From Myxococcales bacterium (GTDB lineage Bacteria > UBA10199 > 2-02-FULL-44-16 > JAAZCA01), in the NCBI GenBank assembly GCA_012513515.1, contig JAAZCA010000029.1, positions 62,001 to 126,000 on the forward strand: 64,000 nt of DNA. The letters are read 5' to 3'. A program made the position numbers and the translations under genes. The notes below the pieces were generated by a model that searched no databases, had not been told where the DNA came from, and was given only the letters and a program-made list of their open reading frames with translations. Below, piece by piece: positions 1-64,000 of the stretch (its first letter is position 1; each line of letters opens with the position of its first letter).

Positions 1-2
1 GA

Positions 3-1340
3 AACCTTCCGCATACGGATAAAGAAATAAATGACATGCTCGCAACCGTCGGGCTCCGCGATATCGAAGAGCTCTTCAGGGGTATCCCCGAAACGATGAG
101 ATGCAGGGAAAAGCTCAGGCTGGGTGACGGGATGTCCGAACAGGAACTGGTTGCGCATCTGCGCGAACTCGCATCAAAAAACGACCCCCTCTCCGGAGGG
201 GTTTCGTTTATCGGCGCCGGCGCTTACAGGCACTACGTCCCAACCGCTGTCTCCGAACTCGCATCTCGCTCCGAATTCGTAACGCCATACACCCCTTACC
301 AGCCTGAAATCAGCCAGGGAACCCTCCAGGTGCTCTACGAATATCAAACTATGATAGCCAGGCTCTTCGCAATGGATGTCTCCAACGCCTCCCACTACAG
401 CGGAGCTACGGCGTGCGCCGATGCCTGCCTGATGGCCAAGCGCGTTGGCAAGCGCAGGACCAAAATCATAGTTCCGGATTCTCTGCATCCGGAATACAGA
501 AGGGTTTTAAAGACGGTGCTGACAAGCGAAACCGATGTCACTGAGCTCCCATCGAGTTCGTCGGGGCTGATAGACAGAAAGTCGCTATCATACGCTCTCG
601 ACGATTCTACAGCGGCGGTCCTCGCGCAGTATCCAAACTTTTTTGGCATAGTGGAAGATCTCAAGGATATCTCAGACTCCGCGCATGCAGCAGGGGCCCT
701 CTTCATAACGGTAACTCCGGAACCGCTCGCCCTCTCGATATTGAAACCTCCCGGGGAATTCGGCGCAGACATAGCGGTCGGCGAAGGGCTATCCTTCGGT
801 TTGCCGGTCTGTTTCGGCGGACCTTCACTAGGAATTTTCACATGCAGCGAAAAACTCGTCCGCCAGATGCCAGGAAGGATCTGCGGCAAAGCCTTCGACA
901 GCGAGGGGCGCCAGAGCTATACGCTCACCCTCTCCACGCGCGAACAACACATAAGGCGCGAAAAGGCCACCTCGAACATATGCTCCAATCAGGCTCTCTG
1001 CGCGACGACCGCAGCAATATATCTCTCGCTGCTCGGGCGCGAGGGGTTGAGGGAGCTCGCGCACATAAATCTCTCCCTTGCGGAGTACGCGAAGGAAAAA
1101 CTTTCGTCGACGGGAAAGGTAAGACTCCCCTTCCAGTCGACGACCTTCAATGAATTCGTCATCGAAGTAAACGGTTCGGCAGAAGATGTCATCTCCAGAC
1201 TCGCTTCGCAGAAAATATTTGCAGGAGTGAATCTCAGCCGATGGTACGAAGGAATGGAAAATAGAATTTTGGTGTGCTGCACTGAGATGACTAACACATC
1301 TGAAATCGACAGATTCGCCGAGGCGCTGAAAAACATATGA
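3..1340 (+). CDS. gcvPA: Glycine dehydrogenase (decarboxylating) subunit 1, 5'-partial
   Basis: This is the N-terminal half of the P-protein of the glycine cleavage system. With GcvPB it decarboxylates glycine and passes the aminomethyl group to the lipoyl arm of H-protein in the cytoplasm. An ATG lies at 36, but the same frame is open back to base 3 and reads NLPHTDKEIND before it, which matches the usual GcvPA beginning. The true start is therefore upstream of the window and the gene is cut. The PLP-enzyme fold of the family is recognisable throughout (for example YTPYQPEISQGTLQ and the SNICSNQAL segment). The stop overlaps the gcvPB start by four bases (ATGA), so the two subunits are translationally coupled. 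GcvPA itself lacks the PLP lysine, as expected for this subunit. Confidence 0.95.
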   Translation, partial: NLPHTDKEINDMLATVGLRDIEELFRGIPETMRCREKLRLGDGMSEQELVAHLRELASKNDPLSGGVSFIGAGAYRHYVPTAVSELASRSEFVTPYTPYQPEISQGTLQVLYEYQTMIARLFAMDVSNASHYSGATACADACLMAKRVGKRRTKIIVPDSLHPEYRRVLKTVLTSETDVTELPSSSSGLIDRKSLSYALDDSTAAVLAQYPNFFGIVEDLKDISDSAHAAGALFITVTPEPLALSILKPPGEFGADIAVGEGLSFGLPVCFGGPSLGIFTCSEKLVRQMPGRICGKAFDSEGRQSYTLTLSTREQHIRREKATSNICSNQALCATTAAIYLSLLGREGLRELAHINLSLAEYAKEKLSSTGKVRLPFQSTTFNEFVIEVNGSAEDVISRLASQKIFAGVNLSRWYEGMENRILVCCTEMTNTSEIDRFAEALKNI

Positions 1341-2824
1341 GCGAAAAATCAAATTTCAAAAATGGTCACGGTTCATCCGGCCTCTCCCTGGAGGAGCCGA
1401 CGCTCTTCGAACAGAGCATAAAAGGAAGGCGCGGCATATCGTTGGAAAAAACGGGGCTCAAAAAAACCGACCTCGGAAAGAGCCTCGGAGCGCTTTTAAG
1501 GGAATCCCCCGCCGAGCTGCCGGAGCTTGCTGAGGTCGACATAGTCAGACACTTCACGCGCCTTTCCATCCAAAACTACAGCAAGGACCTCGGCTTCTAT
1601 CCGCTCGGATCCTGCACGATGAAGCACAATCCGCGCGTGGCCAACGCCGCTGCGGCGATCGAGGCATTTCAAAACACGCATCCCTATCAGCGCGATGAGA
1701 ATGTGCAGGGAAACCTGAAGCTCTGCCATGAGCTGGAAACGATGCTCGCTGAAATAAGCGGAATGGATTCGGTCACGCTTTGGCCCGCGGCGGGAAGCCA
1801 CGGCGAACTCACCGGCATGCTGCTGATTCGCGCATATCACACCTCAAATGGAAATCCGCGCAGCAAGGTACTCATCCCTGATTCCGCCCATGGCACGAAC
1901 CCGGCGTCGGCAGCTATATGTCACTATGAAGTCGTCACCGTAAAGTCCGGAGCGGACGGACTACTTGACCCAGATGCTGTAAGGGCTGCGATGGACGATG
2001 AAGTAGCCGCAATAATGATAACGAATCCGAACACGCTCGGCATCTTCGAGGAAAACTTCAAGGAGGTCGCCGACATCGTCCACGAAAAAGGAGGGCTCGT
2101 CTATCTGGATGGAGCCAATTTGAACGCGCTCATGGGATATGTAAAGCCCGGCGAGATCGGCGCCGACGTGATGCACTTCAACCTGCACAAGACCTTCGGC
2201 ACTCCGCACGGCGGAGGCGGCCCAGGCGCAGGACCTGTCGGAGTCGTGAAAAAGCTGGCGGAGTATCTTCCCCTTCCGCGCATCAAATTCGACGGGAAAT
2301 CCTATAGCCTCATGCGCGATGGAAAAAATTCGATCGGGATGATAAATTCCTTCTTCGGAAATTTCGGCGTCTTCATCCGCGCCTACGCATATATAAAAGA
2401 GCTTGGCTCCGACGGGCTCAAGCGCTCCACGGAAATGGCGGTTCTGAACGCCAACTATGTGAAGTCGCGCCTCAAAGGACACTTCAATCTCCCATACGAC
2501 AAACCGGTACTGCATGAATGCGTATTCGACGACAGGGTCCAGAATGAAATGGGGATAAAGACGATGGATATCGCCAAGCGCCTCATGGACTATGGCTTCC
2601 ATCCCCCTACCATCTATTTCCCGCTGATCGTCCATGGCGCGATCATGATAGAACCTACCGAAAGCGAGCCTAAGTCAATCATCGACGACTTTTGCGATGC
2701 GATGATATCCATAGCCAAGGAGTGCAGGGAAAACCCGGATGTCGTGAAAAACGCTCCGGTCCGCCCCTTCCGCCGTCGCATCGATGAGGTCCGCGCCGCA
2801 CGCGAAATCTGCCTCAGGGACTGA
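1337..2824 (+). CDS. gcvPB: Glycine dehydrogenase (decarboxylating) subunit 2
   Basis: C-terminal, PLP-binding half of the split P-protein, 495 aa, the normal length. The PLP lysine is Lys285 in HFNLHKTFGTPHGG, followed by the glycine-rich GGGGPGAGPVG segment. SHGTNPASA-type cofactor contacts are also visible around residue 190. It starts inside the last codons of gcvPA. Two-subunit P-protein is found in many Gram-positives, archaea and deltaproteobacterial lineages; E. coli has a single fused chain. gcvT and gcvH are not in the window and may lie upstream. Only 38 bp separate it from the convergent transporter gene, and I see no hairpin terminator there. Confidence 0.96.
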   Translation: MSEKSNFKNGHGSSGLSLEEPTLFEQSIKGRRGISLEKTGLKKTDLGKSLGALLRESPAELPELAEVDIVRHFTRLSIQNYSKDLGFYPLGSCTMKHNPRVANAAAAIEAFQNTHPYQRDENVQGNLKLCHELETMLAEISGMDSVTLWPAAGSHGELTGMLLIRAYHTSNGNPRSKVLIPDSAHGTNPASAAICHYEVVTVKSGADGLLDPDAVRAAMDDEVAAIMITNPNTLGIFEENFKEVADIVHEKGGLVYLDGANLNALMGYVKPGEIGADVMHFNLHKTFGTPHGGGGPGAGPVGVVKKLAEYLPLPRIKFDGKSYSLMRDGKNSIGMINSFFGNFGVFIRAYAYIKELGSDGLKRSTEMAVLNANYVKSRLKGHFNLPYDKPVLHECVFDDRVQNEMGIKTMDIAKRLMDYGFHPPTIYFPLIVHGAIMIEPTESEPKSIIDDFCDAMISIAKECRENPDVVKNAPVRPFRRRIDEVRAAREICLRD

Positions 2825-2862
2825 CGTTTTGGGGGAGATAAATGGTACACATCCACGGATAA

Positions 2863-5067
2863 TCAGGAAAATATTTCGCTGAATTTGATATCTTGGCCGA
2901 TCAAAATAGCAGCCAGCAGCGGATACCCTTCCGTTCTCTGCATGAACTCCTCATAGTAGCTGGCATATTGCTCGTCGCTCTCATCTTCCCCAGGAGCCTT
3001 GATCCCAAGCATGACCAGATCCGCCCCCTGCGAAGATTCCTTGATTGTAGTGGCAAGCGGAGAATCGCCATACGGATGCACGATCGTTTCTAGATCTGCA
3101 ATCAGCCTAGCGCTTTTAGTAAATCCAGCCGTCTCCATTTCAAAGGATTCCTTCTCCCTGTCGTCCCTGACGACGGTCTTAAGGCTAAGGCGCGAGCCTC
3201 TCCATTCCGGGCTCGTCTGAAGGAGATAGCTGAGAACCAACATCAAATTCGCATTATTGCGACGCCCTCCCCACCAGCATATGATTTTTCTGAGTTTCCT
3301 GTGCGGCAGCTCTTGGTCGCGATTTTCCCTTACAATAACTAGGTTGCGTTTAGCGGCATAGACCATCTTTATTATCTTAGCAAACTCAATCGAACGCCCC
3401 GGCTCGTCGCTGGCGCCTATAAATACAGTATTTGGAGTCAGAGGCCCTATCCCGTAAGCGGAGATCAAAGTCTTCACACCTGAAAGGCGATCAGTCGCCT
3501 TGATCACCTCGACAAGAGAAGGAATCTTTTTTTCCTTTAGATAAGTCATCACGACCTTCTCCATGGCTATCACCTTCTCTTCCCTGATGGAATCGTCGTC
3601 GTGTATTGAAGCCGTCGTCATGAACCCCTTGCCGTGCGATATCGCGTCTGCAAGTTCGATAAGATACATCCTCTTTGTCGGCGAACCACTTAAGACCAGT
3701 ATGTTCGGCCTCCAGGTCTTTGCATGCTCCTCTGATTCGATGAGTTTGAAGATAGAATATCTTGAGAGTGCGAGATAAACGCTCCTTCTAATATCTATCC
3801 ATCCACTCGCAAATTTTCTCTTAGCGACAAAATAATATATTCCCGCCACGACTATGGCAGATATGAATGTGGCTCCAGCGCTGATCATGAACATCACAAC
3901 CATACATAGCGCCGACCCAAGCAGCGCTATGGGCCATGGCGTCCTGAATGCCGGTCTCCATGATGGATTGCCTATCATACCTTCAAGGGCAGCGACCAAA
4001 TTCAAGGCTGCGTAAGTAACCAGAAAAAACATGGTAAGGACTGGAGCTATTGCATCCAAATCGCCCATGAGTATAGCGGCAAGCGCGATAAAGAAGGCAA
4101 AGGCCGTGGCAACTCTGGGGGTATCTCTTTTCGAATGCCCCTTTCCCAAAAAGGATGGCATCGTCTTGTCCCTCGCCAGAGCCTGCAGCGTGCGAGGCGC
4201 CCCCAAAAGGCTCCCCAGGGAGCTGGACAAACTTGCTCCCCAGACTCCAGCTATGATGAGCCATCTCCATCTGGCAACTTTTTCTACAATATACAGATCG
4301 CTACGCAAAAGGTCTTCAGATACAAAGACCCTAAGCAATATTGGAATAGCAAGGTACACCACATATCCAAGCAGCACTGCAGAAATCGTACCTATTGGGA
4401 TGGAACGCCCGGGCTCCTTTAGATCACCAGACATCGAAAGACCAGCCTCAGCGCCTGTTACCGCCGGGAAAAAGACGGCAAAAACTACCCAAAAATTCTC
4501 CACTTCGGGGATAGCATTTACTGAAGCAATGTCATGATTCCCAAAAATCCCGAGAAAAAATGAAAATAGGGACGCTATTATAACGACGAGGATGAACATT
4601 GAGGCCTTGAGGGCGATATCGGCTGAAAGATATGCAAGCAAGGTCATCAATATAAGACTTACAACAGCAACTATTGTTACCGGGATTCCAGGAGCTATCA
4701 TCCTCATGGATTCGGCAAATCCTGAAATGTAGAATGCAATTCCTATCGCCCTGGCAAAAAAGAGGGGGATCCCTATTGCAGCTCCTGCCTCCACTCCAAG
4801 CGAACGCGAAATCATGAAATACGCCCCGCCGGCACCAACCCGCATGTTAGTAGCAATAGAGGAGATCGAAAATGCGGTAATGAGAGTTATAGCGCTTGAA
4901 ACCGAAACTATAAAGATCGTTCCGAATATACCAACATTTCCGACCACCCACCCCATCCTCAGATACATTATCACGCCAAAGATGGTGAGCACACTGGGGA
5001 GAAAGACCCCCTTGAAGGTGCCAAACTGGTTTTTGCCCTTTTTGATTTCAGATTCTCTGTTTGACAT
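2863..5067 (-). CDS. SLC12-type cation-chloride cotransporter homologue (APC superfamily)
   Basis: An inner-membrane secondary transporter of 734 aa. The first ~430 residues form about twelve hydrophobic helices and begin with FGTFKGVFLPSVLTIFGVIM, the signature opening of the Na-K-Cl/K-Cl cotransporter family, where TM1 is broken by a glycine. Residues ~450-734 are a soluble domain that starts RPNILVLSGSP, as in the cytoplasmic C-terminus of SLC12 proteins. Substrates cannot be read from sequence; K+, Na+ and Cl- are the family's ions, and amino acids are an alternative within the superfamily. The gene stands alone, convergent with gcvPB. Its ATG has no Shine-Dalgarno sequence (CTTCCCTC precedes it), and a TATTGT -10-like hexamer lies only 11 nt upstream, so the message may be nearly leaderless. 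Confidence 0.85.
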   Translation of the reverse strand: MSNRESEIKKGKNQFGTFKGVFLPSVLTIFGVIMYLRMGWVVGNVGIFGTIFIVSVSSAITLITAFSISSIATNMRVGAGGAYFMISRSLGVEAGAAIGIPLFFARAIGIAFYISGFAESMRMIAPGIPVTIVAVVSLILMTLLAYLSADIALKASMFILVVIIASLFSFFLGIFGNHDIASVNAIPEVENFWVVFAVFFPAVTGAEAGLSMSGDLKEPGRSIPIGTISAVLLGYVVYLAIPILLRVFVSEDLLRSDLYIVEKVARWRWLIIAGVWGASLSSSLGSLLGAPRTLQALARDKTMPSFLGKGHSKRDTPRVATAFAFFIALAAILMGDLDAIAPVLTMFFLVTYAALNLVAALEGMIGNPSWRPAFRTPWPIALLGSALCMVVMFMISAGATFISAIVVAGIYYFVAKRKFASGWIDIRRSVYLALSRYSIFKLIESEEHAKTWRPNILVLSGSPTKRMYLIELADAISHGKGFMTTASIHDDDSIREEKVIAMEKVVMTYLKEKKIPSLVEVIKATDRLSGVKTLISAYGIGPLTPNTVFIGASDEPGRSIEFAKIIKMVYAAKRNLVIVRENRDQELPHRKLRKIICWWGGRRNNANLMLVLSYLLQTSPEWRGSRLSLKTVVRDDREKESFEMETAGFTKSARLIADLETIVHPYGDSPLATTIKESSQGADLVMLGIKAPGEDESDEQYASYYEEFMQRTEGYPLLAAILIGQDIKFSEIFS

Positions 5068-5123
5068 GAGGGAAGATTACAATATCGCACAAAAACCAGC
5101 AACCAATTACGAAGGTTGGTTAT

Positions 5124-5204
5124 AGAAGCTAGAATCTAGAAGTGAGAAGCGAGATTTCTACAGGCGAGATTTTTCTAGCTTCTAGCCTCTCGCTTCTAGC
5201 TTCT
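5124..5204. repeat. Imperfect inverted repeat built of TAGAAGC/GAGAAGC units
   Basis: The left arm begins AGAAGCTAGA at 5124 and the right arm ends TCTAGCTTCT at 5204. Between them are degenerate copies of AGAAGYKAGA and their complements (AGAAGCGAGA, TCTCGCTTCT). The segment can fold into a long, imperfect hairpin. It lies just upstream of the transporter gene on its strand and encodes nothing I recognise. Confidence 0.6.
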
Positions 5205-5224
5205 GTTTTTCCCAGTCACGGTTG

Positions 5225-5342
5225 TTGCGGGATCCCCGATTAAAGCACTCGGGGATGACAACCTTCTCGTCACTCGGGGATGACGACCACACTATCATTC
5301 CCGCGGTCTTAAGCCGCCGCCTTTGGCGGGGCAGGCGGGAAT
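5225..5342. repeat. REP-like palindromic intergenic element
   Basis: Contains two identical 13-mers, ACTCGGGGATGAC (5247-5259 and 5272-5284), preceded by the partly complementary ATCCCCGAT. A nested palindrome follows: ATTCCCGC at 5297-5304 pairs with GCGGGAAT at 5335-5342, with an inner CCGCC-TTT-GGCGG hairpin. The architecture resembles extragenic palindromic (REP-type) elements that recur between genes. No other copy occurs in this window. Confidence 0.6.
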
Positions 5343-5410
5343 CCCGTTCTGACCGTTCACCAGTTACGAGTCACTAGTCACGCCTGTTACGGGAGGGGTC
5401 GAATCCTGAT

Positions 5411-5510
5411 CGCTGATCTTTGATCAGCATTTTGTAAGATTAGCTTATATTCGAAAACATCCTTATTAAGATTAAGATCAGGATCAAGATTAAGATGAAG
5501 ATTAAGATGC
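5411..5510. repeat. Dispersed hairpin + AAGATT hexamer repeat, copy A
   Basis: Opens with the perfect hairpin GCTGATC-TTT-GATCAGC, continues with a conserved ~20 nt (TTTTGTAAGATTAGCTTATA) and ends in six to seven 6-nt units (AAGATT, AAGATC, AGGATC, AAGATG). The first 40 nt differ at one base from copy B at 52861. The remainder of the gap to 5606 holds a GGTCAATGG...CCATTGTC palindromic motif and no gene. Confidence 0.8.
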
Positions 5511-5606
5511 GGAAAGGATTTTTTCTCAACCTCAGCCGGAACCTATTTTTTCGGTCAATGGTCTAATGATCCATTGTCAATCGTCATCGATCACGGTTGT
5601 GAACAG

Positions 5607-6431
5607 TCAAAGATAAACTGTGAATGTCCAGCTCATGCGCAGGATGCCGTCGTCATCAACGAACTTCGAGGGCGGGGTTGAAAATGGCGACGAGGCCCTG
5701 ACGGTTCGAAGCGCCTCCTCGTCATAGCCCGCTATACCGGAACTTCTGAATACGAAGAGTTCAGAGAGTTCTCCGTTTTTGTCCACGCTGACGCCCAGCA
5801 CAACCTCCACCGAGCCGACCGAAACATGATTCGATGAAAAATAGTTGCTCAGAGAGGGGGCAGGATTGAAGGTCATTCTAAATGCGCGTTTCATCCTGAC
5901 GAAATAATCCACATCCGGATACCTGAGAACATTGAGATAAGTCCTCGCTCCACGCTTGAAGTCCGGAAAAAAATCTCCTGAAGGGGAAGCAGAATCGCCG
6001 CTCCTCTTACCCGAGCCATCCTTCCCCTCCTGAAAATCCTTTCTATTGACCGCAAATATATCTTTTTTGGGAGCCTTCTCGGATCTCAGTGGGCCAGCCT
6101 CCTGCGCCTGCGGCCTTTTCTGCGCCCTCCCATCTCCGCCTTTTTTAGCGACTGCACCGGTGGCCACGCTTTCCTCTTTGACGGAGCTGTCGTACATCCC
6201 CAAAAATTTCGGCTTGTCGGGTTTTTTATCTAGATCGGGTTTGTCGATGTCAGCGATCCTCAGATCCCTCGCATCAATGCTCTTGAGGTCTATCGGAATA
6301 ACTTCGACCACATCCTCCTCGAACTTCGGAACTCTGGCAAAATATTGTGCTGAAAAAATAAGAAGCAGGTGAAGTATCAACGATACCAGAATAAACGGCC
6401 ATATCTCCTGTTTTTCCCGAATTTCCTTCAG
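5607..6431 (-). CDS. TonB-like energy-transducing / TonB C-terminal domain protein
   Basis: Predicted to span the inner membrane and reach across the periplasm to an outer-membrane partner. The N-terminus has a short basic cytoplasmic stretch, then one hydrophobic helix (WPFILVSLILHLLLIFSA). A charged, low-complexity Lys/Pro/Gly linker follows (~60-150), then a C-terminal TonB/TolA-type fold (VEVVLGVSVDKNGELSELFVFRSSG...YDEEALRTVR). The first ATG/TTG-type codon in frame (TTG, 6380) would delete half the membrane helix. The frame is open back to a CTG at 6429-6431 placed 4 nt after AGGAGG, so I choose CTG as the start (274 aa). The stop of recO is 8 bp upstream. Last gene of the rlmN-mtnP-recO operon; no exbB/exbD here. 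Confidence 0.75.
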   Translation of the reverse strand: MKEIREKQEIWPFILVSLILHLLLIFSAQYFARVPKFEEDVVEVIPIDLKSIDARDLRIADIDKPDLDKKPDKPKFLGMYDSSVKEESVATGAVAKKGGDGRAQKRPQAQEAGPLRSEKAPKKDIFAVNRKDFQEGKDGSGKRSGDSASPSGDFFPDFKRGARTYLNVLRYPDVDYFVRMKRAFRMTFNPAPSLSNYFSSNHVSVGSVEVVLGVSVDKNGELSELFVFRSSGIAGYDEEALRTVRASSPFSTPPSKFVDDDGILRMSWTFTVYL

Positions 6432-6439
6432 AGTTCCTC

Positions 6440-7156
6440 CTAAAGCGCTCTGTATTTCAGCGGTCGGCCGAGTATGTGATCTGAATATCTGCTCAGTACT
6501 GCAAAGGCCGCCTCGGCTGCGCAGCGTTCTATCCGGTGTTCCCCGAGGGCGGTGATTCGCAGTGCGTCAGCAGCGACACCGGTAAGAGGGAGGCGCGCCC
6601 CTACGCTCGAAGAGCATGAGGAACAGACGAAACCGCCATGATCGAGATCGAATGACCAGCCCCTGTTGGAGGCAAACCCTTCATCGCACATAAGGCATTT
6701 TGACAGCTCCGGCGTGAAACCGCAGCGCATCAGCCACTTGAATTCGAAGATCAGCGAGGTGCCCGGGGTGGGATCGTTCTCGCCAAGCCATAGCAAATAT
6801 CTGTCGAGCAGTTTGAATTTCGATTCGGAGACCTGGTGAGGCTGTAAAAAGGCCGACGCGAGTTCGACCGCCCTCCCCATCGCATTGATCCTCTCTATCG
6901 ACCTGAGCATTCCGTCGATGGGACGAAGCGGGTCGGCACGATCTATGCGCACGAGCTCAGAGGATGGTCTCTCCACGAACTGGACATCCACGAACATCCC
7001 CGGCTCGAGCGATCCGGCAAAACGCTTTCTGGAGGCGCGCGCCGATTTCGCAAGGCCGCTCATCTTTCCGAATTCCCTGGAGAAGAAGGTGACGATCAGG
7101 TCGGAATCGCCGTACGGTATCCTCTTGAGAATTATAGCTGTAGAGTTTTTCTGCAT
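6440..7156 (-). CDS. recO: DNA repair protein RecO
   Basis: Recombination mediator that helps load RecA onto SSB-coated DNA in the RecF pathway. The N-terminal OB-fold is recognisable (AIILKRIPYGDSDLIVTFFSREFG), followed by a helical domain and a CxxC...CxxC zinc motif (CLMCDEGF and CSSC), which many but not all RecO proteins keep. The frame is open to 7321 inside mtnP, but the family begins at MQKNSTAII (7156, 238 aa). An ATG-ATG pair at 7177/7174 is the alternative, and neither has a strong Shine-Dalgarno. It lies 62 bp after mtnP and just before the TonB-like gene. Confidence 0.88.
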   Translation of the reverse strand: MQKNSTAIILKRIPYGDSDLIVTFFSREFGKMSGLAKSARASRKRFAGSLEPGMFVDVQFVERPSSELVRIDRADPLRPIDGMLRSIERINAMGRAVELASAFLQPHQVSESKFKLLDRYLLWLGENDPTPGTSLIFEFKWLMRCGFTPELSKCLMCDEGFASNRGWSFDLDHGGFVCSSCSSSVGARLPLTGVAADALRITALGEHRIERCAAEAAFAVLSRYSDHILGRPLKYRAL

Positions 7157-7218
7157 CGCACCGCCGTCGGTCATCATTTTTCCGGGGAGACAAAAGATAT
7201 CCGTCCCCAGATGAAACT

Positions 7219-8082
7219 CTATTTCAGGTATTTCCCGGCTATCAGCGCAAGGCGACGGCGGGCCTCCGGGGAGATTCCATCCGGTGAGGTCATTATCGAA
7301 TTGGCAAGTGCGCTGCCGCACCCGCAGTCCCCGCTAAAATCGCCGGATTTGAAGAGCTCGCGGACGGTCTTTTGTGCCATCGCCACATTTTTCTGCAGCG
7401 TAGCCAGAACCATCGAGGTATCGACCGCCCCCTCCTCCTCGTGCCAGCAGTCATAATCGGTGACGAGGGCAATAGTCGCATAGCAGATCTCGGCCTCACG
7501 GGCGAGCTTCGCTTCTTGGTAATTGGTCATGCCGATGACATCCACTCCCCAGCCGCGATAAACATTGGATTCCGCCCTGGAGGAGAACATCGGCCCTTCG
7601 ATGCAGACATAAGTTCCGCCCTCGTGAACGGTAGCTCCCGCGACCTTGCACGCCTTTACCGCCTCGTGCTTCAAAACGGGACAGACAGGATCTGCGAAGG
7701 CGACGTGCGCCACGATCCCGTCCTCGAAGAAGGTATCCTTGCGCATCTTCGTCCGATCGATGAACTGATCCACGACGACGAACTCCCCAGGATGAAGTTT
7801 CTCCTTCATGGAACCGACCGCCGAGACCGATAAGATCCTGTCAACACCGAGTTCCTTCATAGCGTGGATATTCGCACGGTAATTTATCTGATGAGGTGGA
7901 ACTCTGTGCCCCCTGCCATGCCTTGGAAGAAATACGAAGCGGCGCCCCTCCAGCTCGCTCAGGATGAAGGCGTCGGAAGGTTCGCCGAATGGAGTCGGCA
8001 CCCTTTTCTCTTCGATAGTCTTCACACCTTCCATCTGATACAAACCGCTCCCTCCGATTATTCCGATCAACGATTCAGACAT
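7219..8082 (-). CDS. mtnP: S-methyl-5'-thioadenosine phosphorylase
   Basis: Cleaves 5'-methylthioadenosine (from polyamine and AHL-type syntheses) with phosphate to adenine and methylthioribose-1-phosphate, in purine and methionine salvage. At 287 aa it matches the hexameric/trimeric MTAP family: phosphate-binding GGSGLY at the N-terminus, PRHGRGHRVPPHQINYRANI, and SVSAVGSMKEKLHPGEFV. The substrate segment EGPMFSSRAES plus MTNYQEAKLAREAEICYA is also typical. The closely related purine nucleoside phosphorylases are the alternative. The start codon overlaps the end of rlmN by 8 bp. Confidence 0.92.
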   Translation of the reverse strand: MSESLIGIIGGSGLYQMEGVKTIEEKRVPTPFGEPSDAFILSELEGRRFVFLPRHGRGHRVPPHQINYRANIHAMKELGVDRILSVSAVGSMKEKLHPGEFVVVDQFIDRTKMRKDTFFEDGIVAHVAFADPVCPVLKHEAVKACKVAGATVHEGGTYVCIEGPMFSSRAESNVYRGWGVDVIGMTNYQEAKLAREAEICYATIALVTDYDCWHEEEGAVDTSMVLATLQKNVAMAQKTVRELFKSGDFSGDCGCGSALANSIMTSPDGISPEARRRLALIAGKYLK

Positions 8083-9127
8083 TTTTCTTTCCTCCCTTAG
8101 AAAACCTATCCGCAGCCAGCTGGCCGCAGGCAGCCATGATATCGCGCCCGCGACTCGCGCGAATGTTGGTCTGTATGCCGCAGTTATAGAGATACTCGCT
8201 CCACCACTCCACGGTACTCGAATCCGGTGAACGGAATTGTGACCCTTCGAATGGATTAAAGGGTATCAAATTTATCTTCGCATCGACCCCCTTGAGGAGT
8301 GACACCAGCCTCTTCGCATCGGACTCGGAATCGTTGACTCCGCCGAGCATCACGTACTCAAAAGTTATCCTGTGCCTCGAACGCTTCGTGTAACCATGGC
8401 AGAAATCCATAATTTTTGCTATCGGATATTTTTTATTGATCGGCATCAGCCTGTTTCGCACATCGTCCGAAGATGCGTTGAGGGATATCGCGATCTTCAC
8501 GTCGAACTCCCTGGAGAAGCGGTCGAGTTCGGGGATGAGCCCGCAGGTGGAAAGCGTTATCCTGCGGCGCGACATCGCCAGCCCGCTATCATCGCAGAAG
8601 ATCCGTATCGCCCCGGCAACCCCATCATAATTCTCCAGCGGCTCTCCCATCCCCATAAGCACTACGTTGGTGACAGGATTTTCACTCCCCCTCATCGCGA
8701 TGAGGAGCTGTGAAACTATTTCACCCTGGGTGAGATTGCGCGTAAAACCCATCGAACCGGTGCGGCAGAAGGCACACCCCATAAGACAGCCGACCTGAGT
8801 CGATATGCATACGGTGGTGCGCCCGTCGCCGGCAGGAATCAATACGCACTCAACGATCGCGCCATCGCTTTTTGCTCTACACAGAAGCTTCCTGGTGCCG
8901 TCGGAGGATCCATGCACCGCGTCAACTTCTATAGGGTCAACCTCACAGATCGCATTCAGCCTGGATCTTCCATCCCTTGAGATGTTTGTCATGGCATCCA
9001 CCGAATCAGTATGTTTCTGGTATATCCATTGCGCTATCTGCGCAGCAGCAAAAGGTTTGAGACCAGCCTCCTCGGCAAGCCCCTTCAAGGAATCAAGTGA
9101 GAGATCGGTCAAAAATCGTTTCATCAT
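8075..9127 (-). CDS. rlmN: Dual-specificity rRNA/tRNA adenine C2-methyltransferase RlmN
   Basis: Radical-SAM enzyme that methylates C2 of A2503 in 23S rRNA and A37 of some tRNAs, affecting accuracy and sensitivity to peptidyl-transferase antibiotics. The iron-sulfur cluster cysteines are C114, C118 and C121 in CLMGCAFC. The C-terminal mechanistic cysteine lies in MAACGQLA. The RKLLCR and MGMGEPLENYD segments are diagnostic. 350 aa is normal. GGGAG sits 5 nt before the ATG. First gene of a four-gene operon. Confidence 0.95.
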   Translation of the reverse strand: MMKRFLTDLSLDSLKGLAEEAGLKPFAAAQIAQWIYQKHTDSVDAMTNISRDGRSRLNAICEVDPIEVDAVHGSSDGTRKLLCRAKSDGAIVECVLIPAGDGRTTVCISTQVGCLMGCAFCRTGSMGFTRNLTQGEIVSQLLIAMRGSENPVTNVVLMGMGEPLENYDGVAGAIRIFCDDSGLAMSRRRITLSTCGLIPELDRFSREFDVKIAISLNASSDDVRNRLMPINKKYPIAKIMDFCHGYTKRSRHRITFEYVMLGGVNDSESDAKRLVSLLKGVDAKINLIPFNPFEGSQFRSPDSSTVEWWSEYLYNCGIQTNIRASRGRDIMAACGQLAADRFSKGGKKNV

Positions 9128-9143
9128 AATGGCTCCCAGCCGC

Positions 9144-9172
9144 TTGCCTTTAATCCCGTTTTGCCCTAAAAG
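9144..9172 (+). promoter_or_regulatory. Candidate sigma70-type promoter of ftcD
   Basis: TTGCCT (9144-9149), a 17-nt spacer, then TAAAAG (9167-9172), 32 nt before the ftcD ATG. The two opposed promoters share the 71-bp intergenic space, so their use may be mutually exclusive. Confidence 0.35.
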
Positions 9173-9177
9173 GTCAA
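9149..9177 (-). promoter_or_regulatory. Candidate sigma70-type promoter of the rlmN operon
   Basis: On the minus strand TTGACC (9172-9177) is 17 nt from ATTAAA (9149-9154), about 20 nt before the rlmN start. It overlaps the divergent candidate promoter for ftcD. Confidence 0.4.
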
Positions 9178-9204
9178 CCCAATTCCAAGTACTGGAGGTT
9201 GATG

Positions 9205-10869
9205 ATGAAACTCGTCGAATGCGTACCGAATTTCAGCGAAGGGCGCGATGCGGCCGTGATAGAGGCCATATCCGATGCCATAAAGAGTATTTCTGGAGTC
9301 GCACTGCTCGATGTCGATCCCGGGAAGGCGACAAATCGCACGGTTTATACCTTTGCCGGCGCTCCGGATGATGTCGTAGAGGCCGCATTTCAGGCGATTA
9401 AAAAGGGCACCTCCTTAATCGACATGCGCAAACATAAGGGGGAACACGCAAGGCAAGGGGCCTGCGACGTCTGCCCCTTCGTTCCGATATCAGATGTGAC
9501 GATGGCCGAATGCGTAGCACTTTCAAACCGCCTCGCCAAGCGAGTCGGCGATGAGCTTGGGATCCCCGTTTATCTGTATGCCGAAGCGGCTAAGGTTCCA
9601 GAGCGTAAAAGGCTTCCCGACATCCGGAGCGGCGAATACGAGGCTCTGGAGGAAAAACTTAAAAAACCGGAGTGGAAACCGGACTTCGGACCGGCAAAAT
9701 TCAACCCTTCCGCTGGCGCAACCGTAATTGGAGCACGTAATTTTCTGATCGCATACAACATCAACCTGAATACGAAGAACGTGAAACTAGCCAAGGATAT
9801 AGCCTTTGAAATTCGCGAGAGCGGCAAGCTAAAACGCGATGAAAATGGAAATAAGATCCTTGGCCCCGATGGAGTCGCGTTGCGTGAGCCGGGGATATTT
9901 AAAAATCTTCAAGGGACAGGATGGATCATCCCTGAATACGGGCGCGCCCAGATTACGCTGAACATACTCGACACCGAGACTACCCCGGTTCATCTCGTTT
10001 ACGACAAATGCTGCGAACTGGCTGAAAAACTGGGCTGCCGCGTCACAGGGAGCGAAGTCGTCGGGATGATACCTCGCAAGGTCCTTCGCGACGCCGGAAT
10101 TTATTTTCTCAAAAAACAAGGATCGACTACCGGCATCTTTGACGACGGGATAATTCACAACGGGATAATCTCGCTGGGCCTTTCCGATATCGCCCCATTT
10201 GACTCGAAACAGAAGATAATCGAGGAGAGATTTGTGAATGAGAAACCACTCCTTTCGATGACATTGGAAGCATTCGCAAAAGAACTCTCTTCAAATTCTC
10301 CGGCTCCCGGCGGCGGATCGATAGCGGCGCTGGCCGGCGCGATGTCAGCAGGACTCACCTCGATGGTCGCCGCACTCTCCTTCGAAAAGAAAGGGCTCGA
10401 GGCGCTAAAACCCGAGATGGAAGAGATCGGATGCGAGGCACAGAAGATAATGAACTCCCAGCTCTCATCGATCGATGACGACACGAGCGCCTTCAACGCG
10501 ATAATGGATGCGATGAGGATGCCGAAGGAATCCGACGAACAGAAATCGCTTCGAAAGGCTGCGATAACCGAGGCCACCAAGCGCGCGACGTTGGAGCCTT
10601 TCAGAGTCCTGGAGCGTTCGGTTCCATCGCTCGAGCTGGCCGCCCGCGTCGCAAAAAAAGGAAACCAGAGTTCCCTATCCGATGCCGGCGTCGCCGCGCT
10701 TATGGCGCACTCGGCCGCAATAGGAGCTTATTACAACGTGCTGATAAACCTCTCTGGAATCGACGACAAGAAATGGTGCGATGATGTAAAATCGCGCGCG
10801 ACCGACCTCCTCAAAAAAGCCGACGATCTCGCCTCGAAGATTCGGGAAGGGATGATGGATAAGCTTTGA
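9205..10869 (+). CDS. ftcD: Bifunctional glutamate formiminotransferase / formiminotetrahydrofolate cyclodeaminase
   Basis: Last steps of histidine breakdown through formiminoglutamate: transfer of the formimino group to tetrahydrofolate, then deamination to 5,10-methenyl-THF. Residues ~1-325 are the transferase (LVECVPNFSEG; catalytic His81 in HKGEHARQGACD). Residues ~340-554 are the cyclodeaminase (SPAPGGGSIAALAGAMSAG). The two activities are fused as in animals and some bacteria; other bacteria use separate proteins or HutF/HutG routes. The upstream in-frame codons are TTG-ATG-ATG at 9199, 9202 and 9205. GGAGG at 9194-9198 is 6 nt from the ATG at 9205, so that start is chosen. It fits the hutU and hutI genes downstream on the other strand. 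Confidence 0.94.
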   Translation: MKLVECVPNFSEGRDAAVIEAISDAIKSISGVALLDVDPGKATNRTVYTFAGAPDDVVEAAFQAIKKGTSLIDMRKHKGEHARQGACDVCPFVPISDVTMAECVALSNRLAKRVGDELGIPVYLYAEAAKVPERKRLPDIRSGEYEALEEKLKKPEWKPDFGPAKFNPSAGATVIGARNFLIAYNINLNTKNVKLAKDIAFEIRESGKLKRDENGNKILGPDGVALREPGIFKNLQGTGWIIPEYGRAQITLNILDTETTPVHLVYDKCCELAEKLGCRVTGSEVVGMIPRKVLRDAGIYFLKKQGSTTGIFDDGIIHNGIISLGLSDIAPFDSKQKIIEERFVNEKPLLSMTLEAFAKELSSNSPAPGGGSIAALAGAMSAGLTSMVAALSFEKKGLEALKPEMEEIGCEAQKIMNSQLSSIDDDTSAFNAIMDAMRMPKESDEQKSLRKAAITEATKRATLEPFRVLERSVPSLELAARVAKKGNQSSLSDAGVAALMAHSAAIGAYYNVLINLSGIDDKKWCDDVKSRATDLLKKADDLASKIREGMMDKL

Positions 10870-10972
10870 TCAGGAAACACGCACCGCATGTGCCTCCAAA
10901 ACAATCCAAAAAACTCTCAAGGAATGTCCTGTAGCTCGTTTGAATGGATGCTGTCTGCGCGGCAAAGCAGAT

Positions 10973-10998
10973 CGCCCCGAGCCATCAGGTTCGGGGCG
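10973..10998. terminator. GC-rich hairpin between ftcD and tRNA-Ala
   Basis: CGCCCCGA (10973-10980) pairs perfectly with TCGGGGCG (10991-10998) around a 10-nt loop. It lies downstream of both convergent genes. No T-run follows on either strand, so it may stop transcription only weakly or act as an mRNA/tRNA 3' processing boundary. Confidence 0.45.
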
Positions 10999-11012
10999 AG
11001 ATGCGAAAAGGC

Positions 11013-11088
11013 TGGTGGAGCTGAGGGGAGTCGAACCCCTGACCTCCTGAATGCCATTCAGGCGCTCTCCCAACTGAGCTACAACCCC
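11013..11088 (-). tRNA. tRNA-Ala (anticodon GGC)
   Basis: A 76-nt cloverleaf with encoded CCA. The anticodon stem CCTGA/TCAGG holds the loop ATGGCAT (GGC). The acceptor stem GGGGTTG/CAGCTCC contains the G3:U70 wobble pair that marks alanine tRNAs. A weak promoter candidate, TTGCCG-N17-TGGATA, lies about 30 nt upstream on the minus strand. Confidence 0.96.
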
Positions 11089-11193
11089 ACAAAGAGTCTT
11101 TTGTCAAATATCCGGCTTATCCAAATAACACCAAAGCGCGCGGCAATATGTGTCCCAGACGCCACTCCTTGTCAATACTTTTTAAAAAATCAA

Positions 11194-12429
11194 CTATTTA
11201 CGATGGAAAAACTCCCGTCCGCCGATATACACATGCGAAACGAGATTGGCGCCATACCTGTAAAGTGGGTAATATTCGTCCGGCGCATCCAGAACGATAA
11301 AATCCCCGCGAGCCCCCTTCTCTATCACCCCGCGATCGGAAAGCCCGAGTGCACGCGCGGCATTTTTGGTGATAGCCAAAAGGGCCTCGTCGCAAGTCAT
11401 CTTCATCTGCGTTATAGCGATGGAGGCGGTGAGAAAAAGATCGAGGGATGGGTTGGTGCCCGGATTGTAGTCGGTGGCTATCGCCACCACCAGTCCGCGA
11501 TCTATCATGCGACGCGCATCAGGATATGATCCACCCCCCGAGAAAAAACTCGCTCCGGGAAGAAGAACTCCAACGACTCCTGACTTGACCATCGCATCCA
11601 CCCCGGAATCGGAGGTCTTATCGAGATGATCGGCGGAAAGGGCGCCGAACTCGGCCGCTATTTCCCCGCCGCGCGCCGAGCTGAACTGGTCCACATGCAG
11701 ATGAATCGCTAACCCGAAGCGTTTTGCGCTTGCGCATATTCTTCGCGCCTCATCCTCGTTGAAAGCGATCTCTTCGATAAATACATCACAGGAGGTCATC
11801 CACTTGCGCGCGGCCATCTCGGGCATCATCTCATCGAGGAGCATATCTATATATTTGGATCTGTTGTGTGCAAACTCAGGCGGAACTATGTGGGCACCGA
11901 GAAATGTCCCCATGACATCCATTGGATGTTTTTCATGGAGCAACCCTATCGCGTCGGCTATCTTAATCTCGTTTTCGAAATCCAAGCCGTAACCGGTCTT
12001 GATCTCCATCGTAGTGGTCCCATGCTGCAGCGCCTCGTCAGCGCGACGCGCAGACTCGCTGTAGAGGTCCTCTATCGAAGTTTCCCTAGTGGAGGTCACA
12101 GTAGAAACGATTCCGCCCCCCGATCTAGCTATCTGCTGATAGCTCATCCCCTTGGAGCGCATATTGAACTCGAGCTGCCTACTTCCCGAGTGGACGAGAT
12201 GAGTATGGCAATCCACGAGCCCAGGCATTACGACGCGACCGCGGAGATCCAGTATCTGAGCGGATGAGCCAACTTTCACCTCCTCAGAATTTTTCCCGAG
12301 CCATGAAATCTTTCCATCTTTTATCAAAAGCGCCGCATCGCAAATTACCCCGAGAACTCCTTCGCGATCTTTAGCCTCTTGCATCGTAACCAAGCGCCCT
12401 ACGTTTTTCAGAAGAAGTTCGTGGGACAT
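11194..12429 (-). CDS. hutI: Imidazolonepropionase
   Basis: Third enzyme of histidine degradation: hydrolyses 4-imidazolone-5-propionate to N-formimino-L-glutamate. An amidohydrolase-fold metalloenzyme of 411 aa. The metal site begins DCHTHLVHSG and is completed by AIHLHVDQFS, SADHLD and the ATDYNPG aspartate. The frame extends further upstream, but the family N-terminus MSHELLLKN (12429), with GAGG 7 nt before it, is the better start. It follows hutU after a 109-bp spacer carrying a hexamer repeat. Its product is the substrate of the ftcD enzyme encoded 1.5 kb away on the other strand. Confidence 0.94.
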   Translation of the reverse strand: MSHELLLKNVGRLVTMQEAKDREGVLGVICDAALLIKDGKISWLGKNSEEVKVGSSAQILDLRGRVVMPGLVDCHTHLVHSGSRQLEFNMRSKGMSYQQIARSGGGIVSTVTSTRETSIEDLYSESARRADEALQHGTTTMEIKTGYGLDFENEIKIADAIGLLHEKHPMDVMGTFLGAHIVPPEFAHNRSKYIDMLLDEMMPEMAARKWMTSCDVFIEEIAFNEDEARRICASAKRFGLAIHLHVDQFSSARGGEIAAEFGALSADHLDKTSDSGVDAMVKSGVVGVLLPGASFFSGGGSYPDARRMIDRGLVVAIATDYNPGTNPSLDLFLTASIAITQMKMTCDEALLAITKNAARALGLSDRGVIEKGARGDFIVLDAPDEYYPLYRYGANLVSHVYIGGREFFHRK

Positions 12430-12451
12430 AATAGCCTCGCAATTATTATGG

Positions 12452-12542
12452 AGTATGGACAATAGACCATAGATTTGAAAGGTTAATATTAAGGTTGAGG
12501 CTAAGGTTAAGAAAAACAATCTTCGCTAAACCTCAGCCTTAA
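12452..12542. repeat. Hexamer repeat with flanking short palindrome in the hutU-hutI spacer
   Basis: TATGG-ACAATAGA-CCATA is followed by the 6-nt series GGTTAA, TATTAA, GGTTGA, GGCTAA, GGTTAA (12481-12510), then CCTCAGCCTTAA. Period and composition resemble the AAGATT arrays of copies A and B. The opening hairpin of those copies is absent, so it is a relative at best. Confidence 0.45.
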
Positions 12543-14194
12543 ACAGTGATTCCAGGAATCTTGATCCCAAATTTTTTAGCATTTTGGATCGCCTCCTCGT
12601 ATCCAGCATCAGCGTGGCGCAAAATTCCCATCGCAGGATCGGTATCGAGAACCCTCTCAAGTCGCAGCGCCGCAGCATCCGTTCCATCGGCGACTATCAC
12701 CTGCCCGGCATGCAGGGAATACCCCATGCCAACGCCGCCGCCATGATGAAAGCTCACCCACGATGCACCGCCAGCTGCGTTGATAAGCGCGTTGAGTATG
12801 GGCCAGTCTGCGACCGAGTCGGAGCCATCCCTCATAGCCTCGGTCTCGCGATTTGGGCTCGCCACCGATCCACAGTCCAGATGATCGCGACCTATCACTA
12901 TAGGCGCCTTGACCTTTCCGCTGCGAACCAGCTCGTTGAACTTCAGCCCCGCCCGTTTCCGCTCGCCGTAGCCGAGCCAACATATCCTCGCCGGGAGTCC
13001 CTGCCATGCGATGCGCTCCTGCGCCATCTTTATCCACTTAGCCAGAGATTTATTCTCCGGAAAAAGCTTCAGTATCGCGCGATCGGTTTCATGGATATCA
13101 GCCGGATCCCCTGAAAGAGCTACCCAGCGAAAAGGCCCCTTCCCCTCGCAGAAAAGCGGGCGGATATAGGCGGGCACAAAACCGGGAAAATCAAATGCGT
13201 TTTCCACCCCAGCGTGCTCCTTTGCCTGCGCACGTATATTATTGCCATAATCGAAGGTGGGAATTCCCATGCGATGAAAGTCGAGCATCGCTCGCACATG
13301 CTCCCCTATACTCCTGTATGACTCGGCTATATAACGATCCGGATCAGCTACACGAAGTGCCATGGCATCATCATAAGGGATGGTATTTGGGATATAGCCA
13401 TTCAGCGGATCATGCGCCGAGGTCTGGTCGGTGACAAAATCGGGCCGCAGCCCCCGCCTGACGAGCTCAGGAAATATGTCAGCCGCGTTCCCCAAAAGGC
13501 CTATCGAAATAACTTCCTTATTTTTCAAACCCTTTTCAAGTCTCCTTAAAGCTTCATCTAAATCATCAGAGATTTCGTCTAAATACTTAGTTTGTAATCT
13601 TTTTTCTATTCTAGAACGATCCGCCTCGACCCCGAGAAAAGAGGCCCCGGCCATCGTCGCTGCAAGGGGCTGCGCCCCTCCCATTCCCCCGAGGCCGGCC
13701 GAAAGGATCCATCGCCCTGACATATTTCCGTCATAGTGCTTCTTGCACGCTGCCTGAAAGGTCTCATAGGTCCCCTGTAAAATTCCCTGCGTCCCGATAT
13801 ATATCCAGGAGCCGGCGGTCATCTGGCCGTACATAATGAGCCCCTTCTTTTCGAGCTGCCGAAAGTGGTCCCAGTTGGCCCAGTTTCCTACGAGGTTTGA
13901 ATTAGCAATTATCACGCGTGGTGCATCCTCGTGGCTCTTTAGGATCCCAACCGGCTTCCCAGACTGGACTAGAAGGGTCTCATCATTTTCCAGGGTCTCC
14001 AGCGAACGTACGATATTTTTGTAGGCATTCCAGTCGCGGGCCGCCTTGCCGCACCCGCCGTACACCACGAGCTCTTCGGGGCGCTCGGCCACTTCAGGGT
14101 CGAGATTGTTCATGAGCATGCGCATCGCAGCTTCCTGAACCCATCCCCTGCAGCTTATCTTACCTCCCCTGGGTGCCCTTATCCTCTGGAACAT
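12539..14194 (-). CDS. hutU: Urocanate hydratase
   Basis: Second enzyme of histidine degradation: adds water to urocanate to give imidazolonepropionate, using tightly bound NAD+. At 551 aa it has the family's usual length. Visible are RAPRG near the N-terminus, the NAD-binding loop [17 protein letters not shown], and the [20 protein letters not shown] region near the active site. The start is the ATG at 14194, 5 nt after GGAGG; an ATG 12 nt earlier overlaps that Shine-Dalgarno. The start lies inside the end of the tlpA-like gene (35-bp overlap), implying coupled translation. hutH (histidase) is not in the window. A short AT-rich stretch with different codon use lies at about 13505-13620. Confidence 0.95.
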
Positions 14195-14711
14195 TTTTTC
14201 CTCCATTCCGTAAAAACAGGGTGTCGATGGTGGCATGTAGCTTTTCAGAATTCCAGTCTGCCGCTCCGACGAAGCGCTCGAAGATGATGCCCTCCGAATT
14301 TATTATGACGGTCTCCGGCACGCCCACGTTCCTGTAAAGATCGGAGGCAGTCCCTTTCGAATCCAGTAAAACCGGAAAGGCAAACCCCATGTTCTCCATG
14401 ACCGCTTCAACGGCCTGTTTTTCCTCATCGATAGAGATCGCAAAAATTTTCAGACCTTTGTTCGAATAGACATCGTAAAAACGATTGAAGGATATAAGCT
14501 CACTCATGCACTGCCCGCACCACGTCGCCCAGAAATGTATGATTGCGGGAGAGGGATCCTCCCCTGGGAATGCGACCTCCCTCCCCGAGAGATCTTTCAA
14601 TACAAAAGCTGGCGCAGACTCGCCGACTTTCGGGCGCGTATAAAAATGAAACGCCGACCACGCTATATAGGCGAGGCCGGCGATCACAGCTATTATCCAG
14701 AAACGTTTCAT
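14160..14711 (-). CDS. TlpA/ResA-like membrane-anchored thioredoxin
   Basis: A periplasm-facing thiol-disulfide oxidoreductase, 183 aa. One N-terminal membrane helix ([18 protein letters not shown]) precedes an AhpC/TSA-type thioredoxin fold with the redox pair Cys65/Cys68 in FWATWCGQC and the cis-proline segment VGVPETVII. Relatives reduce apocytochrome c or other extracytoplasmic thiols; the target here is unknown. The gene starts 2 bp after rplQ with no clear Shine-Dalgarno and overlaps hutU, so it probably rides on the ribosomal-protein transcript. Confidence 0.85.
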
Positions 14712-14713
14712 CT

Positions 14714-15316
14714 CTATTTGTTTTTGGCCTTCTTCTCCTTGGCAGGCTTCGCGCTCTTTTTCGCCGGTTTTTCCTTCTTCTCAGCCTTCGCCTTTTTCTC
14801 AGCCTTCCCCTTCTTCTCGGCCTTCCCCTTCTTCTCGGCTTTCACCCTCTTCTCTACAGCCTTTGCGGCCTTTGCATCGGCGGCTTTTACCGGCTTTTTA
14901 GAGGGCTTCTCTTTTGCATTGGACTTCTTCGAACCCTTAGCCTCATCTGAGAGAGATGCTGACTTGGGAAGATATTCGATGATTGCCATCGGAGCATTAT
15001 CGCCATGGCGGAAGCCCAGCTTCATAATCCTCGTATAACCGCCGCTGCGCCCTTCAAAGCGCTTGCAGAGTTCTCCGAAGAGCTGCGCAACCGCTTCCCT
15101 GTTGCGAATCATGGAAACCGCACGCCTCCTAGCATCGAGCGTCTGTCTCTTGCCAAGTGTTATGAGCCTATCGGCTATTCTACGAAGCTCCTTGGCTCTT
15201 GGCAGCGTAGTCTCTATCCTTTCGTGCATGATCAGTGAGGACGCCAAATTTGCAAGCACCACGCGCCTGTGCGGCGTACTCATCCCGAGTTTTCTCTTAT
15301 CTACACGGTGTCTCAT
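14714..15316 (-). CDS. rplQ: 50S ribosomal protein L17 with long basic C-terminal tail
   Basis: L17 lines the outside of the polypeptide exit tunnel. Residues 1-~118 are a normal L17 (MRHRVDKRKLGMSTPHRR, IMKLGFRHGDNAPMAIIEY). The next ~80 residues are an almost pure Lys/Ala/Glu/Pro tail with tandem AEKKGK-type units, which most L17 proteins lack (typical length about 120-130 aa). Last gene of the alpha cluster (rpsM-rpsK-rpsD-rpoA-rplQ). Confidence 0.97.
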   Translation of the reverse strand: MRHRVDKRKLGMSTPHRRVVLANLASSLIMHERIETTLPRAKELRRIADRLITLGKRQTLDARRRAVSMIRNREAVAQLFGELCKRFEGRSGGYTRIMKLGFRHGDNAPMAIIEYLPKSASLSDEAKGSKKSNAKEKPSKKPVKAADAKAAKAVEKRVKAEKKGKAEKKGKAEKKAKAEKKEKPAKKSAKPAKEKKAKNK

Positions 15317-15329
15317 CTCTCACTCCTCG

Positions 15330-16340
15330 CTATTCGATGTCCTTTGGACGAAATTTTTCGGCATCTTCGACATCAAAGCCATCTATCTGCATCCCGAGCG
15401 AAAGCCCCATGCTGCTCAGGATATCTTTGATCTCGTTTAGGGATTTACGTCCGAAGTTCTTTGTCTTTAACATCTCCTGTTCGCTCTTCTGACAGAGCTC
15501 ACCTATGAATTTTATATTGGCGTTCTGCAGACAGTTGGCCGAACGTACAGAAAGTTCCAGCTCATCCACTCTTCTATAGAGATTCTCGTTGAGCTTCGGG
15601 CCATGCTCCTTTGCCGTATCTTCTTCCGGCTCCTGCAGTTCGCTGAAGTTGATAAAAATCTGCAACTGTTCTTTGAGTATCTTCGCAGCGAAAGCTAAGG
15701 CATCATCCGGCGTCACGGAGCCGTTAGTCCAGACCTCAAGAGTAAGTTTATCGTAATCCGTTCTCTGGCCCACGCGAGCATTGGTCACGTTGTAATTGCA
15801 GCGAACTATCGGCGAATGTATCGAATCGACAGGTATCGTGCCTATGGAAGCTTCCGGATCTTTGTTGAACTCGGCCGGAACGTACCCCTTCCCCATCCTG
15901 ACGTTGAGCTCCGCCTTGAACTGCACGTCGGAGGCGATCGTGGCTATGTGTAAATCCGGGTTCAAAATTTCGATCTTTTCAGAGACTATGAGATCCTTGG
16001 CAGTGATCACACCATTGCCATGCGAGTCTATGCGGATCACATCGGTATCACCCTCGTTGAGCTTCAGTTTGAGATCCTTGATGTTGAGTATAACATCAGT
16101 CATATCTTCCTTGATCCCGGGGATGCTGGTGAACTCGTGAAGCACGCCGTCTATCTTGACGGAGGTCACTGCCGCACCCTGAAGCGAGGAAAGCAGGATT
16201 CTTCTGAGAGAGTTGCCTATCGTAATTCCAAAACCCCTTTCCAAGGGACTGGCAACGAACTTTCCATATGTCGGCGTGATTTTTTCACGGTCAACTTCCA
16301 GCGCCTTGGGACCTATCAACCTTCTCCAATTCCTATGCAT
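15330..16340 (-). CDS. rpoA: DNA-directed RNA polymerase subunit alpha
   Basis: Assembly platform of RNA polymerase and contact for promoter UP elements and activators. 336 aa. The dimerising N-terminal domain shows [21 protein letters not shown]. The C-terminal DNA-binding domain (about residues 255-320) contains [16 protein letters not shown] and [15 protein letters not shown]. The subunits beta and beta' are encoded 23 kb upstream in the same direction. Confidence 0.98.
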
Positions 16341-16409
16341 CTAAAACCTCCTTAGCGCCTCCACTCCCCGTATATAGCGGGGCTCCACGGCGTCAGTTAA
16401 AGACGGTTG

Positions 16410-17039
16410 CTATTTCGAGTACAGTTCGACGATGAGCTGCTCCTGGATCGGAACGTTGAGCTGCTCCCTTGTCGGGTAGGCCATCACCTTGGCTTCGAAT
16501 TTATCCTTTTCGAGCATGAGCCATTCCGGAACACCACGGCGTTCGACAGCTTCAAGCGACTCGATGATCGAAGGGATCTTCCTGCTCTTTTCGCGGACTG
16601 TGATGGTGTCGCCTTGACGAACCAGGTAGGAAGGTATGCTGACCTTTTTCCCGTTTACCGAAAAATGCCCGTGCATGACGAGCTGTCTGGCCTGCTCCCT
16701 CGAGTTGGCAAAGCCCATTCTGTAGACCATATTGTCCAAACGTCGTTCAAGTATCAGGAGGAGGTTGTCGCCAGTGACGCCCTTCATCCTGTCAGCAATC
16801 TCGAAATATTTGTGGAACTGGCGCTCAAGCACCCCGTACATCAGCTTGGCGCGCTGTTTTTCGCGCAGCTGAAGACCGTAGTCGGAATGTTTCTTACGCC
16901 TCGACTGGCCGTGTTGGCCGGGGCTGTAAGGCCTGCGTTCGAAAGCACACCTGTCAGCGTAACAACGATCGCCCTTGAGAAAGAGCTTTATCCCTTCCCT
17001 GCGGCACTGACGACATGATGGTTCAGAATTCCTTGCCAT
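16410..17039 (-). CDS. rpsD: 30S ribosomal protein S4, zinc-knuckle form
   Basis: Primary 16S rRNA binder that nucleates 30S assembly. 209 aa with an S4 RNA-binding domain ([21 protein letters not shown]). The N-terminus carries four cysteines, C9, C12, C26 and C31, that could bind zinc; the E. coli form lacks this set. Confidence 0.97.
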
Positions 17040-17080
17040 GCTTCCTCCAGTATATTCTTATCTTCGGCTTCTCTTAAAAG

Positions 17081-17482
17081 TTAGACTCTTCTCTTTTTGG
17101 GCGGCCTGCATCCATTGTGTGGAATCGGGGTCGTATCTCTCATGCTGACGACGCGCACGCCAGTCTTCTGAAGGATGCGAAGCGCGGATTCGCGGCCAGA
17201 GCCGGGGCCTTGCACTATCACGTAGGCGGAGCGCAAACCTTGGTCATAAGCTTTTTTAACAGCATCCTCACAGGCCAGCTGTGCAGCAAAAGGGGTGTTC
17301 TTCCTCGAGCCCTTGAATCCGCACACTCCAGCGGACGACCAAGAGACAACGTTGCCGGACATATCCGTGACCGTTATGAGCGTGTTATTAAAGGTTGACC
17401 TGATATGCACCAGACCAACAGGAACATTCTTCCTCACCTTCTTCTTGATCTTCTTGGTCGCTACTTTCTTTACCTCAGCCAT
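17081..17482 (-). CDS. rpsK: 30S ribosomal protein S11
   Basis: Platform protein near the mRNA exit (E-site) side of the 30S subunit. 133 aa. The conserved core includes [16 protein letters not shown] and the C-terminal [15 protein letters not shown] basic N-terminal arm precedes the core. Between rpsM and rpsD as in the usual alpha operon. Confidence 0.98.
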
Positions 17483-17511
17483 TCAATCCTCCTAAAAGGT
17501 CGTTAGTGCCG

Positions 17512-17895
17512 TTACTTAGCTACAACCTGTTTCTTGCCGGCGATGGCGATACGCTTTCTACCCTTCACCGTTCGTGCATTTGTATGAGTACGCTGCCCTC
17601 TGCAGGGAAGCTTCCTGATGTGCCTCTGACCGCGATATGTGCTCAGATCTTTGAGGCGCTTGATGTTGCTCTGAACTTCGCGCCTCAGATCGCCTTCGAC
17701 CTTGAACCCGGCGTCGATCACAGACCTGATCTTAGCCAGCTGCTCTTCTGAAAGATCGTCCGCGCGGACGCTCTCATCGATACCGGCTGTTTCGAGTATC
17801 TTCTTTGAGGTCGTGAGCCCAACTCCATATACATAGGTCAGAGCTATTACGATCCTCTTCTTCCCTGGAACATCAACACCTGAAATACGTGGCAT
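17512..17895 (-). CDS. rpsM: 30S ribosomal protein S13
   Basis: Head protein of the 30S subunit; forms bridge B1 and touches the P-site tRNA with its basic tail. 127 aa; [26 protein letters not shown] and the tail [18 protein letters not shown] are diagnostic. Confidence 0.98.
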
Positions 17896-17918
17896 ACGTG
17901 AACTCCCTTAAGTAAAGG

Positions 17919-18032
17919 TTATCCCTGTTTCTGTTTATGTTTTGGATTAGAACAAATCACCCTCACAGTCCCCTTGCGGCGGATGATCTTGCACTTGTTA
18001 CATATTTTTCTCACTGATGACCGCACCTTCAT
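17919..18032 (-). CDS. rpmJ: 50S ribosomal protein L36
   Basis: A 37-aa protein, too short to stand out as an open frame. It reads [20 protein letters not shown] and ends KHKQKQG. The zinc ligands C11, C14, C27 and H32 of the zinc-type L36 are present. It sits between infA and rpsM, the usual place. Confidence 0.97.
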
Positions 18033-18050
18033 GATAACCTCCGAAATTTC

Positions 18051-18269
18051 TTATTTCGCCCTGTAAATTATCCTGCCCCTGGTCAAGTCGTATGGAGAAA
18101 GCTCTATGGTCACTTTATCTCCGGGGAGGATTTTTATGAAGTGCATCCTCATCTTTCCGGAAACATGCGCAAGAACCTTGTGTCCATTATCAAGCTCGAC
18201 CTTGAACATCGCGTTTGGCAATGTCTCGAGCACCTTACCTTCAACCTGTATCGCATCCTGTTTAGCCAT
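18051..18269 (-). CDS. infA: Translation initiation factor IF-1
   Basis: Small OB-fold protein (72 aa) that binds the 30S A site during initiation. The sequence from [20 protein letters not shown] to [15 protein letters not shown] is canonical. It begins 3 bp after map. Confidence 0.98.
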
Positions 18270-18272
18270 AGT

Positions 18273-19019
18273 CTATATCACACTCAAAATTTCCGGACCG
18301 TTTTCCATTATCGCAACAACATGCTCAAAATGCGCAGAAAGCTTTCTATCCTTTGTAACCACCGTCCAGCCATCACGCAGGACCTCGACTTCGTGCGTGC
18401 CGACGTTGAGCATGGGTTCCAGCGCAATCACCAACCCCCTCTTCAGCTTCAACCCGGTTCCAGGTTCCCCAAAATTAGGAACCTGGGGATCCTCGTGGAG
18501 AGAGCGCCCTATTCCGTGTCCGACGTAATCCCTCACCACTGAAAAACCGTTCTCGGAAGCGACATTCTCGATCACGGAAGATATATCGTGAAGCCTGTTG
18601 CCATCCTTTGCCTGTTCGATCCCCCTTAAAAGAGATTTCTCTCCGGCATCGAGGAGTTTTTTAGCTTCAGGAGAAACCTTACCAACCGGAAAGGTCCATG
18701 CATGATCGCCAAAAAAACCGTCGAGTATGACGCCGCAGTCGATGCTGACTATATCGCCATCTTCCAGCCTCCGCGCGCCTGGGATGCCGTGCACCACCTG
18801 TTCGTTCACTGAAACGCACAGGGCGTGATGATATCCCGGCACCGTAGGAAAGGCGGCCTTTGCACCGCGCTTCTTTATACCTGAGACCGCAATAGCTTCA
18901 AGATCCCCAGTGGTGATGCCCGGGGCAATAGCCTCGGAAAGTTCGATCAGCACCTCGGCAACTACCCGATTGGAGCGTCTCAAACTCTCAACCTCATCTC
19001 GGGACTTTAGCACGATCAT
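18273..19019 (-). CDS. map: Methionine aminopeptidase, type I
   Basis: Removes the initiator methionine from nascent proteins. 248 aa. The pita-bread-fold metal ligands are in SIDCGVILDGFFGDHAW (two Asp), GHGIGRSLHE (His), and ALEPM and EHV-type glutamates near the C-terminus. Overlaps adk by 4 bp. Confidence 0.97.
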   Translation of the reverse strand: MIVLKSRDEVESLRRSNRVVAEVLIELSEAIAPGITTGDLEAIAVSGIKKRGAKAAFPTVPGYHHALCVSVNEQVVHGIPGARRLEDGDIVSIDCGVILDGFFGDHAWTFPVGKVSPEAKKLLDAGEKSLLRGIEQAKDGNRLHDISSVIENVASENGFSVVRDYVGHGIGRSLHEDPQVPNFGEPGTGLKLKRGLVIALEPMLNVGTHEVEVLRDGWTVVTKDRKLSAHFEHVVAIMENGPEILSVI

Positions 19020-19699
19020 GATCCTGAAACCGCCATCCTTTTATCAATCAAAGAGCAAATATTGTTAAAAATTTCATCTATCGATCCGGTTCCCGGAATC
19101 GAAAACAACAATCCGCGTTTCTCGTAATAGCCGAGGAGCGGCGCCGTCTTCTCATTGTAAACCAAAAGCCTGTCGCGAATTGTCTTCTCGTTATCGTCAC
19201 TGCGCTGATACAACTCGCCGCCGCACTGGTCGCATACGCCATCTTTTGCAGGCTTCTTGAATTCAACATGATAGCCCATTCCGCAACTCTTGCATTGACG
19301 CCGACCGGAAATTCTAGCCACGACATCATCATCCGGAAGATCCATATTTATAGCGGCCAGAAGGCTGATTCCTTTTTCTTCAAAGAGCTCGTCGAGCGAC
19401 TCGGCCTGTCCTATCGTTCTGGGATAGCCATCCAATATACACCCTCTCGAACAATCTTCGGACCCAAGCCTGTCGCGCATTATAGATATCAAAATTTCAT
19501 CTGAAACCAGTTCGCCTCGATCCAGCTTCTCCTTGGCACGAACTCCTACGGGAGTAGCATCGCGAACCGCCTGCCTCAACATATCACCGGTGGAAAGCTG
19601 GGGAATGCCGTATTTCTTTTCCAGCATCTTGCCCTGAGTCCCCTTCCCGCATCCGGGCGGGCCCATCAAAATTATTCTGATAGCCCCGGAAATCGTCAT
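19016..19699 (-). CDS. adk: Adenylate kinase, zinc-LID type
   Basis: Interconverts ATP + AMP and 2 ADP. 227 aa with P-loop GPPGCGKGTQG. The LID carries four cysteines (CKSCGMGYH...CDQCG), the zinc-stabilised form common in Gram-positives and many other lineages, where E. coli uses a hydrogen-bond network. Overlaps secY by 4 bp, inside the spc cluster. Confidence 0.97.
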   Translation of the reverse strand: MTISGAIRIILMGPPGCGKGTQGKMLEKKYGIPQLSTGDMLRQAVRDATPVGVRAKEKLDRGELVSDEILISIMRDRLGSEDCSRGCILDGYPRTIGQAESLDELFEEKGISLLAAINMDLPDDDVVARISGRRQCKSCGMGYHVEFKKPAKDGVCDQCGGELYQRSDDNEKTIRDRLLVYNEKTAPLLGYYEKRGLLFSIPGTGSIDEIFNNICSLIDKRMAVSGS

Positions 19700-21003
19700 G
19701 CTCTCCTGCCCCTGAAACGACCGCCCGCCTTTGCCCCGAGAAAACCCTCGTAATGCCTCGTCAGGAGGTGTGATTCAATCTGCGCCAGCGTATCCATCCC
19801 GACGCCAACCACAATCAACATCGAAGTTCCTCCGAAGGTATATGCTAGGGAGGAAGGAATTCCGAAACGGCTTATCAAAAGCTGTGGCAATACGCATATA
19901 GCGGCGATGTAAATAGCACCACCCAGCGTAATTTTAGTCAAAACCTTATCTATGTAGTCGGAGGTGTTCTTCCCGGGACGAATTCCTGGAATAAACCCTC
20001 CATACTTTTTCATATTCTCTGCGACGTCCATCGGATTGAAAGTCACCGCCGTATAGAAATAGGCAAAGAATATGATCAGCCCGGCATATATGGTAGTGTA
20101 AACCCAGCCACGCGAAAGCATCGCTGCGATATACTGCATGGTTCCCTGAGGCATAAACTGAGCAATCGTCGCAGGAAACATTATTATAGATGAGGCGAAA
20201 ATCGCAGGAATGACGCCTGCTGTATTTACTTTCAGCGGAAGATGCGAGGACTGCCCGCCATACATCTTGTTGCCCACGACCCTCTTTGCGTACTGAACGG
20301 GGATTCTCCTCTGCGACCTCTCCACGTATATGATAAGACCGATCACCAGCAATATGAACGCAAGGAGGAGAATGAAGCCGAAAAACCCGGCGTATTGTTC
20401 CTTCATCGCCCAAGCATCCCTCAGTCCGACCGGTATCCTCGTGACTATTCCTGCAAAAATAATCAGCGAGATGCCATTCCCTATCCCGCGTTCGGTAATC
20501 ATCTCTCCAAGCCACATCAAAAAGCACGTGCCAGCTGTAAGGGTGACCATGGTGGTGACGTAGAACTGAAGATGCGATACGCCGGGAAGTACGGCTCCCT
20601 GCTGCATAAGACCGAAGCTGATGCCGAAGCCCTGTATGAGGGAGAGGAGAACAGTCCCATACCTCGTATACTGCGTTATTTTTTTTCTTCCTGACTCACC
20701 CTCTTTGGAGAGCCTCTCCACCGCAGGAATCGCAACCGTAAGAAGCTGAAGGATAATAGAGGCGCTTATGTAAGGCATGATACCCAGAGCGAATACGGAA
20801 AACTGGGCAAGCGCACCGCCGGAGAACAGGTTGAATATTTCAAAGACCGTACCCTGCGAAACGATTTTTCGCACGGCTTCCGCGCTGATACCAGGGGTCG
20901 GTACGAAAATACCTATCCTGTATATCGCCAACATCGCTATCGTAAATACTATGCGCTTTCTGAGCTCAGGTATTTTTGCAATATTGGCAATTCCTTCAGA
21001 CAC
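19696..21003 (-). CDS. secY: Protein translocase subunit SecY
   Basis: Channel-forming subunit of the Sec translocon, 435 aa with ten membrane helices. Recognisable are RIGIFVPTPGI after TM1, GIMPYISASIILQLL in TM2 and the cytoplasmic loop PLKVNTAGVIPAIFASSI. Its partner SecE is encoded 25 kb upstream on the same strand. SecG is not in the window. Overlaps rplO by 8 bp. Confidence 0.98.
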   Translation of the reverse strand: MSEGIANIAKIPELRKRIVFTIAMLAIYRIGIFVPTPGISAEAVRKIVSQGTVFEIFNLFSGGALAQFSVFALGIMPYISASIILQLLTVAIPAVERLSKEGESGRKKITQYTRYGTVLLSLIQGFGISFGLMQQGAVLPGVSHLQFYVTTMVTLTAGTCFLMWLGEMITERGIGNGISLIIFAGIVTRIPVGLRDAWAMKEQYAGFFGFILLLAFILLVIGLIIYVERSQRRIPVQYAKRVVGNKMYGGQSSHLPLKVNTAGVIPAIFASSIIMFPATIAQFMPQGTMQYIAAMLSRGWVYTTIYAGLIIFFAYFYTAVTFNPMDVAENMKKYGGFIPGIRPGKNTSDYIDKVLTKITLGGAIYIAAICVLPQLLISRFGIPSSLAYTFGGTSMLIVVGVGMDTLAQIESHLLTRHYEGFLGAKAGGRFRGRRA

Positions 21004-21445
21004 GTATCACCTCCACCTTTCCGCCGACAGCTTCGATCTTCTGTCTGGCAGATTCGGTTATGGCGGCAACCTTCACAGTGATGGCATTTTTGAGCTCGCC
21101 GTTGCCAAGGACTTTCACCCCATCGCAAATCTTGTCAATCAGCCCGTTGGAGAGAAGGTAATTGGCATCTATATCTACGCCGGAAGGAATCGTCGCAAGC
21201 TTGGCTATGTTCACCACCGCATATTCCTTGGCAAATATATTGGTAAAACCGCGCTTGGGTAGCCTTCTCTGAAGCGGCATCTGTCCGCCTTCAAAGCCGA
21301 CCTTGTGATAACCACCCGACCTGGCCTTTTGACCCTTGTGTCCACGGCAAGAGGTGCCGCCGTAACCGGAAGAATCGCCGCGACCACGGCGCTTGTTTTT
21401 TCTGGAAGCCCTGCCGCTCGGTAAGCCTATTTTATTGAGTTTCAT
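20996..21445 (-). CDS. rplO: 50S ribosomal protein L15
   Basis: Late-assembling 50S protein, 149 aa. The basic glycine-rich N-terminus (SGRASRKNKRRGRGDSSGYGGTSCRGHKGQKARSG, in parts) and the C-terminal VKVAAITESARQKIEAVGGKVEVI fit L15. Confidence 0.97.
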   Translation of the reverse strand: MKLNKIGLPSGRASRKNKRRGRGDSSGYGGTSCRGHKGQKARSGGYHKVGFEGGQMPLQRRLPKRGFTNIFAKEYAVVNIAKLATIPSGVDIDANYLLSNGLIDKICDGVKVLGNGELKNAITVKVAAITESARQKIEAVGGKVEVIRV

Positions 21446-21473
21446 CTCTTATCTCCTGAAGCCAAAATTGCTC

Positions 21474-21668
21474 TTAGGCATTTACGTCCGTCTCGAGGAT
21501 CTTGACCATGTAGCAGACCTCTTTCACCATTCCTCGGGTCTGAGGAGTGTCCACTATGAGACGCTCCTGATAAAGCCTCCTGAAGCCCAACCCGCGAACG
21601 GTGTCGCGATGTTTTGGAATCTGGCCGGCCGGACTCTTCACCAATTTAATTTTCATCATTTTTTGCAT
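21474..21668 (-). CDS. rpmD: 50S ribosomal protein L30
   Basis: A 64-aa protein with the L30 core [22 protein letters not shown]. It starts within the end of rpsE (23-bp overlap), with GAGG 7 nt before the first ATG. ATGs three and four codons later are alternatives. Confidence 0.96.
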
Positions 21669-22146
21669 CGCTATACCTCATCCTGATTTTCTCTTCCGGT
21701 GATATCAACTGCGTCAAACCATTGATCGCCGCCTTGACTACGTTGTGCGGATTATTTGTGCCAAGGCACTTGGTTAGGATGTTGTTAATGCCCACTGCTT
21801 CAATCACCGCCCTGACCGGTCCGCCGGCTATAACTCCGGTACCTAAAGAGGCCGGTTTCATGATGACCTTGCCAGCCCCGTAGCGACCGAAGACTTCATG
21901 CGGGATGGTACCGTTGACTATGGATACCGATATCATCTCGCGCCTGGCCCTTTCGGTTGCCTTCTTTATCGCAGCAGGAACTTCTCTCGCCTTTCCAACG
22001 GAAAAACCGACTTTGCCATTTCCGTCTCCGACGACGACCAGAGCAGAAAAGCTGAACCGCTTTCCGCCTTTGACCACCTTCGCGACGCGGCTTATGTGAA
22101 CGACTTTTTCCAGCAGATCAGATTTTGCGGAAGTATATTTTTCCAT
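21646..22146 (-). CDS. rpsE: 30S ribosomal protein S5
   Basis: Fidelity protein at the mRNA entry channel. 166 aa; [33 protein letters not shown] and the loop [17 protein letters not shown] identify it. A GTG at 22176 would add ten residues, but the ATG at 22146, one base after the rplR stop, gives the family's usual N-terminus. Confidence 0.97.
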
Positions 22147-22147
22147 A

Positions 22148-22498
22148 TCAGAACTTGAGTCCTTTCTGCCTTGCACCTTCGGCGAGGGCTTTCACCCTTC
22201 CATGATAGCGATAACCGCCGCGATCGAACACGACAGCCTCGATCCCTTTCTGCTTCGCCCTTTCGGCAATCATCTCTCCGATGCCCTTGGCCGAAGTACA
22301 GTTGCCGGTACCTTTCGGAGCGTTCTTCTGATAGGTGGAAGCGCTGACGAGCGTGGTGCCGCTGTCGTCGTCTATGAGTTGAGCGCTGATATGCTTCGCG
22401 CTGCGAAACACGCTCAAACGCGGTTTCTCCGCCGTACCATGAATTTTTTTCCTGATGCGATTGCGTCTGCGATCGCGCCCAACCAATTCCATAGCCAT
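22148..22498 (-). CDS. rplR: 50S ribosomal protein L18
   Basis: 5S rRNA-binding protein of the central protuberance, 116 aa. The core [27 protein letters not shown] and the C-terminal [21 protein letters not shown] are canonical. Confidence 0.98.
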
Positions 22499-22500
22499 TA

Positions 22501-23064
22501 TCAGCCTCCCGTCGAACCGGCCGCTGCCTTGCCGACTTTATGTTTCACGATTTCATCAGCGTACCTGATCCCCTTGCCCTTGTAAGGCTCTGGGGGTCTC
22601 ACTCTTCTGACGCTGGCGGCAACTTCGCCAACCAGACGTTTATCTATACCGGTGACCACGACCCTGGTCTGTTTTTCCACCACGACCTGAATCCCGTCGG
22701 GGATATGAAAGTCGACCGGATTGGAATGGCCGACGTTTAAAACGAGCGACTTTCCTTTCACCTCGGCTTTGTAGCCAACGCCGACGATATCCAGCTTCTG
22801 GGTATAACCTTCCAGGACGCCCAATGCCATATTCTGGATCAGGGCCCTGACAAGCCCCTGCTGTGTCCTGCCGAGCCTCGTCTCCTCGCGCCTGGTGACA
22901 ACCACTGAATCACCCTCTACGGCCACGTTGATACCAGGATATCTCTTCTGGCTGATGGGAAGTTTCAGCTCCCCCTTAGGCCCTTTTACAGAGATAACGC
23001 CGCTGTCGATTTTAGCAGTTACGCCCTTGTTAAGAAGAACAGGTCTTTTTCCTATACGAGACAT
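22501..23064 (-). CDS. rplF: 50S ribosomal protein L6
   Basis: Sits near the GTPase-associated centre and sarcin-ricin loop. 187 aa; MSRIGKRPV at the N-terminus and [23 protein letters not shown] near the end are diagnostic. The frame is open 27 nt further upstream, but GGAG 7 nt before the ATG at 23064 fixes the start. Confidence 0.98.
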
Positions 23065-23084
23065 AAGCACACTCCCATTCGATA

Positions 23085-23480
23085 TCACCAAACAGAGCAG
23101 ATAACTTCGCCACCAAGCCCCATCCTCTTCGCATCCACATCCTTCATGATACCTTTGGATGTCGATATGATGGAGACGCCCATCCCCTGCCGGCTTGCTC
23201 CGATCTCTTTGTTTTTGAGATATACGCGTCTGCCCAACTTGCTCACCCTCTGAAGGCTTGAGAAGGTAGGGCTGCCGTCATCCCTGTATTTGAGATCGAT
23301 GGCCAAGGCTTTCTCCTTGCCTGTGCCTACGACCTCGACACCGGAGAGGAAGCCTTCGGAAACTATTATCCTGGCAATCGACTCCTTGGCCTTTGAATAA
23401 GGAACAACGACCTTCTCGTGGCCGGCATTCGCGGCATTCCGTACTCTCGTCAGTAAATCTGCAATCGAATCGTTAAACAT
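23085..23480 (-). CDS. rpsH: 30S ribosomal protein S8
   Basis: 16S rRNA helix 21 binder and, in E. coli, translational repressor of the spc operon. 131 aa: NDSIADLLTRVRNA at the start and SKGIMKDVDAKRMGLGGEVICSVW at the end. Confidence 0.98.
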   Translation of the reverse strand: MFNDSIADLLTRVRNAANAGHEKVVVPYSKAKESIARIIVSEGFLSGVEVVGTGKEKALAIDLKYRDDGSPTFSSLQRVSKLGRRVYLKNKEIGASRQGMGVSIISTSKGIMKDVDAKRMGLGGEVICSVW

Positions 23481-23511
23481 CTGTTCACCTCATTATAGAT
23501 AGCTAGCTAAC

Positions 23512-23697
23512 TTACCAGCTGGACTTTATGATGCCAGGGAGTTCGCCGTTTAGGGCCCTCTTCCTGAAGCAGATTCTACACATGTCAAACCTGCGCATAT
23601 AGGCCCTGGGTCTTCCGCATATCGGACAGCGATTATAGGAACGAACGCCGAACCTCTGTTTTCTCCGTGATTTCACCATGATCGAAGTCTTAGCCAT
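23512..23697 (-). CDS. rpsN: 30S ribosomal protein S14, zinc type
   Basis: A 61-aa short S14 with the zinc ligands CPICGR...CRICFR. The long zinc-free form of E. coli is about 101 aa. Lies between rplE and rpsH as usual. Confidence 0.98.
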
Positions 23698-23718
23698 AAT
23701 TTCCCTCTCGTTCCGTTA

Positions 23719-24372
23719 TTAGTTCCTGAAGGGCATGCCCATCAGCGTCAAAAGCTCTTTTGCCTCTTCATCCGTCTTGGCCGTCGTCACAAAAGTTATG
23801 TTCATACCGTTGATTTTCTGAACCTTGTCGAAATCGATTTCCGGAAAAATCGTCTGCTCAGTGAGGCCCAGCGTGTAGTTACCACGCCCGTCGAAGGATT
23901 TGTTGGAAACGCCCTTAAAATCCCTCACCCTCGGCAATGCGACGTTCACAAGGCGGCTTACGAATTCGTACATATAAGCGCCGCGCAAAGTCACTCGCGC
24001 ACCGACGGACTGACCCTGACGAAGTTTGAAGTTCGATATCGACTTTTTCGCCTTTGTGATGACAGGGCGCTGACCGGTTATGGACGCAATCTCATTGGCT
24101 GCCGTCTGTAAAATTTTCACATCCTGAAGGGCCTCCCTCATGGAGGTGTTGATGACGATCTTCTCAAGGCGAGGAACCTGCATCCTGTTCTTGTAGCCGA
24201 ACTTTTCAATCAGCTTCGGAACGACCTCTCCCTGATATGTTTTTGCAAGCACGGACTGAAGTTTCGGCTTCTTCTCCCCCTTGCCACCCTTCTTGTCCTC
24301 TCTCTTGCCCTCGGCGCCCTTGCCTTGTCCTTCAGGTTTCGCCTTCGCCTTTTTTTCTTTTACCTCAGCCAC
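23719..24372 (-). CDS. rplE: 50S ribosomal protein L5 with basic N-terminal extension
   Basis: 5S rRNA binder in the central protuberance. The L5 core starts near residue 38 ([23 protein letters not shown]) and runs to the normal C-terminus ([18 protein letters not shown]). The first ~37 residues are a Lys/Gly/Glu-rich low-complexity extension ([20 protein letters not shown]), making the protein 217 aa against about 180 typical. No internal start with a better Shine-Dalgarno was seen, so the extension is probably real. Confidence 0.96.
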
Positions 24373-24408
24373 GTTCGGCCTCCTCGAATATCTTATATCG
24401 TTTAATTC

Positions 24409-24723
24409 TTACTTCGCGCCTATTTCAGCGCCGGACCTTCTGGAGATCCTGACCTTCTCGCCCTTGACTATCTTGACGCCCAGCCTGGTGTGTTTAGCGC
24501 TCTTCTCATCATAATACATCACGTTTGACGCGTGTATGGCGGCCTCTTTCTCCACTATTCCGCCCTGCTTGAACTGCTGGTTGGGTTTTTGATGTCTCTT
24601 CACAAAATTGGTTTTCTCAACCCAGACGAGATTTTTGCCCTGATCGACTCTCAATATCTTGCCGATCTTTCCCTTCTCTTTGCCAGCCATCACCTTTACG
24701 GTATCGCCTTTTTTGATTCTCAT
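24409..24723 (-). CDS. rplX: 50S ribosomal protein L24
   Basis: Assembly initiator at the tunnel exit, 104 aa with a KOW motif (IKKGDTVKVMAGKEKGKIGKI). Followed by rplE. Confidence 0.98.
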   Translation of the reverse strand: MRIKKGDTVKVMAGKEKGKIGKILRVDQGKNLVWVEKTNFVKRHQKPNQQFKQGGIVEKEAAIHASNVMYYDEKSAKHTRLGVKIVKGEKVRISRRSGAEIGAK

Positions 24724-24754
24724 AGTAACAAACCCCGTTTAATTTGCCCGCGTC

Positions 24755-25123
24755 TTATAGGACCTCTGGCGCGAGTGATATTATCTTCATGAATTTCTTG
24801 CTTCTGAGCTCTCTGGCCACCGGCCCGAAAATACGAGTACCGAGAGGCTCGCTGGCTTCGCTGATTATCACCGCCGAATTATCGTCGAATGATATGGTTG
24901 AGCCGTCGGCGCGCTTCACCGGTTTTTTTGTTCGAACTATGACCGCCTTTTTTACATCGCCCTTTTTAACCTTGGCCTTGGGCATGGCCTCCTTAACGGA
25001 GACGACTATGATATCGCCTATCGTCGCATAGCGCCTGCGCGAACCTCCAAGGACCTTTATGCAGCGCAAAAGCTTTGCACCCGAATTATCCGCAACCTGC
25101 AGTTCCGTCATGTGTTGAATCAT
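24755..25123 (-). CDS. rplN: 50S ribosomal protein L14
   Basis: Forms inter-subunit bridges B5 and B8. 122 aa: [19 protein letters not shown] and the C-terminal [12 protein letters not shown] are canonical. Confidence 0.98.
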
Positions 25124-25150
25124 AACAAGCTCCCGCTTTTAATTTCTTAT

Positions 25151-25402
25151 TTACTGGACGCCCTTTTCAAGGATCGTCTCGACGCACCATCTTTTCATCT
25201 TCGACAAGGGGCTGCATTCGCGTATCATCACGACATCGCCCTTAGAACACTCATTCTTTTCGTCATGAGCCATGAATTTCTTCTTTCGCCTGATGTACTT
25301 TTTGAAGAGCGGCTCCATGAAAACCCTCTCGACCATGACGGTCACGCTCTTGTCCATGGCATCGCTGACGACGACCCCGACCTTTGTTTTGCCTTTTCTC
25401 AT
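25151..25402 (-). CDS. rpsQ: 30S ribosomal protein S17
   Basis: OB-fold 16S rRNA 5'-domain binder, 83 aa (KVGVVVSDAMDKSVTVMVERV; KGDVVMIRECSPLSKMKRW). Confidence 0.97.
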   Translation of the reverse strand: MRKGKTKVGVVVSDAMDKSVTVMVERVFMEPLFKKYIRRKKKFMAHDEKNECSKGDVVMIRECSPLSKMKRWCVETILEKGVQ

Positions 25403-25404
25403 AA

Positions 25405-25611
25405 CTAGCGAGTCTCCTTCCCGGCGGCCATCTTCTGATTCAGGATGGTATTGACCCTGGCCAGATCCCTGCGGACCTTCTTTATGTTAGCAGTCTGTTT
25501 GAGCTGCCCAGAGTTCTTGCGGAAGCGAAGGCGGAAAATTTCCTCCTCCATCTCCCCACGCATCTTGGTGAGCTCATCCACCGATTTTTCTCTAACCTCA
25601 TTTGGCTTCAC
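25405..25611 (-). CDS. rpmC: 50S ribosomal protein L29
   Basis: Two-helix protein at the tunnel exit, part of the trigger-factor/SRP docking site. 68 aa with [30 protein letters not shown]. Overlaps rplP by 14 bp. Confidence 0.97.
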
Positions 25612-26023
25612 GGTATTCCTCCCGAATCACTATCTTCGTTCTAAGCGGAAGCTTATGGGATGCGAGCCTTAAGGACTCTATCGCGAGGTCCTTCGGAACT
25701 CCCTGCATCTCGTAGAGCATCCTGCCGCGCTTGACCGCGACCACCCATTCTTCCGGGTTTCCCTTTCCCTTTCCCATCCTGACTTCGGCGGGCTTTTTGC
25801 TGATCGGCTTGTCTGGGAAAATTCTCACCCAAAGCTTGCCGCCTCTTTTTGCAGCCCTGCTCATGGCCATACGGGCCGCTTCGATCTGGCGAGCGGTGAT
25901 CCTGCCATGCGTTAAAGCCTGGAGACCGAAGTCGCCGAAGGAGAGATTGCAGCCCCTGCGGGCAACGCCCCTGATGCGGCCTTTCTGTTGTTTCCTGAAT
26001 TTAGTCTTGCTTGGTTGAAGCAT
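25598..26023 (-). CDS. rplP: 50S ribosomal protein L16
   Basis: Organises the A-site region of 23S rRNA. 141 aa: [19 protein letters not shown] and RVFPDKP-like [20 protein letters not shown] are diagnostic. Confidence 0.98.
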
Positions 26024-26040
26024 AACCGAACTCCGATGAT

Positions 26041-26709
26041 TTATTGTTCAATATTAGCCTTGGAAAAACTCTGTCCTTTTTCACCAAGTATCTCGCCCTT
26101 GTATACCCAGCTCTTCACGCCGATAATTCCGTAGGTAGTGCGCGCTTCTGCAAAACCGTATTCGATGTCGGCGCGCAGCGTATGCAGCGGAACGCGGCCT
26201 TCGCGGTACCATTCGCTTCTGGCAAGCTCTGCACCGCCAAGACGTCCGGAGCAGTGGATCTTGATCCCGAGAGCCCCCAGCTTGAGCGCCGACTGAACGG
26301 CCTTCTTCATAGCACGACGGAATGCCACCCTCCTCACAAGCTGCTGCGCCACATTCTCAGCGACTAGCTGCGCATCTATCTCGGCCTTTCTGACTTCCTT
26401 GATGTTGACCGTGATGTCATCCTTGATGCTCTTTTGGAGATCGAGGCGTATCGAATCAATGCCAGCTCCCTTCTTGCCTATGACAAGACCAGGGCGGGCG
26501 GTGAAGATATTGACCGTCACTTTGCCAGCTGCGCGTTCGATCTCGACCTTGGAAACACCGGTGTGTTCGAGGCGTTTCTTAATCTCGCTGCGGATCAGGG
26601 CATCTTCCCTGATCTGCCTCTGGTAAATCCCCTTAGGCGCGTACCACTTGGAAACCCAAGTTTTGGTCACTCCCAGCCTAAAGCCAATCGGATGTGTCTT
26701 CTGTCCCAT
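26041..26709 (-). CDS. rpsC: 30S ribosomal protein S3
   Basis: Forms the mRNA entry pore and helicase site with S4 and S5. 222 aa; the KH domain has the GxxG loop in [12 protein letters not shown], and [21 protein letters not shown] is typical of the C-terminal domain. Confidence 0.98.
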
Positions 26710-26733
26710 ATCAACTCCAAATCGGATTAGAAA

Positions 26734-27060
26734 TTAACGTTCCTGTAAAGTCAGACTCACCTTGCTCGATCTCTTGAGTATCTTGGTAGCCATTCCGCGC
26801 GCCCTGGGCATCCAACGTTTCATCGTAGGACCGCCGTCGACGAGCAACTCTTTTATATAGAGGTTATCCAAATCAACTCCGCCCTTCTGATCGGCATTGG
26901 CCACAGCCGATTTGATCAGCTTTGCCAAGGGTTTCGCCGCTTCACGACTGGAGAACTTCAAAAAGTCCAAGGCCTTCTGAACATTCTTGCCGCGAACCTG
27001 GTCAGCCACGAAGCGCATCTTGCGCGGAGTTATTCGCACCATCTTTATTTTTGCCTTCAT
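26734..27060 (-). CDS. rplV: 50S ribosomal protein L22
   Basis: Its beta-hairpin lines the exit-tunnel constriction. 108 aa: [19 protein letters not shown] and the hairpin tip [17 protein letters not shown], the macrolide-resistance hotspot, which looks wild type here. Overlaps rpsS by 4 bp. Confidence 0.98.
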
Positions 27061-27353
27061 GCGGCACCTCCAGTCTCGGCCACCTTGGTTTTCTTATCGC
27101 CGGAGTGCCCTCTGAAAACTCTGGTCATTGCGAACTCACCGAGTTTGTGCCCGACCATATTTTCTGTCACAAAGACCGGTATGAATTTGCGACCATTGTG
27201 CACCGCGATGGTAAGCCCGACCATGTCCGGAATTATCGTGGAACGGCGGGACCAGGTCTTGATGAGCTGTTTGCTCCTCTCCTGCTGCGCTTTTTCAACC
27301 TTGCGCAGAAGGTGATCGTCAATGAATGGACCTTTTTTCAGCGAACGTGTCAT
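27057..27353 (-). CDS. rpsS: 30S ribosomal protein S19
   Basis: Head protein making the A-site-finger bridge. 98 aa: [22 protein letters not shown] and the C-terminal [10 protein letters not shown]. Confidence 0.98.
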
Positions 27354-27374
27354 ACATCACCCTATAGTTAAGAG

Positions 27375-28199
27375 TTATTTCCTTCGATCTTTTATAATGA
27401 AGCGATCGGTACGCGAATTGTTGCGCGTCTTCATGCCCTTTGTGCACCAGCCCCACGGAGAGACCGGGTTTCTTCCGCCCTTGGTTTTGCCTTCGCCTCC
27501 GCCGTGCGGATGATCGACCGGGTTCATAGCTGTACCGCGAACATGCGGTCTGAAGCCCATTCGACGGACCCTGCCAGCTTTGCCGATCTGAATCTTCTCG
27601 TGATCGATGTTTCCGATCTGGCCGACGGTCGCAAAACAATCCTTATGGATCATCCTGACTTCTCCAGAAGGGAGTTTCACCTGGCAATACATTCCCTCCC
27701 TCGCCATCAATTGAGCCACAGCTCCTGCACTTCTTACTATCTTGCCGCCGGCTCCCGGCATGAGCTCTATATTGTGAATTTCGGTACCGAGCGGCATATT
27801 GCGAAGCGGCATTGCATTGCCCGGGGAAACTTCAACGGTCTCGCCAGAGATCACGCTCTGACCAACCGTCATCCCGATCGGAGAGAGTATGTAGCGCTTC
27901 TCGCCATCGGCATAGGAGAGCAGGGCTATTCTGGCTGAACGGTTAGGATCGTACTCGATCGCGATGACCTTAGCCGGAACGTCGCGTTTATCCCTTCTGA
28001 AATCTATGATGCGATATTTTTTCTTCGCACCGCCACCGCGATGGCGCATCGTAATTTTGCCACTGTTGTTGCGGCCGCCGGACTTCTTTATCGATACGAC
28101 AAGAGACTTCTCCGGAACAGACTTGGTGACTTCGGCAAAATCCGAGACGGTCATGCCCCTGCGACCTGCTGTAATCGGTTTATATATCTTGTTAGCCAT
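27375..28199 (-). CDS. rplB: 50S ribosomal protein L2
   Basis: Needed for subunit association and peptidyl transfer. 274 aa; the conserved histidine near the peptidyl-transferase centre is in [19 protein letters not shown]-terminus [17 protein letters not shown] is typical. Confidence 0.98.
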
Positions 28200-28253
28200 A
28201 ATTAAACCTCGCTCATACCCAACATGGGCGGGTGATCAAACGTTGACGGTTTA

Positions 28254-28541
28254 TCAGACACCTTCCGCAAAGCTTATCTGATTATTCTCGGCCAGCTTCA
28301 CCACGGCTTTTTTCCAATCAGCGGCCTTGCCAACATTCTTCCCTACCCTCTTGTACTTTCCGGGGACCACCATGGTCTTTATTTCCACAACCTTGACCTT
28401 GAAGAGACCCTCGACAGCGTTTCTGATATCGTTTTTGGTTGCTCTTCTCTCTACGGCGAACACATACTGGTTAGCGGACTGCTGCGCCAGCGAGCTCTTT
28501 TCCGTAATCAGCGGCTTTTTGATGACGTCTGTTATCTTCAC
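28254..28541 (-). CDS. rplW: 50S ribosomal protein L23
   Basis: Main docking site of trigger factor and SRP at the tunnel exit. 95 aa: VIKKPLITEKSSLAQQSANQYVF and VKVVEIKTMVVPGK. Overlaps rplD by 4 bp. Confidence 0.97.
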   Translation of the reverse strand: MKITDVIKKPLITEKSSLAQQSANQYVFAVERRATKNDIRNAVEGLFKVKVVEIKTMVVPGKYKRVGKNVGKAADWKKAVVKLAENNQISFAEGV

Positions 28542-29158
28542 GGTTTAAGCACCTCCTGAACTTTCTCCAACGCCTGCTTCATTATGATTGCGTGATCGTA
28601 GCGCAAAAGGTCGTACACATTGATACCCTCTGCCCTGACCAGTTTAAGGTGCTTGATGTTCCTGACCGACTTCTCCAATTTCTCGTCCTTCGCATCGACT
28701 ACGAGAAGGCAGCTCTCAACACCGAGAGTCTTTAGGAAAGCGACTACCGGCTTGGTCTTGATCTCCTTCACAGGAAACTCATCCAGAATTATGAGCCTGC
28801 CCTCGCCGCTTTTCGCGGAGAGCGCTGAGCGAAGCCCGGCCTTGCGAGCCTTTTTCGGGATCTCGTAACTGTAATCCCTGGGTTTCGGTCCGAACGCCTT
28901 GCCGCCGCCGACAAATATTCCGGCCTTCATAGAGCCATGACGAGCTCTGCCGGTTCCCTTCTGACGATACATCTTGGCGGTCGTGGCGTTAATCTCGCCG
29001 CGCGACTTGCAGAAGGAAGTCCCCCTGCGACGATTGGCGAGTTGCATCTTCACATTTTCGTAAAGAAGCGCCTCATTGATCTTCGTGGCAAAGATCTCGT
29101 CAGAGAGATCCACGCTGCCGACTTCCTTGTTCTCGACATTTATGACTTTCGCCTTCAC
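28538..29158 (-). CDS. rplD: 50S ribosomal protein L4
   Basis: Exit-tunnel protein and, in E. coli, feedback regulator of the S10 operon. 206 aa with the tunnel loop TAKMYRQKGTGRARHGSMKAGIFVGGG (in parts). The start is taken as GTG at 29158 (VKAKVINV), preceded by AAGGAG at 6-7 nt. An ATG at 29191 would add eleven residues absent from the family and has a poorly spaced GGAG. Confidence 0.96.
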   Translation of the reverse strand: MKAKVINVENKEVGSVDLSDEIFATKINEALLYENVKMQLANRRRGTSFCKSRGEINATTAKMYRQKGTGRARHGSMKAGIFVGGGKAFGPKPRDYSYEIPKKARKAGLRSALSAKSGEGRLIILDEFPVKEIKTKPVVAFLKTLGVESCLLVVDAKDEKLEKSVRNIKHLKLVRAEGINVYDLLRYDHAIIMKQALEKVQEVLKP

Positions 29159-29202
29159 AGTAAACTCCTTTTTAAAGCGGGGAGCCCGCATTCACTCCAT
29201 CG

Positions 29203-29946
29203 TTATTTTTGTTCCTCTGTCGCAGCCTCTGTAGCCGGAACATCGGCTTTGGATTCTGCAACCGGCGCGAGATCCGCGGAAGAATTGCCGGCAGCTTTCT
29301 TGAGCTCCGGCCTCTCGCTGATACAGCCATTGGAAAGAACGATCTCGACCAACCCCTCCCTACAACCCGGGATAGCTCCCCTGATAAGTATGGCGTTTTC
29401 TTCCGGCAGTACAGCTGCGACCTGAAGATTTTTTATCGTTACTGCGGTATCGCCCATGTGGCCGGGAAGCCCAGTGTTCTTGAAAACCCTTCCAGGCCAG
29501 GTTCTCATGCCTATGGAACCGGGACGGCGGTGAAAAGTCGAACCATGGGCGGTTGGTCCGCCATGCTTCCCATGCCTCTTCATGACGCCCTGAAAACCGC
29601 GACCCTTAGAAAAACCGCTTACCGCAACCATGTCACCTACCCTGAAGCCAGAGACACAAAGTTCATCGCCCTGATTGAAGGCTGTCACATCGTCTATTCT
29701 AAACTCCTTCAGATGAGCGAACAAAGGCAAAGACTTCTTCTCGAAGTGGCCGCGCATCGGCTTGGTCATCCTGCTAGCCCTCTTTGAAGCGTAGCCTAGT
29801 TGAAGCGCATTGTAGCCATCTCTGTCGATGGTTTTTTTCTGAACCACGACACAGGGGCCAAGTTCCACGACCGTCACAGGGATGTAGGTGCCGTTCTGAT
29901 CGAATATCTGCGTCATACCCTTCTTTTTTCCAATCAAACCTAGCAT
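29203..29946 (-). CDS. rplC: 50S ribosomal protein L3 with acidic C-terminal tail
   Basis: Early assembly protein reaching the peptidyl-transferase centre. The core has [25 protein letters not shown], containing the glutamine that PrmB methylates. At 247 aa it exceeds the usual 205-215 by a tail of about 35 Ala/Glu/Pro-rich residues ([20 protein letters not shown]). Confidence 0.97.
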
Positions 29947-29964
29947 GGGAAACCTCTCGTTCTT

Positions 29965-30291
29965 TTATATCATTTTAATTTCGACATCGACGCCTGAGGA
30001 AAGTTCCAACTTCATCAGGGAATCCACCGTCTGCTGCGTGGGCTCAAGGATGTCGATAAGCCTCTTGTGCGTCCTTATCTCGAACTGCTCCTGCGAACGC
30101 TTGTCCACATGGGGGCTTCTCAGGACGCAATACTTCTCTATCTTCGTCGGAAGCGGAATAGGCCCGGCGATATGCGCGCCAGTCCTCTGGACCGTACCGA
30201 CGATCTCATGCGCCGACTGGTCCAGCAGCTTGTGATCATAAGCCTTGAGCCTGATCCTGATTTTCTGTCCTTTGTCATATTGCGTGCTCAT
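29965..30291 (-). CDS. rpsJ: 30S ribosomal protein S10
   Basis: Head protein that doubles as NusE, partner of NusB and NusG in antitermination. 108 aa: [21 protein letters not shown] and [21 protein letters not shown]. The ATG at 30291 has AGGAG 6 nt upstream; an in-frame codon at 30303 is less likely. Confidence 0.97.
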
Positions 30292-30305
30292 ATATCTCCT
30301 CACGT

Positions 30306-31496
30306 CTATTCTATAATTTCGGTGACCACTCCGGCGCCGACTGTACGACCGCCCTCGCGCACCGCAAACCTGAGTTCCTTTTCAAGTGCAATAGGGGCTA
30401 TCAACTCTACTTCAGCAGCCACGTTGTCTCCCGGCATCACCATCTCTATATTGTCCGGCAACTGTAAAACCCCTGTAACATCAGTCGTCCTGAAATAAAA
30501 CTGAGGTCGATACCCTTTAAAAAACGGCGTGTGCCTCCCGCCCTCCTCTTTCGTCAGCACGTAGATCTCCGACTTGAACTTTCTGTGCGGCGCTATCGAA
30601 GCGGGCCTCGCAACCACCTGCCCTCTTTCTACATCCTCCCTCTTGGTGCCTCTAAGGAGAAGACCGACATTATCGCCCGCCTCACCTTCATCGAGAATCT
30701 TTTTAAACATCTCTACACCGGTAACGACCGTGCTTTGAGTTTCCCTTAGCCCTACTATCTGAACTTCCTCGCCGGCCTTAACAACTCCTCTTTCAATTCT
30801 TCCCGTGACCACTGTTCCGCGCCCTGAAATGCTGAAAACGTCCTCTATCGGCATCAGAAAAGGCTTTTCCACGGGGCGTTCCGGCTCGGGTATGTAGGAA
30901 TCAATCGCGTCGATCAACTTCCGTATCGAACTGTATCCCACATCCGACGGGTCGCCTTCCATCGCTTTAAGGGCCGACCCTCTTACAACCGGTATTTCAT
31001 CGCCAGGGAACTCGTAGCGGTTGAGAAGCTCTCTTATCTCAAGCTCTACCAGGTCCAACAGCTCAGGATCATCGACCAGATCCACCTTGTTCATGTATAC
31101 TACAATCCTCGGTACTCCAACCTGCCTTGCGAGAAGTATGTGCTCTCGCGTCTGAGGCATCGGTCCATCGGCAGCGCTAACGACCAGGACCGCTCCGTCC
31201 ATCTGCGCCGCGCCGGTTATCATGTTCTTCACATAATCAGCATGCCCGGGGCAATCTACGTGAGCATAGTGGCGATTCTCCGACTGATACTCAACGTGCG
31301 CCGTCGCTATCGTGATGCCACGATCCTTCTCTTCGGGCGCCTTATCTATCTTGTCAAAGGACGTCTCCTCCGCCAGCTTTTTCGTCGCCAAATACTTAGT
31401 TATAGCGCTCGTCAGCGAGGTCTTTCCATGGTCAACGTGCCCTATCGTTCCAACGTTGACGTGCGGCTTCGTCCTCTCAAACCTCGCTTTAGACAT
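30306..31496 (-). CDS. tuf: Elongation factor Tu, copy 1 (str-operon position)
   Basis: GTPase that brings aminoacyl-tRNA to the A site. 396 aa. All G motifs are canonical: GHVDHGKT, switch [15 protein letters not shown] (Arg59-Gly60), [16 protein letters not shown] and SAL. It lies between fusA and rpsJ, where tufA sits in many bacteria. Compared with the second copy at 46767-47972 it shows many substitutions across all three domains, unlike the near-identical tuf pairs of most proteobacteria. Confidence 0.97.
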
Positions 31497-31520
31497 CGCC
31501 CCTCCGGCAAGGTCGGCGCA

Positions 31521-33611
31521 TTATCTCACACCCTGGGACCTTGCTATTATTTCATCCGCGACGCTCTTCGGTGCCAGCTCATAGTGCGAAAACTGCATCG
31601 TGTAGGTGGCCCTTCCCTGCGTAGCGCTTCTCAAGTCGGTCGAATACCCAAACATCTTTGAAAGAGGAACCTTCGATGCTATTATCTGCGAACCGGCATG
31701 GGATTCGCTCTTAATAATCTTGCCTCTCCTAGCCGTCAGATCGCCAGTCACAGCGCCGAGGTAATCATCCGGCACGACGACTTCAACGGACATTATCGGC
31801 TCTAAGATAATCGGCGAAGCCTTACGAACAGCGTCCTTAAAGGCCATCGAAGCACAAATCTTAAAGGCCATATCCGACGAATCGACCTCATGATACGAGC
31901 CATCGAAAACGCTGACCTTCACATCGACCAGAGGATAGCCAGCGATAACTCCGCCCTGCATCGCCTCTTCAATGCCCTTCTTCACTGCCGTCATATATTC
32001 CCTGGGAATGGAACCGCCCTTGGTATCATCCGTGAAGTGAAGACCGCTGCCTCTTTCTCCAGGAGCAACGGTAAGGCATACGTGAGCATACTGTCCCCTG
32101 CCGCCTGTCTGCTTGACATACTTGTTTTCGATTTCGGCAAGCTTCGTCACGCTCTCGCGATAAGCGACCTGCGGCTTACCGACGTTGGCCTCCACACCAA
32201 ACTCGCGCACGAGCCTATCGACGATGATCTCGAGATGAAGTTCTCCCATTCCGGAGATGACGGTCTGGGCCGTTTCCTGATCCACGGAAACCTTAAAGGT
32301 AGGATCTTCATGCGCCAGCTTCTGCAGCGAAAGACCCAATCTCTCCTCATCGGCTCTGGTCTTTGGCTCGATTGCAATGGATATAACCGGTTCCGGAAAT
32401 TCCATCTTTTCGAGGACTATCGGTTTTCCTTCATTGCAAAGAGTGTCGCCAGTTCCGGTGAACTTCAAACCGACCGCAGCCAGGATATCTCCAGCCTCGG
32501 CCATACCTACCTCTTCACGCTTATTAGCGTGCATCCTGAGAACTCGGCCGATCCTTTCGCGTTTACCCTTAACGGAATTCCAGAGCGACTGTCCGCTCTC
32601 GACCCTTCCGGAATAAACCCTGAAGTAAGTGAGCTGACCGACGTAAGGATCGGTCATCACCTTGAACGCAAGGGCCGCAAAGGGCTCTTCGATCGAGGAC
32701 TTTCTGGTTTCGATCAATTCCTCTTTTGAAGGGTTGACGCCCTGAACAGGAGGAATGTCGATCGGAGCAGGCAGAAGATTTACTATGGCATCAAGAAGAA
32801 GCTGTACGCCCTTGTTCTTGAAAGCCGATCCGCAGAAAACGGGATTTACCTTCATCTGCAGCGTCGCTTTGCGCGCAGCTGAGATTATTTCCTCTTCCGA
32901 AAGCTCATGGCTTTCGAGGTACTTATGAAGAATTGCATCGTCGGCTTCGACGACAGACTCGATCATCAGTTCCCTGTATTCGGCCGCCCGCGCCTTCATC
33001 TCTTCAGGGATCTCGACAATCTCGAAAACCGATCCCTTTTCACTGTCGCTAAAGATGACCGCTTTGTTACGTACCAAATCAACTACACCTCTGTGTTCAG
33101 ATTCAGTGCCGAGAGGAAGTTGAAACGCGACGGCGTTTACCCCTAGCCTGTCCTTCATCATCTGGATGGTCCTGAAAAAATTGGCGCCGATGCGGTCCAT
33201 CTTGTTTACGAAGGCTATCATCGGCACATTATGGCGCCTGGCTTGTCTCCATACTGTTTCCGATTGGGGCTCAACGCCAGCGACTGAATCAAACAAACCT
33301 ACCGCACCATCGAGAACTCTGAGGCTTCTTTCGACCTCGGCTGTGAAGTCCACGTGACCCGGCGTATCTATTATATTGATGGTGCAATCTTTCCATTTGC
33401 AGGTAGTGGCAGCCGATGTGATCGTTATACCGCGTTCCTGCTCCTGCTCCATCCAGTCCATCACGGCAGTGCCTTCATGAACCTCACCGAGCTTATAAGT
33501 GACGCCTGTATAAAAAAGGATGCGCTCGGAAACGGTAGTTTTCCCCGCGTCGATATGCGCGACTATCCCGATATTTCTTATCTTCTCTAGATTTAAACCA
33601 GCACCTATCAT
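31521..33611 (-). CDS. fusA: Elongation factor G
   Basis: Translocase GTPase, 696 aa. G motifs AHIDAGKTT, switch [24 protein letters not shown] and NKMDRIGA are all canonical. Domain IV is marked by [16 protein letters not shown] and the C-terminus by [21 protein letters not shown] second, divergent EF-G-like protein is encoded at 49895-51964. Confidence 0.98.
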
Positions 33612-33689
33612 AAAACCTTCCTTACAGACCCGCCTGACAATACATCAGTTATACTGCAGCATGCTATCAAAGAGCATCCCGCTGATTGA

Positions 33690-34163
33690 CTACCAGCGGT
33701 AGTGGGCAAAAGCCTTGTTGGCCTCGGCCATCTTATGAGTATCCTCGCGCTTCTTTACCGCAGCGCCCTTATTCTCCAGAGCCTCAAGCAGCTCTGCGGC
33801 AATTCTATCCTTCATAGTGTTCTCGCCGCGCGATCTTGCGGCGCCGAGCAACCAGCGAAGCCCAAGTGAAATCTTTCTGTCGGAGCGCACTTCCGTCGGA
33901 ACCTGGTAAGTTGCACCGCCGACCCTGCGCGACCTGACTTCAACTATCGGCTTTATGTTTTCCATCGCCTGCTTGAAGATCTTCACAGGATCATCCTGTT
34001 TCTTCTCCTGCAGAACGTCGAAAGCGCCGTAGACGATCTTTTCTGCTATCGACTTCTTTCCGCTCCACATCAAATTCGTAATAAACTTGGAGACCAGCTG
34101 ATCGCCATACTTCGGATCCGCAACAACCGTCCTCTTAAGACTTCCTCTTTTTTTCCTTGGCAT
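33690..34163 (-). CDS. rpsG: 30S ribosomal protein S7
   Basis: Nucleates the 30S head and contacts E-site tRNA; in E. coli it represses its own operon. 157 aa: [21 protein letters not shown] and the C-terminal [15 protein letters not shown]. Confidence 0.98.
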
Positions 34164-34218
34164 CGCCTACCTCTTATAAATCATTCCTGAGTTAAAACCC
34201 GCCTAGACAAAAAACCGA

Positions 34219-34590
34219 TTACTTCGGCCTTTTTGCACCATACTTGGAACGGCTCTTCCTCCTATTTTCAACACCGGTAGAATCCAGAGTTCCACGAACT
34301 ATATGATAGCGAACTCCGGGGATATCCTTGACACGACCACCGCGCACCATCACAACTGAGTGCTCCTGCAGGTTGTGCCCCTCACCCGGTATGTAAGATG
34401 TAACTTCAATTCCATTCGTAAGACGAATTCTGGCAACCTTTCTCAAAGCCGAGTTAGGTTTCTTAGGGGTGGCTGTATAAACTCGAACACAGACGCCCCT
34501 CTTCTGCGGACACCGCATTAGAGCGGGAGAAGATGTTCTCACCTTCAATTTCCGTCTTCCGACCCTAACCAATTGATTTATAGTTGGCAT
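34219..34590 (-). CDS. rpsL: 30S ribosomal protein S12
   Basis: Decoding-centre protein, 123 aa. The streptomycin hotspots read [11 protein letters not shown] and [12 protein letters not shown], the drug-sensitive wild-type form, including the aspartate that RimO can methylthiolate. Confidence 0.98.
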
Positions 34591-34664
34591 AACACTCCAT
34601 TTCCGTCTTTTTCAGGCGACGTGAGCCTATCAATTTTACCTTCAATTACGGGAAGTTACATGAA

Positions 34665-34723
34665 CCGCCGCCTCACCTAAGGCGAAGCGGCGGGACCCTA
34701 ACAAAAGGACTTTTCGAAGTCAA
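34665..34723 (-). promoter_or_regulatory. Candidate internal promoter and leader hairpin before rpsL
   Basis: In the 175-bp rpoC-rpsL space, minus strand: TTGACT (34718-34723), 17-nt spacer, TAGGGT (34695-34700). Immediately downstream comes a 13-bp hairpin with two wobble pairs, CCGCCGCTTCGCC-TTA-GGTGAGGCGGCGG (34665-34693). The hairpin would lie at the very 5' end of an mRNA started here. It could also act as attenuator or processing site for read-through from rpoC. Confidence 0.45.
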
Positions 34724-34765
34724 GGTATTTACACAACTTTTTTAACGTAAAGTCATTTCTAATAG

Positions 34766-38899
<4,134 letters not shown>

Positions 38900-38916
38900 A
38901 ACGCTCCCAGAAATTA

Positions 38917-41900
38917 TTATTCGTGTTCAATCAGCTCTACATCCAGACAAAGGGCCTGAAGTTCCTTTATCAGGACCTTGAACGACTCCGGAAGTCCGGG
39001 CTCCAAAATCTTCTCACCCTTGACTATGGCTTCGTACATCCTGGTTCTGCCGATCACATCATCCGACTTCACGGTCAGGAACTCCTGGAGCGCATAAGCT
39101 GCGCCATAGGCCTCAAGCGCCCAGACTTCCATTTCTCCGAGTCTCTGTCCCCCGAACTGCGCCTTTCCTCCCAACGGCTGCTGGGTAACGAGCGAGTACG
39201 GTCCGATCGAACGTGCGTGCAGCTTCTCGTCGACCAGGTGATGCAACTTGAGCATGTACATGACACCGACTGTTACCGGTGAATCGAAAGCCTCCCCGGT
39301 CCTTCCATCGAAAAGCGTAGTCTGTCCTGAAAGTGGCAGACCAGCCTTTTTGAGCATCCCTTTGACTTCATCTTCCGAAGCTCCATCAAAAACCGGAGAT
39401 GCAAATGGCACTCCCCTCTTAAGCTTAAGCAGCATTTCACGGATCTGCTTTTCAGATGCCTTGGATAAAAATTCTTCCATAGCTGAAGAATTATAGATCT
39501 TCTTTATTTCAGCTATCGCATCGTCCCTAGCCCTGTCTATGTAGGGCTGAAGGGCTTCGCCAAGTTGCTTCGCTGCCCAGCCCAGATGAGCCTCAAAAAC
39601 CTGTCCGACGTTCATACGGGACGGGACGCCAAGAGGATTCAAAATGATATCGACCGGAGTTCCATCCTGAAGATATGGCATATCCTCTTCGGGAAGAATT
39701 CTTGAAATGACGCCCTTGTTTCCGTGTCGGCCTGCCATCTTGTCGCCGACGGCGAGCTTCCTCTTGATAGCGACGAATATCTTCACGATTTTGATCACTC
39801 CAGGAGGCAGCTCGTCACCCTTGGTGACGCGACTGACCTTCTGGTCGTACATCATCCTGACAAGGTCTTCCTGGTCCTCGACGTTTTCAAAGATATCGGC
39901 GAGCTCTGACTCGATCTCTTCGCCACCCTCTACGGATATCTCAGACCACTTATTGAAAGGAATCTTGTTGAGGGTATCATCAGTGATGGTCTTTCCCTTC
40001 TGCAGAAGAACCCTCTCTTCCTCTTCGTCCATCACCTTGGACCTGGAAACTTTACCCACGAGCAGCTGCTTTATCCTCTTGGCGGCCGTATCGCGGATGC
40101 CTTTCAGTTCAACGTCGAGATCCTTGCGGATCTTGATCTTTTCCTCGTCCTGGATCTCCTTCGCGCGATCGTCAAGCTCTACGCCCTCGCGACTGAAAAC
40201 CTGAGCGCCGATTATGACTCCCCCAACTCCGGGTGGAACCCTGAGGCTCGTATCCTTGACGTCGCCAGCCTTGTCGCCAAAGATGGCGCGCAGCAAACGC
40301 TCTTCGGGAGAAAGTTGAGTTTCGCCCTTGGGGGTTACTTTTCCAACGAGAATATCACCGGGTTTAACTTCTGCGCCTATCCTGATTATGCCGGATTCGT
40401 CGAGATCTTTAAGTGCCTCGTCTCCGACGTTTGGAATATCGCGCGTCACATCTTCCTTGCCGAGCTTCGTATCTCTGGCTGCACATTCAAATTCTTCGAT
40501 GTGTATCGAGGTGTACGAATCCTCTTTCAGAACTCTCTCGCTGATCAGTATGGAGTCTTCGAAGTTATACCCGCCCCATGGCATGAAAGCGACAACTACG
40601 TTGCGGCCGAGAGCGAGTTCGCCTTCATCCGTCGCGCCTCCATCGGCTATCACGTCGCCTTTTTTAACTTTATCACCAATATCGACTATCGGCTTTTGAT
40701 TGATGCACGTGCTCTGGTTTGACCTTCTAAATTTTGTCAGGTTATAGATATCGACATCGGAGCTGAATTTCTTTCTATCCGCCTTGTCGGCCCTCACGAC
40801 GATTCTGTTCGCATCGACCTCAGTGACAATTCCATCTCTCTTCGCTACGACGGTAACGCCTGAGTCAGCGGCGACAAGAGCCTCAACTCCCGTTCCAATC
40901 AGAGGAGATTCGGTTCTCAAGAGCGGAACCGCCTGTCTCTGCATGTTCGCTCCCATGAGAGCCCTGTTGGCATCATCATGTTCCAAAAATGGAATAAGCG
41001 CGGCTGCCACGGAAACCAACTGCTGTGGAGAAACGTCCATCAGCTTCACGTCGTTTCTGTCAGCGAGAACATATTCACCACGGTGCCTCGCTTGCACCAG
41101 AGGGTGCTTGAAGTGACCCTTTGCATCGAGCATCGCGTTAGCCTGCGCTATAGAAATATCCGCCTCCTCAAGCGCCGAACAATATTTGACATTGTCGGTA
41201 ACTTTGCTGCCCTCGATAAGACGGTAGGGGGTCTCGATGAAGCCGTAGTCGTTGACTCTGCTGTATATTGAAAGAGAGGAAATAAGACCGATATTCGGGC
41301 CTTCCGGGGTTTCAACCGGACATATCCTTCCATAGTGAGTCGGGTGAACGTCTCTGACTTCAAAGCCAGCCCTTTCTCTTGTCAGGCCCCCCGGCCCAAG
41401 GGCTGAAAGCCTTCTCTTGTGAGTAATTTCAGAAAGCGGATTCGTCTGGTCCATGAACTGGGACAGCTGTGAAGAACCGAAGAATTCCTTGATCACAGCG
41501 GCGACCGGCTTTGGATTTATGAGGTCATTAGGCATCAGGGTTTCCACATCCTGAAGGCTCATACGCTCCCTTATCGCCCTCTCCATTCTGACCAAGCCGA
41601 CCCTGTATTGATTCTCCAACAACTCACCAACCGAGCGCACACGCCTGTTGCCGAGGTGATCGATGTCGTCTATTTCACCCTCACCGTCCTTGAGCCCCAC
41701 CAGATATTTGACCGTGGCAAGTATGTCTTCATTGCGCAGGGTGCTGATCTCAAGCGGAACATCGAAGCGAAACTTGTAGTTCAGTTTTAGACGGCCAACC
41801 TTTGAAAGGTCATAGCGCTCTGGATTTGAAAAAAGATTTTCAAAGAGCGACTGCGCCGCCTCAGGAGTTGAAGGGTCGCCGGGACGAAGCCGTCTATAAA

Positions 41901-43014
41901 TCTCCAACCTTGCCTCTTCCGGAGTTGAGACCTTGTCCGAAAGGATCGTGTTCCTGATGTAAGGCCCGACGTTGAGATCATCTATGAACAGAAGTGATAT
42001 CTCGGGAATCTTGCTCTTGTAGATTTCCTCGAGCTTCTCCTCAGTCAAAACCTCATTGACCGCAAGTATCACCTCTCCGGTCGACTGATCGACTATGTCA
42101 TGAGCTGCGATGCGGTCTATCATCTCCGAGGAATCAACTGCAATCCGAAGCCCCTTGGTCGCAGCCAGTTTTTCAACGCTTTTTCTGTTAAAGCGCTTGC
42201 CCTTTTTAAGAAGCACCTCGCCGGAAGAATCTTTTACATCCTTCGTAGCTCTCTGGTAAATGAGAACGGAAGGCTCGACGCTTTTTTCTATTTTGTTTTT
42301 GCCACCGATGTAGAAAGTTTCGCTCTTGTAAAATGTATTTAAAAGATCCTCGACGGAATAACCGAGAGCTCGCAGAAGGACTGTGGCCAGCATCTTCCTT
42401 CTTCTGTCAATCCTGACGTGGATCAGGTCTTTGGAATCAAATTCAAAATCGAGCCATGCACCGCGATACGGAATAATTCTGGCAGCGAACAGAAGTTTCC
42501 CGGAGGCATGGGTTTTACCCTTGTCGTGTTCGAAAAATACTCCCGGGCTTCTGTGGAGTTGGGAAACGATAACTCTTTCGGTGCCGTTTATTATGAAGGT
42601 ACCGAAATCGGTCATCAGCGGAACTTCGCCGAAATAGACCTCCTGCTCCTTTACGTCACGTATGGATTGCGCGCCGGTCGCTTCATCGACATCCCAAACA
42701 ACCAGGCGCACCAGAACGCGTATGGGAGCGGCGTAGGTCATGCCTCGGTTTCTGCATTCCTCCTCGTCGTAACGGGGAGCGTCCAGATCGTAGCTCACGA
42801 ACTCAAGGGATGCGGACTGGTTAAAGCCCTTTATGGGGAATACGCTTTTAAAAACACCCTGAAGACCGACATCTTCCCTCTGATCGGCAGGTATGTCCTT
42901 CTGCAAAAACTGTTCGAAAGATCGCTGTTGAATCTCGACCAGGTTTGGCACCTTGACGACTTCTTTTATCTTCGAAAAGTTCTCACGGAAGCGACGAACC
43001 GGGTAGGTTGCCAT
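38917..43014 (-). CDS. rpoB: DNA-directed RNA polymerase subunit beta
   Basis: Second-largest RNA polymerase subunit, 1365 aa. The rifampicin pocket reads [31 protein letters not shown], with the Asp, His and Ser positions wild type, so the enzyme should be drug sensitive. Active-site lysines lie in [12 protein letters not shown] and [13 protein letters not shown]. It ends 17 bp before rpoC. Confidence 0.98.
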
Positions 43015-43092
43015 ATCGACTCCTCACTTCTAACGATGTGTTGGACGCTCCCCCGCCGTGCGGAGGCTACGCCGTAAATTAGCTAATAGGCA

Positions 43093-43128
43093 TTGCGCGC
43101 AAGGGCTCCGAAAGACCCTCACGCGCAA
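43093..43128 (-). promoter_or_regulatory. Hairpin in the rplL-rpoB spacer (attenuator or RNase III site)
   Basis: TTGCGCGTGAGGG and CCCTTGCGCGCAA form a 13-bp stem with two wobble pairs and a 10-nt loop, 20-55 nt after the rplL stop. No T-run follows. In E. coli the same spacer holds a partial terminator and an RNase III cut that set the ribosomal-protein to polymerase ratio; by position this hairpin may do the same. Confidence 0.5.
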
Positions 43129-43147
43129 CTATGTTCATGGAAAAAGC

Positions 43148-43525
43148 TTATTTTATTTCCACCTTTGCACCAGCGGCTTCCAACTTCTTCTTCATCTCTT
43201 CTGCCTCTTCCTTCGTGACGCCTTCCTTTACGACCTTCGGAGCGCCTTCGACCAAATCCTTGGCTTCCTTGAGGCCCAAGCCAGTGATAGCACGAACTTC
43301 TTTGATCGTATTGATCTTGTTTGCACCGGCATCGGCGAGAACGACGTTGAATTCGGTCTTCTCTTCCACCGCTTCCGCTGCCGCTCCAGGAGCTGCTGCG
43401 ATAGCAACAGGGGCCGCCGCTGAAACGCCGAAGGTCTCTTCGAGCTGCTTCACCAAGTCAGCCACTTCCATGAGCGTCATCGCCTTTAGTGATTCGACAA
43501 TCTGTTCTTTGCTTACCGTAGACAT
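43148..43525 (-). CDS. rplL: 50S ribosomal protein L7/L12
   Basis: Stalk protein that recruits translational GTPases. 125 aa: N-terminal dimer helix, Ala-rich hinge ([21 protein letters not shown]), and C-terminal domain [35 protein letters not shown]. Confidence 0.98.
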
Positions 43526-43635
43526 CTAATGCCTCCTTTAAACCACCCCAGATGACGACGTACCGTACCCCGTTACGACTCCAAGTGGGCCCCGCGGCTC
43601 GCGCGAGAATTAAGTGAATTAGATTACATTTTGAA

Positions 43636-44154
43636 TCACTGCTGTTTGCTTTCCTTGATGGCGTTCAGAGCATAAACAAGCTTTCTCGGAATCGCTGCGA
43701 GCACTCCAGCCATGTTTGTCGCGGGGGCACTCATCGAAGCCAGTGCGCGGGCCAAGAGCTCTTCGCGCGAAGGCATCTTCGAAAGCTTGTCGATGTCATT
43801 AGCCGTAAGTGCCGAACCATCGAGGTATCCGCCCTTAAGGATCAAATTCGCATGATCCTTAGCGAAGGCCATTACTATCTTCGCCGGGCTCACCGGATCG
43901 GACTCGGAAGAAATAAGCGCTGTGGGGCCGGTGAAATAGGTGGAAAGATTTTCCAGACCATGCGCCTTGAGAACCAGCTTCATCAATCTATTCTTCACAA
44001 CCTTGAGAGAAGATTTCTCTTTGCGGAGTTTGGAACGGAGCTCGTTGAGCTCGGAGACTTTCATCCCGCGGTAGTCCGTAAATATCATAGCCTTGGCGGC
44101 TTCCATGCGCTTGGTAAGAGCGTCTATCTCTTTCACTTTCTGTTCACGTCTCAC
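43636..44154 (-). CDS. rplJ: 50S ribosomal protein L10
   Basis: Base of the L7/L12 stalk, 172 aa (IFTDYRGMKVSELNELRSKLRK). Only 35 bp separate it from rplA, so an E. coli-style long L10 leader is absent. A 110-bp spacer precedes rplL. Confidence 0.97.
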   Translation of the reverse strand: MRREQKVKEIDALTKRMEAAKAMIFTDYRGMKVSELNELRSKLRKEKSSLKVVKNRLMKLVLKAHGLENLSTYFTGPTALISSESDPVSPAKIVMAFAKDHANLILKGGYLDGSALTANDIDKLSKMPSREELLARALASMSAPATNMAGVLAAIPRKLVYALNAIKESKQQ

Positions 44155-44189
44155 AATATCCTCCTTGAGGCAAAAGCCTTAATTTTCAA

Positions 44190-44879
44190 TTAAAGAGAAT
44201 TCACATCAACCCGTAAACCAGGGGACATCGTCGATGAAATGGCCAACCCTAAAATATAGGTGCCCTTTGACGCCGGTGGTTTCGCCTTGTTTATGGAGTC
44301 GATTATGGCGAGAATATTGTCCTTGAGTTTCTGCGCTCCAAAACTGCGTTTTCCTACGGGAGCGTGCACGATGGCAGCTTTGTCGATCCTGAATTCCACC
44401 TTGCCCGCCTTCTGTTCAGCAACTGCCTTGGTCACATCCATAGTGACTGTGCCAAGCTTCGGGTTGGGCATGAGCCCTCTGGGTCCCAAGACCTTGCCCA
44501 GCTTGCCAACAACGCCCATCATATCCGGAGTCGCTATGACCTTGTCAAAATCCATAAAGCCGCCTTGGATCTTCTCAGCAAGATCATCGCCACCCACAAC
44601 ATCAGCGCCGGCCTGCGTGGCCTCTGCGACTTTATCGCCCTTAGCAAAGACGGCGACCCTGACTTTTTTTCCGATCCCATGGGGAAGTCCGCATGAACCG
44701 CGAACGGTCTGGTCGGTTTGCTTGGCATCGATGCCGAGTTTCACTGCGATATCGACCGTCTCGTCAAATTTGGCCTTGGCAAAGCTATCCAAAATAGCGA
44801 GAGCCTCTTCGAGCGTATACTTCTTGTTGGAATCCACTTTCTCTCGATTAGCCTTGTACTTTTTTCCTTGCCCCTTCAT
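44190..44879 (-). CDS. rplA: 50S ribosomal protein L1
   Basis: L1-stalk protein, 229 aa: [20 protein letters not shown] and [26 protein letters not shown] are diagnostic. In many bacteria L1 also represses translation of rplK-rplA. Confidence 0.98.
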
Positions 44880-44939
44880 TTCGCACCTCCGTTGTGCCAG
44901 CGTGGGAACCGACTATCGGGGCCCACTCCAACAGTGATA

Positions 44940-45365
44940 TCAACCAACAACCTCGATCCCCATGTTCAGCGCTGTGCCTTCTATGGTGCGCACGGCAGCC
45001 TCAAGGGTCTCACAATTCAGATCGGGTAGTTTCGTTTTCGCAATCTCTTCTATCTGTTGTCTGGTCACCTTCCCAACCTTCTGCTTGTTGGGAACCCCAG
45101 AACCCTTCTCTATTCCAGCCGCTTTTTTAAGAAGGACAGGGGCAGGGGGCGTCTTCAATATGAAAGAAAATGATCTGTCCTGATAGACGGTTATTATGAC
45201 AGGGATTATCAGACCAGCCTGCTTCTGTGTCTTAGCGTTGAACTGTTTGCAAAACTCCATGATGTTCACGCCGTGCTGACCCAGCGCCGGGCCCACCGGA
45301 GGAGCCGGATTGGCCGCACCGGCCGGACATTGCAACTTTATCTGAGCCGTAACTTTCTTTGCCAT
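44940..45365 (-). CDS. rplK: 50S ribosomal protein L11
   Basis: GTPase-centre protein, 141 aa: the proline-rich [25 protein letters not shown] is the thiostrepton-binding N-domain. Start at the ATG 45365, with GAGG upstream; the frame opens two codons earlier. Confidence 0.98.
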
Positions 45366-45392
45366 GAGCACACCTCAAATCTCTCTTATGGT

Positions 45393-45926
45393 TTAGTTAA
45401 CTTTTTCAACCTGCACAAAATCCAGCTCGATTGGAGTCGATCTGCCGAATATGCTGACAAGGACTCGAAGCTTGCCCTTGCCTTCGTGGACTTCGTCCAC
45501 AATACCGGCGAACGTGGCAAACGGTCCGCTCACGACCCTCACGTTTTCGCCTTTTTCAAACTCGATCTTAGGAGTCGGCTGCATCGTGCCGTCCTTGATT
45601 CGATTTGTAATTCTATCGACCTCTTCATCCGGCACACTCGGAGGATTCAAAGAGCCTCCGACAAAACCGGTGATCTTCGGGGTGCCCTTGACTATATGCC
45701 AAGTCGTATCGTTGAGCTCCATCCTAACCAAGATGTACCCTGGAAAGAATTGCCTTTTGCTGTTTTTCTTAACGCCCTTCTTAACCTCAACCACATTTTC
45801 CTGAGGGACTAAAACTTCTTCAACAAGATGTTCAAGAGAGTGCTGCCTTATCCTCTCCTCAAGAGCCTTTTTTGCTTTCTGCTCATATCCTGAGTATGTG
45901 TGGACTACATACCATTGTTTTGCCAT
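45393..45926 (-). CDS. nusG: Transcription termination/antitermination protein NusG
   Basis: RNA-polymerase-bound elongation factor linking transcription to Rho or to ribosomal S10. 177 aa: NGN domain (WYVVHTYSGYEQKAKKALEER) and C-terminal KOW domain (GENVRVVSGPFATFAGIVDEV). GGAG lies 6 nt before the ATG at 45926. Confidence 0.98.
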   Translation of the reverse strand: MAKQWYVVHTYSGYEQKAKKALEERIRQHSLEHLVEEVLVPQENVVEVKKGVKKNSKRQFFPGYILVRMELNDTTWHIVKGTPKITGFVGGSLNPPSVPDEEVDRITNRIKDGTMQPTPKIEFEKGENVRVVSGPFATFAGIVDEVHEGKGKLRVLVSIFGRSTPIELDFVQVEKVN

Positions 45927-45941
45927 CTTAAACTCCAATGA

Positions 45942-46316
45942 CTACTGATAGAATATCTTGACCAATGCGCCCCAAAGCATATCGAAACCGAAAAGTATCA
46001 TGGCGCATATCATGACGAGCACGGTCACAACTACGGTGGACAGGGCTGTTTCTTTTCTATTCGGCCAGACAACTCGAGACAATTCCGCTATCACCTCGCC
46101 GGTGAACTCGGTGACTTTCGAGTTCGTGTACATTATAATGAAGACAGCAGCGCCCGAAAGTACAGCCAGCATCTCGGAGGGAGAAAGCACCCATCCGGCA
46201 GGGGATGGAAGCTTGGCGACAACCCAGATGGACTCAAACAACTCCCTGAGAATCATCCAAGCTATCGCCCCGCAGGCTAAAAATATAAGACTGAGAATTT
46301 TTCTGTCACTCCGCAT
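45942..46316 (-). CDS. secE: Protein translocase subunit SecE, three-helix form
   Basis: Clamps the SecY channel. 124 aa with two extra N-terminal membrane helices followed by the conserved amphipathic segment ELSRVVWPNRKET and the core TM helix. Most bacteria have a one-helix SecE of ~60-70 aa; the three-helix form is the enterobacterial type. Confidence 0.94.
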   Translation of the reverse strand: MRSDRKILSLIFLACGAIAWMILRELFESIWVVAKLPSPAGWVLSPSEMLAVLSGAAVFIIMYTNSKVTEFTGEVIAELSRVVWPNRKETALSTVVVTVLVMICAMILFGFDMLWGALVKIFYQ

Positions 46317-46399
46317 CTAAACCTCTCTATCTGCCTCAAGTGTCGGGCAGAAAAACATTCCCAAACCGGCCGACTGATATAACTTGCATCGGCAACTTG

Positions 46400-46472
46400 C
46401 AGGGGAGACAGGAATCGAACCTGCAACCCCCGGTTTTGGAGACCGGTGCTCTGCCAATTGAGCTACTCCCCT
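46400..46472 (-). tRNA. tRNA-Trp (anticodon CCA)
   Basis: 73-nt cloverleaf: acceptor AGGGGAG/CTCCCCT, anticodon stem CCGGT/ACCGG with loop CTCCAAA, discriminator G. CCA is not encoded. Lies between rpmG and secE, so it is probably cut from the same transcript. Confidence 0.96.
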
Positions 46473-46545
46473 TCAAAAGATTTGTAAAAGACCGGCAGAA
46501 AATACGTCCCGAAGCATCAGCCGCAAGACCTGACAAATCTTTTGC

Positions 46546-46695
46546 CTACTTCGTCTCCCTGTGAGGAGTGTGCTTTTTGCAAAATCTGCAATACTTTTTA
46601 AATTCCAGGCGATCGGGCGTCTTCTGCTTGTTCTTCGTTGTAGAGTAGTTGCGCCTCTTACATTCCTGGCATGCTAGCTGAATGATAGTTCTCAT
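46546..46695 (-). CDS. rpmG: 50S ribosomal protein L33, zinc type
   Basis: 49 aa: [20 protein letters not shown] followed by [15 protein letters not shown]. Two CxxC pairs (C9/C12 and a second pair in YCRFC) make the zinc-binding form. The tuf-rpmG-trnW-secE-nusG order is the common bacterial one. Confidence 0.97.
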
Positions 46696-46766
46696 GTTTC
46701 ATTTCCATTCTAAAAACTGCAGCGGGGCGCCGGGCATCAACCGGTACCCCGCCGATGTAAGTTTTG

Positions 46767-47972
46767 TTACTCTATTATTTCCGCGACCACTCCGGCACCG
46801 ACTGTGCGTCCACCCTCGCGAACTGCGAAGCGGAGCTCTTTCTCCATGGCGATCGGCGTAATGAGCTCTATCTCTGCCGTGACGTTATCGCCGGGCATGA
46901 CCATCTCTACGCTTTCCGGGAGCTGAAGAACGCCGGTCACGTCGGTCGTCCTGAAGTAGAACTGTGGACGATACCCTTTAAAGAACGGGGTGTGTCTTCC
47001 ACCCTCTTCCTTCGTGAGGACGTAGATCTCTGCTTTAAATTTTTTGTGCGGGGTGATTGAACCCGGCTTTGATATGACCTGGCCTCTTTCAACTTCGTCC
47101 CTCTTCGTTCCGCGGAGGAGGAGACCGACGTTGTCACCTGCCCTTCCTTCGTCGAGAATTTTCCTGAACATTTCGACGCCAGTGACGATCGTCTTCTGCG
47201 TGTCGCGCAAACCGACGATTTCGATTTCTTCGCCAGTCTTGACCATACCTCTTTCGACCCTGCCGGTGACGACTGTTCCGCGCCCGGAGATGCTGAAGAC
47301 ATCTTCGATAGGCATGAGGAACGGCTTGTCGATGGCCCTCTGCGGTTCCGGAATATAGCTGTCGAGAGCAGCGAGGAGCTTCAAGATGGATTCAGAACCG
47401 GTCTCAGATGTGTCGCCTTTCAGGGCATTGATCGCGCTGCCGCGGATTATCGGAGTGTCATCCCCTGGAAAGTTGTACTTGGTAAGGAGTTCTCTGACTT
47501 CGAGTTCGACCAAGTCGAGGAGCTCCGGATCATCAACCACGTCCACCTTGTTGAGGAAGACGACGATATAAGGGACGCCGACCTGCCTGGCTAGGAGGAT
47601 ATGCTCGCGGGTCTGAGGCATCGGACCGTCCGCTGCGCTGACGACGAGAATCGCGCCGTCCATCTGCGCTGCACCGGTGATCATGTTCTTGACGTAATCA
47701 GCATGGCCTGGGCAATCGACGTGCGCATAGTGGCGGTTTTCACTCTGATACTCCACGTGCGATGTCGCGATCGTGAGAATCTTGGTATCGTCGCGGCGGC
47801 CCTGGGATTCAGATGCCTTTGCAACTTCGTCATACGGGACGTAGGTCGAAAGACCTTTGTCTGCGCAGACCTTCGTGATCGCGGCTGTAAGAGTCGTCTT
47901 GCCGTGATCGATGTGACCAATCGTTCCTACGTTAACGTGCGGTTTAGTTCTCTCAAATTTCTCCTTCGACAT
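46767..47972 (-). CDS. tuf: Elongation factor Tu, copy 2, with variant switch I
   Basis: EF-Tu paralogue of 401 aa downstream of the tRNA cluster, the tufB position. [25 protein letters not shown] and the C-terminal domain are normal. The effector loop is not: instead of [17 protein letters not shown] it reads [22 protein letters not shown] (residues ~54-75). That is five residues longer, and the otherwise near-universal RG before ITI is lost; the Mg2+-binding threonine (Thr67) remains. Planctomycete EF-Tu proteins, as I remember them, have a comparable RDxTKxxTIA segment. Strong Shine-Dalgarno GGGAGGG. Both gene copies look intact, so division of labour or a foreign origin for one copy is possible. 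Confidence 0.95.
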
Positions 47973-48145
47973 ATTCCCTCCCGTATGAAGTATTTTTATC
48001 GTTTCAAAAAAACAGATTCTATATCTGAACGATGTCTGCGCATCGATTGACTAGCTCAAGCCGAGAATCCACACCATCGAAAATTCCGGAACGAAGGATG
48101 TGAACCTCCAGGCGACCATTCGCCCGAGCTCGATCTCGAATCCTG

Positions 48146-48218
48146 AGCCGAGAGCGGGAATCGAACCCGCGACCTCATGCTTACCATGCATGTGCTCTAC
48201 CGACTGAGCTATCTCGGC
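48146..48218 (-). tRNA. tRNA-Thr (anticodon GGT)
   Basis: 73 nt: acceptor GCCGAGA/TCTCGGC, anticodon stem CATGC/GCATG with loop ATGGTAA, T discriminator, no encoded CCA. Nearest tRNA to tuf2, the thrT position of E. coli. Confidence 0.96.
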
Positions 48219-48223
48219 AACTT

Positions 48224-48262
48224 GAGTGGGATGCGGGCTCCTAACCCGCGACCCTCAGCTTG
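48224..48262 (-). pseudogene. Decayed 3' half of a tRNA-Gly gene
   Basis: These 39 nt match the 3' half of the intact tRNA-Gly (48354-48392) with six mismatches, covering the anticodon 3' stem, variable loop, T arm and acceptor 3' strand. The shared core CAAGCTGAGGGTCGCGGGTT is uninterrupted. No matching 5' half precedes it. An AT-rich hairpin (AGATGATTTTT...AAAAATCATCT) lies between it and the intact gene. Confidence 0.7.
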
Positions 48263-48354
48263 CCCCGATTCGAGATGATTTTTCATTTTTAAAAAAAATC
48301 ATCTGTCGAACCGAGAATCCCGCCCAGCCTTTCACCCGCCATCGGAAGAATCGG

Positions 48355-48426
48355 AGCGGGAGACGGGTTTCGAACCCGCGACCCTCAGCTTGGAAGGCTG
48401 ATGCTCTACCGCTGAGCTACTCCCGC
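48355..48426 (-). tRNA. tRNA-Gly (anticodon TCC)
   Basis: 72 nt: acceptor GCGGGAG/CTCCCGC, anticodon stem TCAGC/GCTGA with loop CTTCCAA, T discriminator. CCA is not encoded (CCG follows). Corresponds to glyT in the E. coli thrU-tyrU-glyT-thrT-tufB order. Confidence 0.96.
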
Positions 48427-48497
48427 TCAGGTTCCTCCAACTTCGGGGTCCTCGACGCGACAGACATTTTTCATTCTGGAAACCGTGCCGCGTCGGG

Positions 48498-48532
48498 GGA
48501 AGGCTGACGTTCTACCGCTGAGCTACTCCCGC
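48498..48532 (-). pseudogene. 5' half of a tRNA-Gly gene
   Basis: 35 nt, GCGGGAGTAGCTCAGCGGTA onward, match the first half of the intact tRNA-Gly with two changes (GAGCAT to GAACGT). The match stops in the anticodon loop; what follows does not restore a T arm or acceptor strand. A GACAATT...AATTGTC hairpin lies on its 5' side. Confidence 0.75.
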
Positions 48533-48612
48533 GACAATTCTTCAAAGAAAAATTGTCTTCCCGTTTTTGTTCTTCATTTTCCCAAAGAACTGAAAAACGA
48601 ACATGCAACATG

Positions 48613-48695
48613 TGGAGAGGGGAGGATTCGAACCTCCGAAGGCTAATGCCGGCAGATTTACAGTCTGCTCCCTTTGACCGCTCGGGAACCCCTCC
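48613..48695 (-). tRNA. tRNA-Tyr (anticodon GTA)
   Basis: 83-nt class II tRNA: acceptor GGAGGGG/CCTCTCC, anticodon loop CTGTAAA, long variable arm CGGCATTAGCCTTCG, T arm GGAGG-TTCGAAT-CCTCC, discriminator A. Confidence 0.96.
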
Positions 48696-48707
48696 CCCGT
48701 GACTTTG

Positions 48708-48780
48708 AGCCGACGGCCGGACTTGAACCGGCGACCTGCTGATTACAAATCAGCAGCTCTACCAACTGAGCTACGTCGGC
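48708..48780 (-). tRNA. tRNA-Thr (anticodon TGT)
   Basis: 73 nt: acceptor GCCGACG/CGTCGGC, anticodon stem GCTGA/TCAGC with loop TTTGTAA, T discriminator, no encoded CCA. First gene of the tRNA-tuf operon. The 276 bp upstream of it hold the promoter at 49006-49034 and nothing else I recognise. Confidence 0.96.
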
Positions 48781-49005
48781 AAAACCTCAAGCTCGCCGAT
48801 TCCGCCGATAAAAACCGTTCGGAATTTTGATAAACCCGTCATAAAAAAGCCAAGACATAGATTAACAAAGAGCAAAACTCCAAATACAGATGCAGAAAAA
48901 CATGAAACAAACCCATCAAAAACGAATACAAAAATCCGTTTCCGATGCATCATCAAACGTATCACTGGAATCTTGCGAACAGCAAGCCGCCGCAAAAGTC
49001 GGGGC

Positions 49006-49034
49006 TTTCTAGGTGAGATCCCCAGTTTTGTCAA
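49006..49034 (-). promoter_or_regulatory. Sigma70-type promoter of the tRNA-tuf2 operon
   Basis: Minus strand TTGACA (49029-49034), exactly 17 nt, TAGAAA (49006-49011), followed by a GC-rich discriminator (GCCCCGAC), typical of stable-RNA promoters under growth-rate or stringent control. Its -35 box abuts the AAGGGG-CAAAA-CCCCTT hairpin at the end of rlmB. The leader to the first tRNA is about 220 nt. Confidence 0.65.
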
Positions 49035-49056
49035 GGGGTTTTGCCCCTTTGGAACG

Positions 49057-49818
49057 CTATTTGCTAGGGCCCTCCAAGAGACGCTGTCTTGATATTTCTG
49101 ACATTATTATAGCAGCAGCGGCAGAGGCGTTGAATGAGTCGATTTTCCCCCTCATGGGTATCGCAATCAGGTGGTCACAGCTCTCCCTGACCAGCCTCCT
49201 CATCCCTCTCCCCTCACTTCCCATAACAAATGCCAAGTTTTCACCTCTAAAATCAAGCGAGTATAGGTTTTGCCCCGCGTCCCCCTCGGCCCCGAATACC
49301 CAAAAACCTTTATCCTTTAAATTTTTAATTTCCCTAACAAGATTAGTAACTTGTGCTATTTTAGAATGCTCAGTAGCCCCAGCCGATGCCTTGACCACGG
49401 AAGCAGTTACGGCCGCCGAATTGTCCTTGGGAATTATAACCCCGGAGAGACCGAGGAGATGCGCGCTCCTTACTATCGATCCAAGATTCTGGGGGTCGGT
49501 TATGCCATCGAGAATCGCTAACAATGAACAGCGATCGCTGACCTCCTCGCAGGCCAAGAGCTCGGAGATATCGACATAGGGATAGGGGCTAACCTTGGCT
49601 ATGATCCCCTGATGTTTTTTCCCTTCAGCCATGGAATCGATTTCATCACTTTGCGCAGTACGCAGCTTTATGTGGCTTCCAGATATAATCCCCTCAAGGC
49701 GCGTCAGAGAAGAATCTTTCTTCCCAGCGGCGATTATGACCTCGCGCACCTCCCTCCTCCCGGCTTTGATAAGTTCGCAGACGGGATTACATCCGTATAT
49801 AATTTCATCCTTGCTCAT
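49057..49818 (-). CDS. rlmB: TrmH-family 23S rRNA 2'-O-methyltransferase (RlmB-like)
   Basis: SPOUT-class SAM methyltransferase, predicted to methylate the 2'-OH of G2251 in 23S rRNA. 253 aa: substrate-binding domain (IIYGCNPVCELIKAG), then motifs ILDGITDPQNLGSIVRSA, FVMGSEGRGMRRLV and the C-terminal PMRGKIDSFNASAAAAI that forms the SAM knot. The start at 49818 gives the usual N-terminus; an ATG 39 nt earlier is possible. A tRNA-specific relative cannot be excluded. Confidence 0.88.
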   Translation of the reverse strand: MSKDEIIYGCNPVCELIKAGRREVREVIIAAGKKDSSLTRLEGIISGSHIKLRTAQSDEIDSMAEGKKHQGIIAKVSPYPYVDISELLACEEVSDRCSLLAILDGITDPQNLGSIVRSAHLLGLSGVIIPKDNSAAVTASVVKASAGATEHSKIAQVTNLVREIKNLKDKGFWVFGAEGDAGQNLYSLDFRGENLAFVMGSEGRGMRRLVRESCDHLIAIPMRGKIDSFNASAAAAIIMSEISRQRLLEGPSK

Positions 49819-49894
49819 CGCCACGCTCTCCGGACCCAATAAAGAAATGGGGATCATGCAAAGATGACCCCCATTTTAAAATTCTCAAGCCACA

Positions 49895-51964
49895 CTATTT
49901 CTTTTCCTCTTTTTCCCTCTTAGCCTCATCGATCACCTTCTGCGCGATGTGCGACGGAACAACATCATAGTGCGAGAAGGACATCGAATAAGTTCCTGCG
50001 CCGCTGGTTATCGATTTGAGACTGGCTGAATACTGATAGAGTTCGGCCATCGGCACCTTCGCCTTTATAATTCCGTTGTCCATCCCTGAAACGCGCCCGC
50101 GCCTCTGGCTGATATCGCTCGACAGATCGCCCATATTTTCCTGCGGAGCATAGACCTCAAGATCCACCACCGGTTCGAGAAGTTGCGGCGCAGAATCCTG
50201 CATAGCGAGTTTGAAGGCAAGGGAACCGGCGATCTGGAAGGACATATCCGAGGAGTCGACATCGTGATAGGAGCCGTCGAAGACGGTCACCTTCAAATCT
50301 ACCACCGGGTAACCGGCCAGCACTCCCTTCTGCATAGACTCGCGAACACCCTTCTCGATGGCTGGGATGTATTTCCCAGGTATGGAACCACCGACGATCG
50401 CATCGACGAATTCAAACCCTCCACCCGGAGGGAGGGGTTCGAGCTTAAGCCAGCAATCGCCGTATTGACCATGACCGCCGCTCTGCTTTTTGTGTTTGCC
50501 CTGCTTCTCGGACTTCTTCGTAATTTTCTCCCTGTATGGAATATGTGGCTTCTGAATCTCCACATCGACCCCGTACCTCTCTTGTAATCTTTTGATCATC
50601 ACATCGATCTGGACCTCCCCCATCCCGGTTACTATCGTCTCAGAAAATTCCTTGTCCACGTGATAGGTAAATGTGGGATCTATTTCGGTCAGCTTGGAAA
50701 GGCCGATGCCTAGCTTGTCCTGATCCTTCTTGCTTTTCGGCACAACCGCCAGAGGAACCACCGGAGTCGGGAATACCACCTGCCTCGCTGTCAGCGGATG
50801 AGCCTTCGATGTAAATGTGTCGTTGATGTGCGTATTCTTCAACTTGGCAACCGCCGCGATATCTCCGGCGCTGACAGAGGAGAGCTCTATCCTTTCTTTG
50901 CCGCGCATCGTTATAAGGTGACCCAGCCTCTCCCCGCTGGACTGGTTTACGTTAAAAACATCGTCACCGGCGTTGATCGAGCCTGAATAGACGCGGAAGA
51001 AGAATATATCTCCTATTCCTGGATCTGAAGTGGTTTTGAAGACATGAGCGACCAAGGGGCCCTTTGGATCGGCAGTGACATCCGTCTCGCTCTTGCCGTC
51101 CTTGTCCAAGACCCTGATGGCTGGCATATCCGCAGGCGAAGGAAAATATTTTATTACGGCGTTGAGAAGAGCATCGACGCCGATGTTGTTGTAGCCGCTG
51201 GCGATAAATATCGGGTTGAGGTTTCCGGAAGCGATACCCTTTGCACAACCGCGTATGATTTCCTCGTCGGACAACTCGCCCGATTCCAGATATTTTTCAA
51301 GAAGCGACTCATCGTTCTCAGCTACAGCCTCGATAAGCACTGTTCTCTTCGATTTGGCCTCCTCGACCATGTCGGCGGGGATATCGGCCTCCTTCAAAGA
51401 ACCTCCCTCATTTATATAAGCCTTCATGCCGAGCAGATCCACCACGCCCTTGAATTGCGCCTTCCCGCCGATAGCAATCTGAAACTCCGGGGCGGAAGAT
51501 TCGAGGTTCTCGCGAATCGAAGCAACCGCTGCGGCCACATCGGCATGTTCCCCGTCGGCCTTGTTGATGAGAAATGCCCGACCGCGGCCCGTCTCTTTCA
51601 TGTAATTGTAGAGTCTGATCGCAGGAATTTCCACTCCACTTGACGCATCGACAACGAACAAGGATACATCGCACACGCTCATGGCGCCGACCGCCTCGCC
51701 TATGAAATCTGAGTAGCCTGGGGTATCGAGGAGATTTATTTTGAACTGCTTCCACTCAATCGGAGTGATCTTTGAAATTATGGTCTGGTGACGTTCAACT
51801 TCTATTGGATCGTAATCTATAACAGAGTTTCCTTCCACAACCCTTCCCATCCTACCTGTAGCGCCTGATGAAAAAAGCGCCGCTTCCACGAAAGAGGTCT
51901 TGCCAACCCCCTTCGCACCGATCAACGCGATATTTCTGATGTTCGAAGTCCCGTAAGTCTTCAC
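49895..51964 (-). CDS. EF-G-like GTPase (EF-G2 group)
   Basis: 689 aa with the five-domain EF-G layout. G1 is GAKGVGKTS and G3 is DTPGYSDF. Switch I reads EVERHQTIISK where EF-G has ERGITI, and G4 is INKAD. Domain IV (GGSIPGKYIPAIEKGV) and the SFSHYDVVP C-terminus are intact. Such second EF-G proteins occur beside FusA in many bacteria; they bind ribosomes and GTP, but their role is poorly settled. GTG start with AAGGAGG 5-7 nt upstream. Lies upstream of rlmB, separate from the str cluster. Confidence 0.88.
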   Translation of the reverse strand: MKTYGTSNIRNIALIGAKGVGKTSFVEAALFSSGATGRMGRVVEGNSVIDYDPIEVERHQTIISKITPIEWKQFKINLLDTPGYSDFIGEAVGAMSVCDVSLFVVDASSGVEIPAIRLYNYMKETGRGRAFLINKADGEHADVAAAVASIRENLESSAPEFQIAIGGKAQFKGVVDLLGMKAYINEGGSLKEADIPADMVEEAKSKRTVLIEAVAENDESLLEKYLESGELSDEEIIRGCAKGIASGNLNPIFIASGYNNIGVDALLNAVIKYFPSPADMPAIRVLDKDGKSETDVTADPKGPLVAHVFKTTSDPGIGDIFFFRVYSGSINAGDDVFNVNQSSGERLGHLITMRGKERIELSSVSAGDIAAVAKLKNTHINDTFTSKAHPLTARQVVFPTPVVPLAVVPKSKKDQDKLGIGLSKLTEIDPTFTYHVDKEFSETIVTGMGEVQIDVMIKRLQERYGVDVEIQKPHIPYREKITKKSEKQGKHKKQSGGHGQYGDCWLKLEPLPPGGGFEFVDAIVGGSIPGKYIPAIEKGVRESMQKGVLAGYPVVDLKVTVFDGSYHDVDSSDMSFQIAGSLAFKLAMQDSAPQLLEPVVDLEVYAPQENMGDLSSDISQRRGRVSGMDNGIIKAKVPMAELYQYSASLKSITSGAGTYSMSFSHYDVVPSHIAQKVIDEAKREKEEKK

Positions 51965-52102
51965 CGTCTCCTCCTTTTAGCCAGAGCGGCCATGGAAAAA
52001 AGATAGAACAGAATCTTCAAAGGCTGAGTTCTTTAGCCATCATAGGATGCAAAAGCAACCCTGAAATTATGCTGCTGCAGCTTATCTTCTTTTTTTGCGA
52101 AG

Positions 52103-52145
52103 AAATAAAAAAGGACAGGGGAGCCATCTCACGACGGTTCCCCTG
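52103..52145 (-). terminator. Rho-independent terminator of the 113-aa gene
   Basis: Minus strand CAGGGGAACC...GGCTCCCCTG, a ~10-bp stem, followed by CCTTTTTTATTT. It sits 37 bp after the stop of the small gene and insulates the EF-G2 gene downstream. Confidence 0.8.
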
Positions 52146-52182
52146 CTTAAGAAAGGAGGGTTAGGGATCTTGTTTTCTATTT

Positions 52183-52524
52183 TCACACGTTATAATGCGT
52201 GATCGTGCTCTGTTTCTGTCTCAGGAGGTCCGCCTCAAAGTCCGCCAGCGCATAGGGGTCGTGCCTCTCAAGGGAAGTACGAGCCTCCATGTACTGCACC
52301 CTGCAATCCTCCATAAAATCCAGCAACTCTTCGCGCCTTTCACGGGAGCTGGTATCATCATATTCTATGCGGGCGTATTCATGGTTGATCGAGCTGGTCG
52401 CCATCTTAAGCTGCATCTCAAGGATGGTTCCCTGGGTTGAGCCTTCCTCGATCTCTACATCCTCGGGGATCAACGCAACCCGTTTTTCCAGCATCTGATT
52501 TTCCATCTTCTCTCGCCTCGCCAT
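52183..52524 (-). CDS. Small unknown helical protein
   Basis: 113 aa, not recognised. Very polar, rich in Glu, Arg and Met, with no signal peptide, membrane segment or cysteine cluster (one Cys only). It is likely mostly helical (MEDCRVQYMEARTSLERHD; LADFEADLLRQKQSTITHY). A strong Shine-Dalgarno (AGGAGG, 4 nt spacing) and its own terminator argue that it is real. It stands alone in transcription, between EF-G2 and a repeat-bearing gap. Probably a cytoplasmic accessory or regulatory protein, but no function can be given. Confidence 0.75.
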   Translation of the reverse strand: MARREKMENQMLEKRVALIPEDVEIEEGSTQGTILEMQLKMATSSINHEYARIEYDDTSSRERREELLDFMEDCRVQYMEARTSLERHDPYALADFEADLLRQKQSTITHYNV

Positions 52525-52799
52525 AACCCCTCCTGTATTTCGCCTTCGGCAAGGTAGAATGCACTTATGATGCCAAGTCGGATATTGACTATAACTATTT
52601 GAATTATAAGACTTTAATGGCTTTGAAGATCATTGGATAGGAGGAATTCAGATGTTCTCAAGCCCCTATTTTGGGGTGTTAAAACCCCATTTTAGAAGCA
52701 GAGTAATTTACGGAAGTTTAAAAAAAGAAAGGGAGCGAGGATTCTTTAACTCTTTAAGGAACCTCTGAAAAGCTAGCTGCAACAATAACTTCGACCATG

Positions 52800-52860
52800 A
52801 ACAATTGACCATCGACCAAAACCACCGATCGCAGCTGTTCAATGGTCAATGGTCCATTGT
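52800..52860. repeat. CAATGGTC/GACCATTG palindromic motif
   Basis: AACAATTGACCATCGACC is followed by GTTCAATGGTCAATGGTCCATTGTC, overlapping copies of CAATGGTC and its complement. Related GGTCAATGG...CCATTGTC sequence occurs near copy A (5555-5582). The rest of 52525-52799 shows no gene, only AT-rich sequence. Confidence 0.5.
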
Positions 52861-52990
52861 CGCTGATCTTTGATCAGCCTTTTGTAAGATTAGCTTATAT
52901 CCGCAAATAATCGTTATTAAGATCAAGATCAGAATCAGGATTAAGATGAAGATTGAGAATCAAGATTAAGATTAAGATTAAGATTAAGAT
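52861..52990. repeat. Dispersed hairpin + AAGATT hexamer repeat, copy B
   Basis: Same order as copy A at 5411: GCTGATC-TTT-GATCAGC hairpin, TTTTGTAAGATTAGCTTATA, then a longer array of 6-nt units (AAGATC, AGAATC, AGGATT, AAGATG, AAGATT), ending with about five uninterrupted AAGATT units. It lies 20 bp beyond the stop of the pyrF-like gene. Confidence 0.8.
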
Positions 52991-53010
52991 ATCGGATTAA
53001 AGGACCGTAA

Positions 53011-53727
53011 CTATTCAATTTCCTTTAAAATTTGTTTTACAACCGCCTTCGGATCCTTGGACTGATAAACCGGACGCCCTATCACTATATAGTTGGCGCC
53101 GGCAGCTATCGCCATTATCGGGGATGAAATCCTCCTTTGATCCTGAGCCGCGGAACCTATCGGACGCACCCCGGAGGTCATGACCAAAAATTTCTCACCG
53201 CATGCCTTTCTGATCGGCTTTATCTCAAGAGGGGATGCGAGTACACCGTGCAAACCGCTCTCCTTTGCCATTTTGGCAAAACGAACTACCTGCTCCCTGA
53301 CCTCGAACTGAACTCCTATATCCCCGAGGGACTCCATGCTCGTCAAAACGGTCACTGCAAAAAGAAGGGGCATCTTCGATTTGCTGCCGGCAGCGAACTG
53401 GGCTGCTTCCACCGTCCTCACCAGCATGTCATGACCGCCTGCAGCGTGAACATCGAGCATCGAAACGCCCAACTTGGTGGCAGCTCCCACCGCCTTAGCG
53501 ACGGTAGAGGGAATATCGTGATACTTCAAATCCAGATAGACCTTGCAGCCGTTATCATGGATCATTTTAATGACATCCGGGCCGAGCGATGTGTAGGTAG
53601 GAGCACCGACCTCAAAGGTCTTCACGTCATCTCTTAAAAGCTTTACCATCTTTTCAGCATCTTTCATCGACTCGGCCAAAAGAGCTACGATAAGTTTGTC
53701 TTTATTGCTACCCGCCTTTTCTGCCAT
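53011..53727 (-). CDS. pyrF: Orotidine 5'-phosphate decarboxylase family protein with altered active site
   Basis: 238-aa TIM barrel, by overall sequence an OMP decarboxylase (last step of UMP synthesis). The catalytic DxKxxD is present (Asp66, Lys68, Asp71 in LDLKYHDIPST), as is the phosphate-binding TSGVRPIGSAAQDQRRI and IGRPVYQSKDP. Two usual substrate contacts differ. The ALD of strand 1 is ALL (Leu17), and the KVG lysine of strand 2 is Glu39 (TFEVGAP). EVGxP is what the related 3-keto-gulonate-6-phosphate decarboxylases and hexulose-phosphate synthases have. No other pyrimidine gene is near. GGGAGG precedes the ATG. PyrF remains the best name; a changed activity is possible. Confidence 0.7.
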   Translation of the reverse strand: MAEKAGSNKDKLIVALLAESMKDAEKMVKLLRDDVKTFEVGAPTYTSLGPDVIKMIHDNGCKVYLDLKYHDIPSTVAKAVGAATKLGVSMLDVHAAGGHDMLVRTVEAAQFAAGSKSKMPLLFAVTVLTSMESLGDIGVQFEVREQVVRFAKMAKESGLHGVLASPLEIKPIRKACGEKFLVMTSGVRPIGSAAQDQRRISSPIMAIAAGANYIVIGRPVYQSKDPKAVVKQILKEIE

Positions 53728-53751
53728 ATAAGCCTCCCATGCAACCGGTCC

Positions 53752-55449
53752 TTATCCCTTTTTGACTATGCCGGCAATCCTTTCAACCACATCCGCCGGA
53801 CTGAGGCTCTCGACGAGATCCCCTCTCCTGCTTTTTAACTCCACCTTCCCCGAGGCGAGCCCCTTTTTTCCTACGATTATCCGATATGGAACTCCTATGA
53901 GATCCGCATCAGCGAATTTGACTCCCGCCCTTTCATCCCTATCATCGAGGAGAGCCTCGACACCAACGGAAGAGAGGCTGGAATATATTTCAGCGGCAAC
54001 CCTTTCCTCATCCCCTCCGATCCCCAGGGGTATTATCTCCACGTGAAAAGGCGCTATGGGAAGAGGCCATATGATTCCGTTTTCGTCATGATTCTGTTCT
54101 ATCGCAGCAGCGGCAGTTCGACCTATACCGATCCCGTAGCATCCCATATAGATCGTTCTGCTCTCACCGTTTTCATCCAAATAGGAGGCATTCATAGGAG
54201 AGGAATACTTCATGCCAAGATAAAAGACCTGCCCGACCTCGATCCCACGATATTCCTCAAGATGCCCTCGGCATCTGGGGCATCCATCGCCGGCGACCGC
54301 CCTTCTTATGTCCGCAAATTTTGTGATATGAATATCGGCGCAGTTGACCCCCACTAGGTGCTGGTCGTCTTCGTTAGCACCTACCACAAAATCGGAAAGA
54401 GAGGCTATTTCGTTATCTGCATAAACCGGAATTTTCAACCCGACAGGACCGGAGAATCCAGACGAAGCGCCTGTGACCTTGCGAACGGTATCTTCATCGG
54501 CCAGATGACACCACTCGCAGCCTATGGCCTCTTTGAGCTTCGATTCTTTCAGCGATCTGTCGCCGCGAACAAGCCCGGCAACAGGACCAAGATCCGTATC
54601 AAAAATAAGAGTCTTCACCAGAGCGCCTTCATCGCATTTGAGAAAAGCTGAAACATCCTCGACGCTCTTGTGGCCCGGGGTATGAACTTTCTCGAACGAA
54701 CCTGATTTTTTAGAGGACTTGCCGGAGGAATTACGTACCTCGGCCTTTTCCACGTTCGCCGCATATTCGCACGAATCGCATGATACGATTTCATCCTCGC
54801 CCGACTCAGCGAGCACCTGAAACTCGTGCGAACGCGAACCGCCTATCGTCCCAGTAGTGGCTTCAACTGGGCGATACCTCAACCCACACCTGGTGAAGAT
54901 CCTCTTGTACGCATCGTACATAACATCGTATGTTCTGTGTGCTTCCTCCTCGGTCCTGTCGAAGGAATAGCCGTCCTTCATGATGAACTCCCTGCCGCGC
55001 ATCAGGCCGAATCGCGGACGCACCTCGTCACGAAATTTGGTCTGGATCTGAAAGCAGTTCTTGGGAAGATCACGATAGGAGCGAACGTAGTTTCTCATAA
55101 GATCGGTGATAGCCTCTTCGTGCGTGGGTCCGATGCAAAATTCGCGATCATGCCGGTCTTTGAATCTGAGCAACTCCTTACCATACATCTGCCATCTTCC
55201 GGTTTCCTGCCATATCTCGGCTGGCATGACTATAGGCAGAAGCAGCTCCTGCGCGCCGCCCGCCGCCATCTCCTCCCGCACAATCTGTTCAATCTTTCGA
55301 AGGACGCGAAGGCAGAGAGGCAGGTAGGTATAAACGCCTGACGCCATCTTCCTTATGTATCCTGCGCGCAGCATGAAGCTGTGGCTTTTGACCTCGGCAT
55401 CGGCGGGGGTCTCTTTCATCGTTGGAATGAGCAAATTCGAATATTTCAT
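53752..55449 (-). CDS. proS: Prolyl-tRNA synthetase, bacterial type
   Basis: Charges tRNA-Pro. 565 aa class II synthetase: motif 1 around LRVLRKIEQIVREEM, motif 2 FRDEVRPRFGLMRGREF, motif 3 GIGIGRTAAAAIEQ. The INS editing domain (about residues 225-405, including CEYAANVEKAE and AIGCEWCHLADE) is inserted between motifs 2 and 3, and the anticodon-binding domain ends the protein. 21 bp after ispG. Confidence 0.97.
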   Translation of the reverse strand: MKYSNLLIPTMKETPADAEVKSHSFMLRAGYIRKMASGVYTYLPLCLRVLRKIEQIVREEMAAGGAQELLLPIVMPAEIWQETGRWQMYGKELLRFKDRHDREFCIGPTHEEAITDLMRNYVRSYRDLPKNCFQIQTKFRDEVRPRFGLMRGREFIMKDGYSFDRTEEEAHRTYDVMYDAYKRIFTRCGLRYRPVEATTGTIGGSRSHEFQVLAESGEDEIVSCDSCEYAANVEKAEVRNSSGKSSKKSGSFEKVHTPGHKSVEDVSAFLKCDEGALVKTLIFDTDLGPVAGLVRGDRSLKESKLKEAIGCEWCHLADEDTVRKVTGASSGFSGPVGLKIPVYADNEIASLSDFVVGANEDDQHLVGVNCADIHITKFADIRRAVAGDGCPRCRGHLEEYRGIEVGQVFYLGMKYSSPMNASYLDENGESRTIYMGCYGIGIGRTAAAAIEQNHDENGIIWPLPIAPFHVEIIPLGIGGDEERVAAEIYSSLSSVGVEALLDDRDERAGVKFADADLIGVPYRIIVGKKGLASGKVELKSRRGDLVESLSPADVVERIAGIVKKG

Positions 55450-55470
55450 ATCAAAAAACCTCTCGATAAA

Positions 55471-56544
55471 TTATTTTTTATCCATCTCCTCAGCGATCTT
55501 TTCGACCTCCGAAACAAGAATTTTTTCTATGTCGGCCTCATCGCAGGTGGTCAAAATCTTTCCCGCCTTGAATATGACGCCCTTGCCATCCCCTCCGGCG
55601 ACGCCGATATCGGCTTCCTTTGCTTCGCCTGGGCCGTTAACCACGCAACCCATCACAGCGACCTTTATCGGCGCCCTGATACCTATGAGACGATCCTCTA
55701 TCCTGCGTGCAAGCCCCTCCAAATCTATTTGGGCGCGTCCGCAGGTGGGACAAGAAACAACTTCGGGGAAGGGCCTTTGCCTTATCCCGGCGTCTGCAAG
55801 TATCTCGTAGGCAGCGCGAACCTCCTGCACGACGTCCGCGGTGAGGGAGACCCTGAGAGTATCGCCTATTCCATCCAGGAGTAGTGTCCCTATTCCAAGC
55901 GCGGATTTAATAGCGCCGGCGAGCAGGCTGCCCGCTTCGGTGACTCCCAGATGCAGAGGATAATCCACCTTGTCGGAAAGCATCCTGTAGGATTCTATTG
56001 TATCGAGAACGTTGGAAGCCTTCACCGAAATCTTTATATCGTGAAAATCCATCCCCTCCAAAATCCTCACATGGTGAAGCGCCGACTCCACCATAGCCTC
56101 AGGAGTGGGCTTGCCGAATTTTTTCAGGAGATGTGGCTCCACCGAACCTGAGTTCACACCTATCCTGATAGGCACTCCCCTACTCTTCGCCGCCTCTATC
56201 ACCGTTCTCAACTTTTCATCGGAACCTATATTGCCTGGGTTGATGCGAACGCAATCCACACCGGAATCTATCGCCTTGATTGCGAAGTCGTGACGAAAGT
56301 GTATGTCAGCAACAAGAGGTATCGATATTCTGAACTTTATCTCTTTCAAGCTGTCGGCCGCCCCCTCGTCTGGAACAGCGACTCTCACGATTTCACACCC
56401 GGCCCTGGTAAGCCTATCTATCTGCGCCACTGTGGCATCGACATCCGATGTCCTGGTGTTGGTCATGGACTGAACTGATATCTGCGCACCGCCGCCGACC
56501 TCGACATCGCCGACCTTTATTTTTCTTGTGATACGCCTAGACAT
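55471..56544 (-). CDS. ispG: 4-hydroxy-3-methylbut-2-enyl diphosphate synthase
   Basis: Iron-sulfur enzyme of the non-mevalonate isoprenoid pathway, converting MEcPP to HMBPP. 357 aa: TIM barrel starting RRITRKIKVGDVEVGG, then a C-terminal 4Fe-4S domain with three cysteines (SCPTCGR and MGCVVNGPGEA). The ATG at 56544 is used, 10 nt after AAGGAGG. An ATG at 56553 is only 1 nt from that site. The start overlaps the metalloprotease stop by 8 bp. Confidence 0.96.
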   Translation of the reverse strand: MSRRITRKIKVGDVEVGGGAQISVQSMTNTRTSDVDATVAQIDRLTRAGCEIVRVAVPDEGAADSLKEIKFRISIPLVADIHFRHDFAIKAIDSGVDCVRINPGNIGSDEKLRTVIEAAKSRGVPIRIGVNSGSVEPHLLKKFGKPTPEAMVESALHHVRILEGMDFHDIKISVKASNVLDTIESYRMLSDKVDYPLHLGVTEAGSLLAGAIKSALGIGTLLLDGIGDTLRVSLTADVVQEVRAAYEILADAGIRQRPFPEVVSCPTCGRAQIDLEGLARRIEDRLIGIRAPIKVAVMGCVVNGPGEAKEADIGVAGGDGKGVIFKAGKILTTCDEADIEKILVSEVEKIAEEMDKK

Positions 56545-57895
56545 TCTTTTCATGCCTCCTTCTAACAAGATCCGAGGCCAGGACTGAAGTTATTATCGAG
56601 AGAAAGAGAAAAGCAGCGGTCCCTACCGCGCCGCCTGCTGTGGTGAATGAACATGAGGCCGACGATTCTGCATCACCGTTGGAGCCATCATCTTCAGAGG
56701 CGCAGGGATTTGGTGTATCGATCGTAGCGGATGCCATCTCTATGGTATCACCGCCCTTGCTGCACTTCACTGTGGAAGCACCGGAGGATGAAGTAATTAT
56801 GCCTGTCTCAAAACCTCTCGGCTTGATGATGTTGGGTTCGAAACCCGAGGCCCCTGTGTACGCGGAATTAAGAGGCTCATATGAAACCTGATAAGGGACG
56901 CCGGGAAGAATTCCATACAGGTAATATTTTGCCCCCCCTTTGCACCCGGAATGAAGAACCCCGGAAACGAACGACCTAGAATCCGTTCTTGCAATATCTT
57001 CTTCGACATCCGCACGCGACGCTATTACGTTTACGCCTTTGAGAGGCTTACCGTCGGCATCGAAAATCTCTCCGGTTATGAGGCAAAAATCGCTCTGAAA
57101 TTCTGTGCTCGGATATATCCAAGAAACCGTGACTCTGTCATCCATGCTCAGAGCTCCCTGCGTGAAAGTAAGGAGCTCCGGATACATCGTCGGTATATAC
57201 TTACCCTTCTCACCACATTCACCACCCCTCGTATAGAGAGTTCCCTCTCTACCGCACTCTTGAGCTATCGAGTCATTCACCTGGCTGTGATCAAGATTGA
57301 TCATGTGCCCTATCTCGTGGAGTATGGTCGCCTTAAAAAGTTTTTCCGCCACATCACTTTCTGGGGCGAGTTTTCCATCATCCAGCACATATCCGTTGAA
57401 GAGAGCAAAACCCTTCGTGATATAGAGTCCGGAGTAATCAGAAAGCAGCGGAGCTGATAGACCAACTACAGTCGCCCTGTTAGAAGCCCCGAGGAGCTTA
57501 GCGGTTATATCCCCATCTTCGTCGAAGATGATGGAGCTCACCCCGGAAGATGCACTGAGATATGGATGAGAATTTTGAGAAGTCACATCCGCCGGCAGAT
57601 TCCCTTCGTAGTGCGATTTGAAGGTCGAGGTTTTGACAGGCTCACCTTCGGCATTAGGTATAGTAATATCCCTCCATGTATCCAAAGCCTCATTGACCCA
57701 ATCCTTACCTGTGGAATTTTCAACGCTATTTGAAACCCGGCCAGGATCTAAATACCAATTCATGGTGTCGTTCTTCCATCTAAGAGCGACCCCGCTGTCG
57801 TTGATCACATCTACAGCAAATGGCCCTCCTGCATAGGAATGGGTTTGAAGAAAAAAGATGAAAAGGGAAAAACCCGCCGCGAGAATTTTTTTCAC
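56537..57895 (-). CDS. Secreted matrixin-like zinc metalloprotease with C-terminal anchor
   Basis: 452 aa. An N-terminal signal peptide (ILAAGFSLFIFFLQTHSYA) is followed by a metzincin catalytic domain: zinc ligands His193, His197 and His203 in HEIGHMINLDHS, with a Met-turn at PTMYPEL (Met237). Residues ~265-345 look like a carboxypeptidase-regulatory/Ig-like domain (LITGEIFDADGKPLKGVNV). A Cys/Ser-rich linker (SASCSF) then leads to a hydrophobic helix and a basic tail (DLVRRRHEKNV), the three-part form of C-terminal sorting or anchoring signals. It overlaps the upstream secreted-protein gene by 4 bp, suggesting the two work together. Substrate unknown. Confidence 0.82.
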   Translation of the reverse strand: MKKILAAGFSLFIFFLQTHSYAGGPFAVDVINDSGVALRWKNDTMNWYLDPGRVSNSVENSTGKDWVNEALDTWRDITIPNAEGEPVKTSTFKSHYEGNLPADVTSQNSHPYLSASSGVSSIIFDEDGDITAKLLGASNRATVVGLSAPLLSDYSGLYITKGFALFNGYVLDDGKLAPESDVAEKLFKATILHEIGHMINLDHSQVNDSIAQECGREGTLYTRGGECGEKGKYIPTMYPELLTFTQGALSMDDRVTVSWIYPSTEFQSDFCLITGEIFDADGKPLKGVNVIASRADVEEDIARTDSRSFVSGVLHSGCKGGAKYYLYGILPGVPYQVSYEPLNSAYTGASGFEPNIIKPRGFETGIITSSSGASTVKCSKGGDTIEMASATIDTPNPCASEDDGSNGDAESSASCSFTTAGGAVGTAAFLFLSIITSVLASDLVRRRHEKNV

Positions 57896-58494
57896 AGCCC
57901 CTCCCCATTCTCTATTCTCCTGACCAGATCGGAGAGCAGGCTGTAGTCTATAGGGCCCGAAGTCGGAGCCGAAGCACCGGAGAACTCGATCGATTTGGCG
58001 AGGGATGTGCCAACCGCGCCCGTGAGTAAATTTTTGTTTCCTCTGCCGTTTAATACTTTGACCGAGCCATCGGCAGCGATTGAAACCTTGAACGCACCCT
58101 GCTCCAGCCCGACGGGGGCGCGCAAGCCCATGGATGTCTCCTCGGATAGAAAGACCAGGTAATCCGAACCAACCTTGTAGAGCGGCAATCCGTAGATATA
58201 AGGGGCGTTGAATTTTTTAGAATTAGAAAGGCTTCCGCCTACCTGCGTAAACTCTAATTCTTCCCTGATATCCCCCTTTAGAACTTCACTAATCTCAAAA
58301 GTATATTTCGTCGCAAAAATTCCATTCGGCAATCTTTTCGGAGCCACCCCCAAACACCTTCCCCGAAAGACTACATCCGAACCGGCGACCATTTCTTCAA
58401 GATTGACCGGCAAGATAGTCGCAGCATCCGCAACGAAAATTGCGAACAGGGAGATGCAGAGGAAAGCGGCACAGGCACTCGTTTTGATTTTCAT
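57892..58494 (-). CDS. Secreted protein of unknown function, partner of the metalloprotease
   Basis: 200 aa with a clear signal peptide (ACAAFLCISLFAIFVADA). The mature part is beta-rich: LEEMVAGSDVVFRGRCLGV, then YTFEISEVLKGDIREELEFTQVGG and VGSDYLVFLSEE. I recognise no named domain. It lacks metal motifs and cysteine pairs. GGAG lies 6 nt before the ATG, and the gene ends overlapping the protease start, so one mRNA encodes both. A chaperone, inhibitor or substrate-binding partner would fit; none is shown. Confidence 0.75.
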   Translation of the reverse strand: MKIKTSACAAFLCISLFAIFVADAATILPVNLEEMVAGSDVVFRGRCLGVAPKRLPNGIFATKYTFEISEVLKGDIREELEFTQVGGSLSNSKKFNAPYIYGLPLYKVGSDYLVFLSEETSMGLRAPVGLEQGAFKVSIAADGSVKVLNGRGNKNLLTGAVGTSLAKSIEFSGASAPTSGPIDYSLLSDLVRRIENGEGL

Positions 58495-58519
58495 CGGAAT
58501 CTCCGAGGTAACTTAGGGC

Positions 58520-58548
58520 AAGCTAATTGGAAGAGCAAATAAAGTCAA
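58520..58548 (-). promoter_or_regulatory. Candidate promoter of the secreted protein-protease-ispG-proS-pyrF operon
   Basis: Minus strand TTGACT (58543-58548), 17 nt, TAGCTT (58520-58525), 25 nt before the ATG at 58494. It is the only good candidate upstream of the five closely spaced genes. Confidence 0.5.
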
Positions 58549-58569
58549 TAAGATCAGGGGTTTTGGAAA

Positions 58570-58606
58570 TAAAAAAGGGCCCGACGCGCATATGTCGGAC
58601 CCTTCG
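58570..58606 (-). terminator. Rho-independent terminator of the lipoprotein gene
   Basis: Minus strand GGGTCCGAC-ATATGCGC-GTCGGGCCC followed by TTTTTTA. It lies just after the lipoprotein stop and before the operon promoter at 58520-58548. Confidence 0.85.
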
Positions 58607-58628
58607 GCTAATTCAATCAAGAACAAAC

Positions 58629-59165
58629 TTATATAGCATCCTCATCGACAGGAACCGAGGCATCCGCCGGGGGCTCCTCGCCTCTCATCAACTCGATGGT
58701 ATAGGTAGCGCAGCTCTCACCAAACTCACCCGCATCGTCGGCCTCCATAACTTCACAGCTTCCTTCGATGCCGCCTTCGACGAAGGTCAGATAGTACACC
58801 CGCTGAACGCCCATGATAACTGACATGAGAACTATCGATCTATCTTTTAGCCTGGAGGAAAAGAGACGTGAGTAACCTTCGAAGGTAGCATTCACAAACG
58901 AGCCACCCTCCTCGTCCTCTATCTTCACCGCCAGCTTGTTCTCCACGCCGGCCTCATCGGATATAGATTCACAGCTGTTGTTATCGAGAGTCATGGTGCC
59001 GACATAGTAGCCGGAGTTCGGCCCGAAGCGCTTGCCCTCACTGGGCTGACCCGGCCTGTCTATACCACGGCCAAAACCTTCGATGGCATCGGTGTCCCTA
59101 TCGAACGCCGCGCATGACGAAATGAGCAAAAGAGAAAGAATCGCCAGAAACAGCCTGAATCCCAT
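58629..59165 (-). CDS. Small lipoprotein of unknown function
   Basis: 178 aa. Lipoprotein signal with lipobox LISSC (cysteine near residue 18: ILSLLLISSCAAFDRD). The mature protein is acidic and beta-rich (SGYYVGTMTLDNNSCESISD; VYYLTFVEGGIEGSCEVMEADD) with four further cysteines and an acidic tail (DASVPVDEDAI). No known domain recognised. The frame is open far upstream, but GGGAGG 4 nt before the ATG at 59165 decides the start. A GTGTGC-ACGCC-GCACAC palindrome (59187-59203) lies just upstream and might be an operator. Confidence 0.75.
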   Translation of the reverse strand: MGFRLFLAILSLLLISSCAAFDRDTDAIEGFGRGIDRPGQPSEGKRFGPNSGYYVGTMTLDNNSCESISDEAGVENKLAVKIEDEEGGSFVNATFEGYSRLFSSRLKDRSIVLMSVIMGVQRVYYLTFVEGGIEGSCEVMEADDAGEFGESCATYTIELMRGEEPPADASVPVDEDAI

Positions 59166-59302
59166 ATACCCTCCCAGGTAACTTGAGTGTGCACGCCGCA
59201 CACTGCGATGGTTAGTGAAGTTCTCCCATATGATGTATCGTCTCTCCCCCGAGAAAGTTGCTACTTTTTTTAATACTTTTAAAGTGCTTATTTTACAAGT
59301 AG

Positions 59303-60106
59303 TTATGAGCGTAGAGAGCCTATGATAAAGCGCCCGCAGCGTTCGCACACATAAACGGAGTTGGGATTTCTCTTCATCTCGTAGGCAAGCCCGCTCGACA
59401 GCTGCATATTGCATCCGTGGCATATGCCATCGTTGGCCTCGACCAGAGCCTCGCCGTAATGGCTGATAAGCCTGTCAAACCTCGAGAGCATGCTCCCTGA
59501 GAGCTCATCCCTTGCAAGCTCTATCTTTCTCGCCAGCCCTTTTGCACCGGATGACTTTTTTGCCTCCAGGAGTTGAAGCGTAACAAGGATATCGGCCTCC
59601 CATTTGGTGGCGCGCCCTGCGAGCATATCCACCTTCACATCGGCAAAAAGCGCAGCAATCTCCTTGGCATCTTTCGCCTTCATGATGTGATCGCGGAAAT
59701 CGGGATCTGCGAGTTTGGAAACGAGTCCGGCAAAGAGCCTGTTGAAAAGACCCGGCTGTTCCGGCTGCCACAGGATCAGGACTATGATATGAACATCGCC
59801 GCGGTCAGGAGCACCAAAATCTATTCCCTGTTTATGCCTTCCAATCGCTATAACGGGCTTCGGACCGACTTCCAAACGGGCATGGGGAATGGCGATGCCA
59901 TCGCCAAGCGCTGTCACTGCAAGATCTTCCCTCTCGAGAACTCTTTTCAACGCCTCCGCCTTCTGCGGGATGAGATCCTTCCGGTAAAGGAGATCGATGA
60001 TATCCTCAATTGCCGCCTTCTTGCTTTTATTCGTCATATCTTCGATCACATGTCCGGCGTCGAGAAGTTCCCCGAGCGGCACAACTTTCACATACTCGCT
60101 GACCAT
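59303..60106 (-). CDS. PTS EIIA(fructose/mannitol-type) domain fused to a C4 zinc ribbon
   Basis: 267 aa. Residues ~8-150 are a PTS_EIIA_2 domain with the phospho-acceptor His75 in DGIAIPHARLEVG and the strand HIIVLILWQ. Residues ~165-225 are a helical, probably coiled-coil segment (LEAKKSSGAKGLARKIELAR). The end is a C4 zinc ribbon (Cys229, Cys232, Cys254, Cys257: ICHGCNMQL...CERCGRF), like the C4-type zinc-ribbon proteins of the CdsZ/DUF164 group. No EIIB or EIIC gene is near, so it probably regulates, as PtsN does, instead of taking part in sugar uptake. I know of no characterised protein with this combination. A promoter lies at 60178-60206. Confidence 0.8.
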   Translation of the reverse strand: MVSEYVKVVPLGELLDAGHVIEDMTNKSKKAAIEDIIDLLYRKDLIPQKAEALKRVLEREDLAVTALGDGIAIPHARLEVGPKPVIAIGRHKQGIDFGAPDRGDVHIIVLILWQPEQPGLFNRLFAGLVSKLADPDFRDHIMKAKDAKEIAALFADVKVDMLAGRATKWEADILVTLQLLEAKKSSGAKGLARKIELARDELSGSMLSRFDRLISHYGEALVEANDGICHGCNMQLSSGLAYEMKRNPNSVYVCERCGRFIIGSLRS

Positions 60107-60177
60107 ATATCTCTGCTCCTTTTCATGCTGATGGTTTAATGCTTTGTTGAAACAAAAACGCCAGCTAGGAAAGAAAA

Positions 60178-60206
60178 TCCATACGCCTGTATCGTTTTAC
60201 AGTCAA
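60178..60206 (-). promoter_or_regulatory. Candidate promoter of the PTS EIIA/zinc-ribbon gene
   Basis: Minus strand TTGACT (60201-60206), 17 nt, TATGGA (60178-60183), 71 nt before the start codon at 60106. Confidence 0.55.
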
Positions 60207-60217
60207 GAAATTCTGGG

Positions 60218-60721
60218 TCAAAAAGGAAGTCGCCCTATGAAATTTAGCGCCTTGTTATCATCCGGAATCCAAAGGATATTACACTTCCACAAGACCTTGC
60301 TGCACTCGGAAATCAGCCGATCCGGATGTATTTTCAGCAGCTCTTTCTCCGGATCGATCCTGCAAAGGATATTGTGGGCGGTCGCCGAAAGAACGACCCT
60401 GTCGTTCCCCCTGATTCTATGCGTCTTATGAACTATATCCTTTTTATCCGCTTCATCCTCGGAAAAAGTAACACAGTTGTATCTCTCCATGTGTTCTTCA
60501 AGCCTTATGAGAACCAAATCCTCAGCAATCTCAAAGCAGCCGTCAGGATAGTCGTCCGGACAGGAGTCGCGCTCAACCCACTCTATCGCGGATATCGATC
60601 CCATCGAGCCGTGGTATGATGAAATAGCGTGAGCGCATTCAGCATTTGAAGCGGCAAATGAAAATACGCAGAGCGACAAGGCGCTCGCAAATAGGGATCT
60701 CAAGATTCTCCCGACAGCCAT
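60218..60721 (-). CDS. Small secreted protein of unknown function
   Basis: 167 aa with an N-terminal signal peptide (RILRSLFASALSLCVFSFAASNA). The mature part is ~140 residues with several cysteines (DSCPDDYPDGCFEIAEDL, RYNCVTF, NILCRID, SECSKVLWKCNILW), which could form disulfides outside the cytoplasm. No domain recognised. GGGAGGAG 8 nt before the ATG at 60721 fixes the start; a TTG 33 nt earlier overlaps that site. Confidence 0.7.
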   Translation of the reverse strand: MAVGRILRSLFASALSLCVFSFAASNAECAHAISSYHGSMGSISAIEWVERDSCPDDYPDGCFEIAEDLVLIRLEEHMERYNCVTFSEDEADKKDIVHKTHRIRGNDRVVLSATAHNILCRIDPEKELLKIHPDRLISECSKVLWKCNILWIPDDNKALNFIGRLPF

Positions 60722-60912
60722 GACACACACTCCTCCCAGATATATTTTCGGCAATTTTCAATTTTTGTTGCTCAGTCATTTCCCTCCCTCCAACCTTTAT
60801 TTAAGGGCATTGGGGGAAAATAGGCAGACTCGTCCGGGCTCTGTCTTCCGGATTTTTCTCTGAGGATTGAAGGTTGACATATGTAATTCATGCCGATACT
60901 CGAATCCGAACG

Positions 60913-61509
60913 ATGAAAATTGGAATCCCCATACCATCCCTTCTTCTGCTTATCACGGCGCTGATCTTTCCCTGCGACATGGCCAATTCGGAGCCATCCC
61001 AGGAACATCCCCTTGGAAACGGAATAGTGACTCTATACAGGCCGGACAAGGATGAGAGAGCCACATTCGCTTATCGGGATAAAAACGGCGCATACGACAG
61101 GGATGCCCTTGTCGAGATCGCCCATTTCTTTCGTTGCCGCCTCACAGATGAAGAACACGAGATATCCCCCAAATTGATTGAGTTGCTGGACGCCATGGAA
61201 GATCATTTCGACGCCCCTGAGATACAGCTGATCTCGGGATACCGCAGCCCTCTCAGGAATTCCATCATGAGCGCTAGAAGCAGGCGCGTGGCAAAAAAGA
61301 GCCTCCATACCGAAGGTATGGCCGCGGATATAAAAATAGCGGGCATCTCCAACAGACGCATCAGAAGCTTCGCTTACCGATTGGGCCGCGGGGGCGTAGG
61401 ATACTACGGCCAAAAATCCTTCGTCCATGTGGATACCGGACCGGTCAGAACATGGGGCTGGATGCCGCCCGCACTTGCCGGCAGGCGCTTGGCAGGTACA
61501 CAGAAGTAA
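60913..61509 (+). CDS. DUF882 / M15-type peptidoglycan peptidase (YcbK-like)
   Basis: 198 aa, exported (signal segment PSLLLLITALIFPCDMANS). Catalytic zinc site of the M15 D,D-peptidase-like fold: SGYRSPLRNSIM, His and Asp in HTEGMAADI, and the last His in FVHVDTGPVRTW. Members remodel peptidoglycan, and YcbK (MepK) cleaves cross-links. The 45 codons after the signal are N-terminal to the usual core. No Shine-Dalgarno is seen before the ATG. TTGACA (60874-60879) with TACTCG 17 nt on would start mRNA only a few bases upstream of it. Confidence 0.85.
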   Translation: MKIGIPIPSLLLLITALIFPCDMANSEPSQEHPLGNGIVTLYRPDKDERATFAYRDKNGAYDRDALVEIAHFFRCRLTDEEHEISPKLIELLDAMEDHFDAPEIQLISGYRSPLRNSIMSARSRRVAKKSLHTEGMAADIKIAGISNRRIRSFAYRLGRGGVGYYGQKSFVHVDTGPVRTWGWMPPALAGRRLAGTQK

Positions 61510-61517
61510 GCCCGGCT

Positions 61518-62033
61518 TCAGGATAAACGTTTGAGTATGTCAGGAATCGGTCTGAAAAATTCTACTCCACATTCCGCGTCACCGCCTTCAAGCTCTTTCA
61601 CCCACCTTGCATAAGCCTCCGCCGCATCGCTGGCCGACCCTCCGAAGGCAACGGAGAGGTGATCGCCTATTTCGACATCCACATCTGTAACGATCTTGAT
61701 TCCAAGGGCGCTGGCGTCGAGGACGCGTGCCCTCTCCCATTTCCCCGAACCCTGCGGGAGAATCCAAACCTGTGCATCGACCTGAAAACGGGGAGCGCGG
61801 CGCACGTCAGCCCTTCCCTTATACAGATTCCTATAAGAGGAATCATAACGGGCGCGCTTGCCCGGATCCTTCAAGACCTCATAGGCCTCGTTTATATCCT
61901 TGGCGCACTCCTCATCACCTCCGAGATCAGGATGCATTTTAAGGGCATACATCCAGGTCTTATACACCGCGTTGATTATTTCGAGCGGAGCATCCGGCGC
62001 AACGCCAAGCAATCTGTAATAATCTTTTTTCAT
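61518..62033 (-). CDS. J-domain protein fused to a PilZ (c-di-GMP-binding) domain
   Basis: 171 aa, cytoplasmic. Residues 4-65 are a DnaJ J-domain with the Hsp70-activating His34-Pro35-Asp36 (KMHPDLGGDEE) and DINEAYEVLKDPGKRARYD. From residue 77 a PilZ domain follows: the RxxxR switch is RRAPR (78-82), and D/NxSxxG is Asp106-Ala-Ser108-Ala-Leu-Gly111. It ends shortly after with no Gly/Phe or zinc region, so it is not a full DnaJ. The fold suggests that c-di-GMP binding controls recruitment of an Hsp70. It is convergent with the peptidase gene, with 8 bp between the stops. Confidence 0.85.
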   Translation of the reverse strand: MKKDYYRLLGVAPDAPLEIINAVYKTWMYALKMHPDLGGDEECAKDINEAYEVLKDPGKRARYDSSYRNLYKGRADVRRAPRFQVDAQVWILPQGSGKWERARVLDASALGIKIVTDVDVEIGDHLSVAFGGSASDAAEAYARWVKELEGGDAECGVEFFRPIPDILKRLS

Positions 62034-62079
62034 TCCTTTGAATCGCCTCGATACACAGCTGTAAAAAATTCCACTGCTC

Positions 62080-63060
62080 TCAAATTAAAAAATTCAGAAA
62101 ACTCTTCTTCTCTACAGGAGAGACGAGTTCACTCCAGGTCCTTCCGCCATAGCGAATTTTTATGGGAACCTCCGAGCCTCCGTGGTCAGCGTAGGTCGCG
62201 CATATGGACGCCACAAGGTTGACATCCCTTATGGACTTCGGAGAGAGCACTATCGCAGCGGGGCCAGGGAGAACATCGGAGATTAAAAGCGCCCCCAGAG
62301 ATTCGGGAAGCGCCTCGATCTTCTGATTATTTTTTTCATTCCTTCCGACGATAGCCTTTACCCCGTTCTCGAAGCGAAAAAACCTTCCGAGTTTCAGCAG
62401 CTCCACGTCATCGCACCCTGCTTCCGGCAAATCATGAAGTAAAACCTCGAGCCTCTTCGAAAAAGCCGGATCCGTAAGAAGGCAGCCCCCCGCAGGCTGA
62501 ATGTAATGAACAATTCCATATTTCTTCGCGAGTTCCATCTGAGGCTTTCGCGAACGCCCGCTTATCGCACCAAGGCGCGATCTGTCGATCAACCCCTCCC
62601 TCTCCGGTTTCGTGGAATCGAGGAGCCTCGCTGATAGAGGCCTAAGAAGTATTTCGGAGCAGCCGGAATTTTTCGCCACCGTATCGAGAGACCGCCTATT
62701 CTGGGACATCGGCCTTTCGTTTAAAACCTCGCCGGTCGCAACTATATCGAAGCCCTCGGTTACCGCTATCTCCCCCGCCTTGCGAACCATCATGGCATGG
62801 CAGTCTATGCAGGGATTCATATTCTTGCCGCGGCCATGTGGAGGATTTTTGACCATCGCAAGATGCTCATCGGAAATATCCACGATCCTTATGGGAATTT
62901 TCATCTCTTTGGCTGCATCCTCGGCATTTTCAGATCCAAAAAAGGGGGTGGTGAAGGTAAGTCCGACCACCTCGATCCCCTGTTCCTCGAGCATACGTAC
63001 TGCCAAAAGGCTGTCTAAGCCGCCGGAAAGAAGTGAAAGCGCCCTTATTTTTTTACCCAC
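62080..63060 (-). CDS. PP-loop ATPase, predicted tRNA thiolation enzyme (MnmA/ThiI-like)
   Basis: 326 aa. The ATP-binding PP-loop is Ser12-Gly-Gly-Leu-Asp-Ser17. A CxxC pair (Cys84, Cys87 in NPCIDCHAMM) and a third cysteine (PAGGCLLTDP) resemble the sulfur-relay cysteines of MnmA. The C-terminal third (GRFFRFENGVKAIVGRNEKNNQKI) recalls DUF814/NFACT-R-type domains. MnmA itself has a different RNA-binding end, so this is a separate thiouridylase-like group; the substrate is inferred. The start is a GTG at 63060 with GGGAG 7 nt upstream. The frame is open to 63219 but without family sequence. Confidence 0.75.
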   Translation of the reverse strand: MGKKIRALSLLSGGLDSLLAVRMLEEQGIEVVGLTFTTPFFGSENAEDAAKEMKIPIRIVDISDEHLAMVKNPPHGRGKNMNPCIDCHAMMVRKAGEIAVTEGFDIVATGEVLNERPMSQNRRSLDTVAKNSGCSEILLRPLSARLLDSTKPEREGLIDRSRLGAISGRSRKPQMELAKKYGIVHYIQPAGGCLLTDPAFSKRLEVLLHDLPEAGCDDVELLKLGRFFRFENGVKAIVGRNEKNNQKIEALPESLGALLISDVLPGPAAIVLSPKSIRDVNLVASICATYADHGGSEVPIKIRYGGRTWSELVSPVEKKSFLNFLI

Positions 63061-63210
63061 GCGATGTCTCCCTATTCCTGTTCGCCTGTAGCTATTCAAT
63101 GGTGAGGCATAATTTAAGAGAGAGACAAAGGCAATAGAAAGGGTTGAAACTATTGATACAAAATAGAACCGATAATCGTCATTTTTCACATTTTGTAGAT
63201 AAAGCCGCGA

Positions 63211-63239
63211 TTGACGCAAGCGTAAATCTGCTCTAGATA
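63211..63239 (+). promoter_or_regulatory. Candidate promoter giving a leaderless message
   Basis: TTGACG (63211-63216), 17 nt, TAGATA (63234-63239). The start codon of the response regulator begins 7 nt later, so transcription would start at or next to the ATG. No Shine-Dalgarno is present, which agrees. Confidence 0.55.
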
Positions 63240-63246
63240 TATTAGC

Positions 63247-64000
63247 ATGGAAAAACTCAACATACCGAAGTTCGACCCCCCGCTGAATGTTCTGGCGGTG
63301 GACGATGACGCCACCAATCTCCTGATAATCGAAAAGATGCTCAAGCCCTATGGTTGCATCGTGGAAAAAGCTGCTTCCGGCCAGGACGCGCTAAACAAGG
63401 TCTGGAAAAAACTCCCGGATATCATCCTCCTCGACGTTATGATGCCGGGGATGGATGGCTTCGAGGTCTGCAGGAACCTGAAGGGAAAGGAAAGCACGAG
63501 ACTCGTTCCGATAATCATCGTCACAGCGCTTCATCAGAAGGAAGACCGAATAAAAGGAATCCAAGCCGGCTGCGATGATTTCATAAGCAAACCGATCGAA
63601 CGCCTAGAGTTAATAGCCAGGGTTCACGCATTGGGACAGGTCAAGCGCCTCAACGACGATCTCGACCATGCCGAAGCGGTCGTCCTTAGCCTCGCGCGCG
63701 CAGTCGAGGCAAAGGACCACACCACTGGCAACCACTGCGACAGACTGATGCGCCTCAGCAGGGCATTCGGCGAATATCTTGGGCTGGATGAGCCCGACAT
63801 CCGCACTCTAGAGCGGGTAAGCATACTTCACGACGTGGGCAAGATAGGAATCCCAGATTCGATCCTGCTCAAGCCCGGGAAGCTCACCGAGGATGAATGG
63901 GAGATGATGAGACAGCATCCCATACTGGGGGAGGAGATATGCCACCCACTGCGCTCTCTTTCCGACGTTTGCCCGGTGATCAGGCACCATCATGAAAAAT
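63247..64000 (+). CDS. Response regulator with HD-GYP output domain, 3'-partial
   Basis: The first 251 residues are in the window, and the gene runs off the end. Residues 13-125 are a receiver domain with acidic pocket Asp19-Asp21, phospho-acceptor Asp63 (LLDVMMPGMDG) and Lys115 (SKPIE). From about residue 143 comes an HD-GYP domain: HTTGNHCDR, then the metal motif HDVGKIGIPDSILLKPGKLT and QHPILGEEI, cut at HHHEK before the GYP signature. Such proteins hydrolyse c-di-GMP when phosphorylated. With the PilZ fusion nearby it shows c-di-GMP signalling in this organism. Cognate kinase not seen. Confidence 0.93.
   Translation, partial: MEKLNIPKFDPPLNVLAVDDDATNLLIIEKMLKPYGCIVEKAASGQDALNKVWKKLPDIILLDVMMPGMDGFEVCRNLKGKESTRLVPIIIVTALHQKEDRIKGIQAGCDDFISKPIERLELIARVHALGQVKRLNDDLDHAEAVVLSLARAVEAKDHTTGNHCDRLMRLSRAFGEYLGLDEPDIRTLERVSILHDVGKIGIPDSILLKPGKLTEDEWEMMRQHPILGEEICHPLRSLSDVCPVIRHHHEK

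Follow-up and report, generated by a model that had tools for sequence, protein, structure and literature searches.

The closest described systems to the gene analyzed here belong to the PTS and to the CdsZ/FlgZ (DUF164) family. EIIANtr (PtsN) acts through surface contacts with partner proteins, and regulators of the MtlR, LicR and BglG type carry built-in EII domains, with an EIIA-type domain controlling the output domain of the same chain. Mutation of PtsN affects sigma54-dependent nifH transcription (PMC13104625). DUF164 proteins, characterized by the motif Y/F-X18-23-CXXC-X18-26-CXXC, co-occur with RpoN outside the Actinobacteria; in the 2011 survey one protein per genome was the rule, and the sole named fusion was to NIF3 (PMC3372290). 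FlgZ shields RpoN from turnover and requires its ribbon Cys to do so, since FlgZ C202S, which is stably made, gives no protection; FliH and flaA mRNA are further binding partners of FlgZ (PMC3372290). CT398 binds RpoN, FliH and CdsL, contacting RpoN via the coiled coil alone and FliH/CdsL via coiled coil and ribbon together (PMC5947703), and a Waddlia homologue has been reported at many chromosomal sites and to pull down RpoD (PMC6426960). Both the effect of EIIANtr on sigma54-dependent transcription and the role of the DUF164/CdsZ ribbon outside Helicobacter and Chlamydia are incompletely understood.

The window (the whole stretch of DNA analyzed, 64,000 nucleotides) encodes on its minus strand, at 59303..60106, a protein of 267 residues in which an EIIA domain is joined to a zinc ribbon. 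The open reading frame (267 codons plus stop) has an ATG start and a Shine-Dalgarno sequence, AAGGAG, at 60116..60121 (-), and comprises a PTS_EIIA_2 domain (residues 14-155; 59642..60067), a linker (residues 156-192; 59531..59641) and a complete CdsZ/FlgZ-type domain of a helix and a C4 ribbon (residues 193-262; 59321..59530), all on the minus strand. Orthologues with uninterrupted frames are present in three further genera of the family (73, 65 and 63% identity), and the architecture is identical, and His75 and Cys229, 232, 254 and 257 are invariant, across the four genera, which come from separate assemblies. These intact orthologues rule out a frameshift or an assembly join of two genes, the origin that the sequence-only reading had named as fatal to its proposal. 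The joint between EIIA and ribbon is real and conserved. Values of pN/pS between 0.11 and 0.34 over EIIA, linker and ribbon (0.11-0.33 for the linker) indicate purifying selection in all three parts, with pN/pS alone quoted and synonymous sites close to saturation. The ribbon is the best conserved part among the fusions (mean identity 0.76, compared with 0.68 for the linker and 0.64 for EIIA). By membership, the product is an EIIA_2 domain protein that falls outside the PtsN equivalogs and is less than a full CdsZ.

The PF00359 match (residues 14-155; 93.8 bits against a Pfam cut-off of 27, E = 1.2e-26) contains the phospho-acceptor His75 (59882-59884, minus strand) in the context GDGIAIPHARL, alongside Arg59 and Arg77. 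Structure prediction, as the sequence-only reading had advised, gave a PtsN fold for this part: in an AlphaFold2 model of the full-length fusion (three sequences, mean pLDDT 62.8), residues 9-160 match the PtsN structures 3urr, 4gqx, 1a6j and 2a0j at Z = 18.3-18.9, with the best superposition between residues 13-160 and 3urr_B (Z = 18.9, rmsd 2.2, 144 aligned). Like EIIANtr/PtsN (PF00359), the fusion has an EIIA_2 fold and no cognate EIIC; His75 and Arg59 are equivalent to His73 and Arg57 of E. coli PtsN, and Arg77 to Arg69 of the N. meningitidis protein. The earlier label "PtsN-like" is therefore apt for the fold but goes too far for family membership, as the fusion fails the NCBIfam PtsN equivalog model TIGR01419 (61.4 bits against a cut-off of 138.7) and lies outside the rpoN operon, which sits on another contig (C4) and contains a separate, canonical ptsN. 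In comparison with PtsN, the fusion also adds the C-terminal ribbon domain and carries Phe121 in place of His120.

Arg59 and His75 are present in all 43 aligned EIIA_2 domains of the phylum (4 fusions and 39 comparison sequences). The profile match and the intact phospho-His and Arg bear out the EIIA_2 domain that the earlier reading placed around His75. The second active-site His (His120 in E. coli PtsN, His113 in N. meningitidis, His111 in IIAMtl) is His in 37 of the 39 other EIIA_2 domains but Phe121 in all four fusions. The second His of IIAMtl has been proposed to be needed in transfer to IIB, whereas that of PtsN faces away from the active site and was judged unlikely to be involved in transfer, with Arg69 near the active site instead (PMC1201152). 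As Arg77 of the fusion occupies the place of Arg69, Phe121 and Arg77 would fit a terminal acceptor that makes no donation to EIIB, and Phe121 could also mean altered phosphorylation. His91 is invariant in the fusions and may be a stand-in for the lost His. The possibility that the EIIA part is a degenerate, non-phosphorylated binding module with no role in reading the PTS draws on the change to Phe in all four proteins, on the variable Ser of the GST motif and on scores below the PtsN and fruA cut-offs; it is nevertheless very unlikely, given the invariance of His75, Arg59 and the IPH motif and the outward orientation of the equivalent second His in PtsN structures (PMC1201152).

The fusion further differs from sugar-PTS IIA domains of the mannitol/fructose type in lacking the second His, and its genomes lack a PF02378 EIIC. 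It resembles the MtlR/LicR/BglG regulators in placing an EIIA-type domain and an output in one chain, but the output is a zinc ribbon; no PRD or HTH was found in the fusion at Pfam E values up to 10, apart from one winged-helix match below threshold (Stork_head, E = 0.27, residues 7-41).

A search for ptsI and ptsH elsewhere in the genome, which had been proposed as a check, located EI, HPr and HprK in a single stretch that runs rpoN-hpf-ptsN-hprK-EIIAMan-ptsH-ptsI and then metK (L063:8312-14124, minus strand; contig C4 of genome G000). The same PTS gene order is present in genome G003. EI (site GGETSHTAI) and HPr (site GLHARAA) form the only EI/HPr pair in the genome. No EIIB or EIIC is seen near the fusion gene, as already stated in the sequence-only reading, and none of the four family genomes has a PTS_EIIC (PF02378); on this basis the PTS looks regulatory, and His75 looks like a terminal acceptor. 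The same genome encodes a second EIIA fusion, a 232-residue protein with an HTH_17 DNA-binding domain followed by EIIA_2 (L066:10167-10868, minus strand; contig C29 of G000, near 158-159 kb), whose gene adjoins genes resembling NADH dehydrogenase/antiporter subunits. EIIA-plus-output is thus used more than once in this genome.

The four cysteines named in the sequence-only reading (229, 232, 254 and 257) are in place, and its assignment of the ribbon to the CdsZ/DUF164 type is confirmed by three lines of evidence. PF02591 (Zn_ribbon_9, formerly DUF164) matches residues 229-261 above its Pfam cut-off (30.7 against 29.1 bits, E = 3.4e-7); the helix and ribbon of CdsZ proteins can be aligned with the whole of residues 193-262, and the spacing F210-X18-CXXC-X21-CXXC lies within the published motif. 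A profile of three fusion C-termini searched against the PDB gave CT398 as the best match (E = 0.006). Residues 180-267 were modeled alone (mean pLDDT 76.3), since the match list of the full-length protein is filled by the EIIA domain, and a blind Foldseek search with this model returned 3na7 (HP0958), 4ilo (CT398), 5y06 and 5y05 (MSMEG_4306) as its top four hits (prob 0.66-0.99), followed by unrelated chains at prob 0.08 or less; the VIA-align score of the ribbon model was modest (Z = 5.0). The fusion therefore shares the zinc-ribbon domain and motif spacing of CdsZ/FlgZ proteins such as CT398 (4ilo), HP0958 (3na7) and MSMEG_4306 (5y05), but their N-terminal coiled-coil hairpin is replaced by EIIA: CT398_CC (PF24481) has no match in the fusion at E values up to 10 and is present in the CdsZ paralogue. 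The earlier "helical linker" is only partly helical in the AlphaFold2 model, which has low confidence there, and is shorter than described, spanning only residues ~156-192 as the CdsZ alignment begins at ~193; because the linker model is of low confidence, no defined coupling path is visible.

Small zinc ribbons often stabilize or dimerize proteins. Together with the mode of action of EIIANtr through surface contacts, this favors a reading in which the ribbon is a structural or oligomerization tail and the protein is a second soluble PtsN-like regulator working through its EIIA surface. We consider it quite improbable, because the ribbon is better conserved than EIIA, beyond the need of a passive tail.

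Among 46 genomes of the phylum, the fusion is encoded in the four members of one family only, a small and little-studied group, the remainder matching either the EIIA or the ribbon part. Two of the fusion genomes are JABGOS010000100 (Deltaproteobacteria bacterium co234_bin13) and JAJZQH010000001 (bacterium SKS1.bin41). The same four are the only genomes with two Zn_ribbon_9 proteins above cut-off; nearly all others have one, which measures ~215-340 residues in complete frames, and five lack it. An ordinary CdsZ is retained beside the fusion in all four (one counterpart is truncated by a contig end), and that of G000 consists of a CT398_CC coiled coil and a ribbon. In contrast to the published one-per-genome rule (PMC3372290), the fusion genomes thus carry a second DUF164 protein. 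A scan of 84,980 species with peptide patterns that are particular to this lineage of fusions places close relatives, as distinct from independent fusions that may exist elsewhere, in one family only. No fusion relatives were found in viral contigs or plasmids, and a literature search for the EIIA-ribbon domain pair found no report. Wolinella WS2117 (PMC3372290) likewise joins a DUF164 ribbon to another domain and is a possible gene-fusion clue, but its partner is NIF3 and not EIIA. The EIIA-plus-output architecture is new and, as far as tested, confined to one family. Recent duplication of the family's CdsZ as the source of the ribbon is not supported, as the fusion ribbons group in a clade of their own (support 1.0, in a tree of ~70 columns) that is not nested with the family CdsZ ribbons. 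Where CdsZ has PPQ, the fusion ribbon reads SSG or SSS.

A regulatory PTS device is the natural reading of a protein whose EIIA domain keeps its phospho-His and Arg and whose ribbon is genuine, in a genome with a phosphate source and no EIIC. The earlier proposal of a regulator that reads PTS flow with a built-in output gains from the intact domains, the presence of EI, HPr and HprK and the lack of EIIC, and judged from sequence the protein probably makes a regulatory signal out of the flow of PTS phosphate. The best explanation, which in our estimate has an even chance of being right, is a switch set by PTS phosphorylation, with binding of the CdsZ type as its output. The single EI/HPr pair would supply HPr~P, which would phosphorylate His75; the phosphate would stay off sugar, there being no EIIC in the genome to pass it on, and the state of His75 would mirror the cell's PEP/pyruvate and HPr-Ser-P status. 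This state would alter the exposed face of EIIA, the helical linker or both, and thereby change how the zinc-ribbon domain engages a protein or nucleic acid. The sequences show the two domains and their conservation, the phosphate supply and the lack of PTS_EIIC; we infer the phosphorylation of His75, its coupling to the ribbon and the identity of the partner. From the relatives of the ribbon, the likeliest partners would be complexes of RNA polymerase and sigma factors, secretion ATPase regulators of the FliH/CdsL type, or RNA. Weighing against the switch, the Phe in place of the second active-site His could alter the phosphoryl chemistry, and no gene beside the fusion points to a target. In terms of mechanism, a PTS-gated adaptor is plausible.

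Three points go beyond the sequence-only reading: the family keeps a separate CdsZ, the fusions have lost the second active-site His, and sigma54 links have been published for both parent families. Each of the four fusion genomes has one rpoN and 7-12 PF00158 matches, mostly strong, and all four encode a FlhB/YscU-family export protein; with rpoN, sigma54 activators and the export protein in all four, any such partner could exist. The FlhB/YscU-family gene at L113:12715-13806 (-) looks isolated, no other export gene being recognized in the surrounding 19 kb (with Pfam run on the FlhB/YscU-family gene only).

A link to sigma54 or RNA polymerase is attractive and unproven. One version has the sigma54 holoenzyme as the target, in which RpoN or RNA polymerase would be the docking site of the ribbon and phosphorylation of EIIA would tune how stable or available RpoN is, so that the fusion would unite two activities that are separate elsewhere. 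The protection of RpoN by FlgZ but not by C202S and the DUF164-RpoN co-occurrence (PMC3372290), the altered nifH transcription in the PtsN mutant (PMC13104625) and the rpoN and PF00158 complement of the fusion genomes all argue for it. Even so, we rate it as unlikely: CT398 reportedly uses only its coiled coil to bind RpoN (PMC5947703), and as the fusion has no coiled coil direct contact with RpoN is not the default; the ordinary CdsZ is still present and could fill the role at RpoN; in many species the DUF164 gene is found alongside rpoD and dnaG instead; and the ribbon sequence has diverged at the PPQ position. In a more specific form that we would call decidedly doubtful, the fusion is a one-piece link from the nitrogen-type PTS to the sigma54/RNA-polymerase (or secretion) machinery, in which the His75 phosphate would directly govern how a CdsZ-type ribbon acts on RpoN. 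The fusion would then reveal a link between PtsN and CdsZ that may run through separate proteins in other bacteria.

The retention of CdsZ in every fusion genome and of the export protein in all four also fits a protein that competes with, or modulates, the resident CdsZ: its ribbon would bind a CdsZ partner (for example a secretion ATPase regulator of the FliH/CdsL type) and compete for it according to PTS state, and the involvement of both coiled coil and ribbon in the CT398-FliH/CdsL interaction (PMC5947703) points the same way. This is similarly doubtful, since with the fusion ribbons in their own clade and their surface motifs changed a partner shared with CdsZ is not assured, and no FliH/CdsL is seen in the fusion neighborhood. 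The conserved fusion is a gene-fusion clue that the two incompletely understood activities may act in one pathway, and provides a single protein for testing phosphorylation and ribbon binding together; if the link is coincidental, a new EIIA-plus-output architecture remains, in one family as far as tested.

The fusion gene lies between genes for small secreted proteins or lipoproteins, and further on are genes for an M10-like protease, ispG, proS (named by sequence, not profile) and an OMP-decarboxylase gene, an arrangement conserved in the four genera. The conserved neighborhood points to no partner. The downstream lipoprotein-like gene (58629..59168, minus strand) neighbors the fusion in each of the four family genomes and is preceded by a promoter-like element, GCAACTTT-N11-GACGATAC, at 59235..59261 (-) (one match against 0.07 expected), which recurs at the same place in three relatives. 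Across the four genomes the element takes the form GCAACTTT-N11-G(A/C)CGATAC, with fixed spacing, before lipoprotein-like genes near the fusion; the copies in relatives are at L069 10800 (+), L070 2964 (+) and 1830 (-), and L071 9439 (-), 10468 (-) and 10522 (+), and in G003 one element lies ~80 bp before the fusion itself. No sigma54 promoter consensus was matched upstream of the fusion in the four genomes, and Rfam contains no known RNA element near the gene.

The promoter of sigma28 (FliA) has the form TAAAGTTT-N11-GCCGATAA, which the GCAACTTT-N11-G(A/C)CGATAC element resembles. Looser copies of the element lie 25-60 bp before a few genes elsewhere, and the element was not found tied to flagellar genes. 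The M10/matrixin-like secreted metalloprotease candidate (56537-57895, minus strand; sub-threshold E = 1.4e-4) adjoins ispG in the four genera. Elsewhere in the window, all on the minus strand, are two divergent elongation factor G genes (31521-33611 and 49895-51964), a 171-residue fusion of DnaJ to the c-di-GMP-binding domain PilZ (61518-62033) with a likely orthologue in G001, and a gene joining a HUP domain of the ThiI/tRNA-methyltransferase type to an NFACT-R_2 RNA-binding domain (62080-63219).
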